Shown piece after piece: positions 1-64,000 of a stretch of 64,000 nt of DNA. Each line of letters opens with the position of its first letter. The first letter of the stretch is position 1. Source of the stretch: Nitrospira sp. (GTDB lineage: Bacteria > Nitrospirota > Nitrospiria > Nitrospirales > Nitrospiraceae); assembly GCA_024998595.1 (NCBI GenBank), contig JACOEK010000001.1, positions 930,001 to 994,000 on the forward strand, in the 5' to 3' direction. A program made the position numbers and the translations under genes. The notes beneath the pieces were generated by a model, which was not told where the DNA came from, ran no database searches, and saw only the letters and a program-made list of their open reading frames with translations.

Positions 1-2
1 TC

Positions 3-1262
3 TTTATCGCCGGCACGGCCGCGGGCCTGTATGATCTTCGCGTCACGCCATTCTCGTCCGCCACACCCGGCGTGCTCATTCACATGGCAGCGCTGGACAA
101 TCTGCTTCACGGTCATGGGCTGCAGGCGGCTCCTTCCTGGTTCTCGCTCTCGACCCTTCTCCTGCTCTGCCTCGCCTCAGCCGGGGCTTTCATGTTGTTT
201 CCTTCCTATCCGGTGAAATTCGGCGTCACGATCGGCCTGGCCGTCGCCTACTACAGGTTAGTGGGGCATGCCTTCGCGGCGCACGAGCGGTGGCTGGAGC
301 TTGTGTTTCCGGAGGTGGCGCTGGCATTGACGTTCGGCACGGCCGCCACGGTCGAGTATGTGACGGAAGGCAAGCAGCGCCGGCTCATGCGAGCGGCCTT
401 TGACAAGTACATGTCATCGGAAGTCGTCGAAGAAATCATGCGAAATCCCGAGGCCATTAAGCTCGGCGGGGAGAAGAAGGAAATCTCGATCCTCTTCTCA
501 GACATCGCCGGCTTCACGACGATCTCGGAAAAGATGTCGCCTGAGGATCTCGTGGCGCTGCTCAACCGGTATCTGTCGGCGATGACGACCATCATCAAGA
601 CCACGCATCGCGGCAATGTGAATAAGTATCTCGGCGACGGAATCATGGCGCTGTTCGGCGCGCCGCTGAACGATCCCAAGCATGCGTCGCTGGCCTGTTA
701 TGCCGCGTTGGACTGCCAGGTCGAATTGGCCCGGCTTCGCCGGATCTGGGCGCAGGAGGGACTTCCTGAGATCGGGGCGAGAATCGGCATCAATTCCGGT
801 CCCTGCATCGTCGGCAACATGGGGTCCGAGGAGCGGATGGAGTACACGGTGACGGGGGATAGCGTGAACCTGGCGTCGCGCTTAGAGGGTGCCAGCAAGT
901 ACTACGACACGTTGATTTTGATCGGCCAGCGCACGGCCGAATTGGCCAAGAACGACGTTGAAGTGCGAGAGATCGATCTGCTACGAGTGAAGGGAAAAAA
1001 AGACCCGGTCGTCGTCTTTGAGTTGCTGGCCCGCAAGGGGCAGGTGGATGAGAAAAAACAACGTGTCATCGCTGTGTACCTCGAAGGATTGGCGGCATAT
1101 AAGGTACGGGATTTCTCAACCGCCTGCGTCAGGTTTTCAGACGCCGTGACATTGGATCCGTCGGATGGCCCGTCGCGGGTCTATTTGGAACGTTCGACCA
1201 ACTATCAGACTACGCCTCCGTCCGCGGATTGGGACGGCGTCTATGAAATGACGTCCAAGTGA
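3..1262 (+). CDS. CHASE2-domain adenylate/guanylate cyclase, 5' end outside window
   Basis: The frame is open from base 3, so the gene starts before the window; 419 residues are visible. The first ~45 (GLYDLRVTPFSS..., then DNLL) look like the end of an extracytoplasmic CHASE2 sensor, followed by hydrophobic segments to about residue 115 that would be its membrane helices. A class III nucleotide cyclase domain follows: FSDIAGF near 165 and GDGIMALFGAP near 211 carry the metal-binding aspartates, and TVTGDSVNLASRLE is the usual later motif. The tail after ~340 resembles a single TPR-like helix pair. The enzyme should make cAMP or cGMP at the inner membrane; the sequence alone does not let me decide which. 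An in-frame GTG at 72 lies inside CHASE2 and is not the real start. The SH3b gene follows after 25 bases. Confidence 0.9.
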   Translation, partial: FIAGTAAGLYDLRVTPFSSATPGVLIHMAALDNLLHGHGLQAAPSWFSLSTLLLLCLASAGAFMLFPSYPVKFGVTIGLAVAYYRLVGHAFAAHERWLELVFPEVALALTFGTAATVEYVTEGKQRRLMRAAFDKYMSSEVVEEIMRNPEAIKLGGEKKEISILFSDIAGFTTISEKMSPEDLVALLNRYLSAMTTIIKTTHRGNVNKYLGDGIMALFGAPLNDPKHASLACYAALDCQVELARLRRIWAQEGLPEIGARIGINSGPCIVGNMGSEERMEYTVTGDSVNLASRLEGASKYYDTLILIGQRTAELAKNDVEVREIDLLRVKGKKDPVVVFELLARKGQVDEKKQRVIAVYLEGLAAYKVRDFSTACVRFSDAVTLDPSDGPSRVYLERSTNYQTTPPSADWDGVYEMTSK

Positions 1263-1287
1263 GCAGCGGTGTTGAAGGGAGGAAGTT

Positions 1288-1800
1288 GTGACGCCACCAC
1301 GATTGCTTCGAGTGCTACTGATTGCTCTGTGGATCGGTCTGTTCGTCTGGGGGACCGAGGCCTGGGCCGAAACCGTTTATGTTCAAGCCAAGACGGCGCA
1401 ACTGCGCGCCGGCAAAACCTCGTTGGATGCCGTGGTCGGGAACGTGAAGTTCGGCGACGCGTTGGAGGTTGTCGGGCGTGACGGCAGTTGGATAGAGGTT
1501 AAGACCACCTCCGGCGCCAAAGGATGGATCTTCGCCAACAAGACGTCGTCCTCCAAACCGTCCGGCACCAACGATACCCTGGCTAAACTCGGGCAGAGTA
1601 TGCGTGGGAGTGATGCCTCGGCGACGACGGCTTCGGCCGGCGCCAGAGGACTGGATAAAGCCTCCGAAGGCTATGCCAATCGCGCCGGCGTGTCCGCGCG
1701 TGATCGCGACGCGGTGGACCGGATGACGGCGTATCAGATTCCCGATCAGGAGGTCGAAGAGTTTCTGCGGGAGGGAGGTCTCGGTGAATATGCGAAGTAA
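1288..1800 (+). CDS. Exported SH3b-domain protein
   Basis: A 170-residue protein starting at GTG with a GGGAGG Shine-Dalgarno just upstream. Residues 1-29 form a signal peptide ending AWA, so the protein is probably periplasmic. Residues ~30-92 match a bacterial SH3 (SH3b) fold: VYVQAKTAQLRAGKTS..., then GDALEVVGRDGSWIEVKT and GAKGWIF. Such domains usually bind cell-wall peptides. The C-terminal half is Ala/Ser-rich, then a conserved-looking helix (DAVDRMTAYQIPDQEVEEFL). It overlaps the downstream M48 protease gene by 17 bases, so the two are probably translated together and may act in envelope quality control; this is inferred from context. Confidence 0.8.
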   Translation: MTPPRLLRVLLIALWIGLFVWGTEAWAETVYVQAKTAQLRAGKTSLDAVVGNVKFGDALEVVGRDGSWIEVKTTSGAKGWIFANKTSSSKPSGTNDTLAKLGQSMRGSDASATTASAGARGLDKASEGYANRAGVSARDRDAVDRMTAYQIPDQEVEEFLREGGLGEYAK

Positions 1801-2656
1801 TCATGGCCTGGCAGCAACTCTGATCGTACTCTCGCTGACTGTGGCCGGTTGCGCGGAGGTGCAACGAGCCGGCGAAGATATCGCGCGGCAATCCGGCAAT
1901 CCGCGGCTGGCCGGTGCCATTCACGGTGTCGGCAATGTGGTCGGGAGTTTGTTCCCCATCGGGTATGAGGAGGAATCGTCGATCGGTCAGGCGATGGCCT
2001 TGCAGGTTGTGGCCCGGTATGGCGGAGTCGTGGATCAACCAGAGCTCGTTCGGTACGTGAATTTGGTTGGACGAGCAGTCGCCAATACATCCGACCGGCC
2101 GGACATTCCTTACCGTGTGGCGATTCTTGAACATGAGTCGATCAATGCGTTTGCCGCTCCGGCCGGATACATCTTTGTCACGCGCGGTCTGCTCAAGCAA
2201 ATCCGGAACGAGGCGGAATTGGCTGCGGTGTTGGGCCATGAAATTGCCCATGTGAGCCAGAAACACATTCTCGATGTCATTCAGCGGAGCAAACGTCTGG
2301 CCGGTGTGAGCGAAGCAGGGCTGTCCTATGCGACAAGTAATCCGGCTGCATTCAAATCGGTGATCGACGGCGCGGTCAAGAAGTTGCTCGATGAAGGTCT
2401 GGATCAGGATAAAGAGACGGAGGCCGATACGGTCGGCGAGGTGTTCGCGACGCGAGTCGGATACGATGCGGAGGCCTATGTGGGCTTGCTGACGCGCTTA
2501 CGGGATCTCAAGGGTGACGACCGTGCCTTGTTTAAAACCCATCCCAACTTCTCCGCGCGGATCGAGGCCGTGCAGAAAACAATTCAGGGCAAACATCTCG
2601 CCGCCACCGGCGTGGTGTTACAAGAACGGTTTGCCCGCATGACCAAACGCATCTAG
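1784..2656 (+). CDS. M48-family metalloprotease lipoprotein
   Basis: A 290-residue protein. The start is GTG at 1784, preceded by GGGAGG, inside the end of the SH3b gene. The N-terminus has a lipobox (LTVAGC), so it is anchored as a lipoprotein. The zinc motif HEIAH lies at residues 152-156, and KETEAD near 211-215 supplies the likely third ligand, as in peptidase family M48 (Oma1/BepA/LoiP type). These proteases degrade misfolded envelope proteins and help outer-membrane assembly. Length and domain layout fit the short YggG/LoiP-like class without TPRs. It forms a translationally coupled pair with the SH3b gene. Confidence 0.9.
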   Translation: MNMRSNHGLAATLIVLSLTVAGCAEVQRAGEDIARQSGNPRLAGAIHGVGNVVGSLFPIGYEEESSIGQAMALQVVARYGGVVDQPELVRYVNLVGRAVANTSDRPDIPYRVAILEHESINAFAAPAGYIFVTRGLLKQIRNEAELAAVLGHEIAHVSQKHILDVIQRSKRLAGVSEAGLSYATSNPAAFKSVIDGAVKKLLDEGLDQDKETEADTVGEVFATRVGYDAEAYVGLLTRLRDLKGDDRALFKTHPNFSARIEAVQKTIQGKHLAATGVVLQERFARMTKRI

Positions 2657-2678
2657 TGCAAGATGTTGAAATGGGCTA

Positions 2679-2848
2679 CCAGCGGCGTTCTCGCGTCGCT
2701 CAGGAACTCAACGTACCGCGAGGGTACGCCTTGCCCGTAAGACACTGCCGGCTCACCGACTCGCCGGCGTCCACAGACGTGGCGCTCATTTTGCTTCGCG
2801 CCGTGGACTTCGCTGCGGCCTTGCTGGACGGCCTGTTTGAGCATCCTG
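2679..2848 (+). repeat. Dispersed intergenic repeat, copy A
   Basis: The gap between the convergent M48 protease and histidine kinase genes carries blocks shared with two copies near 10.8-11.05 kb. The blocks, in order, are CAGCGGCGTTCTC, then CTCAACGTACC-GCGAG-GGTACGC (an inverted repeat CGTACC/GGTACG), then GCTGCGGCCTTGCTG and GTTTGAGCATCC. No convincing protein is encoded. The order and orientation of blocks are the same in all copies, so this is a repeated element and not chance similarity. Its function is unknown; the hairpin could act at RNA level. Confidence 0.65.
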
Positions 2849-2903
2849 CCGGGCTGCTTCGATTGGCCCACGGCGGCGCTCTTTCTTTGCTGAGGGGCCG
2901 TCC

Positions 2904-4817
2904 CTAGCTCGCTGGCCGAAAGCGCAGCGTAAACGTCGTTCCTGTTCCCTGGTTGCTGGTCACGGCCAAGGTTCCTCCATTATCCTCCACAAGCCGTTTG
3001 ACGTTGGTGAGGCCAAGGCCGGTGCCATAGTTCTTGGTCGTGAAAAACGGTTCGAAGACTCGTGCAAGATGGTCGGGGGGGATGCCGCTTCCCGTATCGG
3101 TCACGTCGATCGCTACAGCATCCCCATCTCCAATTCGAGTCTCCAGGATCAGGGTTCCTCCATCCGGCATGGCTTCCCGCGCATTGATCAGCACATTCAT
3201 GAGGGCTTCTTTGATCTGTTCAGGATCAATGCGAATCAGAGGAAGGTTCTGTCCGAACCGGTGCTCGACCCGGATGCGCTCATGGCCGCCCTGCGCTTTC
3301 CACTGCTTCAAGGCGCCGCGCATCACCTCTTCCGCAGCACAGTCGATGAAGTCCGGCGGTTTCTGCCTCGCATAACGAAGAAAGTCGTGGAGGCGCTGAG
3401 ACAGTTTGTCGACCTCGTCGATGATATAGCGGGCCATTTCGTGACGAATAGCCTCTTCCTGCGGACCCTCCAGCACCACTTGCGCGGAGCTACGGATCAC
3501 GCCGAGAGGATTGCGTAGGTCGTGAGCAAGGGCGGCCAGAAGTTGACCGACCGAAGCCAGCTTTTCCCGTCGGATCAATTCATGTTGCTGCGATCTGATC
3601 GTACGCAGATTTTCTTCCAGCACGGCGCGCATGGCGGCGAACGTCGTGGCCAGGTCTTCGATTTCATCGCCGGTTTGGTATTCCTGTGGTAACGCCGGAG
3701 TCGCCAGTGGAACGGTGGTAGTGGTCTGAGGCGTCGCCAGATTGAGGCGCAGCCCTTCGGCTTCCCGCTGGAGTGCTGCGAGCGGTTTCACGATACGGTA
3801 CCCAACGACAAATCCAAAGGCGGACAGCACGATCACCAGTCCGAAGCCGATCACGCCGACGGTGAACAGGAGCGAATAGATCGGCGCATACGTTTCCTCG
3901 GGAGCCTGTCGAACAAAGGCGTACCATCGATTGCCTTCCAAGCTGGATGGGGTCAACAGATGGCTGAATCGGACCGGCGAGGCTCCGACGATCGCGTCGC
4001 GGCCCCCATGCGCATCATCGTCCGCCACCAGCCACAGGGGGCGATCCAGTGCCAGTTGATTGATCAGGGCCGAAGGAATCAAGTGGGCAGTCGGCGGCAG
4101 CACCGGACAGATTAACGGGGTTCCTTGGGTGTCGAGGAGCATGGCATGGCCCGTATTGCCGATATGAATGGGGAGAATCAGCTGGGTGAGGAGATTGTGG
4201 CGAATCACGAGGTCGACGGCGCCGGTCACATGGCCTCCTGCCTTCTCGACAATGGGAACGGCGACGTGGAAGATCGCCTCGTTGATGGCCGGATCGAGGG
4301 TCACGTTGCTGACATAAGCCGCGCCGGCCTGGGCGTGCATGGCCTCGCGCCACCACATTTGATCGGCCTGCTGCGGTGGCAACGCCGGATCGGTGGAGGC
4401 GATAATCAATCCCTGGTGATCGGCAATGGTCACACGCAGATAATGCCGAGATTCGCGCGCCCATTCTTCCAGGTAGGCGGCAGTGACGGGACTCTTCACA
4501 AACCGGTGAGTGGAATGCGAGCGAGTGGTCCCTGCCTTGCTGCTGTCGGCCTGGTTGGATTGGGTCTGTGCCTGCTGATTGGCCACGCTGATGGCCAGCC
4601 GTCCGGCGCGCTCGATTTCATCATCGACGGCGCCTGCCAATCGAATCGATGTGGAGCGCGCAATTTCCTGGAACCCTTCTCCGATCGCTTGTTTGAGGCT
4701 GGCGGTGCTCGAATGGTAGGTGGCCCAGAGCGCGACCATGCCGGGCACGATGCCGACGATCAACAACGCGACAAAGAATTTTCTCTGGAGTCCGCCGGTC
4801 CGTCGTGCAGCGCGCAT
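2904..4817 (-). CDS. Membrane sensor histidine kinase with extracytoplasmic sensor and HAMP
   Basis: A 637-residue kinase. A membrane helix near 15-35 is followed by a large extracytoplasmic region (to ~315) that resembles a double-Cache sensor (ASTDPALPPQ, DLVIRHNLL, GHAMLLDTQG). A second helix near 318-340 leads into a HAMP linker. The dimerisation box LAALAHDLRNPLG carries the phosphorylated His near residue 432. The ATPase domain has an N box (NVLINAREAM), a G box (DTGSGIPPDHL), an F box (FEPFFTTK) and GTGLGLTNVKR. It starts at ATG overlapping the stop of the upstream NtrC-type regulator (TGATG), so the pair is one operon and presumably one phosphorelay. The signal is not predictable from sequence; Cache domains often bind small organic acids or amines. 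Confidence 0.93.
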   Translation of the reverse strand: MRAARRTGGLQRKFFVALLIVGIVPGMVALWATYHSSTASLKQAIGEGFQEIARSTSIRLAGAVDDEIERAGRLAISVANQQAQTQSNQADSSKAGTTRSHSTHRFVKSPVTAAYLEEWARESRHYLRVTIADHQGLIIASTDPALPPQQADQMWWREAMHAQAGAAYVSNVTLDPAINEAIFHVAVPIVEKAGGHVTGAVDLVIRHNLLTQLILPIHIGNTGHAMLLDTQGTPLICPVLPPTAHLIPSALINQLALDRPLWLVADDDAHGGRDAIVGASPVRFSHLLTPSSLEGNRWYAFVRQAPEETYAPIYSLLFTVGVIGFGLVIVLSAFGFVVGYRIVKPLAALQREAEGLRLNLATPQTTTTVPLATPALPQEYQTGDEIEDLATTFAAMRAVLEENLRTIRSQQHELIRREKLASVGQLLAALAHDLRNPLGVIRSSAQVVLEGPQEEAIRHEMARYIIDEVDKLSQRLHDFLRYARQKPPDFIDCAAEEVMRGALKQWKAQGGHERIRVEHRFGQNLPLIRIDPEQIKEALMNVLINAREAMPDGGTLILETRIGDGDAVAIDVTDTGSGIPPDHLARVFEPFFTTKNYGTGLGLTNVKRLVEDNGGTLAVTSNQGTGTTFTLRFRPAS

Positions 4818-6202
4818 CAGCCTTGAGGCTGGGACAGGTTATGTTTGGCCATTCGATACCGGAGCGTGTTGCGAGTGATTTTGAGCAGGCGACTGGCTTC
4901 GGACACATTGCCGCCGCTCTTCGTCAGCGCTTCTTGCAGCATCGCTTTTTCGACTTCTTCGACCGACATCCCTAACGAGAGGAGCGAGGGAGAGCCGGCC
5001 GGCGATGCGGGCGCTTGGGGGGCGGCGTTGGTCAATGAGGCCGGGAGATGTTCGGGCTGAATCATCTCCTGCTTGCAGGTGATGGTCAGCCATTCCACGA
5101 CATTGTGCAGTTCGCGGACATTGCCGGGCCAGGGATAGTGTTTCAGAATTTGCAGCGCATCCGGGGTAATACCTTTAATGCGGCTGCCACGCTCGCGGCG
5201 AGCCTGGTCGAGAAACTGCATCAGGATCGGCTCAATGTCTTCCGGCCGCTCGCGCAGAGGCGGCATGCGAAGTTGATAGACGTTGAGGCGATAATATAAA
5301 TCCAGACGGAAACGACCGGCCTTAATGAGATCGGGCAACTCCTGATTGGTCGCGGCAATGACCCGCAGATCCACCGGAATACTCCGCACCCCGCCCAGCG
5401 GTTCGACCACATGCTGCTCGAGCACCCGCAGAAGTTTGGCTTGCGCCGTGAGGCTGAGTTCGCCAATTTCATCCAGAAACAGTGTGCCTCGATCGGCCAT
5501 TTGAAAGCGGCCCGGTTTGGATTTTTTCGCGTCGGTGAAGGCGCCTTTCTCATAACCGAAGAGTTCGGATTCAAGCAAATGCTCGGGAATACCGGCGCAG
5601 TTCAGCGCCACCATCGGGCCTTGTGCGCGCGGGCTGACCAGGTGAATGGCACGCGCGAGGAGATCCTTGCCCGTGCCGCTCTCGCCTGTGATCAGCACGG
5701 TGGCATCGGTCTGGGCCACCTCCTTGGCGAGCCGTTTCACGAGTTCCATTTCCTTGGAGACGCTGACAATCCGGTCGAAACCGAACTGCTCATGCAGTCC
5801 CGCCCGCAGGGTGCGATTATCCCGGGCAAGTTGACGGACCTGCAGCGCGCGCGAGATGACGATTTTCAACTCGTCATTGTCCACCGGCTTGGAGATGTAA
5901 TCGTAGGCGCCCTTCTGCATCGCTTCGACGGCCGACTTCACTGTTCCGTATCCAGTCACAATGAGGACCGGTACATCGGGCACCTGTTGGCGGGCTGCCT
6001 CCAACACATCCATGCCCGACAGGGCTCCCAGTTGAAGATCCGTGATGATCATGTCGAGCGACTCATGCTCCTGCAGCATGCGGATGGCTTCATCGCCGGA
6101 ACGCGCCAGCAGGAGTTGATACCCGGCTGGTTTCAACACCAACTCGAAGAGGCGCCGCATCCGTTCTTCATCTTCGACGATCAGGAGGGTGGGTGCGTGC
6201 AT
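4817..6202 (-). CDS. NtrC-family sigma-54-dependent response regulator
   Basis: A 461-residue regulator with three domains. The receiver (1-~120) has phospho-acceptor Asp in DMIITDLQLG. The AAA+ domain has a Walker A motif GESGTGKD, a loop GAFTDA near residue 219 and a Walker B region GTLFLDEIGEL. The Fis-type helix-turn-helix is C-terminal (GGNVSEASRLLKITRNTLRYRM). The sigma-54 contact loop is usually GAFTGA; here the fifth residue is Asp, a variant that also occurs in active members of this family. It should activate RNA polymerase-sigma-54 after phosphorylation by the kinase whose gene overlaps its stop. A sigma-54-like promoter sits 1.7 kb away at 7895-7910. Confidence 0.95.
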   Translation of the reverse strand: MHAPTLLIVEDEERMRRLFELVLKPAGYQLLLARSGDEAIRMLQEHESLDMIITDLQLGALSGMDVLEAARQQVPDVPVLIVTGYGTVKSAVEAMQKGAYDYISKPVDNDELKIVISRALQVRQLARDNRTLRAGLHEQFGFDRIVSVSKEMELVKRLAKEVAQTDATVLITGESGTGKDLLARAIHLVSPRAQGPMVALNCAGIPEHLLESELFGYEKGAFTDAKKSKPGRFQMADRGTLFLDEIGELSLTAQAKLLRVLEQHVVEPLGGVRSIPVDLRVIAATNQELPDLIKAGRFRLDLYYRLNVYQLRMPPLRERPEDIEPILMQFLDQARRERGSRIKGITPDALQILKHYPWPGNVRELHNVVEWLTITCKQEMIQPEHLPASLTNAAPQAPASPAGSPSLLSLGMSVEEVEKAMLQEALTKSGGNVSEASRLLKITRNTLRYRMAKHNLSQPQG

Positions 6203-6292
6203 GGTTTCGCAACCGCTGAGGTGGGTCCCCGTACGCGCGAGGACGTGCGGCTGTAGCCTACCACTATCGGCGAAGGAGAAACAGAGGGGAGC

Positions 6293-7324
6293 TTACAGAG
6301 GATCGGCGTTCTGCGGTGCCGTGGGCGTGCCACTCCGGGCGGGCTTGACCTCATTGTCCAGCGCCCATGAGAGGTTGCGTTGAAGTCCCGCATGTTTTGC
6401 GCGTCGAATGGGACTCTGCTTGAACGCCGTGGCGAATGTCGTCTCGTTCAACTCCATCAACGTGCGCAGCGAAGGCGAGAGGGTGAGTGGGGTGGGCTGA
6501 AATCCTGGCTCGCCGGTCGGTTCGGCTTGATGGTTATACGGGCAGATATCCAGACAATCGTCGCAACCAAAAATCCGATTGCCCAATCCTCGCCGGAGCT
6601 CGTCAGAGATCTGAGGCTCGCTGCCCCGGAGCTCAATGGTGAGGTAGGAGATGCAGCGTCCGGCATCGACGACGTAGGGCTCGGTGATGGCGCCCGTCGG
6701 ACAGGCTTGGATGCAAAGGGTGCAACTGCCGCACAGATCGGTTCCGGCCTCGTCCGGATCTAATTCCAGGGTCGTCAGAATTTCTCCCAACAACAGCCAG
6801 GATCCGAATTGAGGCGAGACGAGATTGGAATGTTTGCCGATCCATCCCAGTCCGGCCTGCTGAGCCCAGGCCTTTTCCATGACAGGGCCTGTATCGACGT
6901 AGGTGCGATGGCGTCCTTCGGGAGCCAGTGTGGCGATCTGCTCTGACAGCCTGGTCAATCGATCACCGAGGATCTTGTGGTAGTCGAGTCCCCAGGCATA
7001 CCTGGCAATCCGCCCATTTCCCGGTCGCTCGTCGGCCCGTTGGTCGGTGTAGTAGTTCATCCCGACGGAAATGATGGAACGGCAGCCGGGTAGCACCAGC
7101 GCCGGATCGGCCCGCCGTTCCGGATCACGCGCGATCCAGGCCATGGAGGCATGGAACCCTCGCCGCAGCCATTCATGCAGCCGGTCGCGAAGCCGATCGG
7201 AAGAAGAGGTTGCACGATGGTCCGGCGTTGAGTCTGAGTGGGACGGCAGCCTGCTGATCCCGACGACGTCGAATCCCAGATCGTGCGCGGCCTGTTTGAT
7301 CAGCGCTGTGAGGGACTCGGGCAT
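6293..7324 (-). CDS. queG: Epoxyqueuosine reductase QueG
   Basis: A 343-residue protein matching QueG, the cobalamin- and Fe-S-dependent enzyme of the last step of queuosine synthesis in tRNA. The N-terminal DUF1730 region contains the conserved stretch ARYAWGLDYHKIL with the catalytic-site Asp. Two [4Fe-4S] cluster motifs follow: CGSCTLCIQACPTGAI and CDDCLDICPYN. The C-terminal helical part (NLSWALDN) is typical. Length is normal for the family. The start ATG at 7324 overlaps the stop of the upstream small exported protein (TAATG), so the two are co-transcribed, although no functional link is known to me. Confidence 0.95.
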   Translation of the reverse strand: MPESLTALIKQAAHDLGFDVVGISRLPSHSDSTPDHRATSSSDRLRDRLHEWLRRGFHASMAWIARDPERRADPALVLPGCRSIISVGMNYYTDQRADERPGNGRIARYAWGLDYHKILGDRLTRLSEQIATLAPEGRHRTYVDTGPVMEKAWAQQAGLGWIGKHSNLVSPQFGSWLLLGEILTTLELDPDEAGTDLCGSCTLCIQACPTGAITEPYVVDAGRCISYLTIELRGSEPQISDELRRGLGNRIFGCDDCLDICPYNHQAEPTGEPGFQPTPLTLSPSLRTLMELNETTFATAFKQSPIRRAKHAGLQRNLSWALDNEVKPARSGTPTAPQNADPL

Positions 7325-7698
7325 TACGGTTTAGAACACTCGAAACGCACCATGAATTGCCCGGTGCAGTGGCTGGAATCACAGCGCGTACACTGACCGG
7401 TAATACTGGTTTTCCAGTCCGTGCCTTTTTTGTCGAACGCGCAGAAGGTGCGGCCGGCCTTGGAGACGGTGGTCCAGGGTTTATCTGTCCCCGGAAATTT
7501 CGCGATCACGCACCCGGCCGGGATCGGGACCTGGCACTGGTGAGCGGGATCTCCCTTGGCCATGCCGAAACTGCAGGAATGCTCAGTCGTTGCCGTAGAG
7601 TCAGGGGGTGTTTGTGCCTGGGCTTCGGGGGGTATGGCACTAAGCGAGAGGTGCATGCCGAAGAGGATCACGGGCATTACACGAACCAACCAATACAT
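7324..7698 (-). CDS. Small Cys-rich exported protein of unknown function
   Basis: I place the start at ATG 7698 (124 residues), because GGAG lies ten bases upstream and the protein then begins with a clear signal peptide (MYWLVRVMPVILFGMHLSL, cleavage after AQA). The mature part has eight cysteines (SCS, QCQ, GCV, FCA, then CTRCDSSHC and ECS), consistent with four disulfide bonds or a metal site in the periplasm. An open frame continues upstream to 8070, but it lacks codon-like composition and crosses the sigma-54 promoter region, so I do not use it. The stop overlaps the queG start. I do not recognise the family. Confidence 0.7.
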   Translation of the reverse strand: MYWLVRVMPVILFGMHLSLSAIPPEAQAQTPPDSTATTEHSCSFGMAKGDPAHQCQVPIPAGCVIAKFPGTDKPWTTVSKAGRTFCAFDKKGTDWKTSITGQCTRCDSSHCTGQFMVRFECSKP

Positions 7699-8014
7699 CG
7701 TACAGACGCTCCAGTGGAAGGCGGCATGGTACCACAGCCGCCTTTCCGCAGCGAACCCTCGCCCCGTGAGTGTGCGACCCCTATGATCCGGGCTCTCCGA
7801 TTCTGTCCAAACATTGTTCAAAAACCACCGTCGCTGTAGGGGCGGGCAGAATCCCTGCGAGGCGTAACATGCTGCCAGAACAGGAAAGGGATAGTGGCAT
7901 GTTAGTTGCGTGAACCTAGGCCCACCAGGGGCGTGTGGATAGGTGTGCAACGGGATAACGGGATCCCGGCATGACGGGCGACGAGCGTGTTTCAGGCCGT
8001 TTTCTGGTTGCACC
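7699..8014. other. 316-base divergent intergenic region
   Basis: This gap separates the leftward small exported protein/queG pair from the rightward REC-PAS gene. It holds the sigma-54-like promoter at 7895-7910. I see no gene, no RNA gene and no other clear palindrome in it. Confidence 0.5.
7895..7910 (+). promoter_or_regulatory. Sigma-54 (-24/-12) promoter candidate
   Basis: TGGCATGTTAGTTGCG matches the sigma-54 consensus TGGCACG-N4-TTGCA at nearly all informative positions, with the required ten bases between GG and GC. Transcription would start near 7921 and give a ~94-base leader for the REC-PAS gene at 8015. The NtrC-type activator encoded at 4817-6202 is an obvious candidate regulator, but no activator binding site was identified. 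Confidence 0.65.
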
Positions 8015-8776
8015 ATGGCGCAGGAAAAAATTCTGATTGTCGACGATGAAGTGGTTGTGGCTGAAGACATTCGGCGTCAGCTGCGTTCGCTGGGGTATGT
8101 CGTAGTCGGTGTGGTGGCCTCGGGTAGCGAGGCCGTGCACCAGGCAGGAGAGCATCGGCCGGATCTGATCCTCATGGATATCAAGCTCAAAGGGCCGCTC
8201 GATGGGATCGATACCGCTCGAACGATTCAATCGCGGTATGGCATTCCGGTGATTTATTTGACGGCGTTCTCCGATGAGGACACGCTGGAGCGGGCGAGAC
8301 ACACCCTTCCGTTGGCCTATTTGATCAAGCCATTCGTGAGCAGTGATTTACGCGCGGCGCTCGAACTGGCGCTCTTTCGTCAGCGAGTGTTACGCATTGC
8401 CGAACAACGCGGCCGCTGGCTCGATTCGGTGGTGCAGTCGATGAAAGATGCGGTCGTGACGGTTGATCCGCAGGGGAAAGTTACGTTGCTCAATCCGGCG
8501 GCGGAGGAGTTGACCGGGTGGTCCCAACCGGATGCGCTGGGGAAAGCCATCCAGGAGGTCATGGTGTTTGTGGATGCGCAGAGGCGCACCCCGCTGACGA
8601 ATCCGGCCCTCTCAGCGCTGCAGCAGATCACGGCATCGGATCAGGGACGGCGGCCCTTGCTGCTGATCAGTCGTCAAGGCCTCGAGCACCTGATCAGCGA
8701 GAGCGCGACAGTCATTCAGGACGAGCGAGGAGAACCTGCCGGAGCTGTGCTGGTATTCCGTCCCGCCACCGCCTAA
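8015..8776 (+). CDS. Response regulator with receiver and PAS domains
   Basis: A 253-residue protein from ATG 8015. Residues 1-~120 are a receiver: ILIVDDEVVVAEDI, phospho-acceptor in LILMDIKLKGPLDGID, YLTAF and the conserved Lys in YLIKPF. Residues ~135-253 are a PAS domain (VVQSMKDAVVTVDPQGKV, LNPAAEELTGW). There is no output domain such as kinase, GGDEF or helix-turn-helix, so the protein probably signals through protein contacts. This REC-PAS layout is close to the N-terminus of many hybrid kinases. An upstream in-frame ATG at 7943 would add 24 unlikely residues. The sigma-54-like promoter 105 bases upstream suggests control by the neighbouring NtrC-type regulator. Confidence 0.88.
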   Translation: MAQEKILIVDDEVVVAEDIRRQLRSLGYVVVGVVASGSEAVHQAGEHRPDLILMDIKLKGPLDGIDTARTIQSRYGIPVIYLTAFSDEDTLERARHTLPLAYLIKPFVSSDLRAALELALFRQRVLRIAEQRGRWLDSVVQSMKDAVVTVDPQGKVTLLNPAAEELTGWSQPDALGKAIQEVMVFVDAQRRTPLTNPALSALQQITASDQGRRPLLLISRQGLEHLISESATVIQDERGEPAGAVLVFRPATA

Positions 8777-9014
8777 GCGTTCAACCATTCGCCGATCGCA
8801 AGAATATGCTGTGCCGGCCAGGTTCTGTCATGCTCTCTGCACTCGCACTACCGGCGGCCAATTAGTATACTTCTCGTAGAACCTCTTCGGTTATGAATGA
8901 TTCCGGCGGCTTGTCCGTTGTGATGTCTGGAGCATGAATGGTCCCCTGTCCCATCGTCGAGTTGACCTTCGCATACGATGTCTCCCGGCTCGCCGGTGTT
9001 CTCGGTGAAGCTTG

Positions 9015-9617
9015 ATGCGCGTTATGGTACGCCGCATATGTGTGTTGGGAGTGCTGCTCGGCTGTGTGTCAGCGTTCGTGTTGGCGCTTGCCGCTCAAAC
9101 CTGGTCGGGAGAGGTGGGGGCGATTCACCTCCTTCGGCCTCTTCTGGTGCAGACTGATCCGGGTGGCGGCGTGAAAGCGACTGCCACGTTACTGTTTCCC
9201 GGAAGCCCGTCCGTTCTTCAGTCCATCCTCACCGAATATCGCAAGTGGCCGGAGCTATTCGAAACCCGTATGCGCATTGCGCAGGTCGAGGAACATGACG
9301 GACATGTTCTCACCGACGTCTATGTTTCCCATGCGCTCCTCCCTGGTGAACAGCGATTGCTTTGCGAATCGCAGGTATCGCCCGGCGGCGGACTGATCAC
9401 TGATCTCAAGGGCGGCGATTTTAAGCAGTACCATCGGGAGTGGAGACTACAAGCGGCGGGTGATGGCACTCAGACGAGGGCCGAGTTTGAATTGCTGGTC
9501 GAGCCGAAGATCATGATCCCCGATTGGTTGATTGCCGTTGCCATGGAGCGGGAGCTCACGGTGCACTTTCGGCTTGTGCGGCAGCGGGCGTTGGATCTGG
9601 TTACGAAGGAAAGGTGA
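9015..9617 (+). CDS. Exported SRPBCC-family (START-like) protein
   Basis: A 200-residue protein with a signal peptide or N-terminal anchor (MVRRICVLGVLLGCVSAFVL). The rest resembles the polyketide cyclase/SRPBCC fold: LFPGSPSVLQSILTEYRKW, then LLPGEQRLLCESQV and a long C-terminal helix (WLIAVAMERELTVHFRLVR). Such domains bind hydrophobic ligands in a central cavity. I choose ATG 9015 over the adjacent TTG at 9012; ATG 9027 is also possible. It converges on thiI and overlaps its 3' end by 17 bases. The exact ligand cannot be told. Confidence 0.7.
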   Translation: MRVMVRRICVLGVLLGCVSAFVLALAAQTWSGEVGAIHLLRPLLVQTDPGGGVKATATLLFPGSPSVLQSILTEYRKWPELFETRMRIAQVEEHDGHVLTDVYVSHALLPGEQRLLCESQVSPGGGLITDLKGGDFKQYHREWRLQAAGDGTQTRAEFELLVEPKIMIPDWLIAVAMERELTVHFRLVRQRALDLVTKER

Positions 9618-10779
9618 ACGTCGTCAGTTCGGCCTTCTCCACGCCTCGCTTGACGAACGCGCTGACCTCCAACCCGCGTTCAATGCGAAGGATATCCTCC
9701 AGTTTGGTTCTGGTGCTTGGATGTAAGGGGACGAAGAGTTTACAGCAATCCTGATCCGGTTCAATCGATGTCGAGAAGCTGCCGATCTGTTGCGCCTGTT
9801 CCGTGATTTCGATCTTATCCATGCCGATGAGCGGCCGGAGCAACGGGAGTTCCGCTGCGGCCTCGACGACCGACAAATTCTCCGCTGTTTGCGAGGCCAC
9901 CTGGCCGAGACTATCGCCCGTCACCAGCGCCCAGCAGCCTTCACGCCGCGCCAGTTCCTCTGCGATACGCACCATAATCCGCCGGTACAACACCACACGA
10001 AATGGCGCCGGCGCATTGGCGACGATCTCCTGTTGAATCTCGCCGAACGGCACGATGTACAGCTTGGAGTGATATTGGTAGGTGGTCAACAGCTGGACCA
10101 GCTCCTGGACCTTCTCCTCTGAGGCGCGACTGACCAGCGGTCGGCCGGAGAAATGGACGAAGAACGCCTTGCAACCGCGTTTGATCATGCGATAGGCGGC
10201 AACCGGGGAATCGATGCCCCCGGAAATCAAACAAGCGACCTTACCGCTGGTGCCCACCGGCATGCCGCCGGGGCCCTGGATTTTCCTCGCCGCGACATGG
10301 GCCTCTTTGGTGAGGAGTTCGATGTAGAGGGTCAAGTCCGGCTGTTTCAGCTTCACAGCTTTGCCTGTCGCTTCATGCAGATATCCGCCGACTTCGCGCT
10401 CCACATCCATTGAGGTCAACGGCAGACGTTTATCCGCGCGTTTCGCCGTCACTCGAAACGAGTTGAACGTCTGTTCGGACAGTTGGTGTTGCGCGACCTG
10501 CTTGATGAGCGTCAGGTCCGGCTCCCTGAGATCTAACGGCACGGATTCGCTCAGTAGAAAGTTTGACACTCCGCAGATGCGGCGGAGTCGTTCTGTCACG
10601 AGGTCAGGCGTGACGTCCTCGGGAATTGTTACCCGGATGCGTCCTTGCAGCGATTCGATCCGTCGGATCTTCAGATCTTTGAGGGCCAAGCGGATGTTGC
10701 GGACGAGCCGCTGTTCGAAGAAATCGCGGTTGCGGCCTTTGAGGGCGAGTTCGTGGTAATGGACGATCGCGCAGTGCAT
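9601..10779 (-). CDS. thiI: tRNA 4-thiouridine synthase ThiI
   Basis: A 392-residue protein. An N-terminal ferredoxin-like region is followed by a THUMP RNA-binding domain (~60-165; SFRVTAKRADKRLPLTSMD). The adenylating PP-loop domain carries the signature CLISGGIDSPVAAYRMIKRG near residue 180. ThiI activates U8 of tRNA and transfers sulfur to make 4-thiouridine. The C-terminal rhodanese domain of the E. coli protein is absent, as in Bacillus-type ThiI, so sulfur must come from another persulfide carrier and thiazole synthesis is probably not served. Two repeat copies lie just upstream of its start. Confidence 0.93.
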   Translation of the reverse strand: MHCAIVHYHELALKGRNRDFFEQRLVRNIRLALKDLKIRRIESLQGRIRVTIPEDVTPDLVTERLRRICGVSNFLLSESVPLDLREPDLTLIKQVAQHQLSEQTFNSFRVTAKRADKRLPLTSMDVEREVGGYLHEATGKAVKLKQPDLTLYIELLTKEAHVAARKIQGPGGMPVGTSGKVACLISGGIDSPVAAYRMIKRGCKAFFVHFSGRPLVSRASEEKVQELVQLLTTYQYHSKLYIVPFGEIQQEIVANAPAPFRVVLYRRIMVRIAEELARREGCWALVTGDSLGQVASQTAENLSVVEAAAELPLLRPLIGMDKIEITEQAQQIGSFSTSIEPDQDCCKLFVPLHPSTRTKLEDILRIERGLEVSAFVKRGVEKAELTTFTFPS

Positions 10780-10802
10780 AGTCTCGGTTGCTGAAAACTC
10801 CT

Positions 10803-10906
10803 CCCAGCGGCGTTCTCGGTCGCGTATCCTTCCTCACGTACCACCAAGGGTACGCTCAGTCGGCCAAGCTTCCTGCGGCCTTGCTGTGAAAACTTTTGAG
10901 CAACCT
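10803..10906 (+). repeat. Dispersed intergenic repeat, copy B
   Basis: This copy has the block CAGCGGCGTTCTCGGTCGCG, the hairpin CGTACC-ACCAAG-GGTACG and the blocks CTGCGGCCTTGCTG and TTTTGAGCAACC. Order and orientation match copy A at 2679-2848, with the middle part shortened. It lies directly upstream of the thiI start and is followed by copy C. Confidence 0.65.
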
Positions 10907-10949
10907 CCTTCTGAGCTAATTCCGGTGTGGGCTTTCAAGAATTCTTTGC

Positions 10950-11054
10950 CGCCGCCGACCTCTCGGCTCGATCATATCCTCGACGTACCACTGCGGGTAC
11001 ACCTCTGGTTGTCGCTCAACTGCGGCCTTGTTGGATGCCGATTTTGAGCATCCC
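10950..11054 (+). repeat. Dispersed intergenic repeat, copy C (tandem to B)
   Basis: A more diverged copy. It keeps CGTACC-ACTGCG-GGTACA, CAACTGCGGCCTTGTTGGATG and ATTTTGAGCATCCC in the same order as copies A and B. With B it fills the 294-base gap between trxB and thiI, which otherwise holds no gene that I can see. Confidence 0.55.
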
Positions 11055-11073
11055 GGTCGATCAGATGTAAAGG

Positions 11074-11988
11074 TCATTGGTGCTCCAGAAATCGCTCGGC
11101 GTCGATGGCGGCCATGCAGCCGGAGCCGGCGGCCGTAATGGCCTGCCGGTACTTCGTATCCTGGACATCCCCTGCGGCAAATACGCCCGGCACACTGGTG
11201 GCGGTGCCGCGCGAGGTGAGGACGTAGCCGTTGTCGTCCATATCCAATTGACCCTTGAAGAGATCGGTGTTGGGACGATGGCCGATGGCGACGAAGACGC
11301 CGGCACAGGCCAAGTCGGTGGAGGCTCCGGTAACGGTATTCTTGAGTCGGACCCCGGTGACCAGATCCTTTCCGAGAATGTCTTCGACGACGGAATTCCA
11401 GGCGAACGAAATCTTTTCATTCTTCATAGCGCGGTCTTGCATGATTTTGGAGGCCCGCAGCTTGTCGCGCCGGTGCACGACGGTGACGGTACGCGCAAAC
11501 TTGGTCAGGAAGGTGGCCTCTTCCACCGCGCTGTCACCGCCGCCGACCACGACCAGGTCCTGCCCGCGAAAAAAGTAGCCGTCGCAAGTGGCGCAGGTCG
11601 AGACGCCGTACCCGGTCAGCCGATGTTCGTTCGGCAATCCGAGTCGAATCGGCGAGGCGCCGGTAGCGAGTATGAGGGCTCCTGCCTCGACAGTTTGTTC
11701 CCCGTCGATAGTCAGTCGAAATGGTCGTCGAGACAGATCGACCGCTGAGACGTCTCCGGTCAAGAATTCCGTGCCGAACCGTTCTGCCTGGCCCCGCATT
11801 TCCTTCATTAACTCGGGACCCATAATGCCTTTGGAAAAGCCCGGATAGTTTTCGACTTCCGTCGTAGTCGTGAGTTGTCCACCGGATTGCCAGCCTTCGA
11901 TCAGAAGGGGCGACAGGTTGGCTCGCGAGGCATAGATAGCCGCCGTAAGACCGGCGGGTCCAGAGCCAATGATGACAAGGTTGTGCAT
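11074..11988 (-). CDS. trxB: Thioredoxin reductase TrxB
   Basis: A 304-residue flavoprotein of normal length. It has the FAD motif [18 protein letters not shown] at the N-terminus, the redox-active CATCDG near residue 132, the NADPH motif [10 protein letters not shown] and the C-terminal FAD motif AAGDVQD. It reduces thioredoxin with NADPH in the cytoplasm. No Shine-Dalgarno precedes the ATG; instead TAGCAT lies six bases upstream, so the mRNA may be leaderless. Downstream toward thiI lie the repeat copies C and B. Confidence 0.96.
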
Positions 11989-11994
11989 ACGCGG

Positions 11995-12000
11995 ATGCTA
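11995..12000 (-). promoter_or_regulatory. -10-like hexamer next to trxB start
   Basis: On the minus strand TAGCAT is followed by six bases and then the trxB ATG. Initiation 6-7 bases after a -10 would fall on the start codon. There is no clear -35, so support is modest and rests mainly on the same arrangement at other genes here. Confidence 0.35.
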
Positions 12001-12117
12001 ACACACCGATGCCGCGAGGGAAAAGCTACGCTGCACATCCGGGGAAGTAGTCGCACAGTGGCAGATGACGGGCAGGCCCGTTGGGTATAGCCCCGTCCGG
12101 AGATGCGTTGCGGCTCG

Positions 12118-12738
12118 CTACGCGAGCCGGGCTAATTCGCGATAGAGCGCTTTGACCAAAGTCATCAAGCGTGAGCGAGTGGTGGTTCCGTCGAGGACAT
12201 AGTCGGCGGCCGCAACCTTTTTCCGCAGCGGCCACTGACTGCGGATACGTCTGATGGCTTCGGTGCGGGTCAATCCATTCCGCTTCTTCAATCGGCTGAT
12301 CTGGGTGTCCCGATCGGCAGTGACGACGACGACTTTGTCCACGCGTGCGTCAATGCCTGCTTCGTAGAGGAGCGGAACATCATAGATGACGACGGCCTTT
12401 GGATCCTTGCGGCCGGCCTGCCTGGTCAGTCTGGCCTGTTCACGTGCGACGCGGGGATGAACAATCTGCTCCAAACGGCGCAGTCTGGCGCGGTTGCGGA
12501 ATACGATGGCTCCCAGCGCTTGGCGATTGATGGTACGATCAGGGTTCACGACGGCCTTCCCAAAGGTCTTCACGATAGCGCGCCAAGCCGGCTTGTTGGG
12601 TTCCATCACCTGATGGGCCAGCGCATCAGCGTCGATGACGAGCGCCCCGCATCGTTCCAACATCTTTGCCACCGTGCTTTTGCCGGTGGCGACGCCGCCG
12701 GTGAGGCCCACAAAAATCATAGGGCGGGAAGATACCAT
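12118..12738 (-). CDS. coaE: Dephospho-CoA kinase CoaE
   Basis: A 206-residue P-loop kinase. It has GLTGGVATGKST near the N-terminus, the lid and CoA-binding region (DADALAHQVMEP), HPRVAREQ and the late motif VVVVTADRDTQISRLKKRNGLT. It phosphorylates dephospho-CoA in the last step of coenzyme A synthesis. The start could be ATG 12738 or ATG 12720, the latter giving MIFVGLTGG, the more usual N-terminus for the family; neither has a good Shine-Dalgarno. It stands apart from trxB by ~130 bases on the same strand and is divergent from the beta-helix gene. Confidence 0.93.
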   Translation of the reverse strand: MVSSRPMIFVGLTGGVATGKSTVAKMLERCGALVIDADALAHQVMEPNKPAWRAIVKTFGKAVVNPDRTINRQALGAIVFRNRARLRRLEQIVHPRVAREQARLTRQAGRKDPKAVVIYDVPLLYEAGIDARVDKVVVVTADRDTQISRLKKRNGLTRTEAIRRIRSQWPLRKKVAAADYVLDGTTTRSRLMTLVKALYRELARLA

Positions 12739-12767
12739 GGGGGTCCTGTCCCCGCAACGCTGCTCGG

Positions 12768-12797
12768 TTGACTTCTCGCTATGGCCAGCGGTATGAC
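12768..12797 (+). promoter_or_regulatory. Sigma-70-type promoter, probably giving leaderless mRNA
   Basis: TTGACT at 12768-12773 and TATGAC at 12792-12797 are 18 bases apart, and the -10-like element ends six bases before the ATG at 12804. Initiation would be at or next to the start codon. No Shine-Dalgarno is present, which agrees with this reading. Confidence 0.5.
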
Positions 12798-12803
12798 CAT
12801 CCT

Positions 12804-13835
12804 ATGAACATGATGAAGCATTGGATCCTGCAGGTCGCATGTCTCTGTGTCTCGGTCGGAGCGGTGAGCTTGACCCCTGCGGGAGCGGAAGAAGCTCCAG
12901 TGGAACGGCAACCGTTGGTCGTGGCTCTGGACGGCTCAGGCCAGTATCGCTCTATTCAGGAAGCGGTAGATGCCGCAAAAAAAGGTGACACCATCCTGAT
13001 CCGCCCAGGCGCGTACCCTGAGGACGTCACCATTCACAGTAAAGAGAATGTCCGCTTGATCGGCGCCGGCATGGATCAGGTGACGATCCTGGGTCGTGAA
13101 CGGGTGGGGGTGTTTCACATCGGGAAATGGCCGTATGGGGCGACCAATATCGAAATCTCCGGCATCACCGTCAATGAGCATGGCGGGCATGCGATGGGCA
13201 TGTTTAATGGCCGCGGCATCCACTTCCATCATGCGCGAGTGAAAGGCATGCTGTTTACGCAACAGGTCGAGGACGTGCGGATCGAAGATTGCGATATCGG
13301 CGGAAGCGAAACCACTGGTATTCAATTTGCCAATTCCCAGGCCGTCATGCGGGGGAATTTCATTCACGACAACGATCATGGCGTCAGTGTCGCGGGAAAA
13401 TCCACGGTGCGGCTGGAACGAAATGTAATTACCAGAAGCCTGTTTGAGGCCGTGATCGTCAACGATCAGGCGCAGGCCATTCTGCTCGGCAATACGTTCG
13501 TCAAAAACGGCGGGGGCGCCGCCTTCCTGGGGACGTCCCAGAATGAAGCTTCCGGCAACATCGTCAGCCTCAATACCTATGGGTTTGTCGTGGCGGCCTC
13601 CAGCCGGGTGCTCTTCTCCTACAATGCCATGCAAAATTCCGGTTCCAATTATCTCCGGTCCGGCAGCCCGAACCAACCGGCGCCCGAACTGAAGCCTGAT
13701 TCTGATTTGACGGTGGACCCACGTTTCGTTGACACCGCGCGAGATGATTTCAGGCTTCGGGCGGACACCTCGCTCGTCAAAATCGGCACCTTCCCCTATC
13801 TCGGCGCGCTCCCGCCCTTGAGCGCATCACACTGA
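12804..13835 (+). CDS. Exported right-handed beta-helix protein (NosD/pectate-lyase-like fold)
   Basis: I choose ATG 12804 (343 residues) over 12768 because the protein then starts MNMMKHWILQVACLCVSVG, a signal peptide ending near AGAEE, and the earlier start codon overlaps the -35. The mature protein begins with the pectin-methylesterase-like block YRSIQEAVDAAKKGDTILIRPG, followed by repeated beta-helix coils (IEISGITVNEHGG, VRIEDCDIGGSETTGIQF, VRLERNVITRSLFEAVIVND, AILLGNTFVKNGGGAAFLG). This is the parallel beta-helix fold of NosD, DUF1565 and polysaccharide-active proteins. No catalytic residues can be assigned. It is probably periplasmic or surface-bound; the substrate is unknown. Confidence 0.8.
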   Translation: MNMMKHWILQVACLCVSVGAVSLTPAGAEEAPVERQPLVVALDGSGQYRSIQEAVDAAKKGDTILIRPGAYPEDVTIHSKENVRLIGAGMDQVTILGRERVGVFHIGKWPYGATNIEISGITVNEHGGHAMGMFNGRGIHFHHARVKGMLFTQQVEDVRIEDCDIGGSETTGIQFANSQAVMRGNFIHDNDHGVSVAGKSTVRLERNVITRSLFEAVIVNDQAQAILLGNTFVKNGGGAAFLGTSQNEASGNIVSLNTYGFVVAASSRVLFSYNAMQNSGSNYLRSGSPNQPAPELKPDSDLTVDPRFVDTARDDFRLRADTSLVKIGTFPYLGALPPLSASH

Positions 13836-13991
13836 TCTCCAGTCGGAAAGTGCAACAAATTGAGAGGTTACCGTGCGTCTCTTGGCGACGGAGGCCTTGT
13901 GCTATGCTTCATGGTGAGCCGGCGATCTGCAGTGCTCCTGTGTGGCTCAAGAATTGCTGCACTACGACCGACAAGGGATTGGAGGTAAGAC

Positions 13992-14177
13992 GTGGCCAGC
14001 TTTCGATTCGATCTCGAAAAACGCAGTACCGACGGGATTCCCAACTTGGCGGAGATGGAGTCCGGGAAGATTCTCGGGGCAATTTTGCCGATGTCTGAGC
14101 AGGCGCAACTCCAGTTACGGGATAGCATCGAGGTCATCGACTATCTCATGAACCAGGAAACCGTCGTCTGGAGCTAG
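13992..14177 (+). CDS. Small conserved-looking protein, 61 residues
   Basis: It starts at GTG 13992, seven bases after a perfect GGAGG at 13981-13985. The product MASFRFDLEKRSTDGIPNLA... is soluble and mostly helical, with an acidic C-terminal helix (QLRDSIEVIDYLMNQETVVW). A terminator-like hairpin follows at 14246-14273. The strong ribosome site and the terminator support a real gene. I do not recognise the family, and the flanking beta-helix and glycosidase genes give no firm clue. Confidence 0.6.
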   Translation: MASFRFDLEKRSTDGIPNLAEMESGKILGAILPMSEQAQLQLRDSIEVIDYLMNQETVVWS

Positions 14178-14245
14178 TGTCCCTCTCTCGCCCGTAAGCC
14201 TTCTATCCCGTTCCTCCCACGCTTCCATTTATCTCACATGGGTGC

Positions 14246-14273
14246 ACCGGCCTTTCCAAGGACCGGTCTGTTT
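14246..14273 (+). terminator. Terminator-like hairpin after the 61-residue gene
   Basis: ACCGG-CCTT-TCC-AAGG-A-CCGGT folds into a nine-pair stem with one bulged A and a three-base loop, followed by CTGTTT. The T tract is short, so termination may be weak. Confidence 0.45.
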
Positions 14274-14395
14274 CATCGCATGCCTCGCGAACCCTTACCC
14301 GCATTCTCGAATCCCTGTTGAAACTTTTCGACGCCGGGCGCATGCTGGCGCCGTTTTGACCGTCAAAGTCGGCCGACAAGAGGAGTCTGTGTCAT

Positions 14396-17071
<2,676 letters not shown>

Positions 17072-17085
17072 GCCGGAGACCTGTG

Positions 17086-19071
17086 ATGACCATCGATGCG
17101 AGACGGTGCCGGGACCTTGAGCAGGCGTTGAGTCTGGAGTGGTTGGAGACGAATGGCCGCGGGGGATATGCGTCGGGTACGGTCGCCGGAGCCAATACAC
17201 GTCGCTACCATGCGTTGCTATTGGTTGCCAGGCACCCGCCGGTCGATCGGGTCGTGCTCGTGAACCACGTTGAGGAATCAGTGGAGAGCGGAGGGCGCAC
17301 GATCCCCTTGTCGACCAATGTCTATAACGGCGCAGTGCATCCGGAAGGGTACCAGTATTGCGAAGAATTTTCCGCCGATCCCTGGCCGACGTGGCGTTAC
17401 GCCGGTCCTGGCATTCGCCTGGTGCGGGAACTCTTGTGCCCGCGGGGACGCGATCTGGTGATCCTGCGATGGCGTCTGCTGGATGAGGGGTCATCGCCGG
17501 TGGTCTTGCGGGTCCGGCCGATGCTGTCCGGACGCGATTTTCATGCGACACAGAGGGAAAATGCCGGCGTTCGGACCGAGGCGGCGATACATGACCATCA
17601 GGTCAGCTGGCATCCCTATGAAGGCTTGCCGGCCGTTCGGGCCTTTCATAATGGACAGTACCATCACGGTCCGGATTGGTATCGACAGGTTCACTACCGA
17701 ATTGAGCGGGAGCGAGGGCTCGACCATATCGAAGACTGGTGGTCACCCGGAGAATGTGTGTTCACCCTCACGCCGGGGCACGCGGCGGAACTGGTCTTCA
17801 CCACGGAGACGCTGCCGTCCTTCGATGTGGCGCAGGCAGTAGAGTTCGAACGTCTTCGCCGTGAAGAGGTATTGAAATCCATCCCGACCGATGATCCCTT
17901 GACGCGCCGGCTGTGGACAGCAACGGGCGCCTACCTTGTGCAGCGAGGGGCGCGGCAGACGGTGGTCGCCGGGTATCCCTGGTTTGCCGATTGGGGGCGG
18001 GACACCTTCGTGGCATTGCCCGGGTTGTGCCTGGTGACAGGGCGTTACGACGTGGCGCGGCAGGTGATCGAGGCGTTCGCCTCCTACGTATCCCAGGGGA
18101 TGGTGCCAAACCGGTTCCCCGACATCGGCGAACAGCCTGAGTACAATACGATTGATGCCTCCTTGTGGTTCGTGCACGCCGTGGATCGCTATCTGCACTA
18201 CAGTCGCGATCTGGCCGGAGTCCGCGCAGTGGCCTGGCCCGCCGTCAAACAGATTCTTGACGGATACCGTCAGGGCACGCGGTTCGGGATTCGCATGGAC
18301 CAGGATGGACTGATCACCGGCGGGGTGGACGGTGTCCAATTGACCTGGATGGACGTCAAGATCGGAGACTGGGTCGTCACGCCGCGGCACGGCAAACCGG
18401 TGGAGGTTCAGGCCTTATGGGTGCGGGCGCTGGCCGTGGCGGCTTCGCTGGCAGACCAGTTCGGCGAGACGTCCTACGCGGCACAATGCCGGCAGGACCG
18501 CGCGCGGGCGACCACCTCGTTTCGCGAACGCTTCTGGTATCGGACCGGGGGATACCTGCTGGATGTCGTGGACGGGCCGATAGGAGACGATGCCTCTCTT
18601 CGACCCAATCAGATTTTCGCCCTGGCATTGGATGATCAGTTGGTGACCGATTCGCAGGCGAAGCAGATCTTGCAGTTAGTGAGGGAGCGCCTGCTCACGC
18701 CGGTGGGGTTACGCACGCTCGCCCCGGAAGATATCCGATTTTGTGCATCCTATGAGGGCAGCGTATCCGAGCGTGACGGCGCCTACCATCAAGGAACCGT
18801 GTGGCCGTTTCTCTTGGGTCCGTTCGTAACAGCCTGGGTGAAGACCTATGGCGATAGCGCGGCCGTGAGGCGTGAAGCGCGAATGTTTCTCGATGGATTG
18901 TCCGAACACATTGAAGACGGTTGCGTGGGACAGGTGTCGGAAATTTTCGATGGGCAGCTTCCGCACCACCCACGCGGATGTGTTGCGGAGGCCTGGTCGG
19001 TGGCTGAACCGTTGCGCGCGCTGATCGAAGATGTCGGCATAGTCCGCGAGGGTGTGCCGGCTTCTTCCTGA
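17086..19071 (+). CDS. Glycogen debranching enzyme (amylo-alpha-1,6-glucosidase type)
   Basis: A 661-residue protein starting at ATG 17086 (GTG 17083 is adjacent) with GGAG upstream. The N-terminus SLEWLETNGRGGYASGTVAGANTRRYHALL is the bacterial debranching-enzyme N-terminal domain. The catalytic barrel has GYPWFADWGRDTFVALPGL, DASLWFVHAVDRYL, TWMDVKIGDWVVTPRHGKPVE and YHQGTVWPFLLGPF. It hydrolyses alpha-1,6 branches of glycogen-like polymers in the cytoplasm. It lacks the 4-alpha-glucanotransferase part of the eukaryotic enzyme, as is usual for this family. It follows the GH63-like gene in the same operon. Confidence 0.92.
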   Translation: MTIDARRCRDLEQALSLEWLETNGRGGYASGTVAGANTRRYHALLLVARHPPVDRVVLVNHVEESVESGGRTIPLSTNVYNGAVHPEGYQYCEEFSADPWPTWRYAGPGIRLVRELLCPRGRDLVILRWRLLDEGSSPVVLRVRPMLSGRDFHATQRENAGVRTEAAIHDHQVSWHPYEGLPAVRAFHNGQYHHGPDWYRQVHYRIERERGLDHIEDWWSPGECVFTLTPGHAAELVFTTETLPSFDVAQAVEFERLRREEVLKSIPTDDPLTRRLWTATGAYLVQRGARQTVVAGYPWFADWGRDTFVALPGLCLVTGRYDVARQVIEAFASYVSQGMVPNRFPDIGEQPEYNTIDASLWFVHAVDRYLHYSRDLAGVRAVAWPAVKQILDGYRQGTRFGIRMDQDGLITGGVDGVQLTWMDVKIGDWVVTPRHGKPVEVQALWVRALAVAASLADQFGETSYAAQCRQDRARATTSFRERFWYRTGGYLLDVVDGPIGDDASLRPNQIFALALDDQLVTDSQAKQILQLVRERLLTPVGLRTLAPEDIRFCASYEGSVSERDGAYHQGTVWPFLLGPFVTAWVKTYGDSAAVRREARMFLDGLSEHIEDGCVGQVSEIFDGQLPHHPRGCVAEAWSVAEPLRALIEDVGIVREGVPASS

Positions 19072-19202
19072 TTCATTCGTTACATTCGACGACGATCTGT
19101 CGTCATTGTCGCGACGCTGCTGTCACAGGCGGCGCTCCATTTCTATAAAATCCTCCCCGAAATTCTTGACAGCATCGGAACCGATCCGGTAAGGATACGT
19201 TC

Positions 19203-19709
19203 ATGGTCGCTTCCACCGGGACACAATCGTTCCTGCTGTTGACGGTCGGCATGTTATTGGCCGGCTGCCAACTGTTCGACTCGTCGACACGTGCGCTTGC
19301 GCCACGGTCGCCATCCGTCATGTCGATGTGGGAATTGTATCGGCATTGCCAATCCAGTGGTGATGTCGAAACGGTGTTGTCTGCCGCGAAACAACTGCAA
19401 CAATCCGCTGATACTCACGTCGTCCCTCCTACCGACGTTCCGAAGAGCCTGGATCGTTTTGTCACCAAACAACCGGTTCGCACCACCGTCGATCCTAAAG
19501 CTCTGGCTGCCTCGTGCACTCTGCAAGCGGCCCGGACGAGTCTGAGCGCCGGGCGTGAGCAAGAAGCCGAACAGCTCCTCTATGCCGTCGTGTTGAGTTA
19601 TCCCGAAAGCGACTATACCTTCTATGTCGCGCAGGCGAAGGTGTGGATTGAGGAGTTGCACCGTCCCGGCTCTTCCGATGCAGTGATCCACCCCATTTCC
19701 ACCCACTAA
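19203..19709 (+). CDS. Lipoprotein with TPR-like C-terminus
   Basis: A 168-residue protein; AAGGA precedes the ATG. The N-terminus has a lipobox (GMLLAGC), so it is membrane anchored outside the cytoplasm. The C-terminal part (AARTSLSAGREQEAEQLLYAVVLSYPESDY) resembles a single TPR-like helix pair. No catalytic motif is visible. It is monocistronic in appearance. Function unknown. Confidence 0.65.
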   Translation: MVASTGTQSFLLLTVGMLLAGCQLFDSSTRALAPRSPSVMSMWELYRHCQSSGDVETVLSAAKQLQQSADTHVVPPTDVPKSLDRFVTKQPVRTTVDPKALAASCTLQAARTSLSAGREQEAEQLLYAVVLSYPESDYTFYVAQAKVWIEELHRPGSSDAVIHPISTH

Positions 19710-19885
19710 GCGGCGATCGATTTCGTTTGCGTTCTGCTCGGCCAGACCCCGCGCAATAAGCATTGTGATTGAATGTGGGCAGGCTCGAACGAGAGGCGTG
19801 CAGGATCCCTGCGTGCCTTGGCTGTCTCCGCGCACCATCTGGAGTTGTTCCCACTGCATACGCATAGCCTGAGCGGGGAGAGACT

Positions 19886-20872
19886 GTGATTCGGCCAAGA
19901 CAATGGCAGTCCTTGTGGCGTGGGAAAACCTGCCTCCAGTTGCTACGCGGGGTCATGGTGTATGTCTGGCCCTTGTCGATTATCGGGAGACTGTTTTATC
20001 GTCTTCGTTGGTCCAAGCCCTGCTATCAGCTCATCAACCGACAATCCCGCCGCCTGTTTGACTCGATCCCGCAGCGACTACATCCGCTAAGCGTCCAAGC
20101 CGTCAGTGCGCTGAGAACCGACGGAATCTTTCGCAGCTCCGTCGAAGCCCTCGCCCATGATGCGAACCTGTTCCACGATTTGTCACGGGATGCGCAGATG
20201 CTGTTGGCGGGGCAGGAGATACAACGCAAGATCCGGCAGCGATACAATCCTCACGATGCCAAATGGTATGTGGTGCGAGCCATCGGCCATCGCGCCAAGC
20301 GGCCTCCGCTGCCCTCATCTTTCGTCCGGTTTTTTCTTCACCCGGAGGTACTCAGCATCGCCAGTACCTATCTCGGACTGCAGGTCCGGCTCAATTATAC
20401 CGATGTCTGGCATAACATCCCCGTGCACGAAGGGGAGCCGCCTATCTCCGCGGAGTTCTGGCATCGCGATCATGAGGACAAACGGCTCATCAAACTGTTT
20501 GTGTTTCTGACCGATGTCGACGAGACCATGGGGCCGTTCACCTATGTCAAACGGTCGCATGTCGGAGGCGAGTTCGGCCATGTCTTTCCGGCCATCCCTC
20601 CCACTGGCCGTTATCCCGAGCAGGATGTGCTCAGCCAAATGATCAATGACACTCCGTTGCCTTCGGTGTCATGCGTCGGGCAGGCTGGAAGCATCATTCT
20701 GTGTGATAGCAGCGGTCTTCATCGGGGCGGCCGGTCGGTGACGAAACCCAGAATCGTCCTGGTCGGCGTCTACACGTCTAACGCGGGGATCGATGCTGCC
20801 CGCTATTCTCTTCCTCGCTCTGTCCATCACGAGCAGTTGTCACCCGCCGCAAAGTTTGCGCTCTACTCCTAG
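19886..20872 (+). CDS. Phytanoyl-CoA dioxygenase-like (PhyH) Fe(II)/2-oxoglutarate oxygenase
   Basis: A 328-residue protein from GTG 19886 with GGGGAG upstream. The core shows the double-stranded beta-helix pattern of PhyH proteins: the iron-binding His-x-Asp in EFWHRDHEDKR, a beta strand IKLFVFLTDVDETMGPFTYVK, and the distal His with Arg in GLHRGGRSVTKPR, which would bind iron and 2-oxoglutarate. The His-x-Asp...His triad is complete, so it is probably active. The N-terminal 90 residues include a hydrophobic segment (VMVYVWPLSIIGRLFY) that may attach it to the membrane. The substrate is unknown; relatives hydroxylate lipids, amino acids and small metabolites. Confidence 0.75.
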   Translation: MIRPRQWQSLWRGKTCLQLLRGVMVYVWPLSIIGRLFYRLRWSKPCYQLINRQSRRLFDSIPQRLHPLSVQAVSALRTDGIFRSSVEALAHDANLFHDLSRDAQMLLAGQEIQRKIRQRYNPHDAKWYVVRAIGHRAKRPPLPSSFVRFFLHPEVLSIASTYLGLQVRLNYTDVWHNIPVHEGEPPISAEFWHRDHEDKRLIKLFVFLTDVDETMGPFTYVKRSHVGGEFGHVFPAIPPTGRYPEQDVLSQMINDTPLPSVSCVGQAGSIILCDSSGLHRGGRSVTKPRIVLVGVYTSNAGIDAARYSLPRSVHHEQLSPAAKFALYS

Positions 20873-20916
20873 CCCGTTAGCTTTCTGTGCCGAACTCGAT
20901 GAAGAGCACCCGAGTA

Positions 20917-20945
20917 TTGACAGAGCGGTGTGATGACCGTAGGCT
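20917..20945 (+). promoter_or_regulatory. Weak sigma-70-type promoter candidate
   Basis: TTGACA at 20917-20922 is a perfect -35. The -10 position, 17 bases on, reads TAGGCT, which matches TATAAT at only half of the positions. It would serve the HbpS/GlcG-like gene at 21004. Confidence 0.3.
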
Positions 20946-21003
20946 CGCGCGGTGCAGCGTGGTTGACTCACGGCTCACAAATGGAGAATGAAGGAGGCGG
21001 ATA

Positions 21004-21552
21004 ATGGTGGAGAGAATACACGTGTCTGGACGATTGGTGAGATGTGCCGGTTTCCTCGCCGCGGCGCTTATGGCTGCTGGATGGCTCGGAGCGGCGCATG
21101 CGGCAGATGAGTTGCCGAAAGAGTCGGTCTTGCCGGCGGGGCTAGCCGGAAAGGCTGCGCAGGCGGCGCTCGATGCCTGCAAGAAGGATGGCTATCGGGT
21201 CAGCGCATCGGTGGTGGATCGGGCCGGGGTACTGCGTGCCATGTTGCGGGCTGATGGCGCAGGTCCCCACACCGTCGATAGCAGCAGAAAAAAAGCATAT
21301 ACGGCGGCCAGTTTGCGGCGAGCGACGAGCGAGTTGGCGGACATGATTGCCAAGCAGCCGGCGTTGCAGGCACTGCGTGAAATGAACGAAAGCATTCTGA
21401 TGGTCGGCGGCGGGTTGCCCATCGAAATCGCCGGTGAAGTGGTCGGAGCGATTGGGGTCGGCGGTGCGCCGGGGACTCATCTGGATGATGCCTGTGCCGA
21501 GGCGGGTCTCGATGCCATCGGGGCGGCCTCGAAGATGCCTGCCGCCAAATGA
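21004..21552 (+). CDS. Exported HbpS/GlcG-family protein
   Basis: A 182-residue protein with GGAGG before its ATG and a signal peptide (FLAAALMAAGWLGAAHA). The rest is a GlcG/HbpS domain: AAQAALDACKKDGYRVSASVVDRAGVLRAMLRADGA, SSRKKAYTAASLRRATSELAD, GGGLPIEIAGEVVGAIGVGGA. Such proteins occur with glycolate oxidase genes or bind haem in the cell envelope. None of those partners is next door. The following lipoprotein gene overlaps the stop (ATGA), so they are coupled and probably work together in the periplasm. Confidence 0.85.
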   Translation: MVERIHVSGRLVRCAGFLAAALMAAGWLGAAHAADELPKESVLPAGLAGKAAQAALDACKKDGYRVSASVVDRAGVLRAMLRADGAGPHTVDSSRKKAYTAASLRRATSELADMIAKQPALQALREMNESILMVGGGLPIEIAGEVVGAIGVGGAPGTHLDDACAEAGLDAIGAASKMPAAK

Positions 21553-22019
21553 ACCTGGTGCGAGGACGAGGACCGGCCTGGATGGTCATCGGGCTGGTCC
21601 TGATCCTCATTTCGGCGGCCTGTAACAACGATCGTCCGGAGCCCGCTGAGGCCGATGTGCCTTCAGCGGGGCTTCGTGTGAGGGTGACCCGCGTCGCCAC
21701 GCATCCGTTTTTGTCCCGCTACCGTTTAACGCTTCATGTAGAAGGCCCTCACGGCTGTACCGATACGGCTGAGCTGTTTCCCGATACGGGATATGCCGGG
21801 AGACGCAATGTGTATGAGCAGGCGTCGGGTGCGATTACTCTCTTAGGACAGTACGATGCCAGGGTGGTTGATCGAACGAATTGCACGATCCGCCTGGTGG
21901 AGTTTCAGTCGCTGGTCGGCCAATCGAAGTTTTTGGGGGCATTCGATGTGGATGCACAGAAACGTTGGCAATTTTTCCCTGCTTCAGTCAGGCCCGAGCG
22001 GCCGTTCGAGAAGCACTAG
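21549..22019 (+). CDS. Lipoprotein of unknown function
   Basis: A 156-residue protein coupled to the HbpS-like gene by an ATGA overlap. The N-terminus (WMVIGLVLILISAACNND) has a lipobox ending in Cys. The mature part is beta-rich with two further cysteines (HGCTDT, NCTIR) that could pair. It ends eight bases before the convergent dehydrogenase gene. I do not recognise the family. Confidence 0.65.
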   Translation: MNLVRGRGPAWMVIGLVLILISAACNNDRPEPAEADVPSAGLRVRVTRVATHPFLSRYRLTLHVEGPHGCTDTAELFPDTGYAGRRNVYEQASGAITLLGQYDARVVDRTNCTIRLVEFQSLVGQSKFLGAFDVDAQKRWQFFPASVRPERPFEKH

Positions 22020-22027
22020 TGTGAATG

Positions 22028-22927
22028 TCAGGAAGTCAGCCGCTCCTTGAAGGTCAGTTCTGCCACCGCGGACTTATCCAGTTCGCCTTTGCCGAGCGTC
22101 ATCAGCCGGCGGTATTGATCATAGGTAGCTTTCGCCAAAGGGAGATCCAGGCCGACCTGTTCGGCCAGATTGCACGCGATCCCCGAGTCTTTGGCGGCAT
22201 GGGCGGCGGAAAAGTAACAATCATGCGCGCGCTGCTGCATGTCTTCGCCGTCTGTCTCCAGGACGCGGGAGTTGGCGCCGGTCTGGGAGAACACCTCGCG
22301 CAGCATGGTGAGATCCAACCCCAGGGCTGATGCCAGCCCCAGGCCTTCCGCGAGGGCTGCGGTGTTGGCATTCATGACCATATTGACCAGCGCTTTTACT
22401 TTGGCGGCATCGCCGGCCGGTCCGATATAGCGCAGATGCGCGCTCAGATCCTTGAGTAGTGGGGTTGCGCGCTGGAATACCTCCGGTCGTCCGCCACACA
22501 TGAGATAAAGCGTGCCTTGGCGTGCTTGGGGGATGCTGCTCGCCATGCAGGCCTCAAGGCTCTGGCCGCCCTGTTCTTCCACCAGCCGGTGGACTTCGGT
22601 CTGGAGAGCGGGAGACAGGGTCGCACAGTTGATAAAGAGCCGGTTTGTCGCATGCCGCAGTAAGCTGTCAGGTTTGCCGGGCGCATAGATTTGCCGCATG
22701 GCTGCGTCATCCGACACGACCGTGAGTATCGTGTCTGCCAGTTCAGCAACCTGTGCCGGAGTCGGGACAGCCATGCAGCCGAGTTCTTTGGCGAGTGTCT
22801 CCGCGCGTGAGGCTTCGGTATCGTAGACGGCGACAATCCGATAGTCGAGGTCGTGGAGGCGGCGGGCCATGTTGGCTCCCATGCGGCCCACCCCGACGAT
22901 GCCGATGCGAAACTCTGACTGTGCCAT
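22028..22927 (-). CDS. NAD(P)-dependent 3-hydroxyisobutyrate dehydrogenase-like enzyme
   Basis: A 299-residue protein. I place the start at ATG 22927, which gives MAQSEFRIGIVGVGRMGANMA; an AGGAGG lies just upstream, before another ATG two codons earlier. The Rossmann motif GVGRMG is followed by FINCATLSP and the catalytic-region GPAGDAAKVKALVNMV with the conserved Lys. These features define the beta-hydroxyacid dehydrogenase family (HIBADH, tartronate semialdehyde or succinic semialdehyde reductase). Substrate cannot be assigned. It is monocistronic. Confidence 0.88.
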   Translation of the reverse strand: MAQSEFRIGIVGVGRMGANMARRLHDLDYRIVAVYDTEASRAETLAKELGCMAVPTPAQVAELADTILTVVSDDAAMRQIYAPGKPDSLLRHATNRLFINCATLSPALQTEVHRLVEEQGGQSLEACMASSIPQARQGTLYLMCGGRPEVFQRATPLLKDLSAHLRYIGPAGDAAKVKALVNMVMNANTAALAEGLGLASALGLDLTMLREVFSQTGANSRVLETDGEDMQQRAHDCYFSAAHAAKDSGIACNLAEQVGLDLPLAKATYDQYRRLMTLGKGELDKSAVAELTFKERLTS

Positions 22928-23058
22928 CCGCATCCTCCTGGAAAACATGGTACTGTGATTGGCGTGGAAGTGTACCACAGTCGATTCCGGCGCAGGTATC
23001 ATGGTGGCCGTAGTTGTGCGTGTGAGCACTTCGGACAAACCACTGGGGAGAGGGTGTC

Positions 23059-23280
23059 ATGCAACAAGCGATTGTCGGATATCATCAGGATGAGGAGGGG
23101 CATTGGGTGGCCGACCTTCGCTGCGGGCATGGCCAGCATGTGCGCCATCAGCCGCCGATGACGAGTCGTCCGTGGGTGCTCACGGAAGAGGGGCGTCAGC
23201 TGTTTCTCGGCACTGAGTTAAACTGCAAGAAGTGCGAAGAGGGTGGAGATGGATTCATTGCCCCTGAGGCCCTTTCGTAA
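23059..23280 (+). CDS. DUF3565-type small protein
   Basis: A 73-residue protein with GGGGAGAGG before its ATG. The sequence IVGYHQDEEGHWVADLRCGHGQHVRH and the closing LNCKKCEEG match the DUF3565 family. One Cys-x2-Cys pair plus His residues (CGHGQHVRH) suggest metal binding. Cytoplasmic, function unknown. It is divergent from the dehydrogenase gene. Confidence 0.8.
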   Translation: MQQAIVGYHQDEEGHWVADLRCGHGQHVRHQPPMTSRPWVLTEEGRQLFLGTELNCKKCEEGGDGFIAPEALS

Positions 23281-23356
23281 GGACCCCGGGGCAAATTGCT
23301 GGACGTGCGGGGAGGGAGCCATCAAGAATGTGTGACGGTCCGGATCGATCCCTATC

Positions 23357-24163
23357 CTACGCCCAGAACCAATCGATCAAAGAGGAAAACCATCCCGTTA
23401 CGCTTGAGAACCAGGATTCATCCTGGGGGGCTGCAGTAGGGACTGGACGGGGGCCCGTCGGGGCCGCCGGTGCCTGGCTCACCTTCGTGGGCGCGTTCGG
23501 AGTCGCGGGGGCTGCGACCGCCGCTGCGGATGGAGGAGTTGCCGGTGCCGGGGCTTGGTTCATGGATGGCGCAGGAGGCGTGTGTGACGGGGCGGCCGCC
23601 GGAGTCGGCGTCGTTGAGGAGGTATCAGGCTCCGAGGGCTGCGGTGTGATCACGGCAACCAAGTGAGGCTCTTGTTGAACGGTGTCGACGGGAGTCGCCT
23701 GTGCTTCGGGTCCAGGTTGCTGCGTCCCCATCGTCCGTTCGCGCAGCGTGGTGAGGGCCTCCAACCGTTTCTCAATCCGCTTGGTGTCGCTGATTTCCTT
23801 CAGCATGGCCTGGTGCCTGGCGCGCAATGTTGCGATGTTGTGCTCAAGCAGTGCCAGTTTGGCCTGGTTGGCCTTGTGGAGTTGGTCGTACGAGGCCTGG
23901 ATCTTTTTTAGCTCGCCTTTCAGATTGGCAAGCGCTCGTTCATCGCGTTGGTTGGCAAGGTGTGCCGCATCCCGTTCTTGTTCCAGGCTGTGGATATCGG
24001 CTTGAGTCTGAGCCAACTCGCCGGCTCGCGTTTTTACTTCATGTCTCGCTGTGTCATAGGTCTGTTGCGAGACACAGCCTCCCAGCGTCAATGCCGCGCC
24101 TCCCACCATCCAGCAGAGAGTAAAGGCAGATGCGAGTCGCGTGCATGAGGTAAATGATTGCAT
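23357..24163 (-). CDS. Coiled-coil lipoprotein with Pro/Ala-rich tail
   Basis: I choose ATG 24163 (268 residues) because AGGA precedes it and the product begins with a lipoprotein signal (MVGGAALTLGGC). Residues ~30-150 form a long coiled coil (LAQTQADIHSLEQERDAAHL, LEHNIATLRARHQAMLKEI). Residues ~150-250 are rich in Pro, Ala and Thr, and the end is hydrophobic and Trp-rich (WFSSVTGWFSSLIDWFW), likely membrane-associated. It resembles envelope spanning or spacer lipoproteins. An upstream in-frame start at 24229 would bury the signal. No enzyme motif. Confidence 0.65.
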   Translation of the reverse strand: MQSFTSCTRLASAFTLCWMVGGAALTLGGCVSQQTYDTARHEVKTRAGELAQTQADIHSLEQERDAAHLANQRDERALANLKGELKKIQASYDQLHKANQAKLALLEHNIATLRARHQAMLKEISDTKRIEKRLEALTTLRERTMGTQQPGPEAQATPVDTVQQEPHLVAVITPQPSEPDTSSTTPTPAAAPSHTPPAPSMNQAPAPATPPSAAAVAAPATPNAPTKVSQAPAAPTGPRPVPTAAPQDESWFSSVTGWFSSLIDWFWA

Positions 24164-24337
24164 GGGACGTTCCTCCCGGATACGTACGGTGGCGATAGAT
24201 GCGAAAAGCGGTCCGCTCAGCGGAGCCACGGTGCCTCAGGCTAATTTTTCAGAAAAGTGGAAAAACGGCAAAATATTTCGGGAAACCTGCAGAACGCGGT
24301 CAGAAGAGCGTGAGGCGCTGGCGAGATAGTCCGCCGG

Positions 24338-25438
24338 TTAGTGAATGGTGAGACAGTCGGCGGGAACGGCCACCTCCATGTTGAGCCCCGCCTCGCGCCA
24401 GGGTTGGAGTCTGGAACCATGGTAGCCATATCCGCCGATGACGGGATCAATAGAGAGGAGAAGGGGCGTATCAAGATCCAGCACGTCAAAGTGGCCCAGT
24501 CCCAGCACAAGGCTGAATGAACATCCCATCGCGATGCGTGTTTCGAGCATGCCGCCGATCATAAGCCGGAGGCCGGCCGAGCGGGTGAAGGTCGCAATGC
24601 GCCGTGCTTCCACCACGCCGGTTTTCATGATCTTGATGTTGATATAGTCCGCGGCCTGCATCTCGACAACCCGGCGTGCATCATCCAGGGATCGGACGGA
24701 TTCATCAGCCGCCACGGGAATGCCCGTCAGATGCCGAATGGCCTGGAGTCCTTCGAGGTCGTCTCGAACCACCGGTTGTTCCAGGAGTACCAACCGTCCT
24801 CCGAACTTTTTCACCCCGGTGGCAAAATGGATGCAGTCCTCTCGGGAAAAGCCCTGGTTGCCGTCACCGATGAAGTTGATCCCAGGAAGTGCATCATGCA
24901 CGGCCTGTAAGCGGCGAATGTCTTCTTCCACATCAGTTCCGACTTTCATCTTGAACAGGCGAAAGCCTTGGGCATACCAGCCGCGCGAGAGGGCGAGCGT
25001 CTTGTCTAGATCGCAGATGGGAATGGTAATGTCGGTCTCCCGCTCCCGGACGTCGGCTTGTCCCCAGAGTTGCCACAGCGGAAGGCCCTGAGTTCGGCAA
25101 TAGGCATCGAGGAGGGCCGTTTCCAGGCCGCATCGGGCGGCGGGGAAGAGCGGAGCCTGTTCATTCAGGCAGTCTGCGAGGAGTTCGTAGTCGGCGGCAG
25201 ATTGTCCGACCATGCTGGAGGCCAATTCCCGGGCGGCAGTGAGGCAGGAGGCCCGATCTTCGCCTCCCACTTCGGGAAACGGCGCCGCCTCTCCGATGCC
25301 CTGTGTCCCATCATCCAAGGTCACTCGCATGAACAGGTTTTGCGCGGTTACGCGCGCGCCTGTGGCCACGACGAAGGGGTCGGTGATCGGAATATCGACC
25401 GGCCAGATCTCGATGCGCTGTATGACGTGGGAATTCAC
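24338..25438 (-). CDS. Dipeptide epimerase-like enolase-superfamily enzyme
   Basis: A 366-residue enolase-superfamily protein starting at GTG. It has the catalytic Lys pair in RLFKMKVGTD, metal ligands in INFIGDGNQGF, LVLLEQPV and PVAADESV, and the second catalytic Lys in INIKIMKTGV. The late DLDTPLLL carries the Asp-x-Asp signature seen in L-Ala-D/L-Glu epimerases, so a dipeptide epimerase acting in peptidoglycan peptide recycling is the best guess. Muconate lactonising enzymes are the alternative. It follows the molybdopterin oxidoreductase gene by 27 bases, probably in one operon. Confidence 0.85.
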   Translation of the reverse strand: MNSHVIQRIEIWPVDIPITDPFVVATGARVTAQNLFMRVTLDDGTQGIGEAAPFPEVGGEDRASCLTAARELASSMVGQSAADYELLADCLNEQAPLFPAARCGLETALLDAYCRTQGLPLWQLWGQADVRERETDITIPICDLDKTLALSRGWYAQGFRLFKMKVGTDVEEDIRRLQAVHDALPGINFIGDGNQGFSREDCIHFATGVKKFGGRLVLLEQPVVRDDLEGLQAIRHLTGIPVAADESVRSLDDARRVVEMQAADYINIKIMKTGVVEARRIATFTRSAGLRLMIGGMLETRIAMGCSFSLVLGLGHFDVLDLDTPLLLSIDPVIGGYGYHGSRLQPWREAGLNMEVAVPADCLTIH

Positions 25439-25465
25439 CGGGGCGTCGTGCCTGCAGGTGGACGC

Positions 25466-26110
25466 TCATCCGTAGCGATCATTTTGCCAGGGCAGGGCGG
25501 TATTCGAGTATCCACGCACTTCCCAGAACCCCTTTTCGTCGTGATCGGAGAAGGTGATTTCCTTGATCCATTTGGCCCCTTTCCAGGCGTAGCGTTTCGG
25601 GATAATCATGCGAACCGGACCGCCATGTTCCTTGGTGAGTGGGCGGCCGTTCCATTTATAAGTGAGGAGGACGTCGTCGTCCAGGCAGACATCGAGCGGG
25701 AGATTGGTGGTGTAATCGTCGTAGGATTTGAACAGCACAAATCGGGCGGAAGGAAGCGGTTGGACGACGGCCGTCAGGTGCTTGAAGCTGACCCCTTCCC
25801 ATTCATTGTCGTAACGGCTCCAAGACGTCACGCAGTGAAAGTCCGATACATCCTTGAACTGCGGCTGCGCAAGAAAGTCTGTCCATCTCCATGTTATCGG
25901 TGCGGTGACTGCGCCTCCGATTGAAAGGCTCCATTCGGCAAGCGGGATGTCTGGTTTTTGGCCAAGGTCGAGTACGGGCCACGTTTCGACCAGGTGCTGA
26001 CCCGGAGGGAGACGATCGTCCCCTTCATAAAACACCTCCCGCTCTTCTCCGCCGCGCCGGGCCTTGGCCCAGTTCTCCTTGGTCTTGATCAACCGTTCAT
26101 TCTGATCCAT
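25466..26110 (-). CDS. Sulfite-oxidase-like molybdopterin oxidoreductase (YuiH type)
   Basis: A 214-residue protein from ATG 26110 (GGGAGG upstream; an earlier TTG is less likely). It contains the oxidoreductase molybdopterin-binding domain: DFHCVTSWSRYDNEWEGVSF, with the Cys that would ligate molybdenum, then VLLTYKWNGRPLTKEHGGPVRMIIPKRYAWKGAKWI. The protein consists of this domain alone and has no signal peptide, so it is the cytoplasmic YuiH-type and not the exported MsrP. Its natural substrate is not known. The epimerase-like gene is 27 bases downstream. Confidence 0.88.
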   Translation of the reverse strand: MDQNERLIKTKENWAKARRGGEEREVFYEGDDRLPPGQHLVETWPVLDLGQKPDIPLAEWSLSIGGAVTAPITWRWTDFLAQPQFKDVSDFHCVTSWSRYDNEWEGVSFKHLTAVVQPLPSARFVLFKSYDDYTTNLPLDVCLDDDVLLTYKWNGRPLTKEHGGPVRMIIPKRYAWKGAKWIKEITFSDHDEKGFWEVRGYSNTALPWQNDRYG

Positions 26111-26352
26111 TCCAGCCTCCCTAGTGACAGAGTAGGACAAGAGGCCCTGTTCTTACAAGGGTAGGGCTTTGCAATGAGAAGAGGTGATGTCCTGGATAGT
26201 GGCCGTAGGTGATGGAATGGCCAATGAATAGGGCTGGAATGGTCCGCCGGCGTGCTATGTGAAGGAGAAGGAGATAAGTCGCGCAGAGAGAAATAAGGTC
26301 GGAATGGAGGCTGAGAATCAAAACGCCCCGAAGCGACCCTGCTACGAGAACG

Positions 26353-26502
26353 TCAGACGTGCAGTCTGGTCTCTCGCTCACACCAGCGTTGCGGGCGCAT
26401 AAGCGTCCCTAGTGCGGCAATGGCGCAGATCGTGGCCAGCAACACGAAGCTGGCGATGAGGAAGAATCCACCTTTCATGTCGTGCACCAAGAGCGGTCCC
26501 AT
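26353..26502 (-). CDS. 49-residue single-span membrane protein
   Basis: ATG 26502 is preceded by GGGGGTGA at good spacing, and the frame encodes 49 residues with one strong membrane helix (GGFFLIASFVLLATICAIAA) between a short N-terminus and a basic, Cys-containing tail. It sits 36 bases after the stop of the zinc-ribbon gene at 26539-26736 and on the same strand. Such small single-span proteins often assist a larger membrane complex; no partner is evident here. Confidence 0.55.
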   Translation of the reverse strand: MGPLLVHDMKGGFFLIASFVLLATICAIAALGTLMRPQRWCERETRLHV

Positions 26503-26538
26503 GACGTCACCCCCTTCATATGAACTAATTGTACCACT

Positions 26539-26736
26539 TTACTCCGTGCGCCAGCCGCAGCCGCAACGCCATGATTCTTCAGGTGAAATTTTTTTCAGTC
26601 GACAATGGCAGTGGGGACAGGGGCGCATCCACACGTGTACAGCGGTTTCGTAAGCGGGGTGCGAGGTACGGGTCTGCTGTGGAACCGAATGTGTTGTCGG
26701 CATGGCAGCGTCCAGGACATCAATGATCGCGTACAT
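26539..26736 (-). CDS. Small protein with C-terminal zinc-ribbon motif
   Basis: A 65-residue protein whose ATG is preceded by GGAGGT at eight bases. The C-terminal half CPHCHCRLKKISPEESW...CGCGW has two Cys-x2-Cys/Cys-x-Cys knuckles about 15 residues apart, as in rubredoxin-like zinc ribbons. The N-terminal half has no clear feature. It is divergent from the TVP38 gene. Function unknown; perhaps a regulator or assembly factor. Confidence 0.6.
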   Translation of the reverse strand: MYAIIDVLDAAMPTTHSVPQQTRTSHPAYETAVHVWMRPCPHCHCRLKKISPEESWRCGCGWRTE

Positions 26737-26977
26737 GTGACATTACCTCCACTCGCACCCAGGCTTCAAGAGTTCTTTCGGAGGTTGCAGCCCTGCACTT
26801 GAGGGCCCGGCCGAGGACGGGAGGGGAAAAACGGGGGAGACGATGGGTGACAAGTGGAAATGTGGGACCGAATTCAACGCCTGTTCCCGCGTGACCGGTG
26901 CGGGGCAGGCTAAGGCGCGACGCGATTGACACGGGAACGGGCAGGCACGATGATACCGCCGGGGGGCACGGAACACG

Positions 26978-27694
26978 ATGACCATTTCTGCAGATTCTTC
27001 TCTCTCCAAGGCACGCGCGGGGGGCGGCAAACTCTTGTTGGGCCTCCTCGTTGGATGTGCCGTGGCGGGGTTTGTCTATTTCGATCTCGGCCGGTATCTT
27101 TCGCTCGATGCGCTGAAGGGCAATCGAGATCAGTTACTGGCGTTTACGGAAGCCAACTATTCGACGGCCGTTGCCATCTATGTGTTGGCTTATTGCGCGG
27201 TGGTGGGTCTTTCGTTGCCGGGGGGTGCGATCATGACCCTCGCCGGCGGGTTTCTCTTCGGGAGCGTGCTCGGAACGCTGTATGTGAATGTCGGCGCGAC
27301 CGTCGGCGCGACCCTGGCCTTTCTGGTTGCGCGCTACCTCCTGAGAGATTGGGTTGAGCGGCAATTCGGGAGCCGATTGGGAGCTATTCAAGAAGGGTTT
27401 GCGAAGAATGCGTTCAGCTATCTCCTCACCCTGCGATTGATTCCTCTCTTCCCGTTTTTTCTGGTCAATATGGTGTCAGGCTTGACCCGGGTGAACGTCG
27501 GAACCTATGTGGCGGCAACTTCCCTAGGTATCATCCCTGGAAGTTTCGTGTTTGCATATGCGGGACGCCAGCTGGGTACGATCAATTCACTCAAGGAGAT
27601 CGTGTCCCCCAATGTGTTGGTGGCGTTTACCCTCTTGGGGCTACTCGCGCTGGTGCCCATTTTGTATAAACGGTTCACCGGTAAATCGGACTGA
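26978..27694 (+). CDS. TVP38/TMEM64-family (SNARE-associated, DedA-like) membrane protein
   Basis: A 238-residue inner-membrane protein. Helices are at about 20-40, 60-85, 90-115, 150-175 and 210-230. Family blocks are visible: LSLPGGAIMTLAGGFLFGSVLGTLYVNVGATVGATLAFLVARYLLRD, and LTLRLIPLFPFFLVNMVSGLTRV with the conserved Arg in a re-entrant loop. Members are thought to move lipids across membranes. The FAD-dependent reductase gene starts 46 bases downstream; these two families are often adjacent or fused, so a joint role is likely though unproven. Confidence 0.9.
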   Translation: MTISADSSLSKARAGGGKLLLGLLVGCAVAGFVYFDLGRYLSLDALKGNRDQLLAFTEANYSTAVAIYVLAYCAVVGLSLPGGAIMTLAGGFLFGSVLGTLYVNVGATVGATLAFLVARYLLRDWVERQFGSRLGAIQEGFAKNAFSYLLTLRLIPLFPFFLVNMVSGLTRVNVGTYVAATSLGIIPGSFVFAYAGRQLGTINSLKEIVSPNVLVAFTLLGLLALVPILYKRFTGKSD

Positions 27695-27739
27695 AGAGAA
27701 CGAGACGTAAGGGCGGCACCACGGGTAGAGAGAAAGGTC

Positions 27740-29308
27740 GTGTGCATGGCTTTGATGAGCGACGAGAGTCAGCATCTCGTTCTGCCGGACGACGAGCACA
27801 ATCGGAAACTGGTGAGCAATGTACATCCGTCCAAGTGGGTGAACCCTGAACCGGTTGGCCGATACAACATTGTCGTGGTGGGGGCCGGGACGGCGGGATT
27901 AGTCACGGCGGTGATTGCCGCGAGTTTGGGCGCGAAGGTGGCGCTCATTGAGCGGCACCTGATGGGTGGAGATTGCCTCAATGTCGGCTGCGTGCCATCC
28001 AAGGGATTGATCCGCGCCGCGAATATCTGGGCGCAGATGCGCGACGCATCGGTATTCGGAGCCCGCATACCGGACGGGGTGAGCTACGATTTTGGCGCGG
28101 CAATGGCCAGGATGAGGCAGCTGCGAGCCAGAATCAGCCACGTGGATTCCGCGCACCGTTACAAGGCACTGGGCGTGGATGTCTATATCGGTCGAGCCCA
28201 GTTTGTCGGCCAGGATACGGTGCGAGTGGAAAGCTCGGCAGGTAACCGGACCCTGGCCTTCGTCAAGGCGGCGGTGTGTACTGGTGCAAGGGCTACAGCG
28301 CCTTCTATCCCGGGGTTAGAGGAAGCGGGATATCTCACCAATGAAACCGTCTTTTCGCTCACGACGCTGCCGGCGCGAGTTGGCGTGATCGGGGCAGGCC
28401 CGATTGGATGCGAACTGGCACAAGCCCTGGCGCGTTTCGGCAGTCGAGTGTCTCTGATTGAGACGATGCACGGCATCCTGCCCAAGGAAGACCGGGACGC
28501 GGCGGAACTCGTTCATCAATCGATGATGCGTGACGGCGTCACCCTGCTCTGTTGCGGAAAGGATCTCAAGGTAGAACAAGGCGCCGTCGGCAAGCGGCTG
28601 GTCGTGGATTCTCATGGTCAACGTTATGATCTGACGGTCGATGAGATTCTGGTGGGCGTGGGCCGTGCGCCGAATGTGCAAGGGTTGGGATTGGAGACCG
28701 TGGGCGTCGATTACGATAACACGGGCGTGAAAGTGAACAATCGCCTTCAGACGACGAACCCGCGGATCTATGCCGCCGGGGATATCTGTTCGCGCTACAA
28801 GTTTACCCATGCCGCTGACGCGATGGCGCAGATCGTGATCCAGAATGCCTTGTTTCCGCATCCCTTCGGATTGGGATATGCGAGCGTGGATTCGCTGATC
28901 ATGCCCTGGTGCACGTTTACCTCCCCCGAAGTGGCCCATGTCGGTCTGTACGAAGCGGAGGCGGCGAAGCGGGGACTGAAGGTCGAAACCTATACCTACA
29001 AATTTGACGAAGTCGATCGTGCCATCCTCGATGGTGATGAAAGTGGCTTTGCCCGTATTCATATCCAAGAAGGTACCGATACGATTCTTGGCGCGACCAT
29101 TGTGGGGGTGCACGCCGGTGATTTGATCAGCGAGATTTCCGTGGCTATGAAGGCCGGCGCCGGCGCCAAAACGATTGCCGCGACCATCCATCCCTATCCG
29201 ACCCGCGCTGAGATCATCAAGAAGGCCGTCAATCTCTGGCGCAAAGCGCATTTCACCCCGCGGACAAAATCAATGCTGACCAGGTTGTTCGCCTGGCTGA
29301 GGCGATGA
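27740..29308 (+). CDS. FAD-dependent pyridine-nucleotide disulfide reductase (mercuric-reductase/lipoamide-dehydrogenase-like)
   Basis: A 522-residue protein; the start is GTG 27740 or ATG 27746. It has the FAD motif VVVGAGTAGLVTAVIAA, the redox-active GGDCLNVGCVPSKG, the NAD(P) motif GVIGAGPIGCELAQAL, the second FAD motif YAAGDICSRY and the dimerisation domain (AGDLISEISVAMKAGA, TIHPYPTRAEIIKKA). The C-terminal vicinal cysteines of true MerA are absent, and no mer genes are nearby, so mercury reduction is unlikely. It probably reduces a small disulfide or another acceptor linked to the neighbouring TVP38 protein. Confidence 0.9.
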   Translation: MCMALMSDESQHLVLPDDEHNRKLVSNVHPSKWVNPEPVGRYNIVVVGAGTAGLVTAVIAASLGAKVALIERHLMGGDCLNVGCVPSKGLIRAANIWAQMRDASVFGARIPDGVSYDFGAAMARMRQLRARISHVDSAHRYKALGVDVYIGRAQFVGQDTVRVESSAGNRTLAFVKAAVCTGARATAPSIPGLEEAGYLTNETVFSLTTLPARVGVIGAGPIGCELAQALARFGSRVSLIETMHGILPKEDRDAAELVHQSMMRDGVTLLCCGKDLKVEQGAVGKRLVVDSHGQRYDLTVDEILVGVGRAPNVQGLGLETVGVDYDNTGVKVNNRLQTTNPRIYAAGDICSRYKFTHAADAMAQIVIQNALFPHPFGLGYASVDSLIMPWCTFTSPEVAHVGLYEAEAAKRGLKVETYTYKFDEVDRAILDGDESGFARIHIQEGTDTILGATIVGVHAGDLISEISVAMKAGAGAKTIAATIHPYPTRAEIIKKAVNLWRKAHFTPRTKSMLTRLFAWLRR

Positions 29309-29315
29309 ACGAGTG

Positions 29316-30053
29316 ATGAGGCTCGTCGGTCTGATCCTGTGGTTTGCGGTCGTCGGCGTAGCGGTGATGGGGTTTGCGCAACCTCCCATACATCTGTCAG
29401 TGGGAACGTTTTCCGCCGCGCCGGAGGGATCAGCTTTACCGGACGGCTGGCACCTGCTGACGTTCAAGAAGATCGAGCGACATACGCAGTATCACGTCGT
29501 CAAAGACCACTCAGTAGCCGTCGTCAGGGCGGTGAGTGAGGCGAGCGCCTCAGGCCTCACGAAAGCCGTGACGATCGATCCACGAGAGTACCCGATTGTC
29601 CGCTGGCGTTGGAAGATCGAGAATATTTTGGACAAGAGCGACGTGGGCCGGAAAGATGGCGACGACTATCCGGCGAGGCTGTACATTACATTTGCCTATG
29701 AGCCGGACAAGGTGAGTCTCGGAAAGAAACTGAAATATAAGGCCGGTCGGGCGCTATTCGGCGACATTCCGATCGGCGCGCTCAATTATATCTGGGACAG
29801 CAAGAGCCCTGTGGGCACTGTGGTGGACAATGCGTTCACGAGTTTTGCCAAGATGATTATCGTGGAGAGCGGGGATCGGCGGATCGGTACCTGGGTCGAC
29901 GAGGAACGGAACGTCTATGAGGATTACCGGTCGGCATTCGGTGAGGAGCCGCCCGCGATCAACGGCATTGCGATCATGACGGATACGGATAATACAAAAG
30001 AGCGCGCCGTGGCTTACTACGGTGATATCGAGTTTGTGCAGGCCCCGAGATGA
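29316..30053 (+). CDS. Exported DUF3047 protein
   Basis: A 245-residue protein directly after the flavoprotein gene (7-base gap) with start ATG 29316 (GTG 29313 adjacent). The N-terminus MRLVGLILWFAVVGVAVMGF is a signal peptide. The core YPIVRWRWKIENILDKSDV, DDYPARLYITFAYEP and NYIWDSKSPVGTVVDNAF matches DUF3047, a beta-sandwich family often found in the periplasm. No activity is known. It closes the TVP38/flavoprotein operon, which ends at a strong hairpin at 30084-30114. Confidence 0.85.
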   Translation: MRLVGLILWFAVVGVAVMGFAQPPIHLSVGTFSAAPEGSALPDGWHLLTFKKIERHTQYHVVKDHSVAVVRAVSEASASGLTKAVTIDPREYPIVRWRWKIENILDKSDVGRKDGDDYPARLYITFAYEPDKVSLGKKLKYKAGRALFGDIPIGALNYIWDSKSPVGTVVDNAFTSFAKMIIVESGDRRIGTWVDEERNVYEDYRSAFGEEPPAINGIAIMTDTDNTKERAVAYYGDIEFVQAPR

Positions 30054-30083
30054 TGGTCGCGAGGTATGCTGGTAAAGAGGGTG

Positions 30084-30114
30084 GAGAGGCCGACTTGTGC
30101 AGAGTCGGCCTCTC
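30084..30114. terminator. Bidirectional terminator-like hairpin between convergent genes
   Basis: GAGAGGCCGACT-TGTGCAG-AGTCGGCCTCTC is a perfect 12-pair stem with a seven-base loop. It lies between the 3' ends of the DUF3047 gene and the leftward secreted-protein gene. T tracts are short on both sides. Confidence 0.7.
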
Positions 30115-30154
30115 GGACACCCGCGAGCTGAGGCGGGTTCGCAATGTCAGCGGG

Positions 30155-30568
30155 TTACTGAATTGAATTGGCGAAGCCGCCGTGAGTAATCTCAGCCCGA
30201 ATGGTGTCACCCACCTTTTTGTTGCCTCGAAGATGTTTGGTGCCCTGACCGACACGCATCTTCATTTGGCTGCCGTCGTAGTCTTCAACCGTATACGTCT
30301 CTCCCTGAATGTCTTTGACGGTCCCGCCCACTGTCTTCCATGCGATCCCGGGTTTCGAGTCATATTGCCCCGGCTTGGGGGCAGGGGATTGCTCAGGCAC
30401 AGATCCTAAAAGGGACGCCGCTGCTGCTGACGATGTGGTCGCGGCATGAGGGTGATGTTTGGCGGCCTTTTCCTTCTCTTTGGCCAATGCCGGTTCCGCC
30501 ATGAAGCTGATGGCGGCTAGGGTCGCCGCTGCGATTGCCAGAAGAGAAGTTTCAGACGTGATCCTCAT
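30155..30568 (-). CDS. Small secreted protein with C-terminal beta domain
   Basis: A 137-residue protein with GGAGG before the ATG and a signal peptide (LAIAAATLAAISFMAEPALA). A low-complexity Lys/Ala/His-rich stretch (~30-55) links to a beta-rich C-terminal domain (TVGGTVKDIQGETYTVEDYDGSQMKMRV, DTIRAEITHGG) that resembles the small OB-like domains of periplasmic proteins. It ends near the shared terminator. Function unknown. Confidence 0.7.
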   Translation of the reverse strand: MRITSETSLLAIAAATLAAISFMAEPALAKEKEKAAKHHPHAATTSSAAAASLLGSVPEQSPAPKPGQYDSKPGIAWKTVGGTVKDIQGETYTVEDYDGSQMKMRVGQGTKHLRGNKKVGDTIRAEITHGGFANSIQ

Positions 30569-30902
30569 AACAATCCTCCTTCAATGATTACGACTGCGGG
30601 TCTGAGCCTGACTCAGCAAACCTCATGCCGCTGTGGTCATGTGGAGAATCACTCGATTTCGTGTTGGTTGTGTCCGGTTCGAGTGGTTGCGTTGGGCGAG
30701 TAGAGGAGGGAAAGGCCAACATCTGTTCAATTTTGCCCAGTCTCTGCTCTCGATTTTTCGCGTCGCAGTCGTGCTCCGGAGCGAGGCGCAGAGTAGTGCA
30801 TCTGACGGCGCTCCGGGAAATCACAAACTCGTTGTCAACGAATCGGCCTCCTTGTACGTTGACATGGACGACAGGAATCTCATGGTAACCAAGGGAGGAA
30901 GT
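30569..30902. other. 334-base gap without a supported gene
   Basis: This divergent gap lies between two small secreted-protein genes. Frames on both strands are open but have no ribosome site and no recognisable protein. A TTGACA at 30859-30864 has no acceptable -10 after it. I see no repeat or clear hairpin. Confidence 0.4.
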
Positions 30903-31220
30903 ATGAAGCAGGTGATTTGGAGTGCAGCCTTGCTGTCGATGTGTGTCCCGTCGTTCGTGTTGGCCCAGGCGGAGACCCCCAAAATTGATCAACGACAGGC
31001 GAACCAGGAGCGGCGGATCGATCAAGGAATTGCCAGTGGGCAACTGAACGAACGCGAGGCCACTCGCTTGAACAATCAGCAGGAACACATCAACAAAATG
31101 GAGGACAAGGCCAAGTCCGATGGGGTGGTGACCAAGAAGGAGCGCGCCCGTCTCAAGCATGCTCAGGATCGCACCTCGCGCCACATCGCTCGCCAAAAGC
31201 ACGACCGCCAGCAGCGTTAA
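30903..31220 (+). CDS. Small exported charged helical protein
   Basis: A 105-residue protein. AAGGGAGG lies just before ATG 30903, and the product starts with a signal peptide (VIWSAALLSMCVPSFVLA) cleaved before QAETPK. The mature 84 residues are charged and helical (QANQERRIDQGIASGQLNER, LNNQQEHINKMEDKAKSDG, KKERARLKHAQDRTSRHI), with two repeated segments of the pattern Ile-x-x-Gly-x-x-x-Gly. The frame extends upstream to 30633, but only this start has a ribosome site. It resembles small periplasmic proteins seen in many environmental bacteria. Function unknown. Confidence 0.75.
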   Translation: MKQVIWSAALLSMCVPSFVLAQAETPKIDQRQANQERRIDQGIASGQLNEREATRLNNQQEHINKMEDKAKSDGVVTKKERARLKHAQDRTSRHIARQKHDRQQR

Positions 31221-31315
31221 TTTCTCAATCCGGTACCGAGTTCGGCGGTCGAGCGAACTGGTCGGTCCGGGTGGTTTGATCGGTATCCGCGCTCGTGCTT
31301 TTTGTCGAGTGTCTT

Positions 31316-31350
31316 CCATGCCGTCCCCAGGTTAACTGGGGACGGCATGG
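31316..31350. terminator. Perfect 15-pair hairpin after the small exported gene
   Basis: CCATGCCGTCCCCAG and CTGGGGACGGCATGG pair perfectly around the loop GTTAA. It lies 96 bases after the small exported gene and 106 bases before the A-adding-type gene. There is no T tract, so it may stop transcription only weakly or stabilise the mRNA end. Confidence 0.5.
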
Positions 31351-31443
31351 TCGTGTCTCACCCCAGGCATCGCTGCGGCAAAACCGCGGTACCGGATGCC
31401 TGAACTTCTCAGCTCACACCTGAATCGATTCGTTCGATCCTGC

Positions 31444-31449
31444 TAGAAT
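31444..31449 (+). promoter_or_regulatory. -10 hexamer six bases before the A-adding-type gene
   Basis: TAGAAT, a good -10, is followed by GCCGGC and then ATG 31456. CTGAAT 18 bases upstream is a weak -35. Initiation would fall on the start codon; no Shine-Dalgarno is present. This suggests a leaderless mRNA. Confidence 0.45.
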
Positions 31450-31455
31450 GCCGGC

Positions 31456-34116
31456 ATGGATCTCATCACCACTCATCTGAATGCAGACTTCGATGGATTG
31501 GCCTCCATGGTGGCGGCCCGGAAACTCTATCCCGATGCCGTGCTGGTGTTTCCCGGCGGTGCGCAGGAGTCCGTACGCAACTTTCTGGCTGAACACGACA
31601 TGGGCATCTCCCGCCTCAAGGATGTGGCGCTGGAGCATGTGCGCCGATTGATTCTGGTCGATGTTCAAGAACCGGAGCGGATCGGTCCGTTGAAGGTACT
31701 GAGCGAGCGTAAGGATCTGGACGTCCATGTGTACGACCATCATGGAGCCGGCGCAGGACCAGAGACGTCGGTCTGGCCGTCGGTCTCGGAGCGGCATATT
31801 GAACCGGTGGGCGCCACCGCGACCTTGTTGATCGAGCGACTGAAAGCGCAGCACGTAGCACTCACGGCCGCTGAAGCCACGGTGTTGGCGATGGGTCTGT
31901 ACGAGGAAACAGGCTCGCTGGCGTACCCCTCGACCACTCCACGCGATCTGGAGGCCGCGGCATTTGTCCTGCGCGCGGGCGCCGATTTGAACCGCATCGC
32001 GGAGACGCTGCAACACCCGCTCGACCCGGATCTCATCGCGCTGCTGAACGATCTGCTGCAATCGGGCGAGATCTACTATTTGGAAGGCCGAAAAATTCTT
32101 GTCGCCTCCAGTGCGTACGATCGCTATGCGGGCGACCTGGCTGAGGCCGTTCAGCGGCTCGCAGAACTGCAGGGATTTGATGCGGTGATCGTGGCAATTG
32201 CGATGGAGGAAAAAGTTGAGATTATTGGGCGGAGTCGCAGGCCGGAGATCGACGTGGCATGGATCGCGCGCGAGTTTGGTGGTGGCGGACATGCCGTGGC
32301 AGCCGCCGCCAGCGTGAAAGGCCGCACGCTGGTGGAAGTGCAGGAGCAACTGACGCGGCTACTGACCGAGCGATATCGCCCCACGTTGCTGGCCAGGGAT
32401 GTGATGACCACACCCGTCAAATCGATTGTCGCAGATGCGATGGTAAGTGAGGCGGAACGATCCATGACCACCTTTGGTGTCAACGTGCTGCCGGTGGTTG
32501 ATGCGAAGGACCGGTACGTCGGCATGATTTCACGGGAGATTGTCCAGAAAGCCCTGTTTCACCGGTTGGGAGAGCAGCGCGTGGGGGATTTGGCCACCAG
32601 CGGACAATACAACGCGTTGCCTGACACGCCGTTCCATGACATCGAGATGCGGATGATCGAATTGAACCAACGGTTTGTGCCGGTGTTGTCCGACGGCAAA
32701 ACCGTCGGCGTGATCACCAGAACCGATCTGCTCCGCAGTTTACATGACGATGTGCTCGCGTCTGCCCGCGGTAAACCGAAGTCGTTGATGGGGCTGGAGT
32801 CGCCGGGCGGAGTTCGGCGGCGGGATTTGAAAGGGCTGCTGCGAGATCGGTTGCCCCCCCACGTGTACGACCTGCTGCGGGCGGCAGGGGAATTGGGTGA
32901 ACGGCTGGGTTTCTCACTCTATGTCGTCGGAGGATTTGTTCGCGACCTGTTACTCGGCCTCGATAACCTCGATGTCGATTTTGTGGTCGAGGGGGATGGA
33001 ATCGCATTTGCGCGCGCGCTCGCGAAGGAGCGTGCCGGCCGCGTCACAGTGCACGAGCGGTTTGGAACAGCCGTGGTCTTGTTGCCGGACGGGTTTAAGG
33101 TGGATGTCGCGACGGCCCGTACCGAGTATTACGAGTATCCGACGGCCTTGCCGACGGTGGAACAAAGTTCAATCAAGAAGGACCTCTACCGGCGGGACTT
33201 CACCATCAATACGCTGGCGGTGGCGCTTAGGCCTCGAACCTTCGGCCAGCTCATCGATTTTTATGGTGGTCAACGTGATCTGAAAGAGCGTCTGATCCGC
33301 GTGCTCCACAGTCTGAGTTTTGTCGAAGATCCGACGCGGGTCTTTCGCGCCATCCGGTTCGAATTGCGATTCGACTTTCACTTGAGCAAGGACACGCTGG
33401 CCTTGATTAAAGGCGCGGTGAAGATGGAATTGTTCCATCGACTCTCCGGCCAGCGCCTTTTGGATGAGCTGCGATTGCTGTTTTCCGAACGGACTCCCAG
33501 GCACGCCGTCCGCCGTTTGGCCGACCTCGATCTGTTGCGGTTTATTCACTCGACGTTGACGTGGTCTGCGCGATTGGATCGGCGGCTGATCGAACTGGAA
33601 GCGGCGTTGGATTGGTATCGGCTTTCCTGTCTTGAGCGAACCATTAACGGATGGGTGGTCTATGCCATGGCACTCGCGGAGGTCATGCCGGATCAGGCCG
33701 TGCGTGACATGCTCAAGCGTTTCCCCTTTACCGAAGCGGAACGGACCGCGGTGACCCAGGCGCGATTCCTCACCCAACCGGTGTGTCGGACCTTGGCCAA
33801 GCGCGCGCCTCTCCGACCATCAGAAACAGTCGCGATCTTGGGGGGCTTGTCGGAGGAGTGCTTGGTATTCCTTCTGGCGAAAAATCCCTCAGAAACCGCA
33901 AAGCGGCACCTGTCCCAGTACCTCACCAGGTATCGTAACGTGAAACCGATGCTGACAGGGAAAGCGCTGAAGGCCTTGGGTTTGAGCCCAGGTCCGCTGT
34001 ACCGCACCATTCTGGAGCGATTGACCCAGGCACGATTGGATGGTGAAGTGAAGAGCGAGGCGGAGGAACGAGCACTGGTGAAGGAATGTACCGATCGCGT
34101 TCGCTCACCCTCGTAG
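31456..34116 (+). CDS. tRNA nucleotidyltransferase, probably A-adding type, with DHH and CBS domains
   Basis: An 886-residue protein with four parts. A DHH phosphoesterase-like domain comes first (HLNADFDGLASMV, VYDHHGAG) and a DHHA1 part has EFGGGGHAVAAAASVKG near 275. Two CBS domains follow (~315-435: DVMTTPVKSIVADAMVSEAE). From ~470 a class II poly(A) polymerase/tRNA nucleotidyltransferase domain has LYVVGGFVRDLLLGLDNLD near 489, with catalytic Asp in LDVDFVVEGD, and KKDLYRRDFTINTLAV. This fusion is the layout of the A-adding enzyme of Aquifex, where CC- and A-addition to tRNA 3' ends are split. By analogy a separate CC-adding enzyme should be encoded elsewhere. Confidence 0.85.
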   Translation: MDLITTHLNADFDGLASMVAARKLYPDAVLVFPGGAQESVRNFLAEHDMGISRLKDVALEHVRRLILVDVQEPERIGPLKVLSERKDLDVHVYDHHGAGAGPETSVWPSVSERHIEPVGATATLLIERLKAQHVALTAAEATVLAMGLYEETGSLAYPSTTPRDLEAAAFVLRAGADLNRIAETLQHPLDPDLIALLNDLLQSGEIYYLEGRKILVASSAYDRYAGDLAEAVQRLAELQGFDAVIVAIAMEEKVEIIGRSRRPEIDVAWIAREFGGGGHAVAAAASVKGRTLVEVQEQLTRLLTERYRPTLLARDVMTTPVKSIVADAMVSEAERSMTTFGVNVLPVVDAKDRYVGMISREIVQKALFHRLGEQRVGDLATSGQYNALPDTPFHDIEMRMIELNQRFVPVLSDGKTVGVITRTDLLRSLHDDVLASARGKPKSLMGLESPGGVRRRDLKGLLRDRLPPHVYDLLRAAGELGERLGFSLYVVGGFVRDLLLGLDNLDVDFVVEGDGIAFARALAKERAGRVTVHERFGTAVVLLPDGFKVDVATARTEYYEYPTALPTVEQSSIKKDLYRRDFTINTLAVALRPRTFGQLIDFYGGQRDLKERLIRVLHSLSFVEDPTRVFRAIRFELRFDFHLSKDTLALIKGAVKMELFHRLSGQRLLDELRLLFSERTPRHAVRRLADLDLLRFIHSTLTWSARLDRRLIELEAALDWYRLSCLERTINGWVVYAMALAEVMPDQAVRDMLKRFPFTEAERTAVTQARFLTQPVCRTLAKRAPLRPSETVAILGGLSEECLVFLLAKNPSETAKRHLSQYLTRYRNVKPMLTGKALKALGLSPGPLYRTILERLTQARLDGEVKSEAEERALVKECTDRVRSPS

Positions 34117-34218
34117 CCGTTGTGCGCGACGTGGTGACGCCACGCAGTGGCGGATAGCCACAGTGTGAGGATGGGGGCGATGCGGGCACCCCTGGGCGAC
34201 CGGATTGCAGCGAGGGGA

Positions 34219-34419
34219 TTAAGCCAGGGGCTCAACCGGCTCGAGTTCGTCGTGAGTATCGACGGCACGAGCCTCTTTCCCCATCGCGGCGAGAAGGCCG
34301 TCGTAGACGATGCGAGCCGCGTCAGACCATTTGGGATTGAATGGGCGACCAGCGAAAGCGGCCTCAGCCGCCTTTTTCTCATCGTGGGTAATTTGTCGAG
34401 GAGTCAGTGTGGTGTCCAT
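34219..34419 (-). CDS. Small 66-residue protein with a strong, probably leaderless promoter
   Basis: ATG 34419 starts a 66-residue protein (MDTTLTPRQITHDEKKAAEA..., FNPKWSDAARIVYDGLLAAM). It is soluble, helical and acidic at its end. A near-consensus promoter (TTGACA-16-TATTAT) ends seven bases before the ATG, so transcription should begin at or next to the start codon. An upstream frame extension to 34557 would run through this promoter and is rejected. It lies downstream of pxpC on the same strand. Function unknown. Confidence 0.6.
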   Translation of the reverse strand: MDTTLTPRQITHDEKKAAEAAFAGRPFNPKWSDAARIVYDGLLAAMGKEARAVDTHDELEPVEPLA

Positions 34420-34426
34420 ACGAATA

Positions 34427-34454
34427 ATAATAGATCGCTTCAGGGCAATGTCAA
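34427..34454 (-). promoter_or_regulatory. Near-consensus sigma-70 promoter of the 66-residue gene
   Basis: On the minus strand TTGACA (34454-34449) and TATTAT (34432-34427) are 16 bases apart. Only seven bases separate the -10 from the ATG at 34419. This is the best sigma-70-type match in the window that sits directly on a start codon. Confidence 0.65.
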
Positions 34455-34553
34455 GGACTGAGCGCGTTGAAGAGACCCTCTCGTTCGATGGGGACCGCGC
34501 ACGAATAATTCGCAACGGTCTGCGCAGGAAGACTTTGCGGCTGAAATCGTTTC

Positions 34554-35519
34554 TCATGAACCGCGCGGGGGAAGCAGTCGATCAAGTTCGGCACGATTCG
34601 ACCGAAGGAGCTCAGATGCCTTCTGTGCGCTAACCATTCGAAACGAGAGGCTGTCGCCGGGGGCCAATTGCGCGGCCAGAGAACGGTCCGCGCTGATCAT
34701 CGTGGCGAGCTTGGCGTACCCGCCCGTCGGTTGACAATCTGCCATCAGCAAAATCGGTTGACGATTCGACGGGACTTGAAGACTCCCGGCACACACGGCT
34801 TCGGAGACGATGTCGGCCGAGGCTCGATGCGGTAGCTCCGCACCCTCCAGGCGATACCCCATCCGGTCGGACTCCGTCGTCACCCGATACGGACTGACGG
34901 TCAGCTGTCGAATGGCTTCGTCCGTAAAATAAGCGGTTTGCGAGCCCAGCATGACTCGCACCACGGGTGATGTGACATACCGGGGGCGAGACGGTTCCGG
35001 TAGCGAGCGGCCTATGGAGCGAGCGGCCGTGCGTATGACAGGTCCCACGCTGAATTGATCCCATTTCTTCACCGCTCGGCCAGACAGTCCGCCTAATCCA
35101 CTGCGCACATGGGTCGAGAGGCTTCCAAGTATCATCGGGCCGGTGATGCCGCCTCCTACCGTGAGGTACGCGCGGGCGCCCTGCCGTCGCATCCCGAACT
35201 GCAACCGGCTTCCAGCCTGCATGCCGACCACGGTCCACATGGGAATGGCAAGGCCGTTGCTGGTTGGGGAGAGGTCGGCGCCGGTAATGGCAATAGGGAG
35301 CGCTTGCTCGAACAACAGTTCAGGCCCTTGAAGTGTGATCTCCAATCCTGCGGCCCCATCCGGGTTGCCGAGCAGGCGATTGCCGACCGTGAGCGCCCAA
35401 GCGTCCATCGCTCCACTCACCGACACGCCGAATCGCTGATAGCCACACCGGCCGAGATCCTGCACGGTTGTGAAGAGGCCGGGATGCAATACATGTATAG
35501 TCGATGGCTTAGTTGGCAT
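34554..35519 (-). CDS. pxpC: 5-Oxoprolinase subunit C (biotin-dependent carboxylase-like)
   Basis: A 321-residue protein matching PxpC/KipA: HVLHPGLFTTVQDLGRCGYQRFGVSVSGAMD at the N-terminus, LGNPDGAAGLEITLQGPEL, AYLTVGGGI and the late PILLMADCQPTGGYAKLATMI. With PxpA and PxpB it forms the ATP-dependent prokaryotic 5-oxoprolinase, which converts 5-oxoproline to glutamate. Its start overlaps pxpA by 11 bases. It is the last gene of the MFS-pxpB-pxpA-pxpC series. Confidence 0.93.
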   Translation of the reverse strand: MPTKPSTIHVLHPGLFTTVQDLGRCGYQRFGVSVSGAMDAWALTVGNRLLGNPDGAAGLEITLQGPELLFEQALPIAITGADLSPTSNGLAIPMWTVVGMQAGSRLQFGMRRQGARAYLTVGGGITGPMILGSLSTHVRSGLGGLSGRAVKKWDQFSVGPVIRTAARSIGRSLPEPSRPRYVTSPVVRVMLGSQTAYFTDEAIRQLTVSPYRVTTESDRMGYRLEGAELPHRASADIVSEAVCAGSLQVPSNRQPILLMADCQPTGGYAKLATMISADRSLAAQLAPGDSLSFRMVSAQKASELLRSNRAELDRLLPPRGS

Positions 35520-36285
35520 GATCGATCCGGCTCACGGAAATTCCGCCATCGTCCAACATCATTCGTAACGCATGGGCCAGCCGGACGGCGCCCGGCGTAT
35601 CGCCGTGCAGACAAAGCGTATCGATGTGGAGATGGAGCAATGACCCATCGACAGCAGCAATGGTGCCTTCATGTACGAGTGAGTGCGCTCGGGCGACAAC
35701 GGTCGATTCGTCATGGATGAGCGCATGAGCCTCCGTCCGGGGTACTAACCGACCGTCAGCCTGGTAGGCGCGATCGGCAAATCCTTCTGCGGCCACCACC
35801 AGCCCATGCGCCGCTCCGGCGGCGAGTAGTTCCGAGCCCGCTAATCCAATGAGGATCAATCGCTGATCAATCTGGGCGATACCCGCCGCGACTGCATCCG
35901 CAAGGTCCGGGTCGCGTGCCGCCATATTGTATAGGGCTCCATGCGGTTTCACGTGGGAAAGTCGGATACCTTCCGCCTGACCGATGGCCATCAATTCACT
36001 CACCTGCGAGAGGATGAGGTCCAACACCAACGCTTGCGTCAGCGGTAGTTCGCGACGCCCGCAGGATTCCCGATCGGGCAACCCGGGATGGGCGCCGATT
36101 GCCAGGTCATACTGTCGTGCCAACTGCAGGGTGCTGCGCATCAGTGTCGCATCGCCCGCATGTGCCCCGCAGGCGATGTTTACCGATGTCACATACGACA
36201 TGAGACGAGCCTCCGCATCCCGTTGCTCAGGCGTTGCCGCTTCACCGAGGTCACAATTCAGATCGATGCTGCGGGTGCGAGTCAT
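35509..36285 (-). CDS. pxpA: 5-Oxoprolinase subunit A
   Basis: A 258-residue protein of the LamB/YcsF family. I place the start at ATG 36285, overlapping the pxpB stop (ATGA); the product then begins SIDLNCDLGEA, as is usual. Other family blocks are VNIACGAHAGDATLMR, AIGAHPGLPDRESCGRR, SHVKPHGALYNMAARDP, EGFADRAYQADGRLVPR and LCLHGDTPGAV. It provides the phosphorylated 5-oxoproline hydrolysis site of the PxpABC complex. A longer open frame upstream overlaps pxpB and is not used. Confidence 0.95.
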   Translation of the reverse strand: MTRTRSIDLNCDLGEAATPEQRDAEARLMSYVTSVNIACGAHAGDATLMRSTLQLARQYDLAIGAHPGLPDRESCGRRELPLTQALVLDLILSQVSELMAIGQAEGIRLSHVKPHGALYNMAARDPDLADAVAAGIAQIDQRLILIGLAGSELLAAGAAHGLVVAAEGFADRAYQADGRLVPRTEAHALIHDESTVVARAHSLVHEGTIAAVDGSLLHLHIDTLCLHGDTPGAVRLAHALRMMLDDGGISVSRIDHAN

Positions 36286-36968
36286 GCCTGGTCTCCTGAC
36301 AGTTCCTTGAATACTTCCTCCTCGATCGGCACGAATCGTACCTGATCGCCGGGAGCAAGCAGGAACGGCTTGGGCCTGTGGAGACTGAATAGAAGGACGG
36401 GAGTACGCCCGATGATGCGCCAGCCACCTGGACTGGCTTGAGGATAGATGCCGGTCTGTGTGCCTGCGATGCCTACCGATCCGGCAGCCACTTGTCTGCG
36501 TGGAGTCGGAAGGCGTGGTGTGGCGATACGAGCCGGCACGGGGCCCAGGTAGGGAAAGCCTGGACTGAAACCTAGCATGAACACCCGATAGGTCACGGAG
36601 GCGTGGAGCGCGCCGGCTTCCAAAGGGGTGAGCCCGGCTTGCCGGGCCACGTCGGCCAGATCTGGTCCTGCTGAGCCTCCATACCAAACGGGAATGGTAT
36701 GAGTAATGGGAGGGCGCGAGGGCGCACTCGTTGTGGTTGCCGTCAATGCGCGGAGGTCCTTCATGACCGTGATGGCATCGGTGAGCCGCGCATCAAAGTA
36801 GACCGTCGCGGAACGATACGTGGGAACCACTTCTACGAGACCCGGAATTCCGGCCTGGTCTACAGCACCGGTAAAGGTCAACACCAGTTCGTTCGTGGGA
36901 AGGTCGATCGTGTCCCCAAACTCAACGGTCACCGCGTATTCGCTGAGCTGGATCATACGAGAGATCAT
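36282..36968 (-). CDS. pxpB: 5-Oxoprolinase subunit B
   Basis: A 228-residue protein of the KipI/PxpB allophanate-hydrolase-subunit-1 family: VEVVPTYRSATVYFD, IPVWYGGSAGPDLADVARQAGLTPLE, VFMLGFSPGFPYLGPVP and VAAGSVGIAGTQTGIYPQASPGGW. It pairs with PxpC in the ATP-dependent step. Transcription runs from the MFS gene (46-base gap) through pxpB, pxpA and pxpC with overlapping junctions. Confidence 0.94.
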   Translation of the reverse strand: MISRMIQLSEYAVTVEFGDTIDLPTNELVLTFTGAVDQAGIPGLVEVVPTYRSATVYFDARLTDAITVMKDLRALTATTTSAPSRPPITHTIPVWYGGSAGPDLADVARQAGLTPLEAGALHASVTYRVFMLGFSPGFPYLGPVPARIATPRLPTPRRQVAAGSVGIAGTQTGIYPQASPGGWRIIGRTPVLLFSLHRPKPFLLAPGDQVRFVPIEEEVFKELSGDQA

Positions 36969-37014
36969 TTCGACAGCCTGTCCCGCGATGTTCCGAAAAG
37001 CTAATGATAGGAGT

Positions 37015-38295
37015 TCATTCCGGTAACGGCCTGCCTTTGGTTTCCGTTGCGAATGGGAGTATGGCTAAGCCCAGCAGGTAGATCAATGCGATGGTACTCG
37101 CGGCATTATTGAACGATCCCAGCATGGTCACGAGCCAGCCGGTGACGAAGGGCGCGGCGGAGGCGAGTATGCGGCCTGCGTTGAAACAGAATCCGGCCCC
37201 GGTGGCACGGAGCCGCGTCGGGTACAACTCGGGGAGGTAAATTGGAAAACCGCTGAAGATGCCATTGTTGAAAAACCCCAACACCGGGAGCAGCAGCAAT
37301 ACTTCCGCATAACTATGCGGCACAAAATAGGTGGCCGGTAGCAGGATGAGGCTACCGAGGCACATCAATCCGAATACGGGGCGGCGGCCGAACCGTTCCG
37401 CCAGCGGTCCGAATCCCAGATAGCCGAAGAGCGCACCTGCGTTCAGCGCCATGATCGCATAACTGACCTTCTCGGTAAGCGTCGCGGAATCCTGTCCCTG
37501 AAGATCGGGCATGGCACGGATGAGGGTAGGCGCCCAGTTGGTTGCGCCCCAGACTCCGAACACCGCGACAAAGGCCAAGGTTGAACCAATCAGCGTATCG
37601 CGGCGTAAGGACGGCCGGAACAACTCCATCAGGTGGAGGCAGATGGTGCGGGGCGATTGCGGTTCCCGCTCGTGGGCCTGCACCCACCGCTCCGGTTCTT
37701 TCACCCACCGGCGGACGAGAAGGGCGACGAAAGCCGGCAGGATTCCGATGAGAAAAAGCATCCGCCACCCGGAGTCTTTCAGGAGCAGGTTGAATCCGGC
37801 GGCGAGAAAGAATCCGGCCGCCCATGCCGATTGCAAAATACCGGCGGCTCTGGCGCGTGTCTCTTCAGGCCAGGTCTCGGCGACGATGGCCGCGCCGGCC
37901 GCCCATTCCCCGCCGACGCCGAGCGCCGTGAGAAACCGATAGATCGCGAGATGCCACCATTCCTGCGCAAGTGCGGCCAGGCCGGTGAAGACTGCATAGA
38001 TCACGATGGTCGCAATCAGCGTTTTGGTGCGGCCGAAATAATCGGCGGCCATGCCGAACCCGATGCCTCCGATGGCCCACCCGATCAGAAAAATGGAAAA
38101 GACGATGCCCCCGTACCAACCGATTTGTTCGGACGTGACTTCGCCGCCCGATGCTCCGTTTTGCAGCAGGTCATGCAGCGCGGGATGGAGCACAATCGCG
38201 TAGATGGTGGCATCCATGGCATCGAATACCCACCCGAGCCATGCGACAAACAGCACCAGCCATTGATATCTCGTGACGCCCTTCGTCCATGCCAC
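37015..38295 (-). CDS. MFS transporter, metabolite:H+ symporter type
   Basis: A 426-residue protein with about 12 membrane helices. The N-terminal half has LFVAWLGWVFDAMDATIYAI and the MFS loop GMAADYFGRTKTL; the second half has LAERFGRRPVFGL. The Asp-containing first helix resembles organic-acid:H+ symporters (lactate, sialate, 4-hydroxybenzoate). It lies 46 bases upstream of pxpB on the same strand, so it is a good candidate importer for 5-oxoproline or a related carboxylate; that substrate is inferred from position only. Confidence 0.88.
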   Translation of the reverse strand: MAWTKGVTRYQWLVLFVAWLGWVFDAMDATIYAIVLHPALHDLLQNGASGGEVTSEQIGWYGGIVFSIFLIGWAIGGIGFGMAADYFGRTKTLIATIVIYAVFTGLAALAQEWWHLAIYRFLTALGVGGEWAAGAAIVAETWPEETRARAAGILQSAWAAGFFLAAGFNLLLKDSGWRMLFLIGILPAFVALLVRRWVKEPERWVQAHEREPQSPRTICLHLMELFRPSLRRDTLIGSTLAFVAVFGVWGATNWAPTLIRAMPDLQGQDSATLTEKVSYAIMALNAGALFGYLGFGPLAERFGRRPVFGLMCLGSLILLPATYFVPHSYAEVLLLLPVLGFFNNGIFSGFPIYLPELYPTRLRATGAGFCFNAGRILASAAPFVTGWLVTMLGSFNNAASTIALIYLLGLAILPFATETKGRPLPE

Positions 38296-38384
38296 GCCGA
38301 GATTCTCCCCTGTACGTACTACGTGTCGCCACGCTACGGGGAGGACGTGGCGCTGTCAAGGTGAAGCGCGCAAAGCGGACATGG

Positions 38385-38390
38385 TATAGT
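38385..38390 (+). promoter_or_regulatory. -10 hexamer ten bases before the J-domain gene
   Basis: TATAGT ends ten bases before ATG 38401, so the mRNA would have a leader of zero to four bases. No Shine-Dalgarno is seen. The -35 region is weak (GTGAAG). Confidence 0.4.
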
Positions 38391-38400
38391 CCCTCGCACT

Positions 38401-39039
38401 ATGCCGCGTATTGATTATTATCGCGTCCTCGGAGTGTCGCGGGACATCTCCGATGACGAGATCAAGAAAGCTTACCGAAAGCTCGTCTTCGAGCATCACC
38501 CCGATCGCAATCCGAATAACAGCAAGGCGGAGGAGAAGATCCGTGAGATCAACTCCGCCTACGAAGTCCTCGGCGATCCCGAGAGCCGGCGTACCTATGA
38601 TCGCCTGCATTGGGGCGAGGAGATACGGGCTGAGACCGTCGATCCGTCGCTGATTCTCGAGGAAATGGAGAAGAAGCTGTTCGACGAGGGGCGAAAAGAA
38701 GTGTTCGCCGTCCTCATGAAAATGGTGCCGCGAATCAAATCCGAATTAGCCATCATTCGTGAACGCACGGTTGCGCAGCAGGGATACGATACGTTCAAGG
38801 AATCGATCGTCGAGGCGCGGGGGGCGGAGGTGTTGGATGAATTCGTCACGCCAGAAATGGAGCAACGCAAGCAGCGCCTGCTTGAAGTGGCCATGCAGAT
38901 GATGGTGTCTCAGGCGGTGGTTGCGCGGGGCGATGAAGGCGGGATTCGTGCGCTGCGGGGCCGCTTGGAGGAGATGTTCCGCAAAGGGCGACTCAACGGC
39001 TTCGCGACGGCCTTGGAACTTCTCTACGAGCGAAGGTGA
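38401..39039 (+). CDS. DnaJ-like J-domain protein
   Basis: A 212-residue protein. The J domain occupies residues 1-~68 ([20 protein letters not shown], the catalytic HPD in [27 protein letters not shown]). The remaining 140 residues are helical and charged and lack the Gly/Phe, zinc-finger and substrate domains of DnaJ, so this is a specialised J protein that recruits Hsp70 to an unknown client. The gene stands alone between divergent and convergent neighbours. Confidence 0.88.
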
Positions 39040-39109
39040 ATGCGGAAGCGTGAAGCAGGAGTGGTGAGCAGTAACACGCCCTTACGCGTCACCGTTCACA
39101 ATGTATCTT

Positions 39110-40318
39110 TCACGCCTGTGAAAGTGGTCCCGCGACGAATCGTCCCCGTTGCATGACTCCGGCGATCCGTTCTTGTTTCAAGAGCAGTCCGATATTTCTC
39201 AGCGGGTTGCCTTCTACCACCAACAAATCTGCCTGTTTGCCGGCTTCAATGGTGCCGATCTCGTCTGAGAGACGAAGCAACCGCGCGGCAGCGGACGTGC
39301 TCGTCATGATCGCGTCCATCGGTGTCATGCCAAGCGCGACCATCCGCTCTAATTCCTGCGCATTCTCCCCATGATGATTAAAGGGCGTGCCGGCATCAGT
39401 TCCCAGTGCGATCGGGACTCCCCTCCGTACGGCCGAGCGAAAACTCTTCTCGTGCTGCTTCACCATGTTTCTGGCTTTTGAGCGGGCGCTGTCGGGGATG
39501 CCGCAGCCGGTCGGGCAGGCTGCCGTGGTGGCGAGGGCGGACAGGGTGGGGACCATGTAGACGCCACGCTGGGTCATCATGCCAGCGGCCTCGTCGTCCA
39601 TGAGCGTGGCATGTTCGATCGAATGCACTCCGGCGCGCAGGGCGTTCTTCATTCCCGATGCGCCATGGGCATGGGCGGCCACATGCCGGCCATGGGTGGC
39701 GGCCACTTCAACTGCGGCTCTCAATTCTTCCACCGTCATTTGGGCTTGGTCCGGGGAAGTCCCCGGAGTGAGGACGCCGCCTGAGGCGATGACCTTGATC
39801 ACCTCGGCACCGGCCGTGAGTTGGTCCTGCACGGCGGCTCGCACCGCCTCGACCCCGTCTGCTTCGCGCCCGATGAAGCGGGCATGCCCTCCCGGCATGC
39901 AGATCGCAAGCCCGGCGGCCAGAATGCGGGGGCCGGGCGTCAGTCCCGACTCGATGGCCTTTTTTAACGCAAACACGGCATGGTCGCGGAAGCCCACATC
40001 CCTGACAGTGGTAAAACCGGCCTGCACGGTGCGTCGTGCCAATTCGGCGGCTTTCAGCAACGTCACGGACGAGGACTCACGCTCCACGGCTGCGACCACG
40101 TCGGCTTCAGCGCCCAGGCAGAAGTGGACATGGCAATCGATGAGGCCGGGGAGGAGGGTCAGGCCCCGGCCGTCGATGCGTCGGGTGCCTCGAGGCAGAC
40201 GTATCGTGTCGTCTGGTCCGACGGCCACAATGCGATCCCCTTCAATCACGACGGTGCCTCGCTCAATTTTCCGGCCTTGGCCGTCGAGGATGCGAATCTG
40301 GCGGATCGCGATAGTCAT
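39110..40318 (-). CDS. Imidazolonepropionase/prolidase-like amidohydrolase
   Basis: A 402-residue amidohydrolase-superfamily protein: metal ligands in LIDCHVHFCLG, Lys-like region EVIKVIASGGVLTPGT, His in HVAAHAHGASGMKNAL and SIEHATLMDDEAA, and the catalytic Asp in IALGTDAGTPFNHHGENA. The C-terminal AGKQADLLVVEGNPL closes the beta-sandwich. It is cytoplasmic and close to COG1228-type Xaa-Pro dipeptidases and related hydrolases. Its start overlaps the stop of the DUF3365 gene (ATGA), so it belongs to a three-gene operon with an aminotransferase. Confidence 0.88.
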   Translation of the reverse strand: MTIAIRQIRILDGQGRKIERGTVVIEGDRIVAVGPDDTIRLPRGTRRIDGRGLTLLPGLIDCHVHFCLGAEADVVAAVERESSSVTLLKAAELARRTVQAGFTTVRDVGFRDHAVFALKKAIESGLTPGPRILAAGLAICMPGGHARFIGREADGVEAVRAAVQDQLTAGAEVIKVIASGGVLTPGTSPDQAQMTVEELRAAVEVAATHGRHVAAHAHGASGMKNALRAGVHSIEHATLMDDEAAGMMTQRGVYMVPTLSALATTAACPTGCGIPDSARSKARNMVKQHEKSFRSAVRRGVPIALGTDAGTPFNHHGENAQELERMVALGMTPMDAIMTSTSAAARLLRLSDEIGTIEAGKQADLLVVEGNPLRNIGLLLKQERIAGVMQRGRFVAGPLSQA

Positions 40319-40917
40319 GGCGCCTCGCTGATCGGAATGGTGACGATGACGCCGCCCATGATGTCGTTGAGTTTATAGTCTCGCCGCGGGCTGTTCGCAT
40401 GTCCGTTATGGCAGGACACGCAGCTCTCGGAGACGGCCCGGTCGGCGTAGATGCCCTGGAAGTACCGGATCCCTCCCTGCTGATAAAATCCCGTGAAGGG
40501 TTTCTCCGGTGCCTTCATGACAACTTCCAGGCCGCGTCGTTCAAACTCGCTGTTCGGTCCGTTCCACACATAGATAGGCGTGAGGCTGGCGAGCCGGAAG
40601 CTGAGCTTCATGTCTTTTTGTGCGACCAGACGGCCCGATTCGAGGAGAAATTGGGCGGGTAGGGGAAGACCCTTCTCTTCTTTCCAATGTTCCAGGGCTT
40701 CGACCACGCCTTGGGTGTGCAACTTGTCCACGACGTTTTGCGTGTAGTTGGCGCGATTGGCATCGATCACGGCATGGATAAAACTGGTGACCCGTTCGGG
40801 CGCAACCATGTCGGCCTTGCGCGATTCTGCCACGGCGAGTGCGATGACCCAATAGGTGATCGCCGCCACGAATCCGGCCACCCCTGCCATGACGATCCAG
40901 AACCCGTTTCGACTCAT
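40315..40917 (-). CDS. Membrane-anchored DUF3365 (Tll0287-like) protein with a haem c motif
   Basis: A 200-residue protein. Residues ~7-28 are a membrane anchor (WIVMAGVAGFVAAITYWVIAL). The rest is the Tll0287-like DUF3365 fold (ESRKADMVAPERVTSFIHAV, FRLASLTPIYVWNGPNSEFERR, FQGIYADRAVSESCVSCHNGHA). CVSCH is a single haem c attachment site, so the domain is probably a periplasmic haem-based redox or gas sensor or an electron carrier. Start and stop both overlap neighbours (ATGA each), coupling it to the aminotransferase upstream and the amidohydrolase downstream. Confidence 0.85.
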   Translation of the reverse strand: MSRNGFWIVMAGVAGFVAAITYWVIALAVAESRKADMVAPERVTSFIHAVIDANRANYTQNVVDKLHTQGVVEALEHWKEEKGLPLPAQFLLESGRLVAQKDMKLSFRLASLTPIYVWNGPNSEFERRGLEVVMKAPEKPFTGFYQQGGIRYFQGIYADRAVSESCVSCHNGHANSPRRDYKLNDIMGGVIVTIPISEAP

Positions 40918-42131
40918 GCACCCCTCCTCGCCGACAACTGTGATTGGGTATACGTTTCGACCGCCGCCTGCACCGCGCGACCGGGCTGATCCAGCCAGTC
41001 GTGCTGAGCGAAGATTCCTTCCAAGGCGTTGAGCAGTGTCAGCACATGAGCCTGCTGGCAGGACTCGCCCATCAGCCCGATCCGCCAGACCCGGCCGCGT
41101 AGCGGTCCCAGGCCACCCCCGATTTCAATCTCGTAGTCCCGCAGCAACTGCGTCCTCACCAGCATATCGTCAACCCGGTCGGGCAGAGTGACACAGTTGA
41201 GCATGGGGAGTCGATGGTCCTTCGAAGGGAGCGCCAGAAGGCCCAGGGGTTCAAGTCCGGCCAGCAAGGCGTCGCTGTTGAGCTGATGGCGGGTGAACCG
41301 CGGCCGCAGTCCTTCCTCGTGGACGAGTCGCAGGGCTTCGTGGAGTCCGTACAGCATCGAGATCGGCGCCGTGTGGTGATAGGCGCGGCTGCGGTCATTC
41401 CAATATTCGGCAATCAATGAGAGGTCGAGGTACCAGCTGTGACAGGGGGTGCGTCGCTGTCGCACCACCTCCATGGCTCGCGGGCTCATCGTCAACGGGG
41501 CCAACCCAGGCGGACAGCTCAGACATTTTTGGGTGCCGCTGTAGCAGGCATCAATTCCCCATGCGTCGACTTCGACGGGAATGCCTCCCAGTGAGGTTAC
41601 GGCATCGACGATGAGTAAGGCGCCGTGCGCGCGGCACAGGCCGCCGACCTCTTCAAGGGGCTGCCAGGCTCCGGTCGACGTTTCTGCGTGCACCAGCACT
41701 ACCGCTTTGACGGGACCACCTTGGGACAATGCTTCGTGCAAGGCGTCCACAGGGACGATCTGTCCCCAGGGCGCCTCGATACGTATCGGGATGCCGCCGC
41801 TGCGTTCAATCATCGTGGCCAGGCGCGACCCGAAGACCCCGTTGACCCCGACAATCGCGCGGTCTCCCGGCTCGATAAGGTTGGCGATGACGGCCTCCAT
41901 GCCTGCCGAGCCTGTGCCGGGGAGGGCGATGGTGAACTCGTTCTCCGTCCTGAATAGCATGCGGAGCGAGGCTTGAATCTGATTCATCAAGCTCAGGAAT
42001 ACGGGGTCCAGATGACCGACCAGAGGCTGCGACAGGGCCTGCAGGACGCGCGGATGCACCATGCTAGGGCCCGGGCCCATGAGCAATCGATGCGGGGGGA
42101 CAAATTCGTGATCGTGGGAGGAAAGGCTCAT
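40914..42131 (-). CDS. Alanine-glyoxylate/serine-glyoxylate aminotransferase family enzyme
   Basis: A 405-residue fold type I PLP enzyme. Family blocks are LLMGPGPSMVHPRVLQALSQP near the N-terminus, PGTGSAGMEAVIANL, LLIVDAVTSLGGIPVEVDAWGIDACYSGTQKCLS with the PLP Lys, and ISMLYGLHEAL. It should move an amino group between alanine, serine or a ureido compound and glyoxylate. It is the first gene of the operon with DUF3365 and the amidohydrolase. Confidence 0.92.
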   Translation of the reverse strand: MSLSSHDHEFVPPHRLLMGPGPSMVHPRVLQALSQPLVGHLDPVFLSLMNQIQASLRMLFRTENEFTIALPGTGSAGMEAVIANLIEPGDRAIVGVNGVFGSRLATMIERSGGIPIRIEAPWGQIVPVDALHEALSQGGPVKAVVLVHAETSTGAWQPLEEVGGLCRAHGALLIVDAVTSLGGIPVEVDAWGIDACYSGTQKCLSCPPGLAPLTMSPRAMEVVRQRRTPCHSWYLDLSLIAEYWNDRSRAYHHTAPISMLYGLHEALRLVHEEGLRPRFTRHQLNSDALLAGLEPLGLLALPSKDHRLPMLNCVTLPDRVDDMLVRTQLLRDYEIEIGGGLGPLRGRVWRIGLMGESCQQAHVLTLLNALEGIFAQHDWLDQPGRAVQAAVETYTQSQLSARRGA

Positions 42132-42341
42132 GTTTGGAACTGATCGTGTCGGTTATTCAGAGCAGGGCTCGCCGTCTCTGGAACGTCCGGTGTCACGGCT
42201 GGCGTAGTATAGCGAAACCGGAGGTCGTTCAGCCATGGGATTATGGCCAGGCTCGGTAGGTCGATGGGGTAGGTCGCTCTCCAGTTTCACCGCTCTGAAG
42301 CCGGTGGTATACTCCGGCGCGCCTTACCCCTTGGAGGTCTT

Positions 42342-43835
42342 GTGGACGCTGACGAATCGACCGGCCCGATCCCGCAACCATCTCAATCTTCCGCGTCCTG
42401 TGTCGGGGCGGCTCCTCCGCCACATGCGTACAATCCCGGGTTTTCCCGGGCGGTCACGCTGTTGTCTGCCGTGGTGCTTTCCGCCTCGATTGCGGTCGTG
42501 GCCTGGTTATCATTCGATATCCCGAGGGTAGAGCGCGTCGCGGATGCCGAGCGGGCGCTCAGTCACATGGTCGGTCGCCTGATGGATCAGGCAGACGGCG
42601 TGAAGACGCTGCCGGTGTGGGAACAGTTTCTCTATGACGTCACAATGGGGAGCGATGCGAACGATCGTGAGCAGGCCATTGAATGGTATCGCGAACTTGC
42701 CGAAGAATCGTCCGATCCCTTTGTCGATTTACACTTGGCCATTTTGGAAGGCGAGGCGGGGCTGCTCGCGGATGTTCGACAACGCATCTCGAGATGGGGG
42801 CGGCAAGCCGCTCCCTATCCGTTGTTTGCCAGGCTTATGCAGTCAGGATACGTCGATGCGCATGTCGCTCCCAGCGCCGGTTTCGATCTGCAGGCGTACC
42901 TGGCAGAGCAGCCAGTCACGGGCTGGTTCTACAGCCGGTTGGCTGCGCGTATTGCCGAACGGGCCGGAGACCGGCCGCTGCTTGTCACGATCGAGACGGC
43001 CGATCAGCAACGAATCGAAGCGCTGGTCTGGCGCTCCCGAGCATTCGCCCTGCTCGAATTGACTCTCATGGTCGTGGGAAGTGTCGTCTTGATGGCGTGG
43101 GTGCGGCGCGGCAAGGGTGCCGCGATGTTTCGGGTGGGATCCGCCGAGCTGCCGCCCTTGTGGGCAGGGCGTCTTGGTGCCGGCGTATTGCTTCGGGGCG
43201 GGGCTGTCGGCGCATTGTTGACCGTGGCCTTCCTCTTCGCCGCCGGCGACTTTCCTTCTTTGCGCGTGGTCGCGGTGCCGCTGTCGAACTTGCCGCTGCT
43301 CGCGTTGGCCTACTATCACTTGCTGCGGCCCCAACGGCAGACGTTCTGGCGAGGACTGGGGCTGAGTTTTGAGCCGCGTCACGTGGGCCAGCTGGGATTG
43401 GCGGTGCTGGCGGTCGTCGCAGCGGGATTGATAGGCGAGTGGGTGTTGGGCCGCATTGCAGAGCCGCTGAATTTGATCAGCCATTGGACCGAATGGTTCG
43501 ACGCCGATCTCGTCTGGGGCACGCCTCCGGCCCTGATCGTCAGCTTGATGGAATATGTCGTCTTTGCGCCGGTATTCGAAGAGTTGGCGTTTCGCGGTCT
43601 GTTGTTCGGCGTATTCCGCCGGCGTTTCCAGTGGGGGACGGCGGCCATGTTGAGCGCAGCGTTGTTTGCCATCGCTCACGGCTACGGGTTGATTGGATTC
43701 CTGAGCGTCTTTTGGAGCGGTGTGATATGGGCCTGGGCCTACGAGCGGACCGGCAGTTTGTGGCCGGGGATGATCGGGCATGCCGTCAACAATCTGCTGG
43801 TCTGTCTGAGCGTGATGGCGCTGCTACGGCCCTGA
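42342..43835 (+). CDS. CPBP-family intramembrane protease (CAAX-protease-like)
   Basis: A 497-residue membrane protein starting at GTG 42342 after GGAGGT. One helix near 35-60 is followed by a ~180-residue soluble domain, then about eight helices. The CPBP (Abi) motifs are present: EELAFRGLLFG near 413, a His in IAHGYGLIGF and HAVNNLLV, giving the EE...R/H/HxxxN pattern of glutamate-type intramembrane proteases. The extra N-terminal soluble domain is longer than usual. TATACT at ~42306 may be its -10. Function unknown; relatives process prenylated or secreted peptides or act in signalling. Confidence 0.85.
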   Translation: MDADESTGPIPQPSQSSASCVGAAPPPHAYNPGFSRAVTLLSAVVLSASIAVVAWLSFDIPRVERVADAERALSHMVGRLMDQADGVKTLPVWEQFLYDVTMGSDANDREQAIEWYRELAEESSDPFVDLHLAILEGEAGLLADVRQRISRWGRQAAPYPLFARLMQSGYVDAHVAPSAGFDLQAYLAEQPVTGWFYSRLAARIAERAGDRPLLVTIETADQQRIEALVWRSRAFALLELTLMVVGSVVLMAWVRRGKGAAMFRVGSAELPPLWAGRLGAGVLLRGGAVGALLTVAFLFAAGDFPSLRVVAVPLSNLPLLALAYYHLLRPQRQTFWRGLGLSFEPRHVGQLGLAVLAVVAAGLIGEWVLGRIAEPLNLISHWTEWFDADLVWGTPPALIVSLMEYVVFAPVFEELAFRGLLFGVFRRRFQWGTAAMLSAALFAIAHGYGLIGFLSVFWSGVIWAWAYERTGSLWPGMIGHAVNNLLVCLSVMALLRP

Positions 43836-43918
43836 GAGGCTGTCCCTTGGCTGGCATTCGGTGTGTTCGAGCGAGAGGGTGTGGCTTGTTTCTTCGCGAT
43901 GGGAGGTTGTGACGGGGA

Positions 43919-44527
43919 TTACACCGTCCGGTGGGCGGTGACGATGAGAATTTGCGCGGGCCGTTTGCTGATGTTCCGCCAACAATGCCGGTTGCCTGCC
44001 GGGATCCCGGCGGCATCTCCACGCTTGAGATTGTGGACTTCCTCCTCCAGGGTCAATTCGAGCGTCCCCATGAGCACGACAGCCAGTTGTTCTGCCTGGC
44101 GTACGTAGGGTTTATGTCCGCTGGCTCCGCCCGGTTCAATCGTGATGACCATGGGCTCCAACTGACTGTCCTTATTAAATGGACCAAGCGCCTCGATTTT
44201 TGCGCGAGACCATTCACTCTGCACGACCGGTCGGGCATCCGATCGGATGATGGCGGGAGGAGTGGGGTCGATGGCGCGAAAAAACTCTCCCAGGGTGACG
44301 CCCAGAGCTGAGGCAATGCGCTCAGTGGAGGCAATGGACGGCGAGGCCTGGCGTAACTCAACCTGTGAGATGAAGCTGGGAGAGAACCCGCACTTATCAG
44401 CCAGTGTCCGCACCGAAAGATGATGGGATTTTCTGAGCCGCCGGACAAGGTCGCCGACGTGCACCTCGGCTTTTTTGGGGGGCGGTTGGGCCCGTCCGGC
44501 AGGTTTCTTCTTTGTCGTAGTGGTCAT
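43919..44527 (-). CDS. XRE-type regulator with C-terminal cupin domain
   Basis: I use ATG 44527 (202 residues). After a basic, Lys-rich N-terminus (TTTTKKKPAGRA), residues ~25-85 form a Cro/CI-type helix-turn-helix (VRRLRKSHHLSVRTLADKCGFSPSFISQVELRQASPSIASTERIASALGV). A cupin follows (~110-200: EPGGASGHKPYVRQAEQLAVVLMGTLELTLEE, GDAAGIPAGNRHCWRNI), which usually senses a small ligand. The SGNH gene is divergent, and a 21-base palindrome between them is a natural operator. It is therefore probably a ligand-responsive repressor or activator of one or both genes. Confidence 0.88.
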   Translation of the reverse strand: MTTTTKKKPAGRAQPPPKKAEVHVGDLVRRLRKSHHLSVRTLADKCGFSPSFISQVELRQASPSIASTERIASALGVTLGEFFRAIDPTPPAIIRSDARPVVQSEWSRAKIEALGPFNKDSQLEPMVITIEPGGASGHKPYVRQAEQLAVVLMGTLELTLEEEVHNLKRGDAAGIPAGNRHCWRNISKRPAQILIVTAHRTV

Positions 44528-44845
44528 CAATGGCTCGCTCTGAATCACCGGCTGAAGGAGGAGCGCACAAAGCCGGTTTTTTACCTGTGTACCACGTTTT
44601 TGTGTGAACTCTCAAGGATGAGTGGCTTCTCTTCCCTTCTCCTGCTCCTCTGCCCCCGCTGTAGTCTCAACGCGCTAGGGATTTCCCCAACTTCCCCGAT
44701 GGGATAAATCGGGCTAAGAAGAGTGTCCAGTAATACTGGACACATGTCCATAAATGCGAACGTGCTGGCAGGTAGATCGTGTGTGATGTCTGTGGCGTGA
44801 CGTGAAGACAGGCAGTGAATACCGTGCGCGCAGGGAGGCCGGTGA
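44528..44845. other. 318-base divergent intergenic region
   Basis: This gap between the XRE-cupin gene and the SGNH gene holds the palindrome at 44723-44743 and its additional half-site. I see no gene in the rest. Confidence 0.5.
44723..44750. promoter_or_regulatory. Operator-like palindrome with third half-site
   Basis: GTGTCCAGTA-A-TACTGGACAC is a perfect inverted repeat with 10-base arms. A further TGTCCA at 44745-44750 forms a second palindrome with the right arm (TGGACA-CA-TGTCCA). So three TGTCCA boxes alternate in orientation, about 96-122 bases before the SGNH start. It suits a dimeric regulator such as the adjacent XRE-cupin protein. Confidence 0.6.
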
Positions 44846-46162
44846 TTGCTGAAGGACAACGCGACATGGTTGACGCTGGCTATTTTTGTCTGTGGATCCA
44901 CGGTGTTATGGCTCACGGGGGTGACCAGCACCGGACATCTGGTGGACGATCTCGTCGCTGGGTATCTTTTGATGTGGGGATTGTACGCCTTTCTCTCAAA
45001 CCTCCCTCGCAAAGAGATTCGAGCGAGATTCGTCCTGATGACCTTGTCCGGGATCGCCGTGCTGGGGACGGCCGAATTATTGGGGGTGGTAGGGGTTCTC
45101 AATTACCAAACCCTCTTCGGTAGTCATGGCCGTGAATGGTTCGATCGTTCAGGGTATGTCCGTGATCCCGAGCTCGGCTACCGGCGTGAGGCGCATTACC
45201 GCGAACGAGGGTCCTTTGTGCGGGGCAACATCGGCGAAGCACTTTGTCTTCCTGCGAATCCTCCGGAACCGTTTGACCTCCGGTATGACCACCGGGGATT
45301 TCGAAACGATACAGATATGGACCGCGCGGACGTCGTGGTCATCGGTGATTCCTATGTCGAATCGCCCATGCTGCCCGGCGCCAGCCTTCTGACGACCGAA
45401 TTGAGCCATCGATTACAAACCTCCGTCGCGAATTTAGGGATCAGCGGGTATGGGCCGGAGCAGGAACTCGTCGTATTGAAGCGGTATGCGCTGGGTCTGC
45501 ACCCGAAGACAATTGTGTGGGTCTTCTTCGAAGGAAACGATCTGTATCAATTGGATCCCGAGGATCAGGAGTTGGCCGAGTCGCCTGATGTCGGGGCCGC
45601 GCATGATGAGTATTGGATGCGGTCACTGACGAGAAATCTTCTTCTCCGCTCTCGCACGGCGCTGCGGGGATGCGTGCCACATCCCGACTACTTGCGTCTT
45701 CGCGGTACGTTTCAGGATGCGGAAGGGAAGGAGACCGTGCTGTATTTTTGGGAGAGGCTCGCCCCATTGAAGCCCACGGATAGATTGCGCCTGGACCGGT
45801 TGCGATCGATTTTGGCCGAAGCGTATGACGTGAGCCGGCAACGAGGCATCAGACTTGTCGTGGCGTTTGCGCCCGTGAAGCACCGGGTTCATCAGGGCTT
45901 GGAAAACTTTGAGCCCCTGACAGAAGAGATGAGAGAATGGCCGCTCAATGATTTGCCCAACGAAGTCGAAGCCATGCTGAGCGCGCTCACGCCAGAAATC
46001 GAATTTATCGATTTGACTCTCCCGCTTCGCGAAGCCGCAGCACGGGGAGGGTTGACCTATCTTCCGGATGACACGCACTGGACAGCGGAGGGTCAGCGGG
46101 TGGCGGGGGAGGCCATCCATCACCTGCTTGCCGGCAGACCCACTCGCCTCGCCAAGCAGTGA
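44846..46162 (+). CDS. Membrane-anchored SGNH-hydrolase-like protein
   Basis: A 438-residue protein. The start is TTG 44846: GGGAGG lies seven bases upstream and an in-frame stop is immediately before it. Three membrane helices lie in the first ~85 residues. The outer part resembles SGNH/AlgX-type acyltransferase-like proteins: VVIGDSYVESPML (Ser nucleophile), LGISGYGPEQEL (Gly), FFEGNDLYQL (Asn) and PDDTHWTAEGQ (Asp-x-His). The catalytic set is complete. Such proteins acetylate or deacetylate polysaccharides outside the cell membrane. The divergent regulator and shared operator suggest regulated expression. Confidence 0.82.
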   Translation: MLKDNATWLTLAIFVCGSTVLWLTGVTSTGHLVDDLVAGYLLMWGLYAFLSNLPRKEIRARFVLMTLSGIAVLGTAELLGVVGVLNYQTLFGSHGREWFDRSGYVRDPELGYRREAHYRERGSFVRGNIGEALCLPANPPEPFDLRYDHRGFRNDTDMDRADVVVIGDSYVESPMLPGASLLTTELSHRLQTSVANLGISGYGPEQELVVLKRYALGLHPKTIVWVFFEGNDLYQLDPEDQELAESPDVGAAHDEYWMRSLTRNLLLRSRTALRGCVPHPDYLRLRGTFQDAEGKETVLYFWERLAPLKPTDRLRLDRLRSILAEAYDVSRQRGIRLVVAFAPVKHRVHQGLENFEPLTEEMREWPLNDLPNEVEAMLSALTPEIEFIDLTLPLREAAARGGLTYLPDDTHWTAEGQRVAGEAIHHLLAGRPTRLAKQ

Positions 46163-46169
46163 GGCCGTG

Positions 46170-46988
46170 CTATCGTGGAATCCTGTCGCCTGCTTCCAAC
46201 TGAAGATCTGCGAGCGCGTGGTAAAGGTCGGAATGCCGGAGTGTGTAGCCCAATTGTTCGAGCGCCTTGCGATTGCAGATTCGTTTGCCCGGTTGGCTAG
46301 GGGAGGTTTCTCGCGGACTCACCACGCCCCATTTGATCGACACTTCAGCGCAAATGTCGGCCCACCGGCGCGGATGCCCGTCGCTGATGTTGTAGACGTT
46401 CCCAGCCTGCCCCGTTCGCAGGGTGAGGAGGCAAAGCTGCGCCAGATCTTCAACATGAATCAAGTTCACGAGTTTATTCGTCGGGCCGACCCGCCCTTGC
46501 CGGATCCATTCCACCGGATTGCGATTCGGCCCATAAATACCGGCCACGCGGAGAATCATGGCACCATGTTGTGTCCGAAGATATTCCTCACCTTGGACCC
46601 GAGGGAGGCCGAGGTTGGCCGGGCTTGTCTCGTCAATCCAGGGGGGGAGGTTCATCTCAGGATCATCGCCTCGCTCGTAGGCCGATGTGCTGCCTAGAAC
46701 CACCAATCGACGGGAAGAATCGCAGTAGTGCTTCGCAAAAGACTGGACCGGCTCAAGAGGAACCGCCGGAAACGTCCAGATCAGGTCTGCCTCCAAGGGT
46801 AGAGCCGACCAGGTGGCCGGATCGTCCAGATCGAACTGGATGCGGGCGGGCTGGGCCACGTCACCGAGATGCTGCTCCGGCCGGCGGCTGCTGGCCAGGA
46901 TGGGCAGGCACTGTTCCTTGGCCAGCTTGTGAATCCAACGGCCCGTATAGCCGGTTCCGAGAATGACAATGGGGCGAGAGGCGGACAT
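46170..46988 (-). CDS. NAD(P)-dependent epimerase/dehydratase-like (SDR) protein
   Basis: A 272-residue extended-SDR-like protein. The N-terminus IVILGTGYTGRWIHKLA has a Gly-x-Gly-x-x-Gly nucleotide-binding loop. Later blocks are VLGSTSAYERGDD, LGLPRVQGEEYLRTQHG, ILRVAGIYGP and NLIHVEDLAQLCLLTL. The usual Tyr-x-x-x-Lys is not clear: the corresponding region reads RVQGEEYL, so activity is uncertain. It resembles YeeZ-type NAD(P)-binding proteins. No Shine-Dalgarno precedes it; TATGAT lies six bases before the ATG. It is divergent from the sensor kinase. Confidence 0.82.
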   Translation of the reverse strand: MSASRPIVILGTGYTGRWIHKLAKEQCLPILASSRRPEQHLGDVAQPARIQFDLDDPATWSALPLEADLIWTFPAVPLEPVQSFAKHYCDSSRRLVVLGSTSAYERGDDPEMNLPPWIDETSPANLGLPRVQGEEYLRTQHGAMILRVAGIYGPNRNPVEWIRQGRVGPTNKLVNLIHVEDLAQLCLLTLRTGQAGNVYNISDGHPRRWADICAEVSIKWGVVSPRETSPSQPGKRICNRKALEQLGYTLRHSDLYHALADLQLEAGDRIPR

Positions 46989-46994
46989 CCGCCC

Positions 46995-47000
46995 ATCATA
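46995..47000 (-). promoter_or_regulatory. -10 hexamer six bases before the SDR gene
   Basis: On the minus strand TATGAT is followed by GGGCGG and the ATG at 46988. There is no clear -35. The opposite strand has a similar element before 47089, so this 100-base gap may hold two leaderless promoters. Confidence 0.45.
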
Positions 47001-47073
47001 CCCGAACCGCCCGTTCGTTTGCTGCTGCCGGTTTGAGCCATTCTGGTTCTGGTCTCGGGGCAGAGACGCGTGC

Positions 47074-47079
47074 TAATAT
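47074..47079 (+). promoter_or_regulatory. -10 hexamer nine bases before the sensor kinase gene
   Basis: TAATAT ends nine bases before ATG 47089. No Shine-Dalgarno is present. A -35 is not obvious. Confidence 0.35.
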
Positions 47080-47088
47080 CCGGTCCCG

Positions 47089-48231
47089 ATGGCGCTTTTC
47101 CACGTACGGCAGCATGAGACGAGTGAGAAGATCGGCCGATCGACCGATGCCCAGGCGCAGCGGCGACAACGGATCCTGGTCGGTCTCGCCGGCCTATTGG
47201 CCTGTCTTTTTTTTGTGCTGGATCTTCAGCTGCCGCTGGGTTTGGCGAACGCCGTGCTCTATAGCGCTGTGGTGCTGCTATCTTCTGCCAGTCATTACCG
47301 ATGGTTGCCGATTGCCACTGCTACCGCCTGCTCATTGCTGACCATCATTGCCGCCCCATTCAGTCCACGGATTCCCAATCTTCCTCCGTGGTTTGAATGG
47401 GTTAATCACTTATTCAGTTTGTTCGGCGTGTGGGCTCCGGTGGCGTTTGTGTATCAGCGTCGTCGTACGGAACGACTGCTCGAGGAAATCAACGGGCGGC
47501 TTGAACAAGGGGTGGAAGCGCGCACGGCAGACCTGGCCGCCAGCCGCCTCGCGTTGGAGCGCAGCGAGGAACAGCTGCATTCGCTCACCGGCAGGATTCT
47601 CACGGCACAGGAAGAGGAGCGTCGGCGGATTGCGCAGGATCTGCACGATGATGTCAATCAGCGACTGGCGTTGCTCATGTTGGAACTCCAGGGCGTTGAC
47701 CGGCAGATAGGCGCGTCACCCGCGACAGCCCAGGACGGTGTGCGCAATGTGTTGAAAGGGCTGGAGGAGCTTTCTGACGACGTCCGGTATATGGCCTATC
47801 GCTTTCATCCCTCAATTCTCGATGACCTGGGGCTGAAGGCGGCCTTGCAGCGCCTCTTGGATGACTTCTCCGCTCGAACGGGCGTCAAAGCCTTGTTTGT
47901 CCATCAACCCCTCGACCACCAACTCGACAAAACCGCTTCAACGGCGCTGTATCGGGTCGTCCAGGAGAGTCTATCCAATATCGCGCGTCATGCGAAAGCG
48001 ACCCGGGTGGAAGTGGAAGTCACCATTGAAGAAGAGGGGGTGGTGGTGGTGGTGCGTGATGATGGCAAAGGGTTCGATCAACTGACGGTGGAGCGATGCG
48101 AGGGCGGGCTGGGCCTGTTGAATATGCGCGAGCGCCTGCTGTCCGTGCAGGGCACGTGCGAAGTCGAATCCTGCCCCGGTAAAGGAACGACGGTATCCAT
48201 GTACGTCCCACTTGTACGGGTGGCGACATGA
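47089..48231 (+). CDS. NarL/DesK-type membrane sensor histidine kinase
   Basis: A 380-residue kinase. About four membrane helices lie between residues 25 and 125, without a large outer loop, so the sensor is probably within the membrane. A coiled coil (125-175) leads to the HisKA_3 box RRRIAQDLHDDVNQRLALL, with phosphorylated His at residue 186. The ATPase part has TALYRVVQESLSNIARHAKA, VRDDGKGF and GGLGLLNMRERL. The response regulator gene overlaps its stop by four bases (ATGA), so they form a two-component system. The signal is unknown. Confidence 0.93.
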   Translation: MALFHVRQHETSEKIGRSTDAQAQRRQRILVGLAGLLACLFFVLDLQLPLGLANAVLYSAVVLLSSASHYRWLPIATATACSLLTIIAAPFSPRIPNLPPWFEWVNHLFSLFGVWAPVAFVYQRRRTERLLEEINGRLEQGVEARTADLAASRLALERSEEQLHSLTGRILTAQEEERRRIAQDLHDDVNQRLALLMLELQGVDRQIGASPATAQDGVRNVLKGLEELSDDVRYMAYRFHPSILDDLGLKAALQRLLDDFSARTGVKALFVHQPLDHQLDKTASTALYRVVQESLSNIARHAKATRVEVEVTIEEEGVVVVVRDDGKGFDQLTVERCEGGLGLLNMRERLLSVQGTCEVESCPGKGTTVSMYVPLVRVAT

Positions 48232-48872
48232 CGCTACCCCGTGTCTTGTTGGCAGACGACCACACCCTCGTTCTGGAAGGGTTTCGACGCTTGCTGGACG
48301 ATCAGTGCGAGCTGGTCGGCACGGTAGGCGACGGGCGAGCCTTGCTGGAGGCGGTGGCGCAGTTGAAGCCTGACATCGTCATTTTAGACATCTCGATGCC
48401 GGTGCTGAACGGAATCGATGCCGCCCGCGTGATGAAGGTCAAGTTTCCTCAGGTGAAAGTCGTGTTTATCACCATGCACGCCGATCCGGCCTATGTGCGG
48501 GCAGCGTTCGAGGCCGGCGCCTCTGCATACCTGCTCAAGCGTTGTGTGGGCGAGGAATTAGCCCAGGCGATCCGGGCCGTCCGGAGTGGCAACTTCTATG
48601 TAACGCCTCTCGTGACGAAGGACGTAGTGGAAAGCATGCTCCGCGGGGTTGACGGCGCGGCCCCGTCCGGCCCTGAACTCACCACCCGTCAACGCGAAGT
48701 GTTGCAGCTCCTCGCCGAAGGCCATACCGTCAAGGATATTGCCGGCACCCTCAAGATTTCGCCCCGCACCGTTGAGTTTCATAAAGGACAAATCATGGAG
48801 CAACTCAACCTCCACACTACCGTCGAACTCGTCAAATATGCTCTGGCGCAGGGCCTGACCAGTCAAACCTGA
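48228..48872 (+). CDS. NarL/FixJ-family response regulator
   Basis: A 214-residue regulator. Receiver: VLLADDHTLVLEGFRRLL, phospho-acceptor in DIVILDISMPVLNG, FITMHAD and the Lys in AYLLKRC. The LuxR-type helix-turn-helix is LTTRQREVLQLLAEGHTVKDIAGTLKISPRTVEFHKGQIMEQL. It is phosphorylated by the kinase encoded immediately upstream and binds DNA. A clear terminator follows at 48909-48938. Confidence 0.95.
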   Translation: MTLPRVLLADDHTLVLEGFRRLLDDQCELVGTVGDGRALLEAVAQLKPDIVILDISMPVLNGIDAARVMKVKFPQVKVVFITMHADPAYVRAAFEAGASAYLLKRCVGEELAQAIRAVRSGNFYVTPLVTKDVVESMLRGVDGAAPSGPELTTRQREVLQLLAEGHTVKDIAGTLKISPRTVEFHKGQIMEQLNLHTTVELVKYALAQGLTSQT

Positions 48873-48908
48873 TCCGCTTCCTGATTCTCCCCATCTCGGC
48901 TTCCTTTA

Positions 48909-48938
48909 ATACCAGCATTCAGGCTAGTATCTTTTTGG
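48909..48938 (+). terminator. Rho-independent terminator of the two-component operon
   Basis: ATACCAGC-ATTCAG-GCTAGTAT makes an eight-position stem with one mismatch, followed by CTTTTTGG. Position, 37 bases after the regulator stop, is right for an operon end. Confidence 0.6.
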
Positions 48939-49025
48939 CGCACTGCCTCGTTTTGTTACGCGTGTGGTTTACCCTTCACTTGCCTACTATGCGTCTTCCG
49001 TTTATACGCAGAGACTCGTAGGACT

Positions 49026-49457
49026 ATGAGAAAAAAGATTTCACGTCCCCGTGTGCTGATAGGTGATTCCTCCCGGTCCATGCTGGCGTTTCTCGAGATT
49101 CTCCTGGAATCTCACTTTGATGTCGTCGGGTCAGAAACTGAGGATGAAGCCTTGGTCCTGGCCGCAAAACGCCTTGCCCCTGAGTTGGTCATCCTGGATT
49201 TCTCCCTGGCATTTCTCGACGGCCTCTCGGTAGGCCGGCAGCTTCAGGAGGCTCTGCCGGACAGTAAGGTCGTGTTTTTTTCATCCCACGAAGATACGGC
49301 CTATGTGACGGCGGCCTTTGAGGTGGGGGCGATGGGGTATTTGGTCAAACACCGGACGGTGGATCCCGGCCATTATCTGCGCCGGGTATTGGACGGTGAA
49401 CGGGTCTGTTGTCCGGACGATTTGTACAAGCGGATAGGGCGCCCGAAGAAAAAATGA
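49026..49457 (+). CDS. Stand-alone receiver protein
   Basis: A 143-residue receiver domain with no output domain: VLIGDSSRSMLAFLEILLES, phospho-acceptor in ELVILDFSLAFLDGL, VVFFSSHEDTAYV and the Lys in GYLVKHR. The DD pair of the acid pocket is replaced by GDS, leaving a single acidic residue. AGGA precedes the ATG. It is related in sequence style to the NarL-type regulator upstream but lacks its DNA-binding half, so it probably acts through protein contact or as a phosphate sink. The CxxC protein gene follows after 48 bases. Confidence 0.88.
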   Translation: MRKKISRPRVLIGDSSRSMLAFLEILLESHFDVVGSETEDEALVLAAKRLAPELVILDFSLAFLDGLSVGRQLQEALPDSKVVFFSSHEDTAYVTAAFEVGAMGYLVKHRTVDPGHYLRRVLDGERVCCPDDLYKRIGRPKKK

Positions 49458-49505
49458 CGACCGCTTGGCCGCACGAAGTCAGATTCGCGCAAAAGGAGAC
49501 CGGCG

Positions 49506-49709
49506 ATGGTTCGAGTCGTACCGATGTGTGAGTTGTGCCGTCGGGTTCGTGACGACGGATTTTCCGTCAGGGGAACGAACAGTTGGGTCGATTTTCCCAG
49601 CTATCTGGCGCGGCATGTGGTGTCGCCGTCCCAGGTGCGGTTTTCGACCAACTACTGCAGTGAATGCCGCTTGTCGTACGACATCTTAAAAACCTATGGT
49701 GAACAATGA
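49506..49709 (+). CDS. Small protein with two Cys-x2-Cys motifs
   Basis: A 67-residue protein; AAAGGAGA precedes the ATG. MCELCRRVRDD near the N-terminus and YCSECRLSYDIL near the C-terminus form a four-Cys set about 45 residues apart, suggesting a zinc knuckle. The region between is Ser/Val-rich. It lies directly after the receiver gene and may be co-transcribed with it. I do not recognise the family. Confidence 0.65.
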   Translation: MVRVVPMCELCRRVRDDGFSVRGTNSWVDFPSYLARHVVSPSQVRFSTNYCSECRLSYDILKTYGEQ

Positions 49710-49897
49710 GAGCAGCCTGGCCCCTGAGTGTTCGCCATAGAATCGCGGCCGATCCTTACACGCTCACCTGAGTTGTCCCGGTCCTCACCGCGGTACCAGC
49801 CATCCCGTGGACGTTCCTACCGCCGGCGGCTTTGCTTTCCCGGCACCACGCCGTTCGTGGCGTTCCGACTCACATTCTCTGTCGGTAGCCGTTGTGT

Positions 49898-49903
49898 TAC
49901 CAT
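49898..49903 (+). promoter_or_regulatory. -10-like hexamer six bases before the lhr-type gene
   Basis: TACCAT is followed by CGCCCG and ATG 49910. It matches TATAAT at four positions, no -35 is clear, and there is no Shine-Dalgarno. It counts mainly as one more case of the repeated arrangement. Confidence 0.3.
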
Positions 49904-49909
49904 CGCCCG

Positions 49910-52900
49910 ATGACGCCGACTCTGCCGTTTCATCCCATCATTGCGGAATGGTTCACCACGAAATTTACCGTTGCGACGGACGTGCAACTGCAGGCCTGGC
50001 CTGAGATTCAGTCCGGGCGTGATCTGCTGATTTCCGCTCCGACCGGGTCTGGAAAGACCCTGGCTGCGTTTCTTTCCTGTCTGGACCGGCTGTTTCAGCA
50101 GGCGCTGCGCTGCGATCTGCGGGACGAAACACAGATCCTCTACGTCTCTCCTCTCAAAGCGCTCAGCAATGACGTCCAAAAAAATCTCCAACAACCGCTT
50201 CTCGAGATCGGCCAGGCGGCTCTGGCAGCCGGACTGCTGTTGCCCGACCTGCGGGTGGTCGTACGGACCGGGGACACACCGATGACCGAGCGGCAGCAGA
50301 TGCTTCGGCGTCCGCCACATATTCTGATTACCACGCCCGAATCCCTGTTCATTTTGCTGACCGCCGAAAAAAGCCGTGCAATGCTGAAGACGGTGCGTAC
50401 GGTCATTGTTGATGAGGTGCATGCCGTCGCTCCGAACAAGCGCGGCGCGCATCTGGCCTTGTCCTTGGAGCGCGTAGCGGAGCTGACCGGTGGTGGCGTC
50501 CAACGAATCGGTCTTTCTGCCACACAACGTCCGATTGAGCGTATGGCACATTTTTTGGTGGGCAACCGGTCGTCGTCTCCATTGAAGCAGGACGCGGATC
50601 CAACGGGCGGACGTCCGATGGCGCAGGACAAAGTGCCGACAAGGAACGACGTGGCCATCATCGATGTCGGCCATCGTCGCGATATGGATCTGGCTGTCGA
50701 GGTGCCGAAGGACGAACTCGGGCCCGTGGCGACGAATGCAATCTGGAGCGATGTATACGATCGGGTTGCCGCGCTGGTCGAAGCGCATCGCTCCACGCTG
50801 GTGTTCGTCAATACGCGGCGCCTAGCCGAGCGGGTCTCGCACTACCTGGAGGAGCGGCTGCGCCATCTTGGGGAAGACGTCGTTGCGGCCCACCATGGGA
50901 GCCTGTCGCGTGAAATTCGTCTTTCCGCGGAAGACCGGTTGAAGACCGGAGCCGTGCGAGTGGTGGTGGCGACGGCCTCCTTGGAACTCGGGATCGATGT
51001 CGGGACGGTTGATCTCGTCTGCCAGATCGGATCGCCCCGCTCCATCGCGACCTGTTTGCAGCGTGTCGGTCGTGCCGGCCACTGGATTCATGCGATCCCG
51101 AAAGGCCGCCTCTTTGCCACCACGCGGGATGAGTTGATGGAATGTGCCGCGTTGATCCGGGCGATCAGAGCCGGTGTGCTGGACCACATCGAGGTACCGC
51201 CAGCCCCGCTTGATGTCCTGGCGCAACAAATCGTGGCGGCGGCTGCGACCCGGGCCTGGGACGAGACGGAGCTATATGAGTTGTGCCGCCGGGCCATGCC
51301 CTTTCGCGATCTGACCCGTGAGACCTTCGAGGAGGTGCTCGAAATGCTCGCCGACGGCTATGCGACCAGTCGAGGCCGGGGACGAGCCTATCTTCATCAC
51401 GACCGCATCAACCATCAGATCCGGGGGCGTCGCGGAGCCAGACTGGCCGCTATCACCTCCGGCGGCGCGATCCCCGATACCGCCAACTACGCAGTCATTG
51501 CCGAACCGGACGGCACGGTTGTGGGATCGGTCGATGAGGACTTCGCCGTCGAGAGTCTGGCAGGAGACATCATCCTCTTGGGCAATACGTCCTGGCGCAT
51601 CAGGGGCGTCGAAACCGGCAAGATGCGTGTCGAGGATGCGCAAGGCGCTCCGCCGACCATTCCGTTCTGGCGTGGCGAAGCGCCGGCGCGCACGGCGGAT
51701 TTGTCCGCAGAAGTCGCGCGTCTCAGAGCCGATCTCGACCAGCGTCTCGATCCTGATCAACCGGCACCTACTCCCTCCGCGCTCCCGGTGCAGTGGCTCA
51801 AGCAGGAATGTGGTCTCGATCAGCGGGGGGCGGAACAGGCCGTTGAATATATCTTGGTTGGGAAGGCGGTCCTGGGGGTGGTTCCGACGCAACAGAGGAT
51901 CGTAGCGGAACGATTTTTCGATGAGAGCGGGGGCATGCAGTTGGTCATCCATGCCCCGTTCGGAGGCCGGGTAAACCGGGCCTGGGGGCTGGCGTTGCGG
52001 AAACGCTTTTGCGTGACCTTCGATTTTGAACTGCAAGCTGCCGCGACCGATGAAGGCATCGTCCTGTCGTTGGGAGAAAAACACAGTTTTCCGCTCGATA
52101 CGGTCTTCGCCTTTCTGCACGTCACCACCTTGCGGGAAGTTCTGACGCAGGCCGTGCTCCAGGCGCCGATGTTCATGACGCGCTGGCGATGGAATGCGTC
52201 GCGAGCCCTGGCGCTACTCCGGTTTGCCGGTGGAAAGCGGGTGCCGCCCCAGATTCAGCGCATGCGCGCCGAGGATCTCCTCGCCGCCGTGTTCCCGGAC
52301 GCGATCGCCTGTCAGGATAATTTTCAAGGTGAGCGGACGGTGCGTCAGATTCCTGAGCATCCGTTGGCACAAGAAACGATCCGAGATTGTCTGACGGAGG
52401 CGATGGACATTGACGGGTTATCGGCGGTGCTGAATAACATCGAGTCCGGCTCGATCACCTGTGTCGCCGTGGATACGCCGATGCCCTCCGCCTTCTGCCA
52501 CGAAATTTTAAACGCCAATCCCTATGCGTACCTCGACGATGCGCCACTTGAAGAACGCCGGGCGCGAGCCGTGGACATGCGGCGCACGCTCCCGCCTGCA
52601 TTGGCGGGTGAGATGGGCGCGTTGGACCAGTCGGCGATCGATCAGGTCAGGGAGGAATCCTGGCCCGACGTGCGTGATGCGGAGGAACTGCACGATGCGC
52701 TGTTGACGCTCGGCTGGGTGCCCAGTGCGTGCATGCCGGGGTGGGATCTACTTATGCCGACGCTCGCGGCCGCCAGCCGGGTGGCGACGCTGTGGCAGGG
52801 GGACAACAAGCAAGGGTGGTTGGCTGCGGAGAACCATCATTACGGCAGCGTACTGTGTCCGGATGCCCGGATCGATCCGGAAACGGCACCGATGGTCCCG

Positions 52901-54364
52901 GAGAACGCGCTGGAACGGGAAGAGGTGTTCGATCGCGTGGTCTTGGGGTGGATGGAAAGTGTGGGGCCGGTGACCGCTGACGATCTGGCAGCGCGTCTGG
53001 GCCTGGCAGTGTGCGACGTCGACGGGGCGATGCTGCGTCTCGAATCGCAAGGCCACCTCCTCCGGGGGCGGTTTTCGGTGCCGGCCTCACGAACCACGGG
53101 AGATGTGGTGGAATGGTGCCATCGCCGTCTGTTGGCGAGAATTCACCGCCTTACAGTGGGGCGCTTGCGTAAGGAGATCGAACCGGTTTCCGCTGCCGAG
53201 TTCATGCGGTTTCTGTTCCAGTGGCAGCATGCGTCGCCGGGAGCCCGTCTCCACGGAGAGGCCGGACTGTTGGAAGTGGCGAAACAGCTCGGGGGATTTG
53301 AGGCTGCCGCGTCCGCCTGGGAGGCTCAGATACTTCGTGTTCGGATGGCAAAATATCAGCCTGAATGGCTGGACCGACTCTGTTTGGGCGGCTCACTGAT
53401 GTGGGGCCGAGTGACGCCACATCCGCGGCTCATGCAGGAGCTCACGGTGCTGCCGGGACGGCGCGTGGTTCCGACGCGTGTGGCGCCGGTGAGTCTGTTT
53501 GCACGAGAAGACGCCCCGGCGTTGCTGGGAGCGACCGGGGAAGACTTGGCCCGGCTAGATCTTTCGTCCAAACTCAGCCTCTCTGCTCAGGCCATTCGCC
53601 GCTGCCTGCAGGAGCGTGGTGCGAGTTTTTTCAGCGAACTGCTGCACGGCACCCGCCTGCTGGCTTCGGAGGTGGAAGACGGTCTATGGGAATTGGTGGC
53701 TTCCGGACTCGTCACGGCCGACGGGTTCGACAATCTGCGTGCGCTCATCGATCCCCGCCGCCGTCGCGCCGAGGCCTCCGACCGGAATCGCCGGCCACGC
53801 CATGTCGGGGGCCGCTGGTCGCTCCTGAGATCATCGGTGGGGCAGGCACAGATCGGTCGTCAGGTCGGGACTGATTCCCGGTGGCCGTCGGCTCCCGCTC
53901 CTGAACCATCTCATGCGGCACAGGGAACTGAGCGCATTGCGCGGCAATTACTGCAGCGATATGGAGTGGTTTTCCGGGACCTGTTGGCACGCGAGTCGAT
54001 CGTCTCCTCCTGGCGGGATCTGTTGATCTGTTACCGGCGGCTCGAATTGACGGGAGAGTTACGTGGAGGACGGTTCGTGAGCGGGTTCACGGGAGAACAG
54101 TTCGCCTTGCCGGAGGCGTTGGAGTCGTTGCGGGCGTTGAAGAAACGTCCGAGCACCGCCACCCAGCAGGAGATCAAGATTTCCGCGGCAGATCCCTTGA
54201 ACCTGGCAGGGGTGATTCTCCCGGGACCTCGTATTGCGGCTGTCCCGTCGAACTTTGTGGTCTTCCGAGACGGGATCGTCGTTCGCACCGTGACCGGGCG
54301 AAACACGCACGACCGGCAGGAACCGCCGGTCCTCGAGGTGGCGAAACGGGACGCGCGGTCCTGA
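49910..54364 (+). CDS. lhr: Lhr-type large DEAD/DEAH helicase
   Basis: A 1484-residue superfamily 2 helicase starting at ATG 49910. RecA domain 1 has SAPTGSGKTLAAFL, ITTPESLFILL, VIVDEVHAV and IGLSATQRP. RecA domain 2 has TLVFVNTRRLAERVSHYL, HHGSLSREIRLSAED and the motif VI region QRVGRAGH. The Lhr winged-helix and beta-barrel core (FGGRVNRAWGLALRKRF) follows. The long C-terminal half (after ~900) matches the Lhr-CTD of the full-length Escherichia/Mycobacterium enzyme (about 1,500 residues). Lhr is a 3'-5' DNA/RNA helicase used in DNA repair. The gene abuts the convergent UspA gene with no gap. Confidence 0.93.
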   Translation: MTPTLPFHPIIAEWFTTKFTVATDVQLQAWPEIQSGRDLLISAPTGSGKTLAAFLSCLDRLFQQALRCDLRDETQILYVSPLKALSNDVQKNLQQPLLEIGQAALAAGLLLPDLRVVVRTGDTPMTERQQMLRRPPHILITTPESLFILLTAEKSRAMLKTVRTVIVDEVHAVAPNKRGAHLALSLERVAELTGGGVQRIGLSATQRPIERMAHFLVGNRSSSPLKQDADPTGGRPMAQDKVPTRNDVAIIDVGHRRDMDLAVEVPKDELGPVATNAIWSDVYDRVAALVEAHRSTLVFVNTRRLAERVSHYLEERLRHLGEDVVAAHHGSLSREIRLSAEDRLKTGAVRVVVATASLELGIDVGTVDLVCQIGSPRSIATCLQRVGRAGHWIHAIPKGRLFATTRDELMECAALIRAIRAGVLDHIEVPPAPLDVLAQQIVAAAATRAWDETELYELCRRAMPFRDLTRETFEEVLEMLADGYATSRGRGRAYLHHDRINHQIRGRRGARLAAITSGGAIPDTANYAVIAEPDGTVVGSVDEDFAVESLAGDIILLGNTSWRIRGVETGKMRVEDAQGAPPTIPFWRGEAPARTADLSAEVARLRADLDQRLDPDQPAPTPSALPVQWLKQECGLDQRGAEQAVEYILVGKAVLGVVPTQQRIVAERFFDESGGMQLVIHAPFGGRVNRAWGLALRKRFCVTFDFELQAAATDEGIVLSLGEKHSFPLDTVFAFLHVTTLREVLTQAVLQAPMFMTRWRWNASRALALLRFAGGKRVPPQIQRMRAEDLLAAVFPDAIACQDNFQGERTVRQIPEHPLAQETIRDCLTEAMDIDGLSAVLNNIESGSITCVAVDTPMPSAFCHEILNANPYAYLDDAPLEERRARAVDMRRTLPPALAGEMGALDQSAIDQVREESWPDVRDAEELHDALLTLGWVPSACMPGWDLLMPTLAAASRVATLWQGDNKQGWLAAENHHYGSVLCPDARIDPETAPMVPENALEREEVFDRVVLGWMESVGPVTADDLAARLGLAVCDVDGAMLRLESQGHLLRGRFSVPASRTTGDVVEWCHRRLLARIHRLTVGRLRKEIEPVSAAEFMRFLFQWQHASPGARLHGEAGLLEVAKQLGGFEAAASAWEAQILRVRMAKYQPEWLDRLCLGGSLMWGRVTPHPRLMQELTVLPGRRVVPTRVAPVSLFAREDAPALLGATGEDLARLDLSSKLSLSAQAIRRCLQERGASFFSELLHGTRLLASEVEDGLWELVASGLVTADGFDNLRALIDPRRRRAEASDRNRRPRHVGGRWSLLRSSVGQAQIGRQVGTDSRWPSAPAPEPSHAAQGTERIARQLLQRYGVVFRDLLARESIVSSWRDLLICYRRLELTGELRGGRFVSGFTGEQFALPEALESLRALKKRPSTATQQEIKISAADPLNLAGVILPGPRIAAVPSNFVVFRDGIVVRTVTGRNTHDRQEPPVLEVAKRDARS

Positions 54365-55219
54365 TTAGATGAGCGGGGCCGGAATAGCGAGCAGCGGGCA
54401 ACGCGCCCCGCGCAACACGCGTTCCGTGGTGCTGCCGCGCAACATGTCGAGCAAGCTGTCCTGCCCTTTTGTCGCCATCACAATCAAGTCGACATCAAAC
54501 TCGGCGCCGGCCGCGAGAATCCATTCAACCGGATCGCCTTTTCCAAACATCTGGTTCCAGGACCAATCGGCTTTCTGTGGAAGCTCCAACGCGCCGACCT
54601 CCGTTTCCGCGCCGGCATGGATGAGGGTCATCGTGATGGGCGGCGCGCTCAGTTGAGACACCAGCACTGTCGCGGCATCGATGGCCGGTTGAGACGACGG
54701 CTGGTGGGAGATCGGCAGGAGCAACCGATTCAGCGACGTGTCGCCGGTGTCGCGAGAGACGAATCCTGCCACGCTGGATGGGACGAACAACGTCGTGACA
54801 TGCATTTCGCGTGAGACGGGTTCTGCGACCGCATGATGGATCCACCGGGCGAACCCCTCGTGTTTGTGGGTGGCCAGCACCATGAGATCGGTCGGTGTGG
54901 CGGTCAGATGATGAATGATGGCCTGCTTGGCATCGGCGGCCAAGGCGCGAACTTTCCGGATCCGGATGCCAAGCCTGGTCACATCGCTTTTCGAACTGGA
55001 TTCCGGGAGGAGGCCCCATTGCGCAAGCGTCGGACGAATGCGGGGAAAGTCTTCGAATCCCTCCGGCGAGACGTCAGGATCCACATGCATGATGGTCAGT
55101 TCGGCGCGAAAGACCAATGCCAGCTTGAGGGCATGGACGAAGGCGACCTGACTGTCCTGCGAAAAATCCGTGGGGTGAAAGATTCGATGGATCGCGAGGG
55201 GATTGCGCGGCGCGTTCAT
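54365..55219 (-). CDS. Tandem universal stress protein (UspA)
   Basis: A 284-residue protein with two Usp domains (about 8-150 and 160-284). Domain 1 has IFHPTDFSQDSQVAFVHALKLA and TDLMVLATHKHEGFARWIHHAVAEPVSREM. Domain 2 has LLLPISHQPSSQPAIDAATVL and DLIVMATKGQDSLLDMLRGSTTERVLRGARCPLLAIPA, where the Gly-x2-Gly-x9-Gly-Ser/Thr ATP site is only partly kept. AAGGA precedes the ATG. Such proteins help cells survive starvation or oxidative stress. Its stop lies next to the lhr stop. Confidence 0.88.
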   Translation of the reverse strand: MNAPRNPLAIHRIFHPTDFSQDSQVAFVHALKLALVFRAELTIMHVDPDVSPEGFEDFPRIRPTLAQWGLLPESSSKSDVTRLGIRIRKVRALAADAKQAIIHHLTATPTDLMVLATHKHEGFARWIHHAVAEPVSREMHVTTLFVPSSVAGFVSRDTGDTSLNRLLLPISHQPSSQPAIDAATVLVSQLSAPPITMTLIHAGAETEVGALELPQKADWSWNQMFGKGDPVEWILAAGAEFDVDLIVMATKGQDSLLDMLRGSTTERVLRGARCPLLAIPAPLI

Positions 55220-55268
55220 GTCCTTGTCGAACTCCGGTGAGGTGCGGGCTGTCTGTGACGTTCTGCGA

Positions 55269-55664
55269 TCAGCGGTGCGCGGATTGTAAAGACTTCACCA
55301 GGTCGGTGGTCGACGCGTAACCGGCTTGGCCCCAGCGGCTGAACGAATCCTGCGCGGCCGGTTGAAACGCCTGCGCGTCAGACTGGTTGGTGAGCGCACC
55401 CAACGAAGCGAGATATTCACCGTGCCCCCGCGCCGCATCGGCCTCCAGATTCTGCGCGTTGTAGGCGGTGAAGGCCGTCACCTTGTGTTCAGGTTTCAGC
55501 AGGCCGTCTTCATTCCACCAGATGCGCCCGGACGTGGTGCCGGTGATATTCGATGTGGTGTCGGTCGTCTCTTTGAACGTGGCTTTGAAGGAACAGGCTG
55601 ACAGCAACGCCATGAGCGACAGTCCGCTGAATGCGGCAATGAGCAAACGAGGATTCCATGCCAT
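55269..55664 (-). CDS. DUF3015-like small lipoprotein
   Basis: A 131-residue protein with AAAGGAG before the ATG and a lipobox (LSLMALLSAC). The mature region contains FTAYNAQNLEADAARGHGEYLASLGAL, similar to the helical segment of DUF3015 proteins, and a Ser/Thr-rich linker after the lipid Cys. No enzyme motif. A 9-base-arm inverted repeat lies 42-62 bases upstream and overlaps a possible -10 (TATGAT) on this strand. Function unknown. Confidence 0.6.
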   Translation of the reverse strand: MAWNPRLLIAAFSGLSLMALLSACSFKATFKETTDTTSNITGTTSGRIWWNEDGLLKPEHKVTAFTAYNAQNLEADAARGHGEYLASLGALTNQSDAQAFQPAAQDSFSRWGQAGYASTTDLVKSLQSAHR

Positions 55665-55705
55665 ACGTAATGCTCCTTTCGTGCGGCGAAACCGAGGTGA
55701 TGGTG

Positions 55706-55726
55706 GCCGACTATATCATAGTCGGC
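55706..55726. promoter_or_regulatory. Operator-like inverted repeat upstream of the DUF3015-like gene
   Basis: GCCGACTAT-ATC-ATAGTCGGC has perfect nine-base arms. On the minus strand it contains TATGAT, a possible -10 for the DUF3015-like gene. It could be an operator or a leader hairpin. Confidence 0.5.
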
Positions 55727-55772
55727 ATGGAAATGAGCCTGGGGTTGTCCCCGCTCGGCAAAGCTACGCGAC

Positions 55773-55822
55773 CCGTCCGTCGGACGGAAACGGTTGACAA
55801 TGTCTACGGGCATGAGCACAAT
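55773..55822 (+). promoter_or_regulatory. Sigma-70-type promoter with adjacent palindrome for the DUF3617 gene
   Basis: TTGACA (55794-55799) and CACAAT (55817-55822) are 17 bases apart. Just upstream CCGTCC-GTC-GGACGG (55773-55787) is a perfect inverted repeat that a regulator could bind next to the -35. The start would leave a ~90-base leader before ATG 55921. Confidence 0.5.
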
Positions 55823-55920
55823 CGCCGGGTCCTTGATGGGGCACGAATTCGGGCGAGACGGCCTGGTTGATGTGATGAGCCAGGCGCAGACGCACCCCGG
55901 TATCACAAGGAGGGTTGACG

Positions 55921-56361
55921 ATGAAGGTAGGCATAGGACTGTGTGTGATCGCGGGCGTCCTCTGCGCGGCGCCGTTGGTGCGGGCGAACTCGGTTCCTCT
56001 AAAACCGGGGGAATATCAGGTGACGGCTGTGACCGAAAGCAGCAGCGGCGAGGCGGGCAAGCCGGACACCCATACGCGATGTGTGAAAGAGGAACACCTG
56101 GCCAATCCCGATGCCGTGTTTAATTATTATGCCTTGAACGGATTCAAACCCAATCCGGCAAACAAAGTCATGAACGTGTCGATGCATGGCGGGACGGTCA
56201 GTTACGACATTGAAGGGGTCTATGCAATCACCCGCGTGGAAGGCACGGTATCCAACACTGGGTTTTCTGTGGTCCGCAAAGCGACCCCCAAAGGCGACAA
56301 GGCGCTGTCAGTCACGATGAAGGTAGATGGCAAACGCACGGGTGATTGCGCCACCAAGTAG
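55921..56361 (+). CDS. Exported DUF3617 protein
   Basis: I use ATG 55921 (146 residues); GGAGG lies at 55909-55913, and a TTG at 55915 is also in frame. A signal peptide (VGIGLCVIAGVLCAAPLVRA) precedes LKPGEYQVTAVTES, the usual DUF3617 opening, and the family Cys pairs TRCVKEEH and GDCATK. DUF3617 proteins are small periplasmic proteins without known function. A hairpin terminator follows at 56408. Confidence 0.82.
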   Translation: MKVGIGLCVIAGVLCAAPLVRANSVPLKPGEYQVTAVTESSSGEAGKPDTHTRCVKEEHLANPDAVFNYYALNGFKPNPANKVMNVSMHGGTVSYDIEGVYAITRVEGTVSNTGFSVVRKATPKGDKALSVTMKVDGKRTGDCATK

Positions 56362-56407
56362 CGGCCTGTCCCGTCCCGGACTTGAACACATACGTATGCC
56401 GGCACTG

Positions 56408-56439
56408 CGGAGGCCGGTGAACCCGGCCTCCGGTTTCTG
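56408..56439 (+). terminator. Rho-independent terminator of the DUF3617 gene
   Basis: CGGAGGCCGG-TGAAC-CCGGCCTCCG is a perfect ten-pair GC-rich stem with a five-base loop, followed by GTTTCTG. Confidence 0.7.
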
Positions 56440-56447
56440 TCTCGCTT

Positions 56448-57791
56448 CTAGTTCCCCCACAAATGCTCATACCATTTCTTTTCCCCGCCATCCGGCAGTA
56501 ATGCGATGTTCATGGTTTTGCGGATCTCGCTAATGTTCCAACCGGTCAGTGAGGCCAGGGCCTGCGCTTCCCGCTCGTACCGCTCGCGCAATTGTCGGCG
56601 ATAGGCCGCGGCAGCCGAACAGTCGTCCGTCCCGGTCCACGGGTGACGCAGGATGTAGCGTGCTTGAAAGTTGCCGCGATCCGACGTTTCCTGAAACATC
56701 AGGTCTTCCGGAAAGTGCGCGGCATCGTAACGGACGTGTAGCCTGGTCAGAAATACGTTCTGCGCCATCGGCAGGTTTTTGCCCATCCGGCCAGTGCTCT
56801 CCTGCCAAAAGACGCCAAGGCTGCGCAGTTCTTCAGTCGACAGGGGATCGGCCGCGCAGGGATCACACCAGTTCATATCCCAGGCATACTCCACGAACAC
56901 GCCGCGCTCACTTTCCCGCTTCACCTGCTGGCCGAATAGGTCCCGATAGAAGTCGCCGAATTTGTCCTTCACGAAAAGTGGAATCTCCTGCGCGTCCGGC
57001 AGACGCACGGTCCGGTAGTTCGTGGTTTCGACGCGCCCTTGTTTCGTGAGGAAGTAGATGAATAATTCCTGCGCGCCATCGGCGTTGACCGTGCCGAGGC
57101 GGATCGGCAGCATGAATTTTGGCGATTCGAAGGCGATTTGCAGCGGTCGAAGGTGCGTCAGCCCCAGCTTGGCCTGCTCGCCCAGGTTCACCTTGGCGAC
57201 GAAGAATTTCATACGTTGTTTGAGATAACTCTGCAGGACTGCCGACGCTCCCTGCGGGATGCGGTATCCGTTTTCCGTCAGCCAGGTTTCCAGGCCGCTG
57301 CTCTCCTTGGCGGAGAGAATCAGGATGTCGTATTCACCGACTGTATACTGCGCTTCCACCGTCACCCCCAGGACCTTGTCCCGTTCGCGAGGCGCCGCCG
57401 CCGGCGCCATGCTCTTTATGGCATCCGTGCTGCGGCGCTCCATCAGTTCGTAGCGCAGGCAGGGATTTTGGTCGAAGTATTCGACCAGCCGGGGCGCCGA
57501 GTAGTCGGCAAGATGTTTCAAAAGGGCCGGATCGCCGACGTGGATCTGTTCTTTCTCCAAGATGGTCGGCACCGGCACTACGAGTGCAAACTCCTTCACG
57601 TCGCCCTTGAAGTCATTGGCCATCGTGATCACGGTCTTGTTGTCGTGCCTTGCGATGGCCACCTCGGAGGCTTTGTTGAACAGTTTCGTGTCGGCCTTGC
57701 CGACATAGAAGCCGCAGAACGCCGACGCGTCGTGAGTCCAGGCGAGCAGTCCCAGGGTCAGGACTAATGCAGGAATGATGGCACGTCGCAT
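56448..57791 (-). CDS. DUF2330 exported protein (internal start of a longer frame)
   Basis: ATG 57791 follows a perfect AAGGAGGT and begins a signal peptide (RRAIIPALVLTLGLLAW, cleavage after ASA). The 447-residue product matches DUF2330: FCGFYVGKADTKLFNKASEVAIA, FALVVPVPTILEKEQIHVG, VEAQYTVGEYDILILSA, and CDPCAADPLSTEELRSLGVFW with a Cys-x2-Cys pair. These are periplasmic proteins of unknown role. The same frame stays open upstream through an RnfD-like membrane domain, but the ribosome site and signal peptide argue that DUF2330 is made separately, at least in part. Confidence 0.8.
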   Translation of the reverse strand: MRRAIIPALVLTLGLLAWTHDASAFCGFYVGKADTKLFNKASEVAIARHDNKTVITMANDFKGDVKEFALVVPVPTILEKEQIHVGDPALLKHLADYSAPRLVEYFDQNPCLRYELMERRSTDAIKSMAPAAAPRERDKVLGVTVEAQYTVGEYDILILSAKESSGLETWLTENGYRIPQGASAVLQSYLKQRMKFFVAKVNLGEQAKLGLTHLRPLQIAFESPKFMLPIRLGTVNADGAQELFIYFLTKQGRVETTNYRTVRLPDAQEIPLFVKDKFGDFYRDLFGQQVKRESERGVFVEYAWDMNWCDPCAADPLSTEELRSLGVFWQESTGRMGKNLPMAQNVFLTRLHVRYDAAHFPEDLMFQETSDRGNFQARYILRHPWTGTDDCSAAAAYRRQLRERYEREAQALASLTGWNISEIRKTMNIALLPDGGEKKWYEHLWGN

Positions 57792-58691
57792 AGATACCTC
57801 CTTGGTTGGTGACAAAGCAGGGATGGGATTGGTGACAGGTTTGAGAACCGAATGAGCTGAACGACCGGTTGAAGAGGGAGTCCAGTGATAGCGTGCACCA
57901 GGAAGTAGGTAATCGATCAATGGGACAAGCGGCGCGCAGGCGATGAGTCCCCAGAGCGGCCCGTTCGGCCTGAATAGTCCGAACTGCACATAGAGGGCGG
58001 CGAGTGAGACGAGAAGCGCATAAATGATACGGCCGATATGTGAATCAGGGGTCGTCTTCGGGTCCGAGATCATGAAGAACGCGAAGATGAGCAGCGTGGC
58101 GCTTTCGAGTTGATGGATTGGGATCGTGTACGGATCGCCCAGCCGGAACGCGCGTGCGAACAGGAGACCAACATAGAAGGTCAGGAACGCCAGCGTGACA
58201 TCCGCTCGTGCGGCGCGAGTGACAACCAGACTCCCGAGACAGGCGATGAGAAACGCGAGCCAGGTGGCCTGACCCCATTGACCCGGCGAAATCCAACCGA
58301 GCCCGCTCGCGAGGATAACGGATAGGGCCAGGTTGGTCGGGTTGAAGAGATGTTTGTCATTCCAGCGGAAGAGGAATTTGCTGCCGATGGCGATGAAGGC
58401 CCCTAGCGCGGCCACCGTGAGATCGTGGGTACGAAGCAAGAGACACAGCGACAGGGAGGAGATCAGGGCGCTCTTGGGATCGAAGAACGGAAGGTTGGCG
58501 AGGCGTGTTCCGGCATATTGTGTGAGGAGGGCAATACCTATCGTGATACCGGCTTGCCAGATCGACAGGTCGAAGTGCAGCCAACCCAGACCGTACAGGA
58601 GGAGGAGGCCAAGGCAGGCGATTTGATAGAGCCGGGGATCGTGCCGATTCGCTGACGTAGCGGGTGCAGGACTGCCGTGATGATGTTCCAT
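56448..58691 (-). CDS. RnfD-like membrane domain fused in frame to DUF2330
   Basis: ATG 58691 is preceded by GGGAGGAG. The first ~285 residues hold about nine membrane helices and resemble RnfD/NqrB: FFDPKSALISSLSLCLLLR, HLFNPTNLALSVILASG and ATLLIFAFFMISDPKTTPDS, the last close to the RnfD MATDPVTSP region. No other rnf gene is near. The frame then runs through a Pro/Ser linker (~285-300) into the DUF2330 signal sequence without a stop, giving 747 residues. Either a true fusion is made, in which case the signal sequence acts as another helix, or the upstream gene lost its stop and DUF2330 is mostly translated from its own start. Confidence 0.6.
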   Translation of the reverse strand: MEHHHGSPAPATSANRHDPRLYQIACLGLLLLYGLGWLHFDLSIWQAGITIGIALLTQYAGTRLANLPFFDPKSALISSLSLCLLLRTHDLTVAALGAFIAIGSKFLFRWNDKHLFNPTNLALSVILASGLGWISPGQWGQATWLAFLIACLGSLVVTRAARADVTLAFLTFYVGLLFARAFRLGDPYTIPIHQLESATLLIFAFFMISDPKTTPDSHIGRIIYALLVSLAALYVQFGLFRPNGPLWGLIACAPLVPLIDYLLPGARYHWTPSSTGRSAHSVLKPVTNPIPALSPTKEVSMRRAIIPALVLTLGLLAWTHDASAFCGFYVGKADTKLFNKASEVAIARHDNKTVITMANDFKGDVKEFALVVPVPTILEKEQIHVGDPALLKHLADYSAPRLVEYFDQNPCLRYELMERRSTDAIKSMAPAAAPRERDKVLGVTVEAQYTVGEYDILILSAKESSGLETWLTENGYRIPQGASAVLQSYLKQRMKFFVAKVNLGEQAKLGLTHLRPLQIAFESPKFMLPIRLGTVNADGAQELFIYFLTKQGRVETTNYRTVRLPDAQEIPLFVKDKFGDFYRDLFGQQVKRESERGVFVEYAWDMNWCDPCAADPLSTEELRSLGVFWQESTGRMGKNLPMAQNVFLTRLHVRYDAAHFPEDLMFQETSDRGNFQARYILRHPWTGTDDCSAAAAYRRQLRERYEREAQALASLTGWNISEIRKTMNIALLPDGGEKKWYEHLWGN
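57796..57803 (-). promoter_or_regulatory. Perfect internal Shine-Dalgarno for DUF2330
   Basis: On the minus strand AAGGAGGT lies four bases before ATG 57791, inside the long RnfD-DUF2330 frame. This is the strongest ribosome site of the region and decides the independent DUF2330 start. Confidence 0.75.
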
Positions 58692-58838
58692 AACTCCTCC
58701 CTTCACGGGAGGGTATGGAACGAATCGGGGAATCCTTTCAGCGGAGCTATCCGACCGCCTCTAGGGATGTCCCTCATTGAGTGGCTGGTCGTAATCCATT
58801 AGCATGAGTATGAAATACCATTCAGCCGAGGTGATTTC

Positions 58839-59471
58839 GTGCATCAGCATGTCATTGTGGGCGCAGTCTTTCTGGCTCTTCTCATGGGCTGTTCGCTGGA
58901 ACAGGAGCTGTCCCGAACACCCAGAACGGCGGTGGAGCAGGTCCTGCTGACGCAAGCCGTGACCCAAGCGCTCAATAACCTCACCTTGCAACTGCCTGCC
59001 GGCGTGAATGTCGAGCTGGATGCGACGGGTCTCGAAAGTGATCGCTCCCGTCTTCGCATGACGAGTTCCGATCTGGGCTCGTTGAACAGCCCCAATCGCG
59101 ACATCCTCTACATCCGAGATACGGTCGCAGCGGAATTAGGGCGCAGGGGGTATCTGGTGCGGGCGCGCGAGATGGAGTCGCCGTATCTCGTGCGTGTGAT
59201 GGCAGAGTCGTTCGGGACGATGCAGGGCATCACGTTCTTTGGGATGCCGCCGGTCCAGAGCGTGCTGATTCCGTTCGCACTTCCGGAATTGACGCTGTAC
59301 AAGCAACAAAACCAAAGTGGGTATGCGCGCTTACATCTGGACATCTACGACAATCGCACCGGCGAATTCCTCGGCTCTTCCGCTACGCTCGTGGGCCGAA
59401 CGTTTTACAATCAGTACACGATGTTATTTTTTCTCACCTGGAACCGCACCGATATTGACGCACCGCCGTGA
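58839..59471 (+). CDS. Lipoprotein of unknown function
   Basis: A 210-residue protein starting at GTG 58839 with GAGGTGA upstream. The lipobox is FLALLMGC. The mature part starts with helices (TAVEQVLLTQAVTQALNNLTLQLP), then beta-rich segments (DILYIRDTVAAELGRRGYLVRAR, LTLYKQQNQSGYARLHLDIYDNRTGEFLGSS). This layout, with a long conserved beta region, resembles small outer-membrane lipoproteins involved in assembly or transport. I do not recognise a named family. The next gene follows after 48 bases. Confidence 0.7.
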   Translation: MHQHVIVGAVFLALLMGCSLEQELSRTPRTAVEQVLLTQAVTQALNNLTLQLPAGVNVELDATGLESDRSRLRMTSSDLGSLNSPNRDILYIRDTVAAELGRRGYLVRAREMESPYLVRVMAESFGTMQGITFFGMPPVQSVLIPFALPELTLYKQQNQSGYARLHLDIYDNRTGEFLGSSATLVGRTFYNQYTMLFFLTWNRTDIDAPP

Positions 59472-59506
59472 CGCGCTGGAGCCCGCTCTCTACCCAATCG
59501 TTCGAG

Positions 59507-59512
59507 TATAAT
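59507..59512 (+). promoter_or_regulatory. Consensus TATAAT seven bases before the small membrane-protein gene
   Basis: A perfect -10 hexamer is followed by CCGTCCC and ATG 59520. No Shine-Dalgarno is present, and the -35 is poor (CGCTCT). Transcription would begin at or within two bases of the start codon. Confidence 0.5.
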
Positions 59513-59519
59513 CCGTCCC

Positions 59520-59879
59520 ATGCTGGAAGTGCTTCTCGTGCTTGCGAGTCTGGTGGTGATCGGGCTGACTGGCCTGTTGGTCGTCGTCACTCCGCCGCGA
59601 ATGGTCGAGCTCGGGCTCTGGGCGCTGGCGCTCGGCTTGCTCATCGGCATTCCAATGGGGTGGTGGTATCACGTCGTGCTGTATCGAACATTAAGCTCGC
59701 GCATGGCGCTGCCGTCTCGGTGGTGGCAAAAACCAGTGGACCTGCATCCGTTGCTCAGGCCGGATGAATACCGTCTGGTGCGACCCTGGTTCGTGGCGGG
59801 TGCGCTGGGTTTCGCTCTCTGTCTCACCGGGGGCGTGGCGGCAATCACCGGAATGCTGGTGATACGGTTCTATCCCTGA
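59520..59879 (+). CDS. Small three-span membrane protein
   Basis: A 119-residue protein with membrane helices at about 3-25, 30-52 and 90-113, separated by a soluble loop with Trp and Arg residues (SSRMALPSRWWQKPVDLHPL). It has no Shine-Dalgarno but a perfect TATAAT seven bases before the ATG. The convergent DUF4384 gene ends 24 bases on. Function unknown. Confidence 0.7.
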   Translation: MLEVLLVLASLVVIGLTGLLVVVTPPRMVELGLWALALGLLIGIPMGWWYHVVLYRTLSSRMALPSRWWQKPVDLHPLLRPDEYRLVRPWFVAGALGFALCLTGGVAAITGMLVIRFYP

Positions 59880-59903
59880 AGCAAAATGATAGGAGGCCTA
59901 ACG

Positions 59904-61202
59904 CTACCGGGCAACCGGTATCTCGACGGCGAGTTGGGCGTTGGTGGATGGGTCCTGGCTCACGACGTACGTCGCCTGTTCCTGAACGCCGGTCGTCATG
60001 CCGGCAGAGACTGTTTCGATGACGAGATTCGCGGAGAACCGGTCCAGCATGCCGACTTCCTGCATCGTCAAGGGCCCGAATGGTTTGGAAGAGAGCCGGA
60101 TGATGAGTGTGATCAGCCCGTTCTCCGCCGGCGGCGGCATGGGAATCTCGGTCCGTTTTCCGGCCTGGAGTTTGAGGGAAATCTTGCCGGTTTCCTGCGG
60201 CGGCCACCAGAGTCTGGTGCCGGCGGAGCCAAGATTTTGGAGCAGCTGCACATACGCCTCCTGCGTCGCTTCAACGGTGATGCGTACGGGATCGCGGCTC
60301 CGAGCAGCCATCGCCGCAGTGACTTCCTGACTCCGGCCATCGATTCCGTTCGTCATAAAACTGTAACGGAGGCCTAGCGGTTTCGCCTGACTGGCGCTGC
60401 GCTCTGACTCCTGGCCATAAAAGAGGGCCCGGGCGCTCTTCTTAGCGGAGGGAGCGCTTGCCGCCGAAAAGCCGGCCGGCGCTTGTGGAGAAGTCGGAGC
60501 TGCAGCCGGCTTGGGAGGGCTTGGGGGAGGCGGCGAGGCTGCGGTGCCTGTCCGGTCAGTTGAGTCGGCCAGTTGATCGACGTTCTTTGCCGCCAAAGGG
60601 GCTTGTTGGATCGCCTCATCGCGCTCGTCTCGAGGAACGGAACTGAGAGATTGTGAGGTACGCGGTTCTTGCGTGGTGGTTGGAGCGGAGCGCTCGCGCT
60701 TGGCAAGCTTGTCGGCGCGAGTGTCTTTTTGGGCCGGTTCGGCAGGTTCCTTCGTCTTCACTTCCGGCGTAGACGGAGAAGGTGGGGTTTGCATCGGTGG
60801 TTGTACGCGTTGAAGCGACGGCGCGGCTGGTTTGGCCTCTTCAGTCATGACCGATTGAGCCGCTCGGTCGAAGCTCTCTTGGTAGATTCTGGTTCCGAAT
60901 GCGATGGCAAAAGCGGCTGCCGCCAAGCCGCCTGCCCAGGCGAGCCCTGCCGGTTTCCTGAGCCAAGCCCACCAGGGAAGTTTTCCGCCGATGGCCGACT
61001 GGCCTGTCTGCTGTAATGCCTGGAGAAGACGACGTCTGACATCCGGATCCGCCAACAGTTCTTTCAACGCCTGTTCGTCGGCAAGGGCATTGAACAATTG
61101 CTGGTCACGCAAGGCCACCTGGTAGAGGCGTTGCCGTTCATCGGCCGTCAACGTATCAGCCGCGAAGCCGCCAAAGAGTTGTTCCAGTTCGTGGTCAGCC
61201 AT
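59904..61202 (-). CDS. Single-span membrane protein with DUF4384-like C-terminus, likely anti-sigma partner
   Basis: I choose ATG 61202 (432 residues). The N-terminal ~75 residues (DHELEQLFGGFAADTLTADERQRLYQVALRDQQ) form a helical region typical of sigma-binding or anti-sigma proteins without zinc. One membrane helix follows (~95-118). Then comes a long Pro/Ala-rich and charged linker (~125-290) and a beta-rich DUF4384-type domain (DPVRITVEATQEAYVQLLQN, LWWPPQETGKISLKL) outside the membrane. The adjacent ECF sigma gene, 54 bases upstream on the same strand, makes it the probable regulator of that sigma factor. Confidence 0.75.
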   Translation of the reverse strand: MADHELEQLFGGFAADTLTADERQRLYQVALRDQQLFNALADEQALKELLADPDVRRRLLQALQQTGQSAIGGKLPWWAWLRKPAGLAWAGGLAAAAFAIAFGTRIYQESFDRAAQSVMTEEAKPAAPSLQRVQPPMQTPPSPSTPEVKTKEPAEPAQKDTRADKLAKRERSAPTTTQEPRTSQSLSSVPRDERDEAIQQAPLAAKNVDQLADSTDRTGTAASPPPPSPPKPAAAPTSPQAPAGFSAASAPSAKKSARALFYGQESERSASQAKPLGLRYSFMTNGIDGRSQEVTAAMAARSRDPVRITVEATQEAYVQLLQNLGSAGTRLWWPPQETGKISLKLQAGKRTEIPMPPPAENGLITLIIRLSSKPFGPLTMQEVGMLDRFSANLVIETVSAGMTTGVQEQATYVVSQDPSTNAQLAVEIPVAR

Positions 61203-61256
61203 TTTGTTCGCGCGTATACGGTGCAACGTCAAACGTGACACAGTGATCGTGCATCG

Positions 61257-61754
61257 TCAGTCCCATGAGCCGCCCATCAGACTCAACAATTGTTTCCGGC
61301 AGCGCAGGTCCCAGGTGTAAATAGTATTGATCGAAGGCTGATTCATCAGGCGCTGAATCTCCGGAAAGCTGTGCCCCTCCAACTTCCATCTGAACAGGTC
61401 CCGGCAGCGATCCCCGAGTTGCGCCACGGCGGCCACCAAACGATCAACGCGCTGCTTCTGATCCAATAGCGTGGCCGGATTGTCGCCGGGATTGGCCAAC
61501 GGCAGGTCATCGACGGAATCTTGATTATACTCGCCCCGCCGCAGTGATTTGCGATGAGCATCCAGCATTTTGAACCGGAGTACTTGAAAGGCCAGGGGAA
61601 CCAGTTCGGTCAACTCCGTGACGTGCGCATACTTCTCGTGTAGCAGAACCAGCACCTCCTGGGTGAGATCCTCGGCGAGGTCTCTCGTCACTCGAGATGT
61701 CGCGAAGGCCAGAATCCTTTCGCGCAGGCTGGTGAGGATGTCGTCTCGCGTCAC
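61257..61754 (-). CDS. ECF-type RNA polymerase sigma factor
   Basis: A 165-residue sigma factor starting at GTG. Region 2 has DLAEDLTQEVLVLLHEKY and LAFQVLRFKMLDAHRK; region 4 has RDLFRWKLEGHSFPEIQRLM and NTIYTWDLRCRKQLLSL, a helix-turn-helix. This is the extracytoplasmic-function layout without region 3. It is followed by the single-span DUF4384 protein, a likely membrane partner. Regulation by an envelope signal is inferred. No autoregulatory promoter could be recognised. Confidence 0.9.
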   Translation of the reverse strand: MTRDDILTSLRERILAFATSRVTRDLAEDLTQEVLVLLHEKYAHVTELTELVPLAFQVLRFKMLDAHRKSLRRGEYNQDSVDDLPLANPGDNPATLLDQKQRVDRLVAAVAQLGDRCRDLFRWKLEGHSFPEIQRLMNQPSINTIYTWDLRCRKQLLSLMGGSWD

Positions 61755-61765
61755 GGCAGCAGTGC

Positions 61766-62764
61766 TCAGTGTGGTGCCTTGGCCTTGGCCGAGACAGAGG
61801 GAATGAGGTCATCGATCGAACGAAACCCCAGCCGGAGCCCGTCACAGACCTGGACTTGCCGGTCGAAGCGATTCTTGGTCGCCATGAGTGTTCGCAACGT
61901 TCCGATTGCGACTCGCCCCCACGCCGGGAGGTGAAACACGGGCAGCGGATAGTCGGTGCCGAACAGGAGCCGTTCATGCACCTCCGGATACTGTCGGAGA
62001 TGCAGCAGCATCCGCAGCCGGTTGGGCAACGTGAGGGCGGAGATGTCCGCATAGAAATGCGGATAGCGCTGCACCAAGTCGTGCAAGGTCGGGAGAAACT
62101 TCTCATACATGATCAACCCGTAGCTGCACGCATGCGCTGCAATGACCATCGCGCCTTCATCCAATGCCAGGCGAAGCCGGTCCGGCTCACCCACCGACTG
62201 ATCTTTGCCGATCAAACTGAATTCATACCCCACATGACTGAGAAACGGCAACCGGCGTTCCGCCAACGCGCGATAGAAGGGAATGTATTTCCTATTCGAT
62301 GGATCGAATTGTTGCGCGTTCGCCAGCACCTTCACCAGTACGGCACCGGCGTCCGCGCAGCGATGCACTTCCTCGACGGCATCGCGCCGTTGCGGGTTGA
62401 TGGACACGCCGGCCAGCAATTCGTCGGGATGAGCCTGAGCGGTCTTCAGCACATAATCGTTGCCGATGAGGAAGTCTGTGTGGGCCTGGTTGAGGCGGCC
62501 GTTCTGATCATAGACGCCGTCCATGCCGAGGAGGACGGCCTTGTGCACATGACGTGAAGCCCGCAACTCGGCCAGGAGATCGGCGAGGTATTTTTGGTTC
62601 GCTTCGCGTGGGTTCTCCGGAGAGAGGCCATGTTTCCAGAGCAGGAAGCGAAACAGCGGGCTGTTCAGTGTTTTGGGCGAAATATAACAGCCGTTGTCGT
62701 CATCGGGCAGTGCTGCGAGGTGAACGTGGCAATCAATCAGCGTTTTGGTGACGGGGCGCGTCAT
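61766..62764 (-). CDS. TIM-barrel metal-dependent amidohydrolase
   Basis: A 332-residue protein of the amidohydrolase-2 (COG2159) type: metal ligands in IDCHVHLAALPDDDNG, VKVLANAQQFDPSN, FLSHVGYEFS, MVIAAHACSYG and the late LLFGTDYPLPVF with the catalytic Asp. These enzymes hydrolyse or decarboxylate small aromatic or cyclic acids. The start ATG 62764 is preceded by a weak ribosome site. It lies between the sigma factor gene and the acyl synthetase gene on the same strand; no functional link is evident. Confidence 0.86.
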   Translation of the reverse strand: MTRPVTKTLIDCHVHLAALPDDDNGCYISPKTLNSPLFRFLLWKHGLSPENPREANQKYLADLLAELRASRHVHKAVLLGMDGVYDQNGRLNQAHTDFLIGNDYVLKTAQAHPDELLAGVSINPQRRDAVEEVHRCADAGAVLVKVLANAQQFDPSNRKYIPFYRALAERRLPFLSHVGYEFSLIGKDQSVGEPDRLRLALDEGAMVIAAHACSYGLIMYEKFLPTLHDLVQRYPHFYADISALTLPNRLRMLLHLRQYPEVHERLLFGTDYPLPVFHLPAWGRVAIGTLRTLMATKNRFDRQVQVCDGLRLGFRSIDDLIPSVSAKAKAPH

Positions 62765-62825
62765 GGTTCGTCACAACCGGTTGCTCGTCGTTCGTCTGCC
62801 AATGGAGTCCGCTCATGTGAGCCGT

Positions 62826-64000
<1,175 letters not shown>

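What the first reader, a model, noticed from the sequence alone, without database searches (positions are those of the whole stretch)
56448..58691. RnfD-like membrane domain running in frame into a DUF2330 protein with its own start
Three hundred in-frame codons of an RnfD/NqrB-like membrane domain precede the DUF2330 start without a stop. DUF2330 has a perfect AAGGAGGT and a cleavable-looking signal peptide. So one frame could yield both a 747-residue fusion and a free 447-residue periplasmic protein, which is rare. No other rnf or nqr gene is near, so the RnfD-like part may serve a different redox partner, with DUF2330 as its outer module.
Basis: partly seen in the sequence, partly recalled or inferred. 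Interest (0 to 1): 0.6.

Follow-up and report, generated by a model that had tools for sequence, protein, structure and literature searches.

The report
Membrane–periplasm gene pair, repeatedly fused
A Nitrospira gene joins an RnfD-like membrane protein to an exported protein of unknown function, yet keeps a strong second start site inside it; relatives across many bacterial phyla almost always carry the same two genes side by side, sometimes fused and sometimes overlapping by four bases, so this is an old, unstudied two-part machine and the fusion is one of two interchangeable ways of making it.

Summary
The frame is real: 747 codons on the minus strand, RnfD-like membrane domain, about 30 loose residues, then DUF2330 with its own AAGGAGGT, ATG and signal peptide. 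It is not an error or recent stop loss: sixteen related species, including complete N. defluvii, share it. It is also not fixed. The tree needs 7 to 11 switches between this fusion and an ATGA overlap in which the membrane gene stops inside the DUF2330 start. In the window's clade the linker peptide drifts freely (dN/dS 1.04) but never gains a stop. The internal ribosome site is kept as DNA even where the frame over it differs. All 149 DUF2330 starts examined have a signal-peptidase-I-like AxA site, so fusion and internal start should give the same mature periplasmic protein. The pair itself is the larger finding: 79 of 80 membrane-protein relatives found across many phyla, and every intact Nitrospira locus, have DUF2330 beside them; no third gene is shared. 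The genome has no Rnf/Nqr complex, and the RnfD covalent-FMN loop is missing. DUF2330's predicted fold best matches viral P35 (Z 11), and it carries an invariant WCDPC. I read it as a translationally coupled two-subunit membrane module; its chemistry is inferred only.

The parts
58694..58703 (-). Shine-Dalgarno AAGGGAGGAG of the membrane gene, 2 nt before ATG 58691
   Evidence: Sequence read directly
57882..58691 (-). RnfD/NqrB-like membrane domain, residues 1-270, ten predicted helices, N and C ends cytoplasmic
   Evidence: Pfam; AlphaFold2 model and PDB match to RnfD Z 24.0, NqrB Z 21; conserved through W270 in 31 relatives; positive-inside count
57792..57881 (-). Linker, residues 271-300, predicted disordered; no peptide constraint but always open; contains the internal ribosome site
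   Evidence: pLDDT under 50 at 283-303; dN/dS 1.04; neutral simulation
57796..57803 (-). Internal Shine-Dalgarno AAGGAGGT
   Evidence: Kept in fused and split relatives, in different reading frames
57720..57791 (-). Internal ATG and signal peptide, residues 301-324, cleavage-like site ASA|FC
   Evidence: 149 of 149 relatives with the FC motif have small residues at -1 and -3
56448..57719 (-). Mature DUF2330 protein, residues 325-747, and stop
   Evidence: Pfam; AlphaFold2 pLDDT 80.5, pTM 0.79
56856..56867 (-). CDPC of the conserved WCDPC motif in DUF2330, residues 609-612
   Evidence: CDPC invariant and W nearly so in 62 aligned proteins

Best explanation
This is an old two-subunit inner-membrane module: a ten-helix RnfD-fold protein plus an exported DUF2330 protein, made in step from one mRNA. 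Junction mechanism: a ribosome translating the membrane gene must reach the DUF2330 start. In most Nitrospira-family relatives it stops at TGA inside ATGA and can restart. In this clade a length change in the free tail put both genes in one frame, so it reads on. DUF2330 is then made in two ways: by new initiation at the kept AAGGAGGT/ATG, and as the end of a fusion whose internal signal sequence enters the membrane and is probably cut by signal peptidase I. Both ways give the same mature protein. Shown by sequence: the pairing, the recurrent switching, the kept ribosome site, the unconstrained but open linker, the cleavage-like site. Inferred: use of both starts, cleavage, and stable association. 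Function, inferred and weak: the membrane part passes electrons, or a small solute, between the membrane and DUF2330, whose invariant WCDPC may be the working or structural dithiol. It does not work inside an Rnf or Nqr complex.
For: Pairing: 79 of 80 relatives from many phyla have DUF2330 beside the membrane gene; the four genus members without DUF2330 also lack PF03116; no third neighbour is shared across phyla. Switching: 28 fused rows need 11 changes, at least 7 on starred branches; among 68 family loci 27 are fused, 39 in the ATGA frame and 2 in the third frame. Internal start: AAG GAG is codon-invariant in 16 fused species, while only 2 of 14 other invariant Lys and 2 of 24 other invariant Glu columns are; L081 keeps the DNA motif while reading it as QRRF instead of TKEV; RNA around the start is mostly no more structured than shuffles. 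Linker dN/dS 1.04 and 0.87 against 0.12 and 0.15 for the membrane core. Topology and cleavage site. No Rnf/Nqr partners.
Against: No protein or ribosome data. Keeping the linker open can be explained by coupling alone, by a selected fusion, or by both. The 16 fused species share one ancestor, so they are not 16 independent cases. The simulation uses branch lengths from fast synonymous sites, which may be overestimated. The redox reading rests on fold and one motif; the membrane part has no invariant cysteine and no RnfD FMN loop.
Confidence: 0.6

Rival explanations
1. The fusion is selected as such: an uncut, membrane-tethered DUF2330 is the working form, and the internal start is a minor or relic site.
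For: Linker stays open in 16 of 16 species with lengths 25, 26, 36 and 37 codons, all whole-codon changes; fusions recur, also in Acidobacteria, Vicinamibacterales and a deltaproteobacterium.
Against: The ribosome site is kept as DNA in the Nitrospira fusions and a recognisable one in the fusions of other phyla; AxA site in all; linker peptide unconstrained; ATGA relatives manage without fusion.
Confidence: 0.2
2. The fusion is tolerated noise: stop codons in a free tail come and go, only the internal start matters, and read-through product is waste.
For: Frequent switching; linker dN/dS near 1.
Against: No stop or frame break in 16 fused species where about six would be expected; the third frame occurs in only 2 of 68 loci.
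Confidence: 0.15
3. Sequencing or assembly error removed a stop.
For: None found.
Against: Same fusion in many genomes, including complete chromosomes FP929003 and CP011801.
Confidence: 0.01
4. The module is a transporter rather than a redox device: RnfD folds also resemble AmtB and urea channels.
For: AmtB and urea transporter matches at Z about 11; no FMN loop.
Against: RnfD/NqrB matches are far stronger, Z 21-24.
Confidence: 0.2

Closest known systems
RnfD / NqrB (PF03116)
   Same: Fold over 252 residues, Z 24.0 to 8rbq_D; C-terminal half similar in sequence
   Different: FNP-to-DPxT stretch 74 residues shorter than in E. coli RsxD, so the FMN loop is missing; no Rnf/Nqr complex in the genome; paired with DUF2330
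NQR/RNF-like flavinylation systems (PMC8238504)
   Same: Stand-alone NqrB/RnfD-type membrane domain fused to a second domain
   Different: There the fused domain is a cytosolic NAD-binding one with an FMN-binding partner; here it is an exported DUF2330
ATGA-overlapping, termination-reinitiation gene pairs (PMC6728339, PMC10666635)
   Same: Most relatives in the family have ATGA or TGATG overlap; such pairs often encode complex subunits
   Different: Here the overlap alternates with in-frame fusion that keeps the internal start
Bradyrhizobium fbcH cytochrome b/c1 precursor (from memory, not found in the library)
   Same: Membrane protein and exported protein in one precursor with an internal cleavable signal
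   Different: No second start known to me there; cleavage here untested
Baculovirus P35
   Same: Best structural match of DUF2330, Z 11.0 over 222 residues, also top among viral models
   Different: 6-9% identity, low TM-scores, exported bacterial protein; no evidence of protease inhibition

Membership tests
NQR2_RnfD_RnfE (PF03116) | Profile score above gathering cut-off | tested here: met
   51.8 bits against 27.7
NQR2_RnfD_RnfE (PF03116) | RnfD/NqrB fold | tested here: met
   Z 20-24 to RnfD and NqrB structures
RnfD subunit proper (TIGR01946) | Score above NCBIfam cut-off | tested here: not met
   33.3 bits against 207
RnfD subunit proper (TIGR01946) | Periplasmic loop with covalent FMN | tested here: not met
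   Stretch 74 residues shorter than in RsxD and no conserved attachment motif; position of the FMN threonine in RsxD is from memory
RnfD subunit proper (TIGR01946) | Encoded with RnfA/E-type subunits | tested here: not met
   No PF02508 in the genome
DUF2330 (PF10092) | Profile score above gathering cut-off | tested here: met
   277 bits against 24.7
Translationally coupled overlapping gene pair | Overlap of stop and start | tested here: not met
   Not in the window, where the genes are fused; present in most family relatives
Translationally coupled overlapping gene pair | Downstream synthesis depends on upstream translation | not testable with these tools
   Needs a reporter experiment
Precursor cut at an internal signal (FbcH-like) | Internal signal sequence with signal peptidase I-like site | tested here: met
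   149 of 149 sequences
Precursor cut at an internal signal (FbcH-like) | Actual cleavage | not testable with these tools
   Needs N-terminal proteomics
P35 inhibitor | P35 fold | tested here: inconclusive
   Z 11.0, rmsd 4.5 over 222 residues, next unrelated rows Z 6.3, but Foldseek TM 0.22-0.37
P35 inhibitor | Protease inhibition by a reactive-site loop | not testable with these tools
   Needs an assay

The most novel reading that the evidence does not exclude
A widespread, undescribed inner-membrane module joins an RnfD-type conduit that lost its FMN loop to a periplasmic P35-like-fold protein with an invariant CDPC. Evolution has many times swapped separate overlapping genes for an in-frame precursor that still uses its internal start, so one frame yields one mature partner by two routes.
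Probability: 0.35. Interest if true: 0.72.

Novelty: new variant of a known kind. Interest (0 to 1): 0.5.

Why it matters
It turns two families without a known joint role into one testable module found in many phyla, including the nitrifier Nitrospira. DUF2330 does not occur in the 5.39 million papers searched. The fused and ATGA sister species form a natural experiment on what keeps neighbouring genes coupled: the same pair, with the same ribosome site, with and without a stop. The P35-like fold, if confirmed, would put a viral caspase-inhibitor fold in bacteria.

Tried and rejected
Sequencing error (complete genomes agree). A conserved third partner gene (neighbour clustering found only clade-local neighbours). 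A hairpin hiding the internal start (RNA in most tested sequences less structured than shuffles). Covalent FMN on the membrane part (loop missing). A solved relative of DUF2330 by sequence (no match up to E 5). Literature on DUF2330 or COG4402 (none). A paper on fbcH (not found). Which junction state is ancestral: the class-level outgroups show one fused and two not fused, so left open. The first dN/dS script stopped with an error and was redone.

Full report
What is there. On the minus strand, 58691 to 56448 is one frame of 747 codons plus stop. Residues 1-270 are an RnfD/NqrB-type membrane domain, 271-300 a linker, 301-324 a signal peptide with its own ATG and AAGGAGGT, and 325-747 DUF2330. 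Both starts have strong ribosome sites. The genome has one copy of each domain and no RnfA/E-type gene.

Relatives. Of 29 genomes of the genus, 25 have DUF2330. Those without it (G004, G009, G015, G024) also lack the membrane gene; three more without a membrane match have DUF2330 cut off or bounded by a contig end. In the family, 73 of 175 genomes have DUF2330, and wherever the sequence reaches, the membrane gene is immediately upstream. In 79 of these DUF2330 lies beside it; the one exception ends at the contig edge. No other neighbour is shared across phyla. This pair is the real unit.

Junction. Fused and separate states are mixed on the tree: at least 11 changes, 7 forced by starred branches (quick tree, single support value). 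The commonest separate state is a 4-base ATGA overlap. Among 68 family loci 27 are in the fused frame, 39 in the ATGA frame and 2 in the third, one of these a broken gene. So both common states bring the ribosome to the DUF2330 start; the third frame is almost absent. That is the argument for coupling; it is inference from sequence.

Is the internal start used? In the 16 fused species of the window's clade the codons AAG GAG never vary, although among other columns with invariant Lys or Glu only 2 of 14 and 2 of 24 have an invariant codon. In L081 the same DNA motif is read in another frame as QRRF, so the DNA and not the peptide is kept. Fusions in other phyla also keep a purine-rich ribosome site before the internal ATG. 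RNA folding around the start is mostly weaker than in shuffles. These facts favour real internal initiation.

Is the fusion itself kept? The linker peptide is free to change (dN/dS 1.04 and 0.87 in two subclades, against 0.12 and 0.15 in the membrane core), is predicted disordered, and differs in length by whole codons (25, 26, 36, 37). Neutral simulation on a tree from fourfold sites leaves 9.7 of 16 open on average and never all 16. Something keeps it open: coupling, the fusion product, or both; the data do not separate these.

Topology. Ten helices with more positive charge on the presumed inner side put the linker in the cytoplasm, so the internal signal enters the membrane in the normal direction and DUF2330 lands in the periplasm in the fusion as well as in the free form. 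Small residues at -1 and -3 occur in all 149 sequences with the FC motif. If cut, both routes give the same mature protein.

Function. The membrane part has the RnfD fold (Z 24.0) but fails the RnfD subunit model, lacks the stretch carrying the FMN loop, and has no Rnf or Nqr partners. DUF2330 is highly conserved across phyla with an invariant CDPC, nearly always WCDPC. Its model best matches baculovirus P35 (Z 11.0, 222 residues, rmsd 4.5; next unrelated rows 6.3), and P35 proteins are again first among viral models, but TM-scores are low. The low-confidence variable loop at residues 110-138 of the DUF2330 model lies roughly where the reactive-site loop of P35 falls in sequence order; I could not check this residue by residue. 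P35 inhibits through its reactive-site loop and amino terminus (PMC3375223); nothing here shows inhibition. I favour a redox or solute conduit with a periplasmic partner, with low confidence on the chemistry.

Comparison. ATGA pairs and their link to protein complexes are known (PMC6728339, PMC10666635). Stand-alone NqrB/RnfD domains fused to a cytosolic domain are known (PMC8238504). Neither describes this pair; DUF2330 does not occur in the paper library.

Noticed in passing
window 56448-57719: The predicted DUF2330 fold resembles baculovirus P35 better than any other solved structure (Z 11.0), and P35 proteins also lead in the viral model library.
   Followed up: partly
G000:C6:822920-823156 and 826704-827537 (L189, L188): FMN-binding domain and ApbE lie close together about 160 kb from this locus, so the genome has a separate flavinylation system.
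   Followed up: no
L059, L079, L080 (g14): The membrane gene overlaps an earlier ATG, leaving about 70-280 extra bases before the usual DUF2330 signal; a longer leader or small extra gene.
   Followed up: no
L072 (G057), L068 (G068): Likely decayed copies: DUF2330 with four stops in G057; membrane frame ends far upstream in G068.
   Followed up: no
L100, L101, L102: Distant DUF2330 proteins elsewhere in the phylum have extra membrane segments and a C-terminal part that looks by eye like a type II secretion pseudopilin, without the RnfD-like partner.
   Followed up: no
L158: A contig titled Klebsiella pneumoniae carries this pair among environmental relatives; the MAG label is probably wrong.
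   Followed up: no
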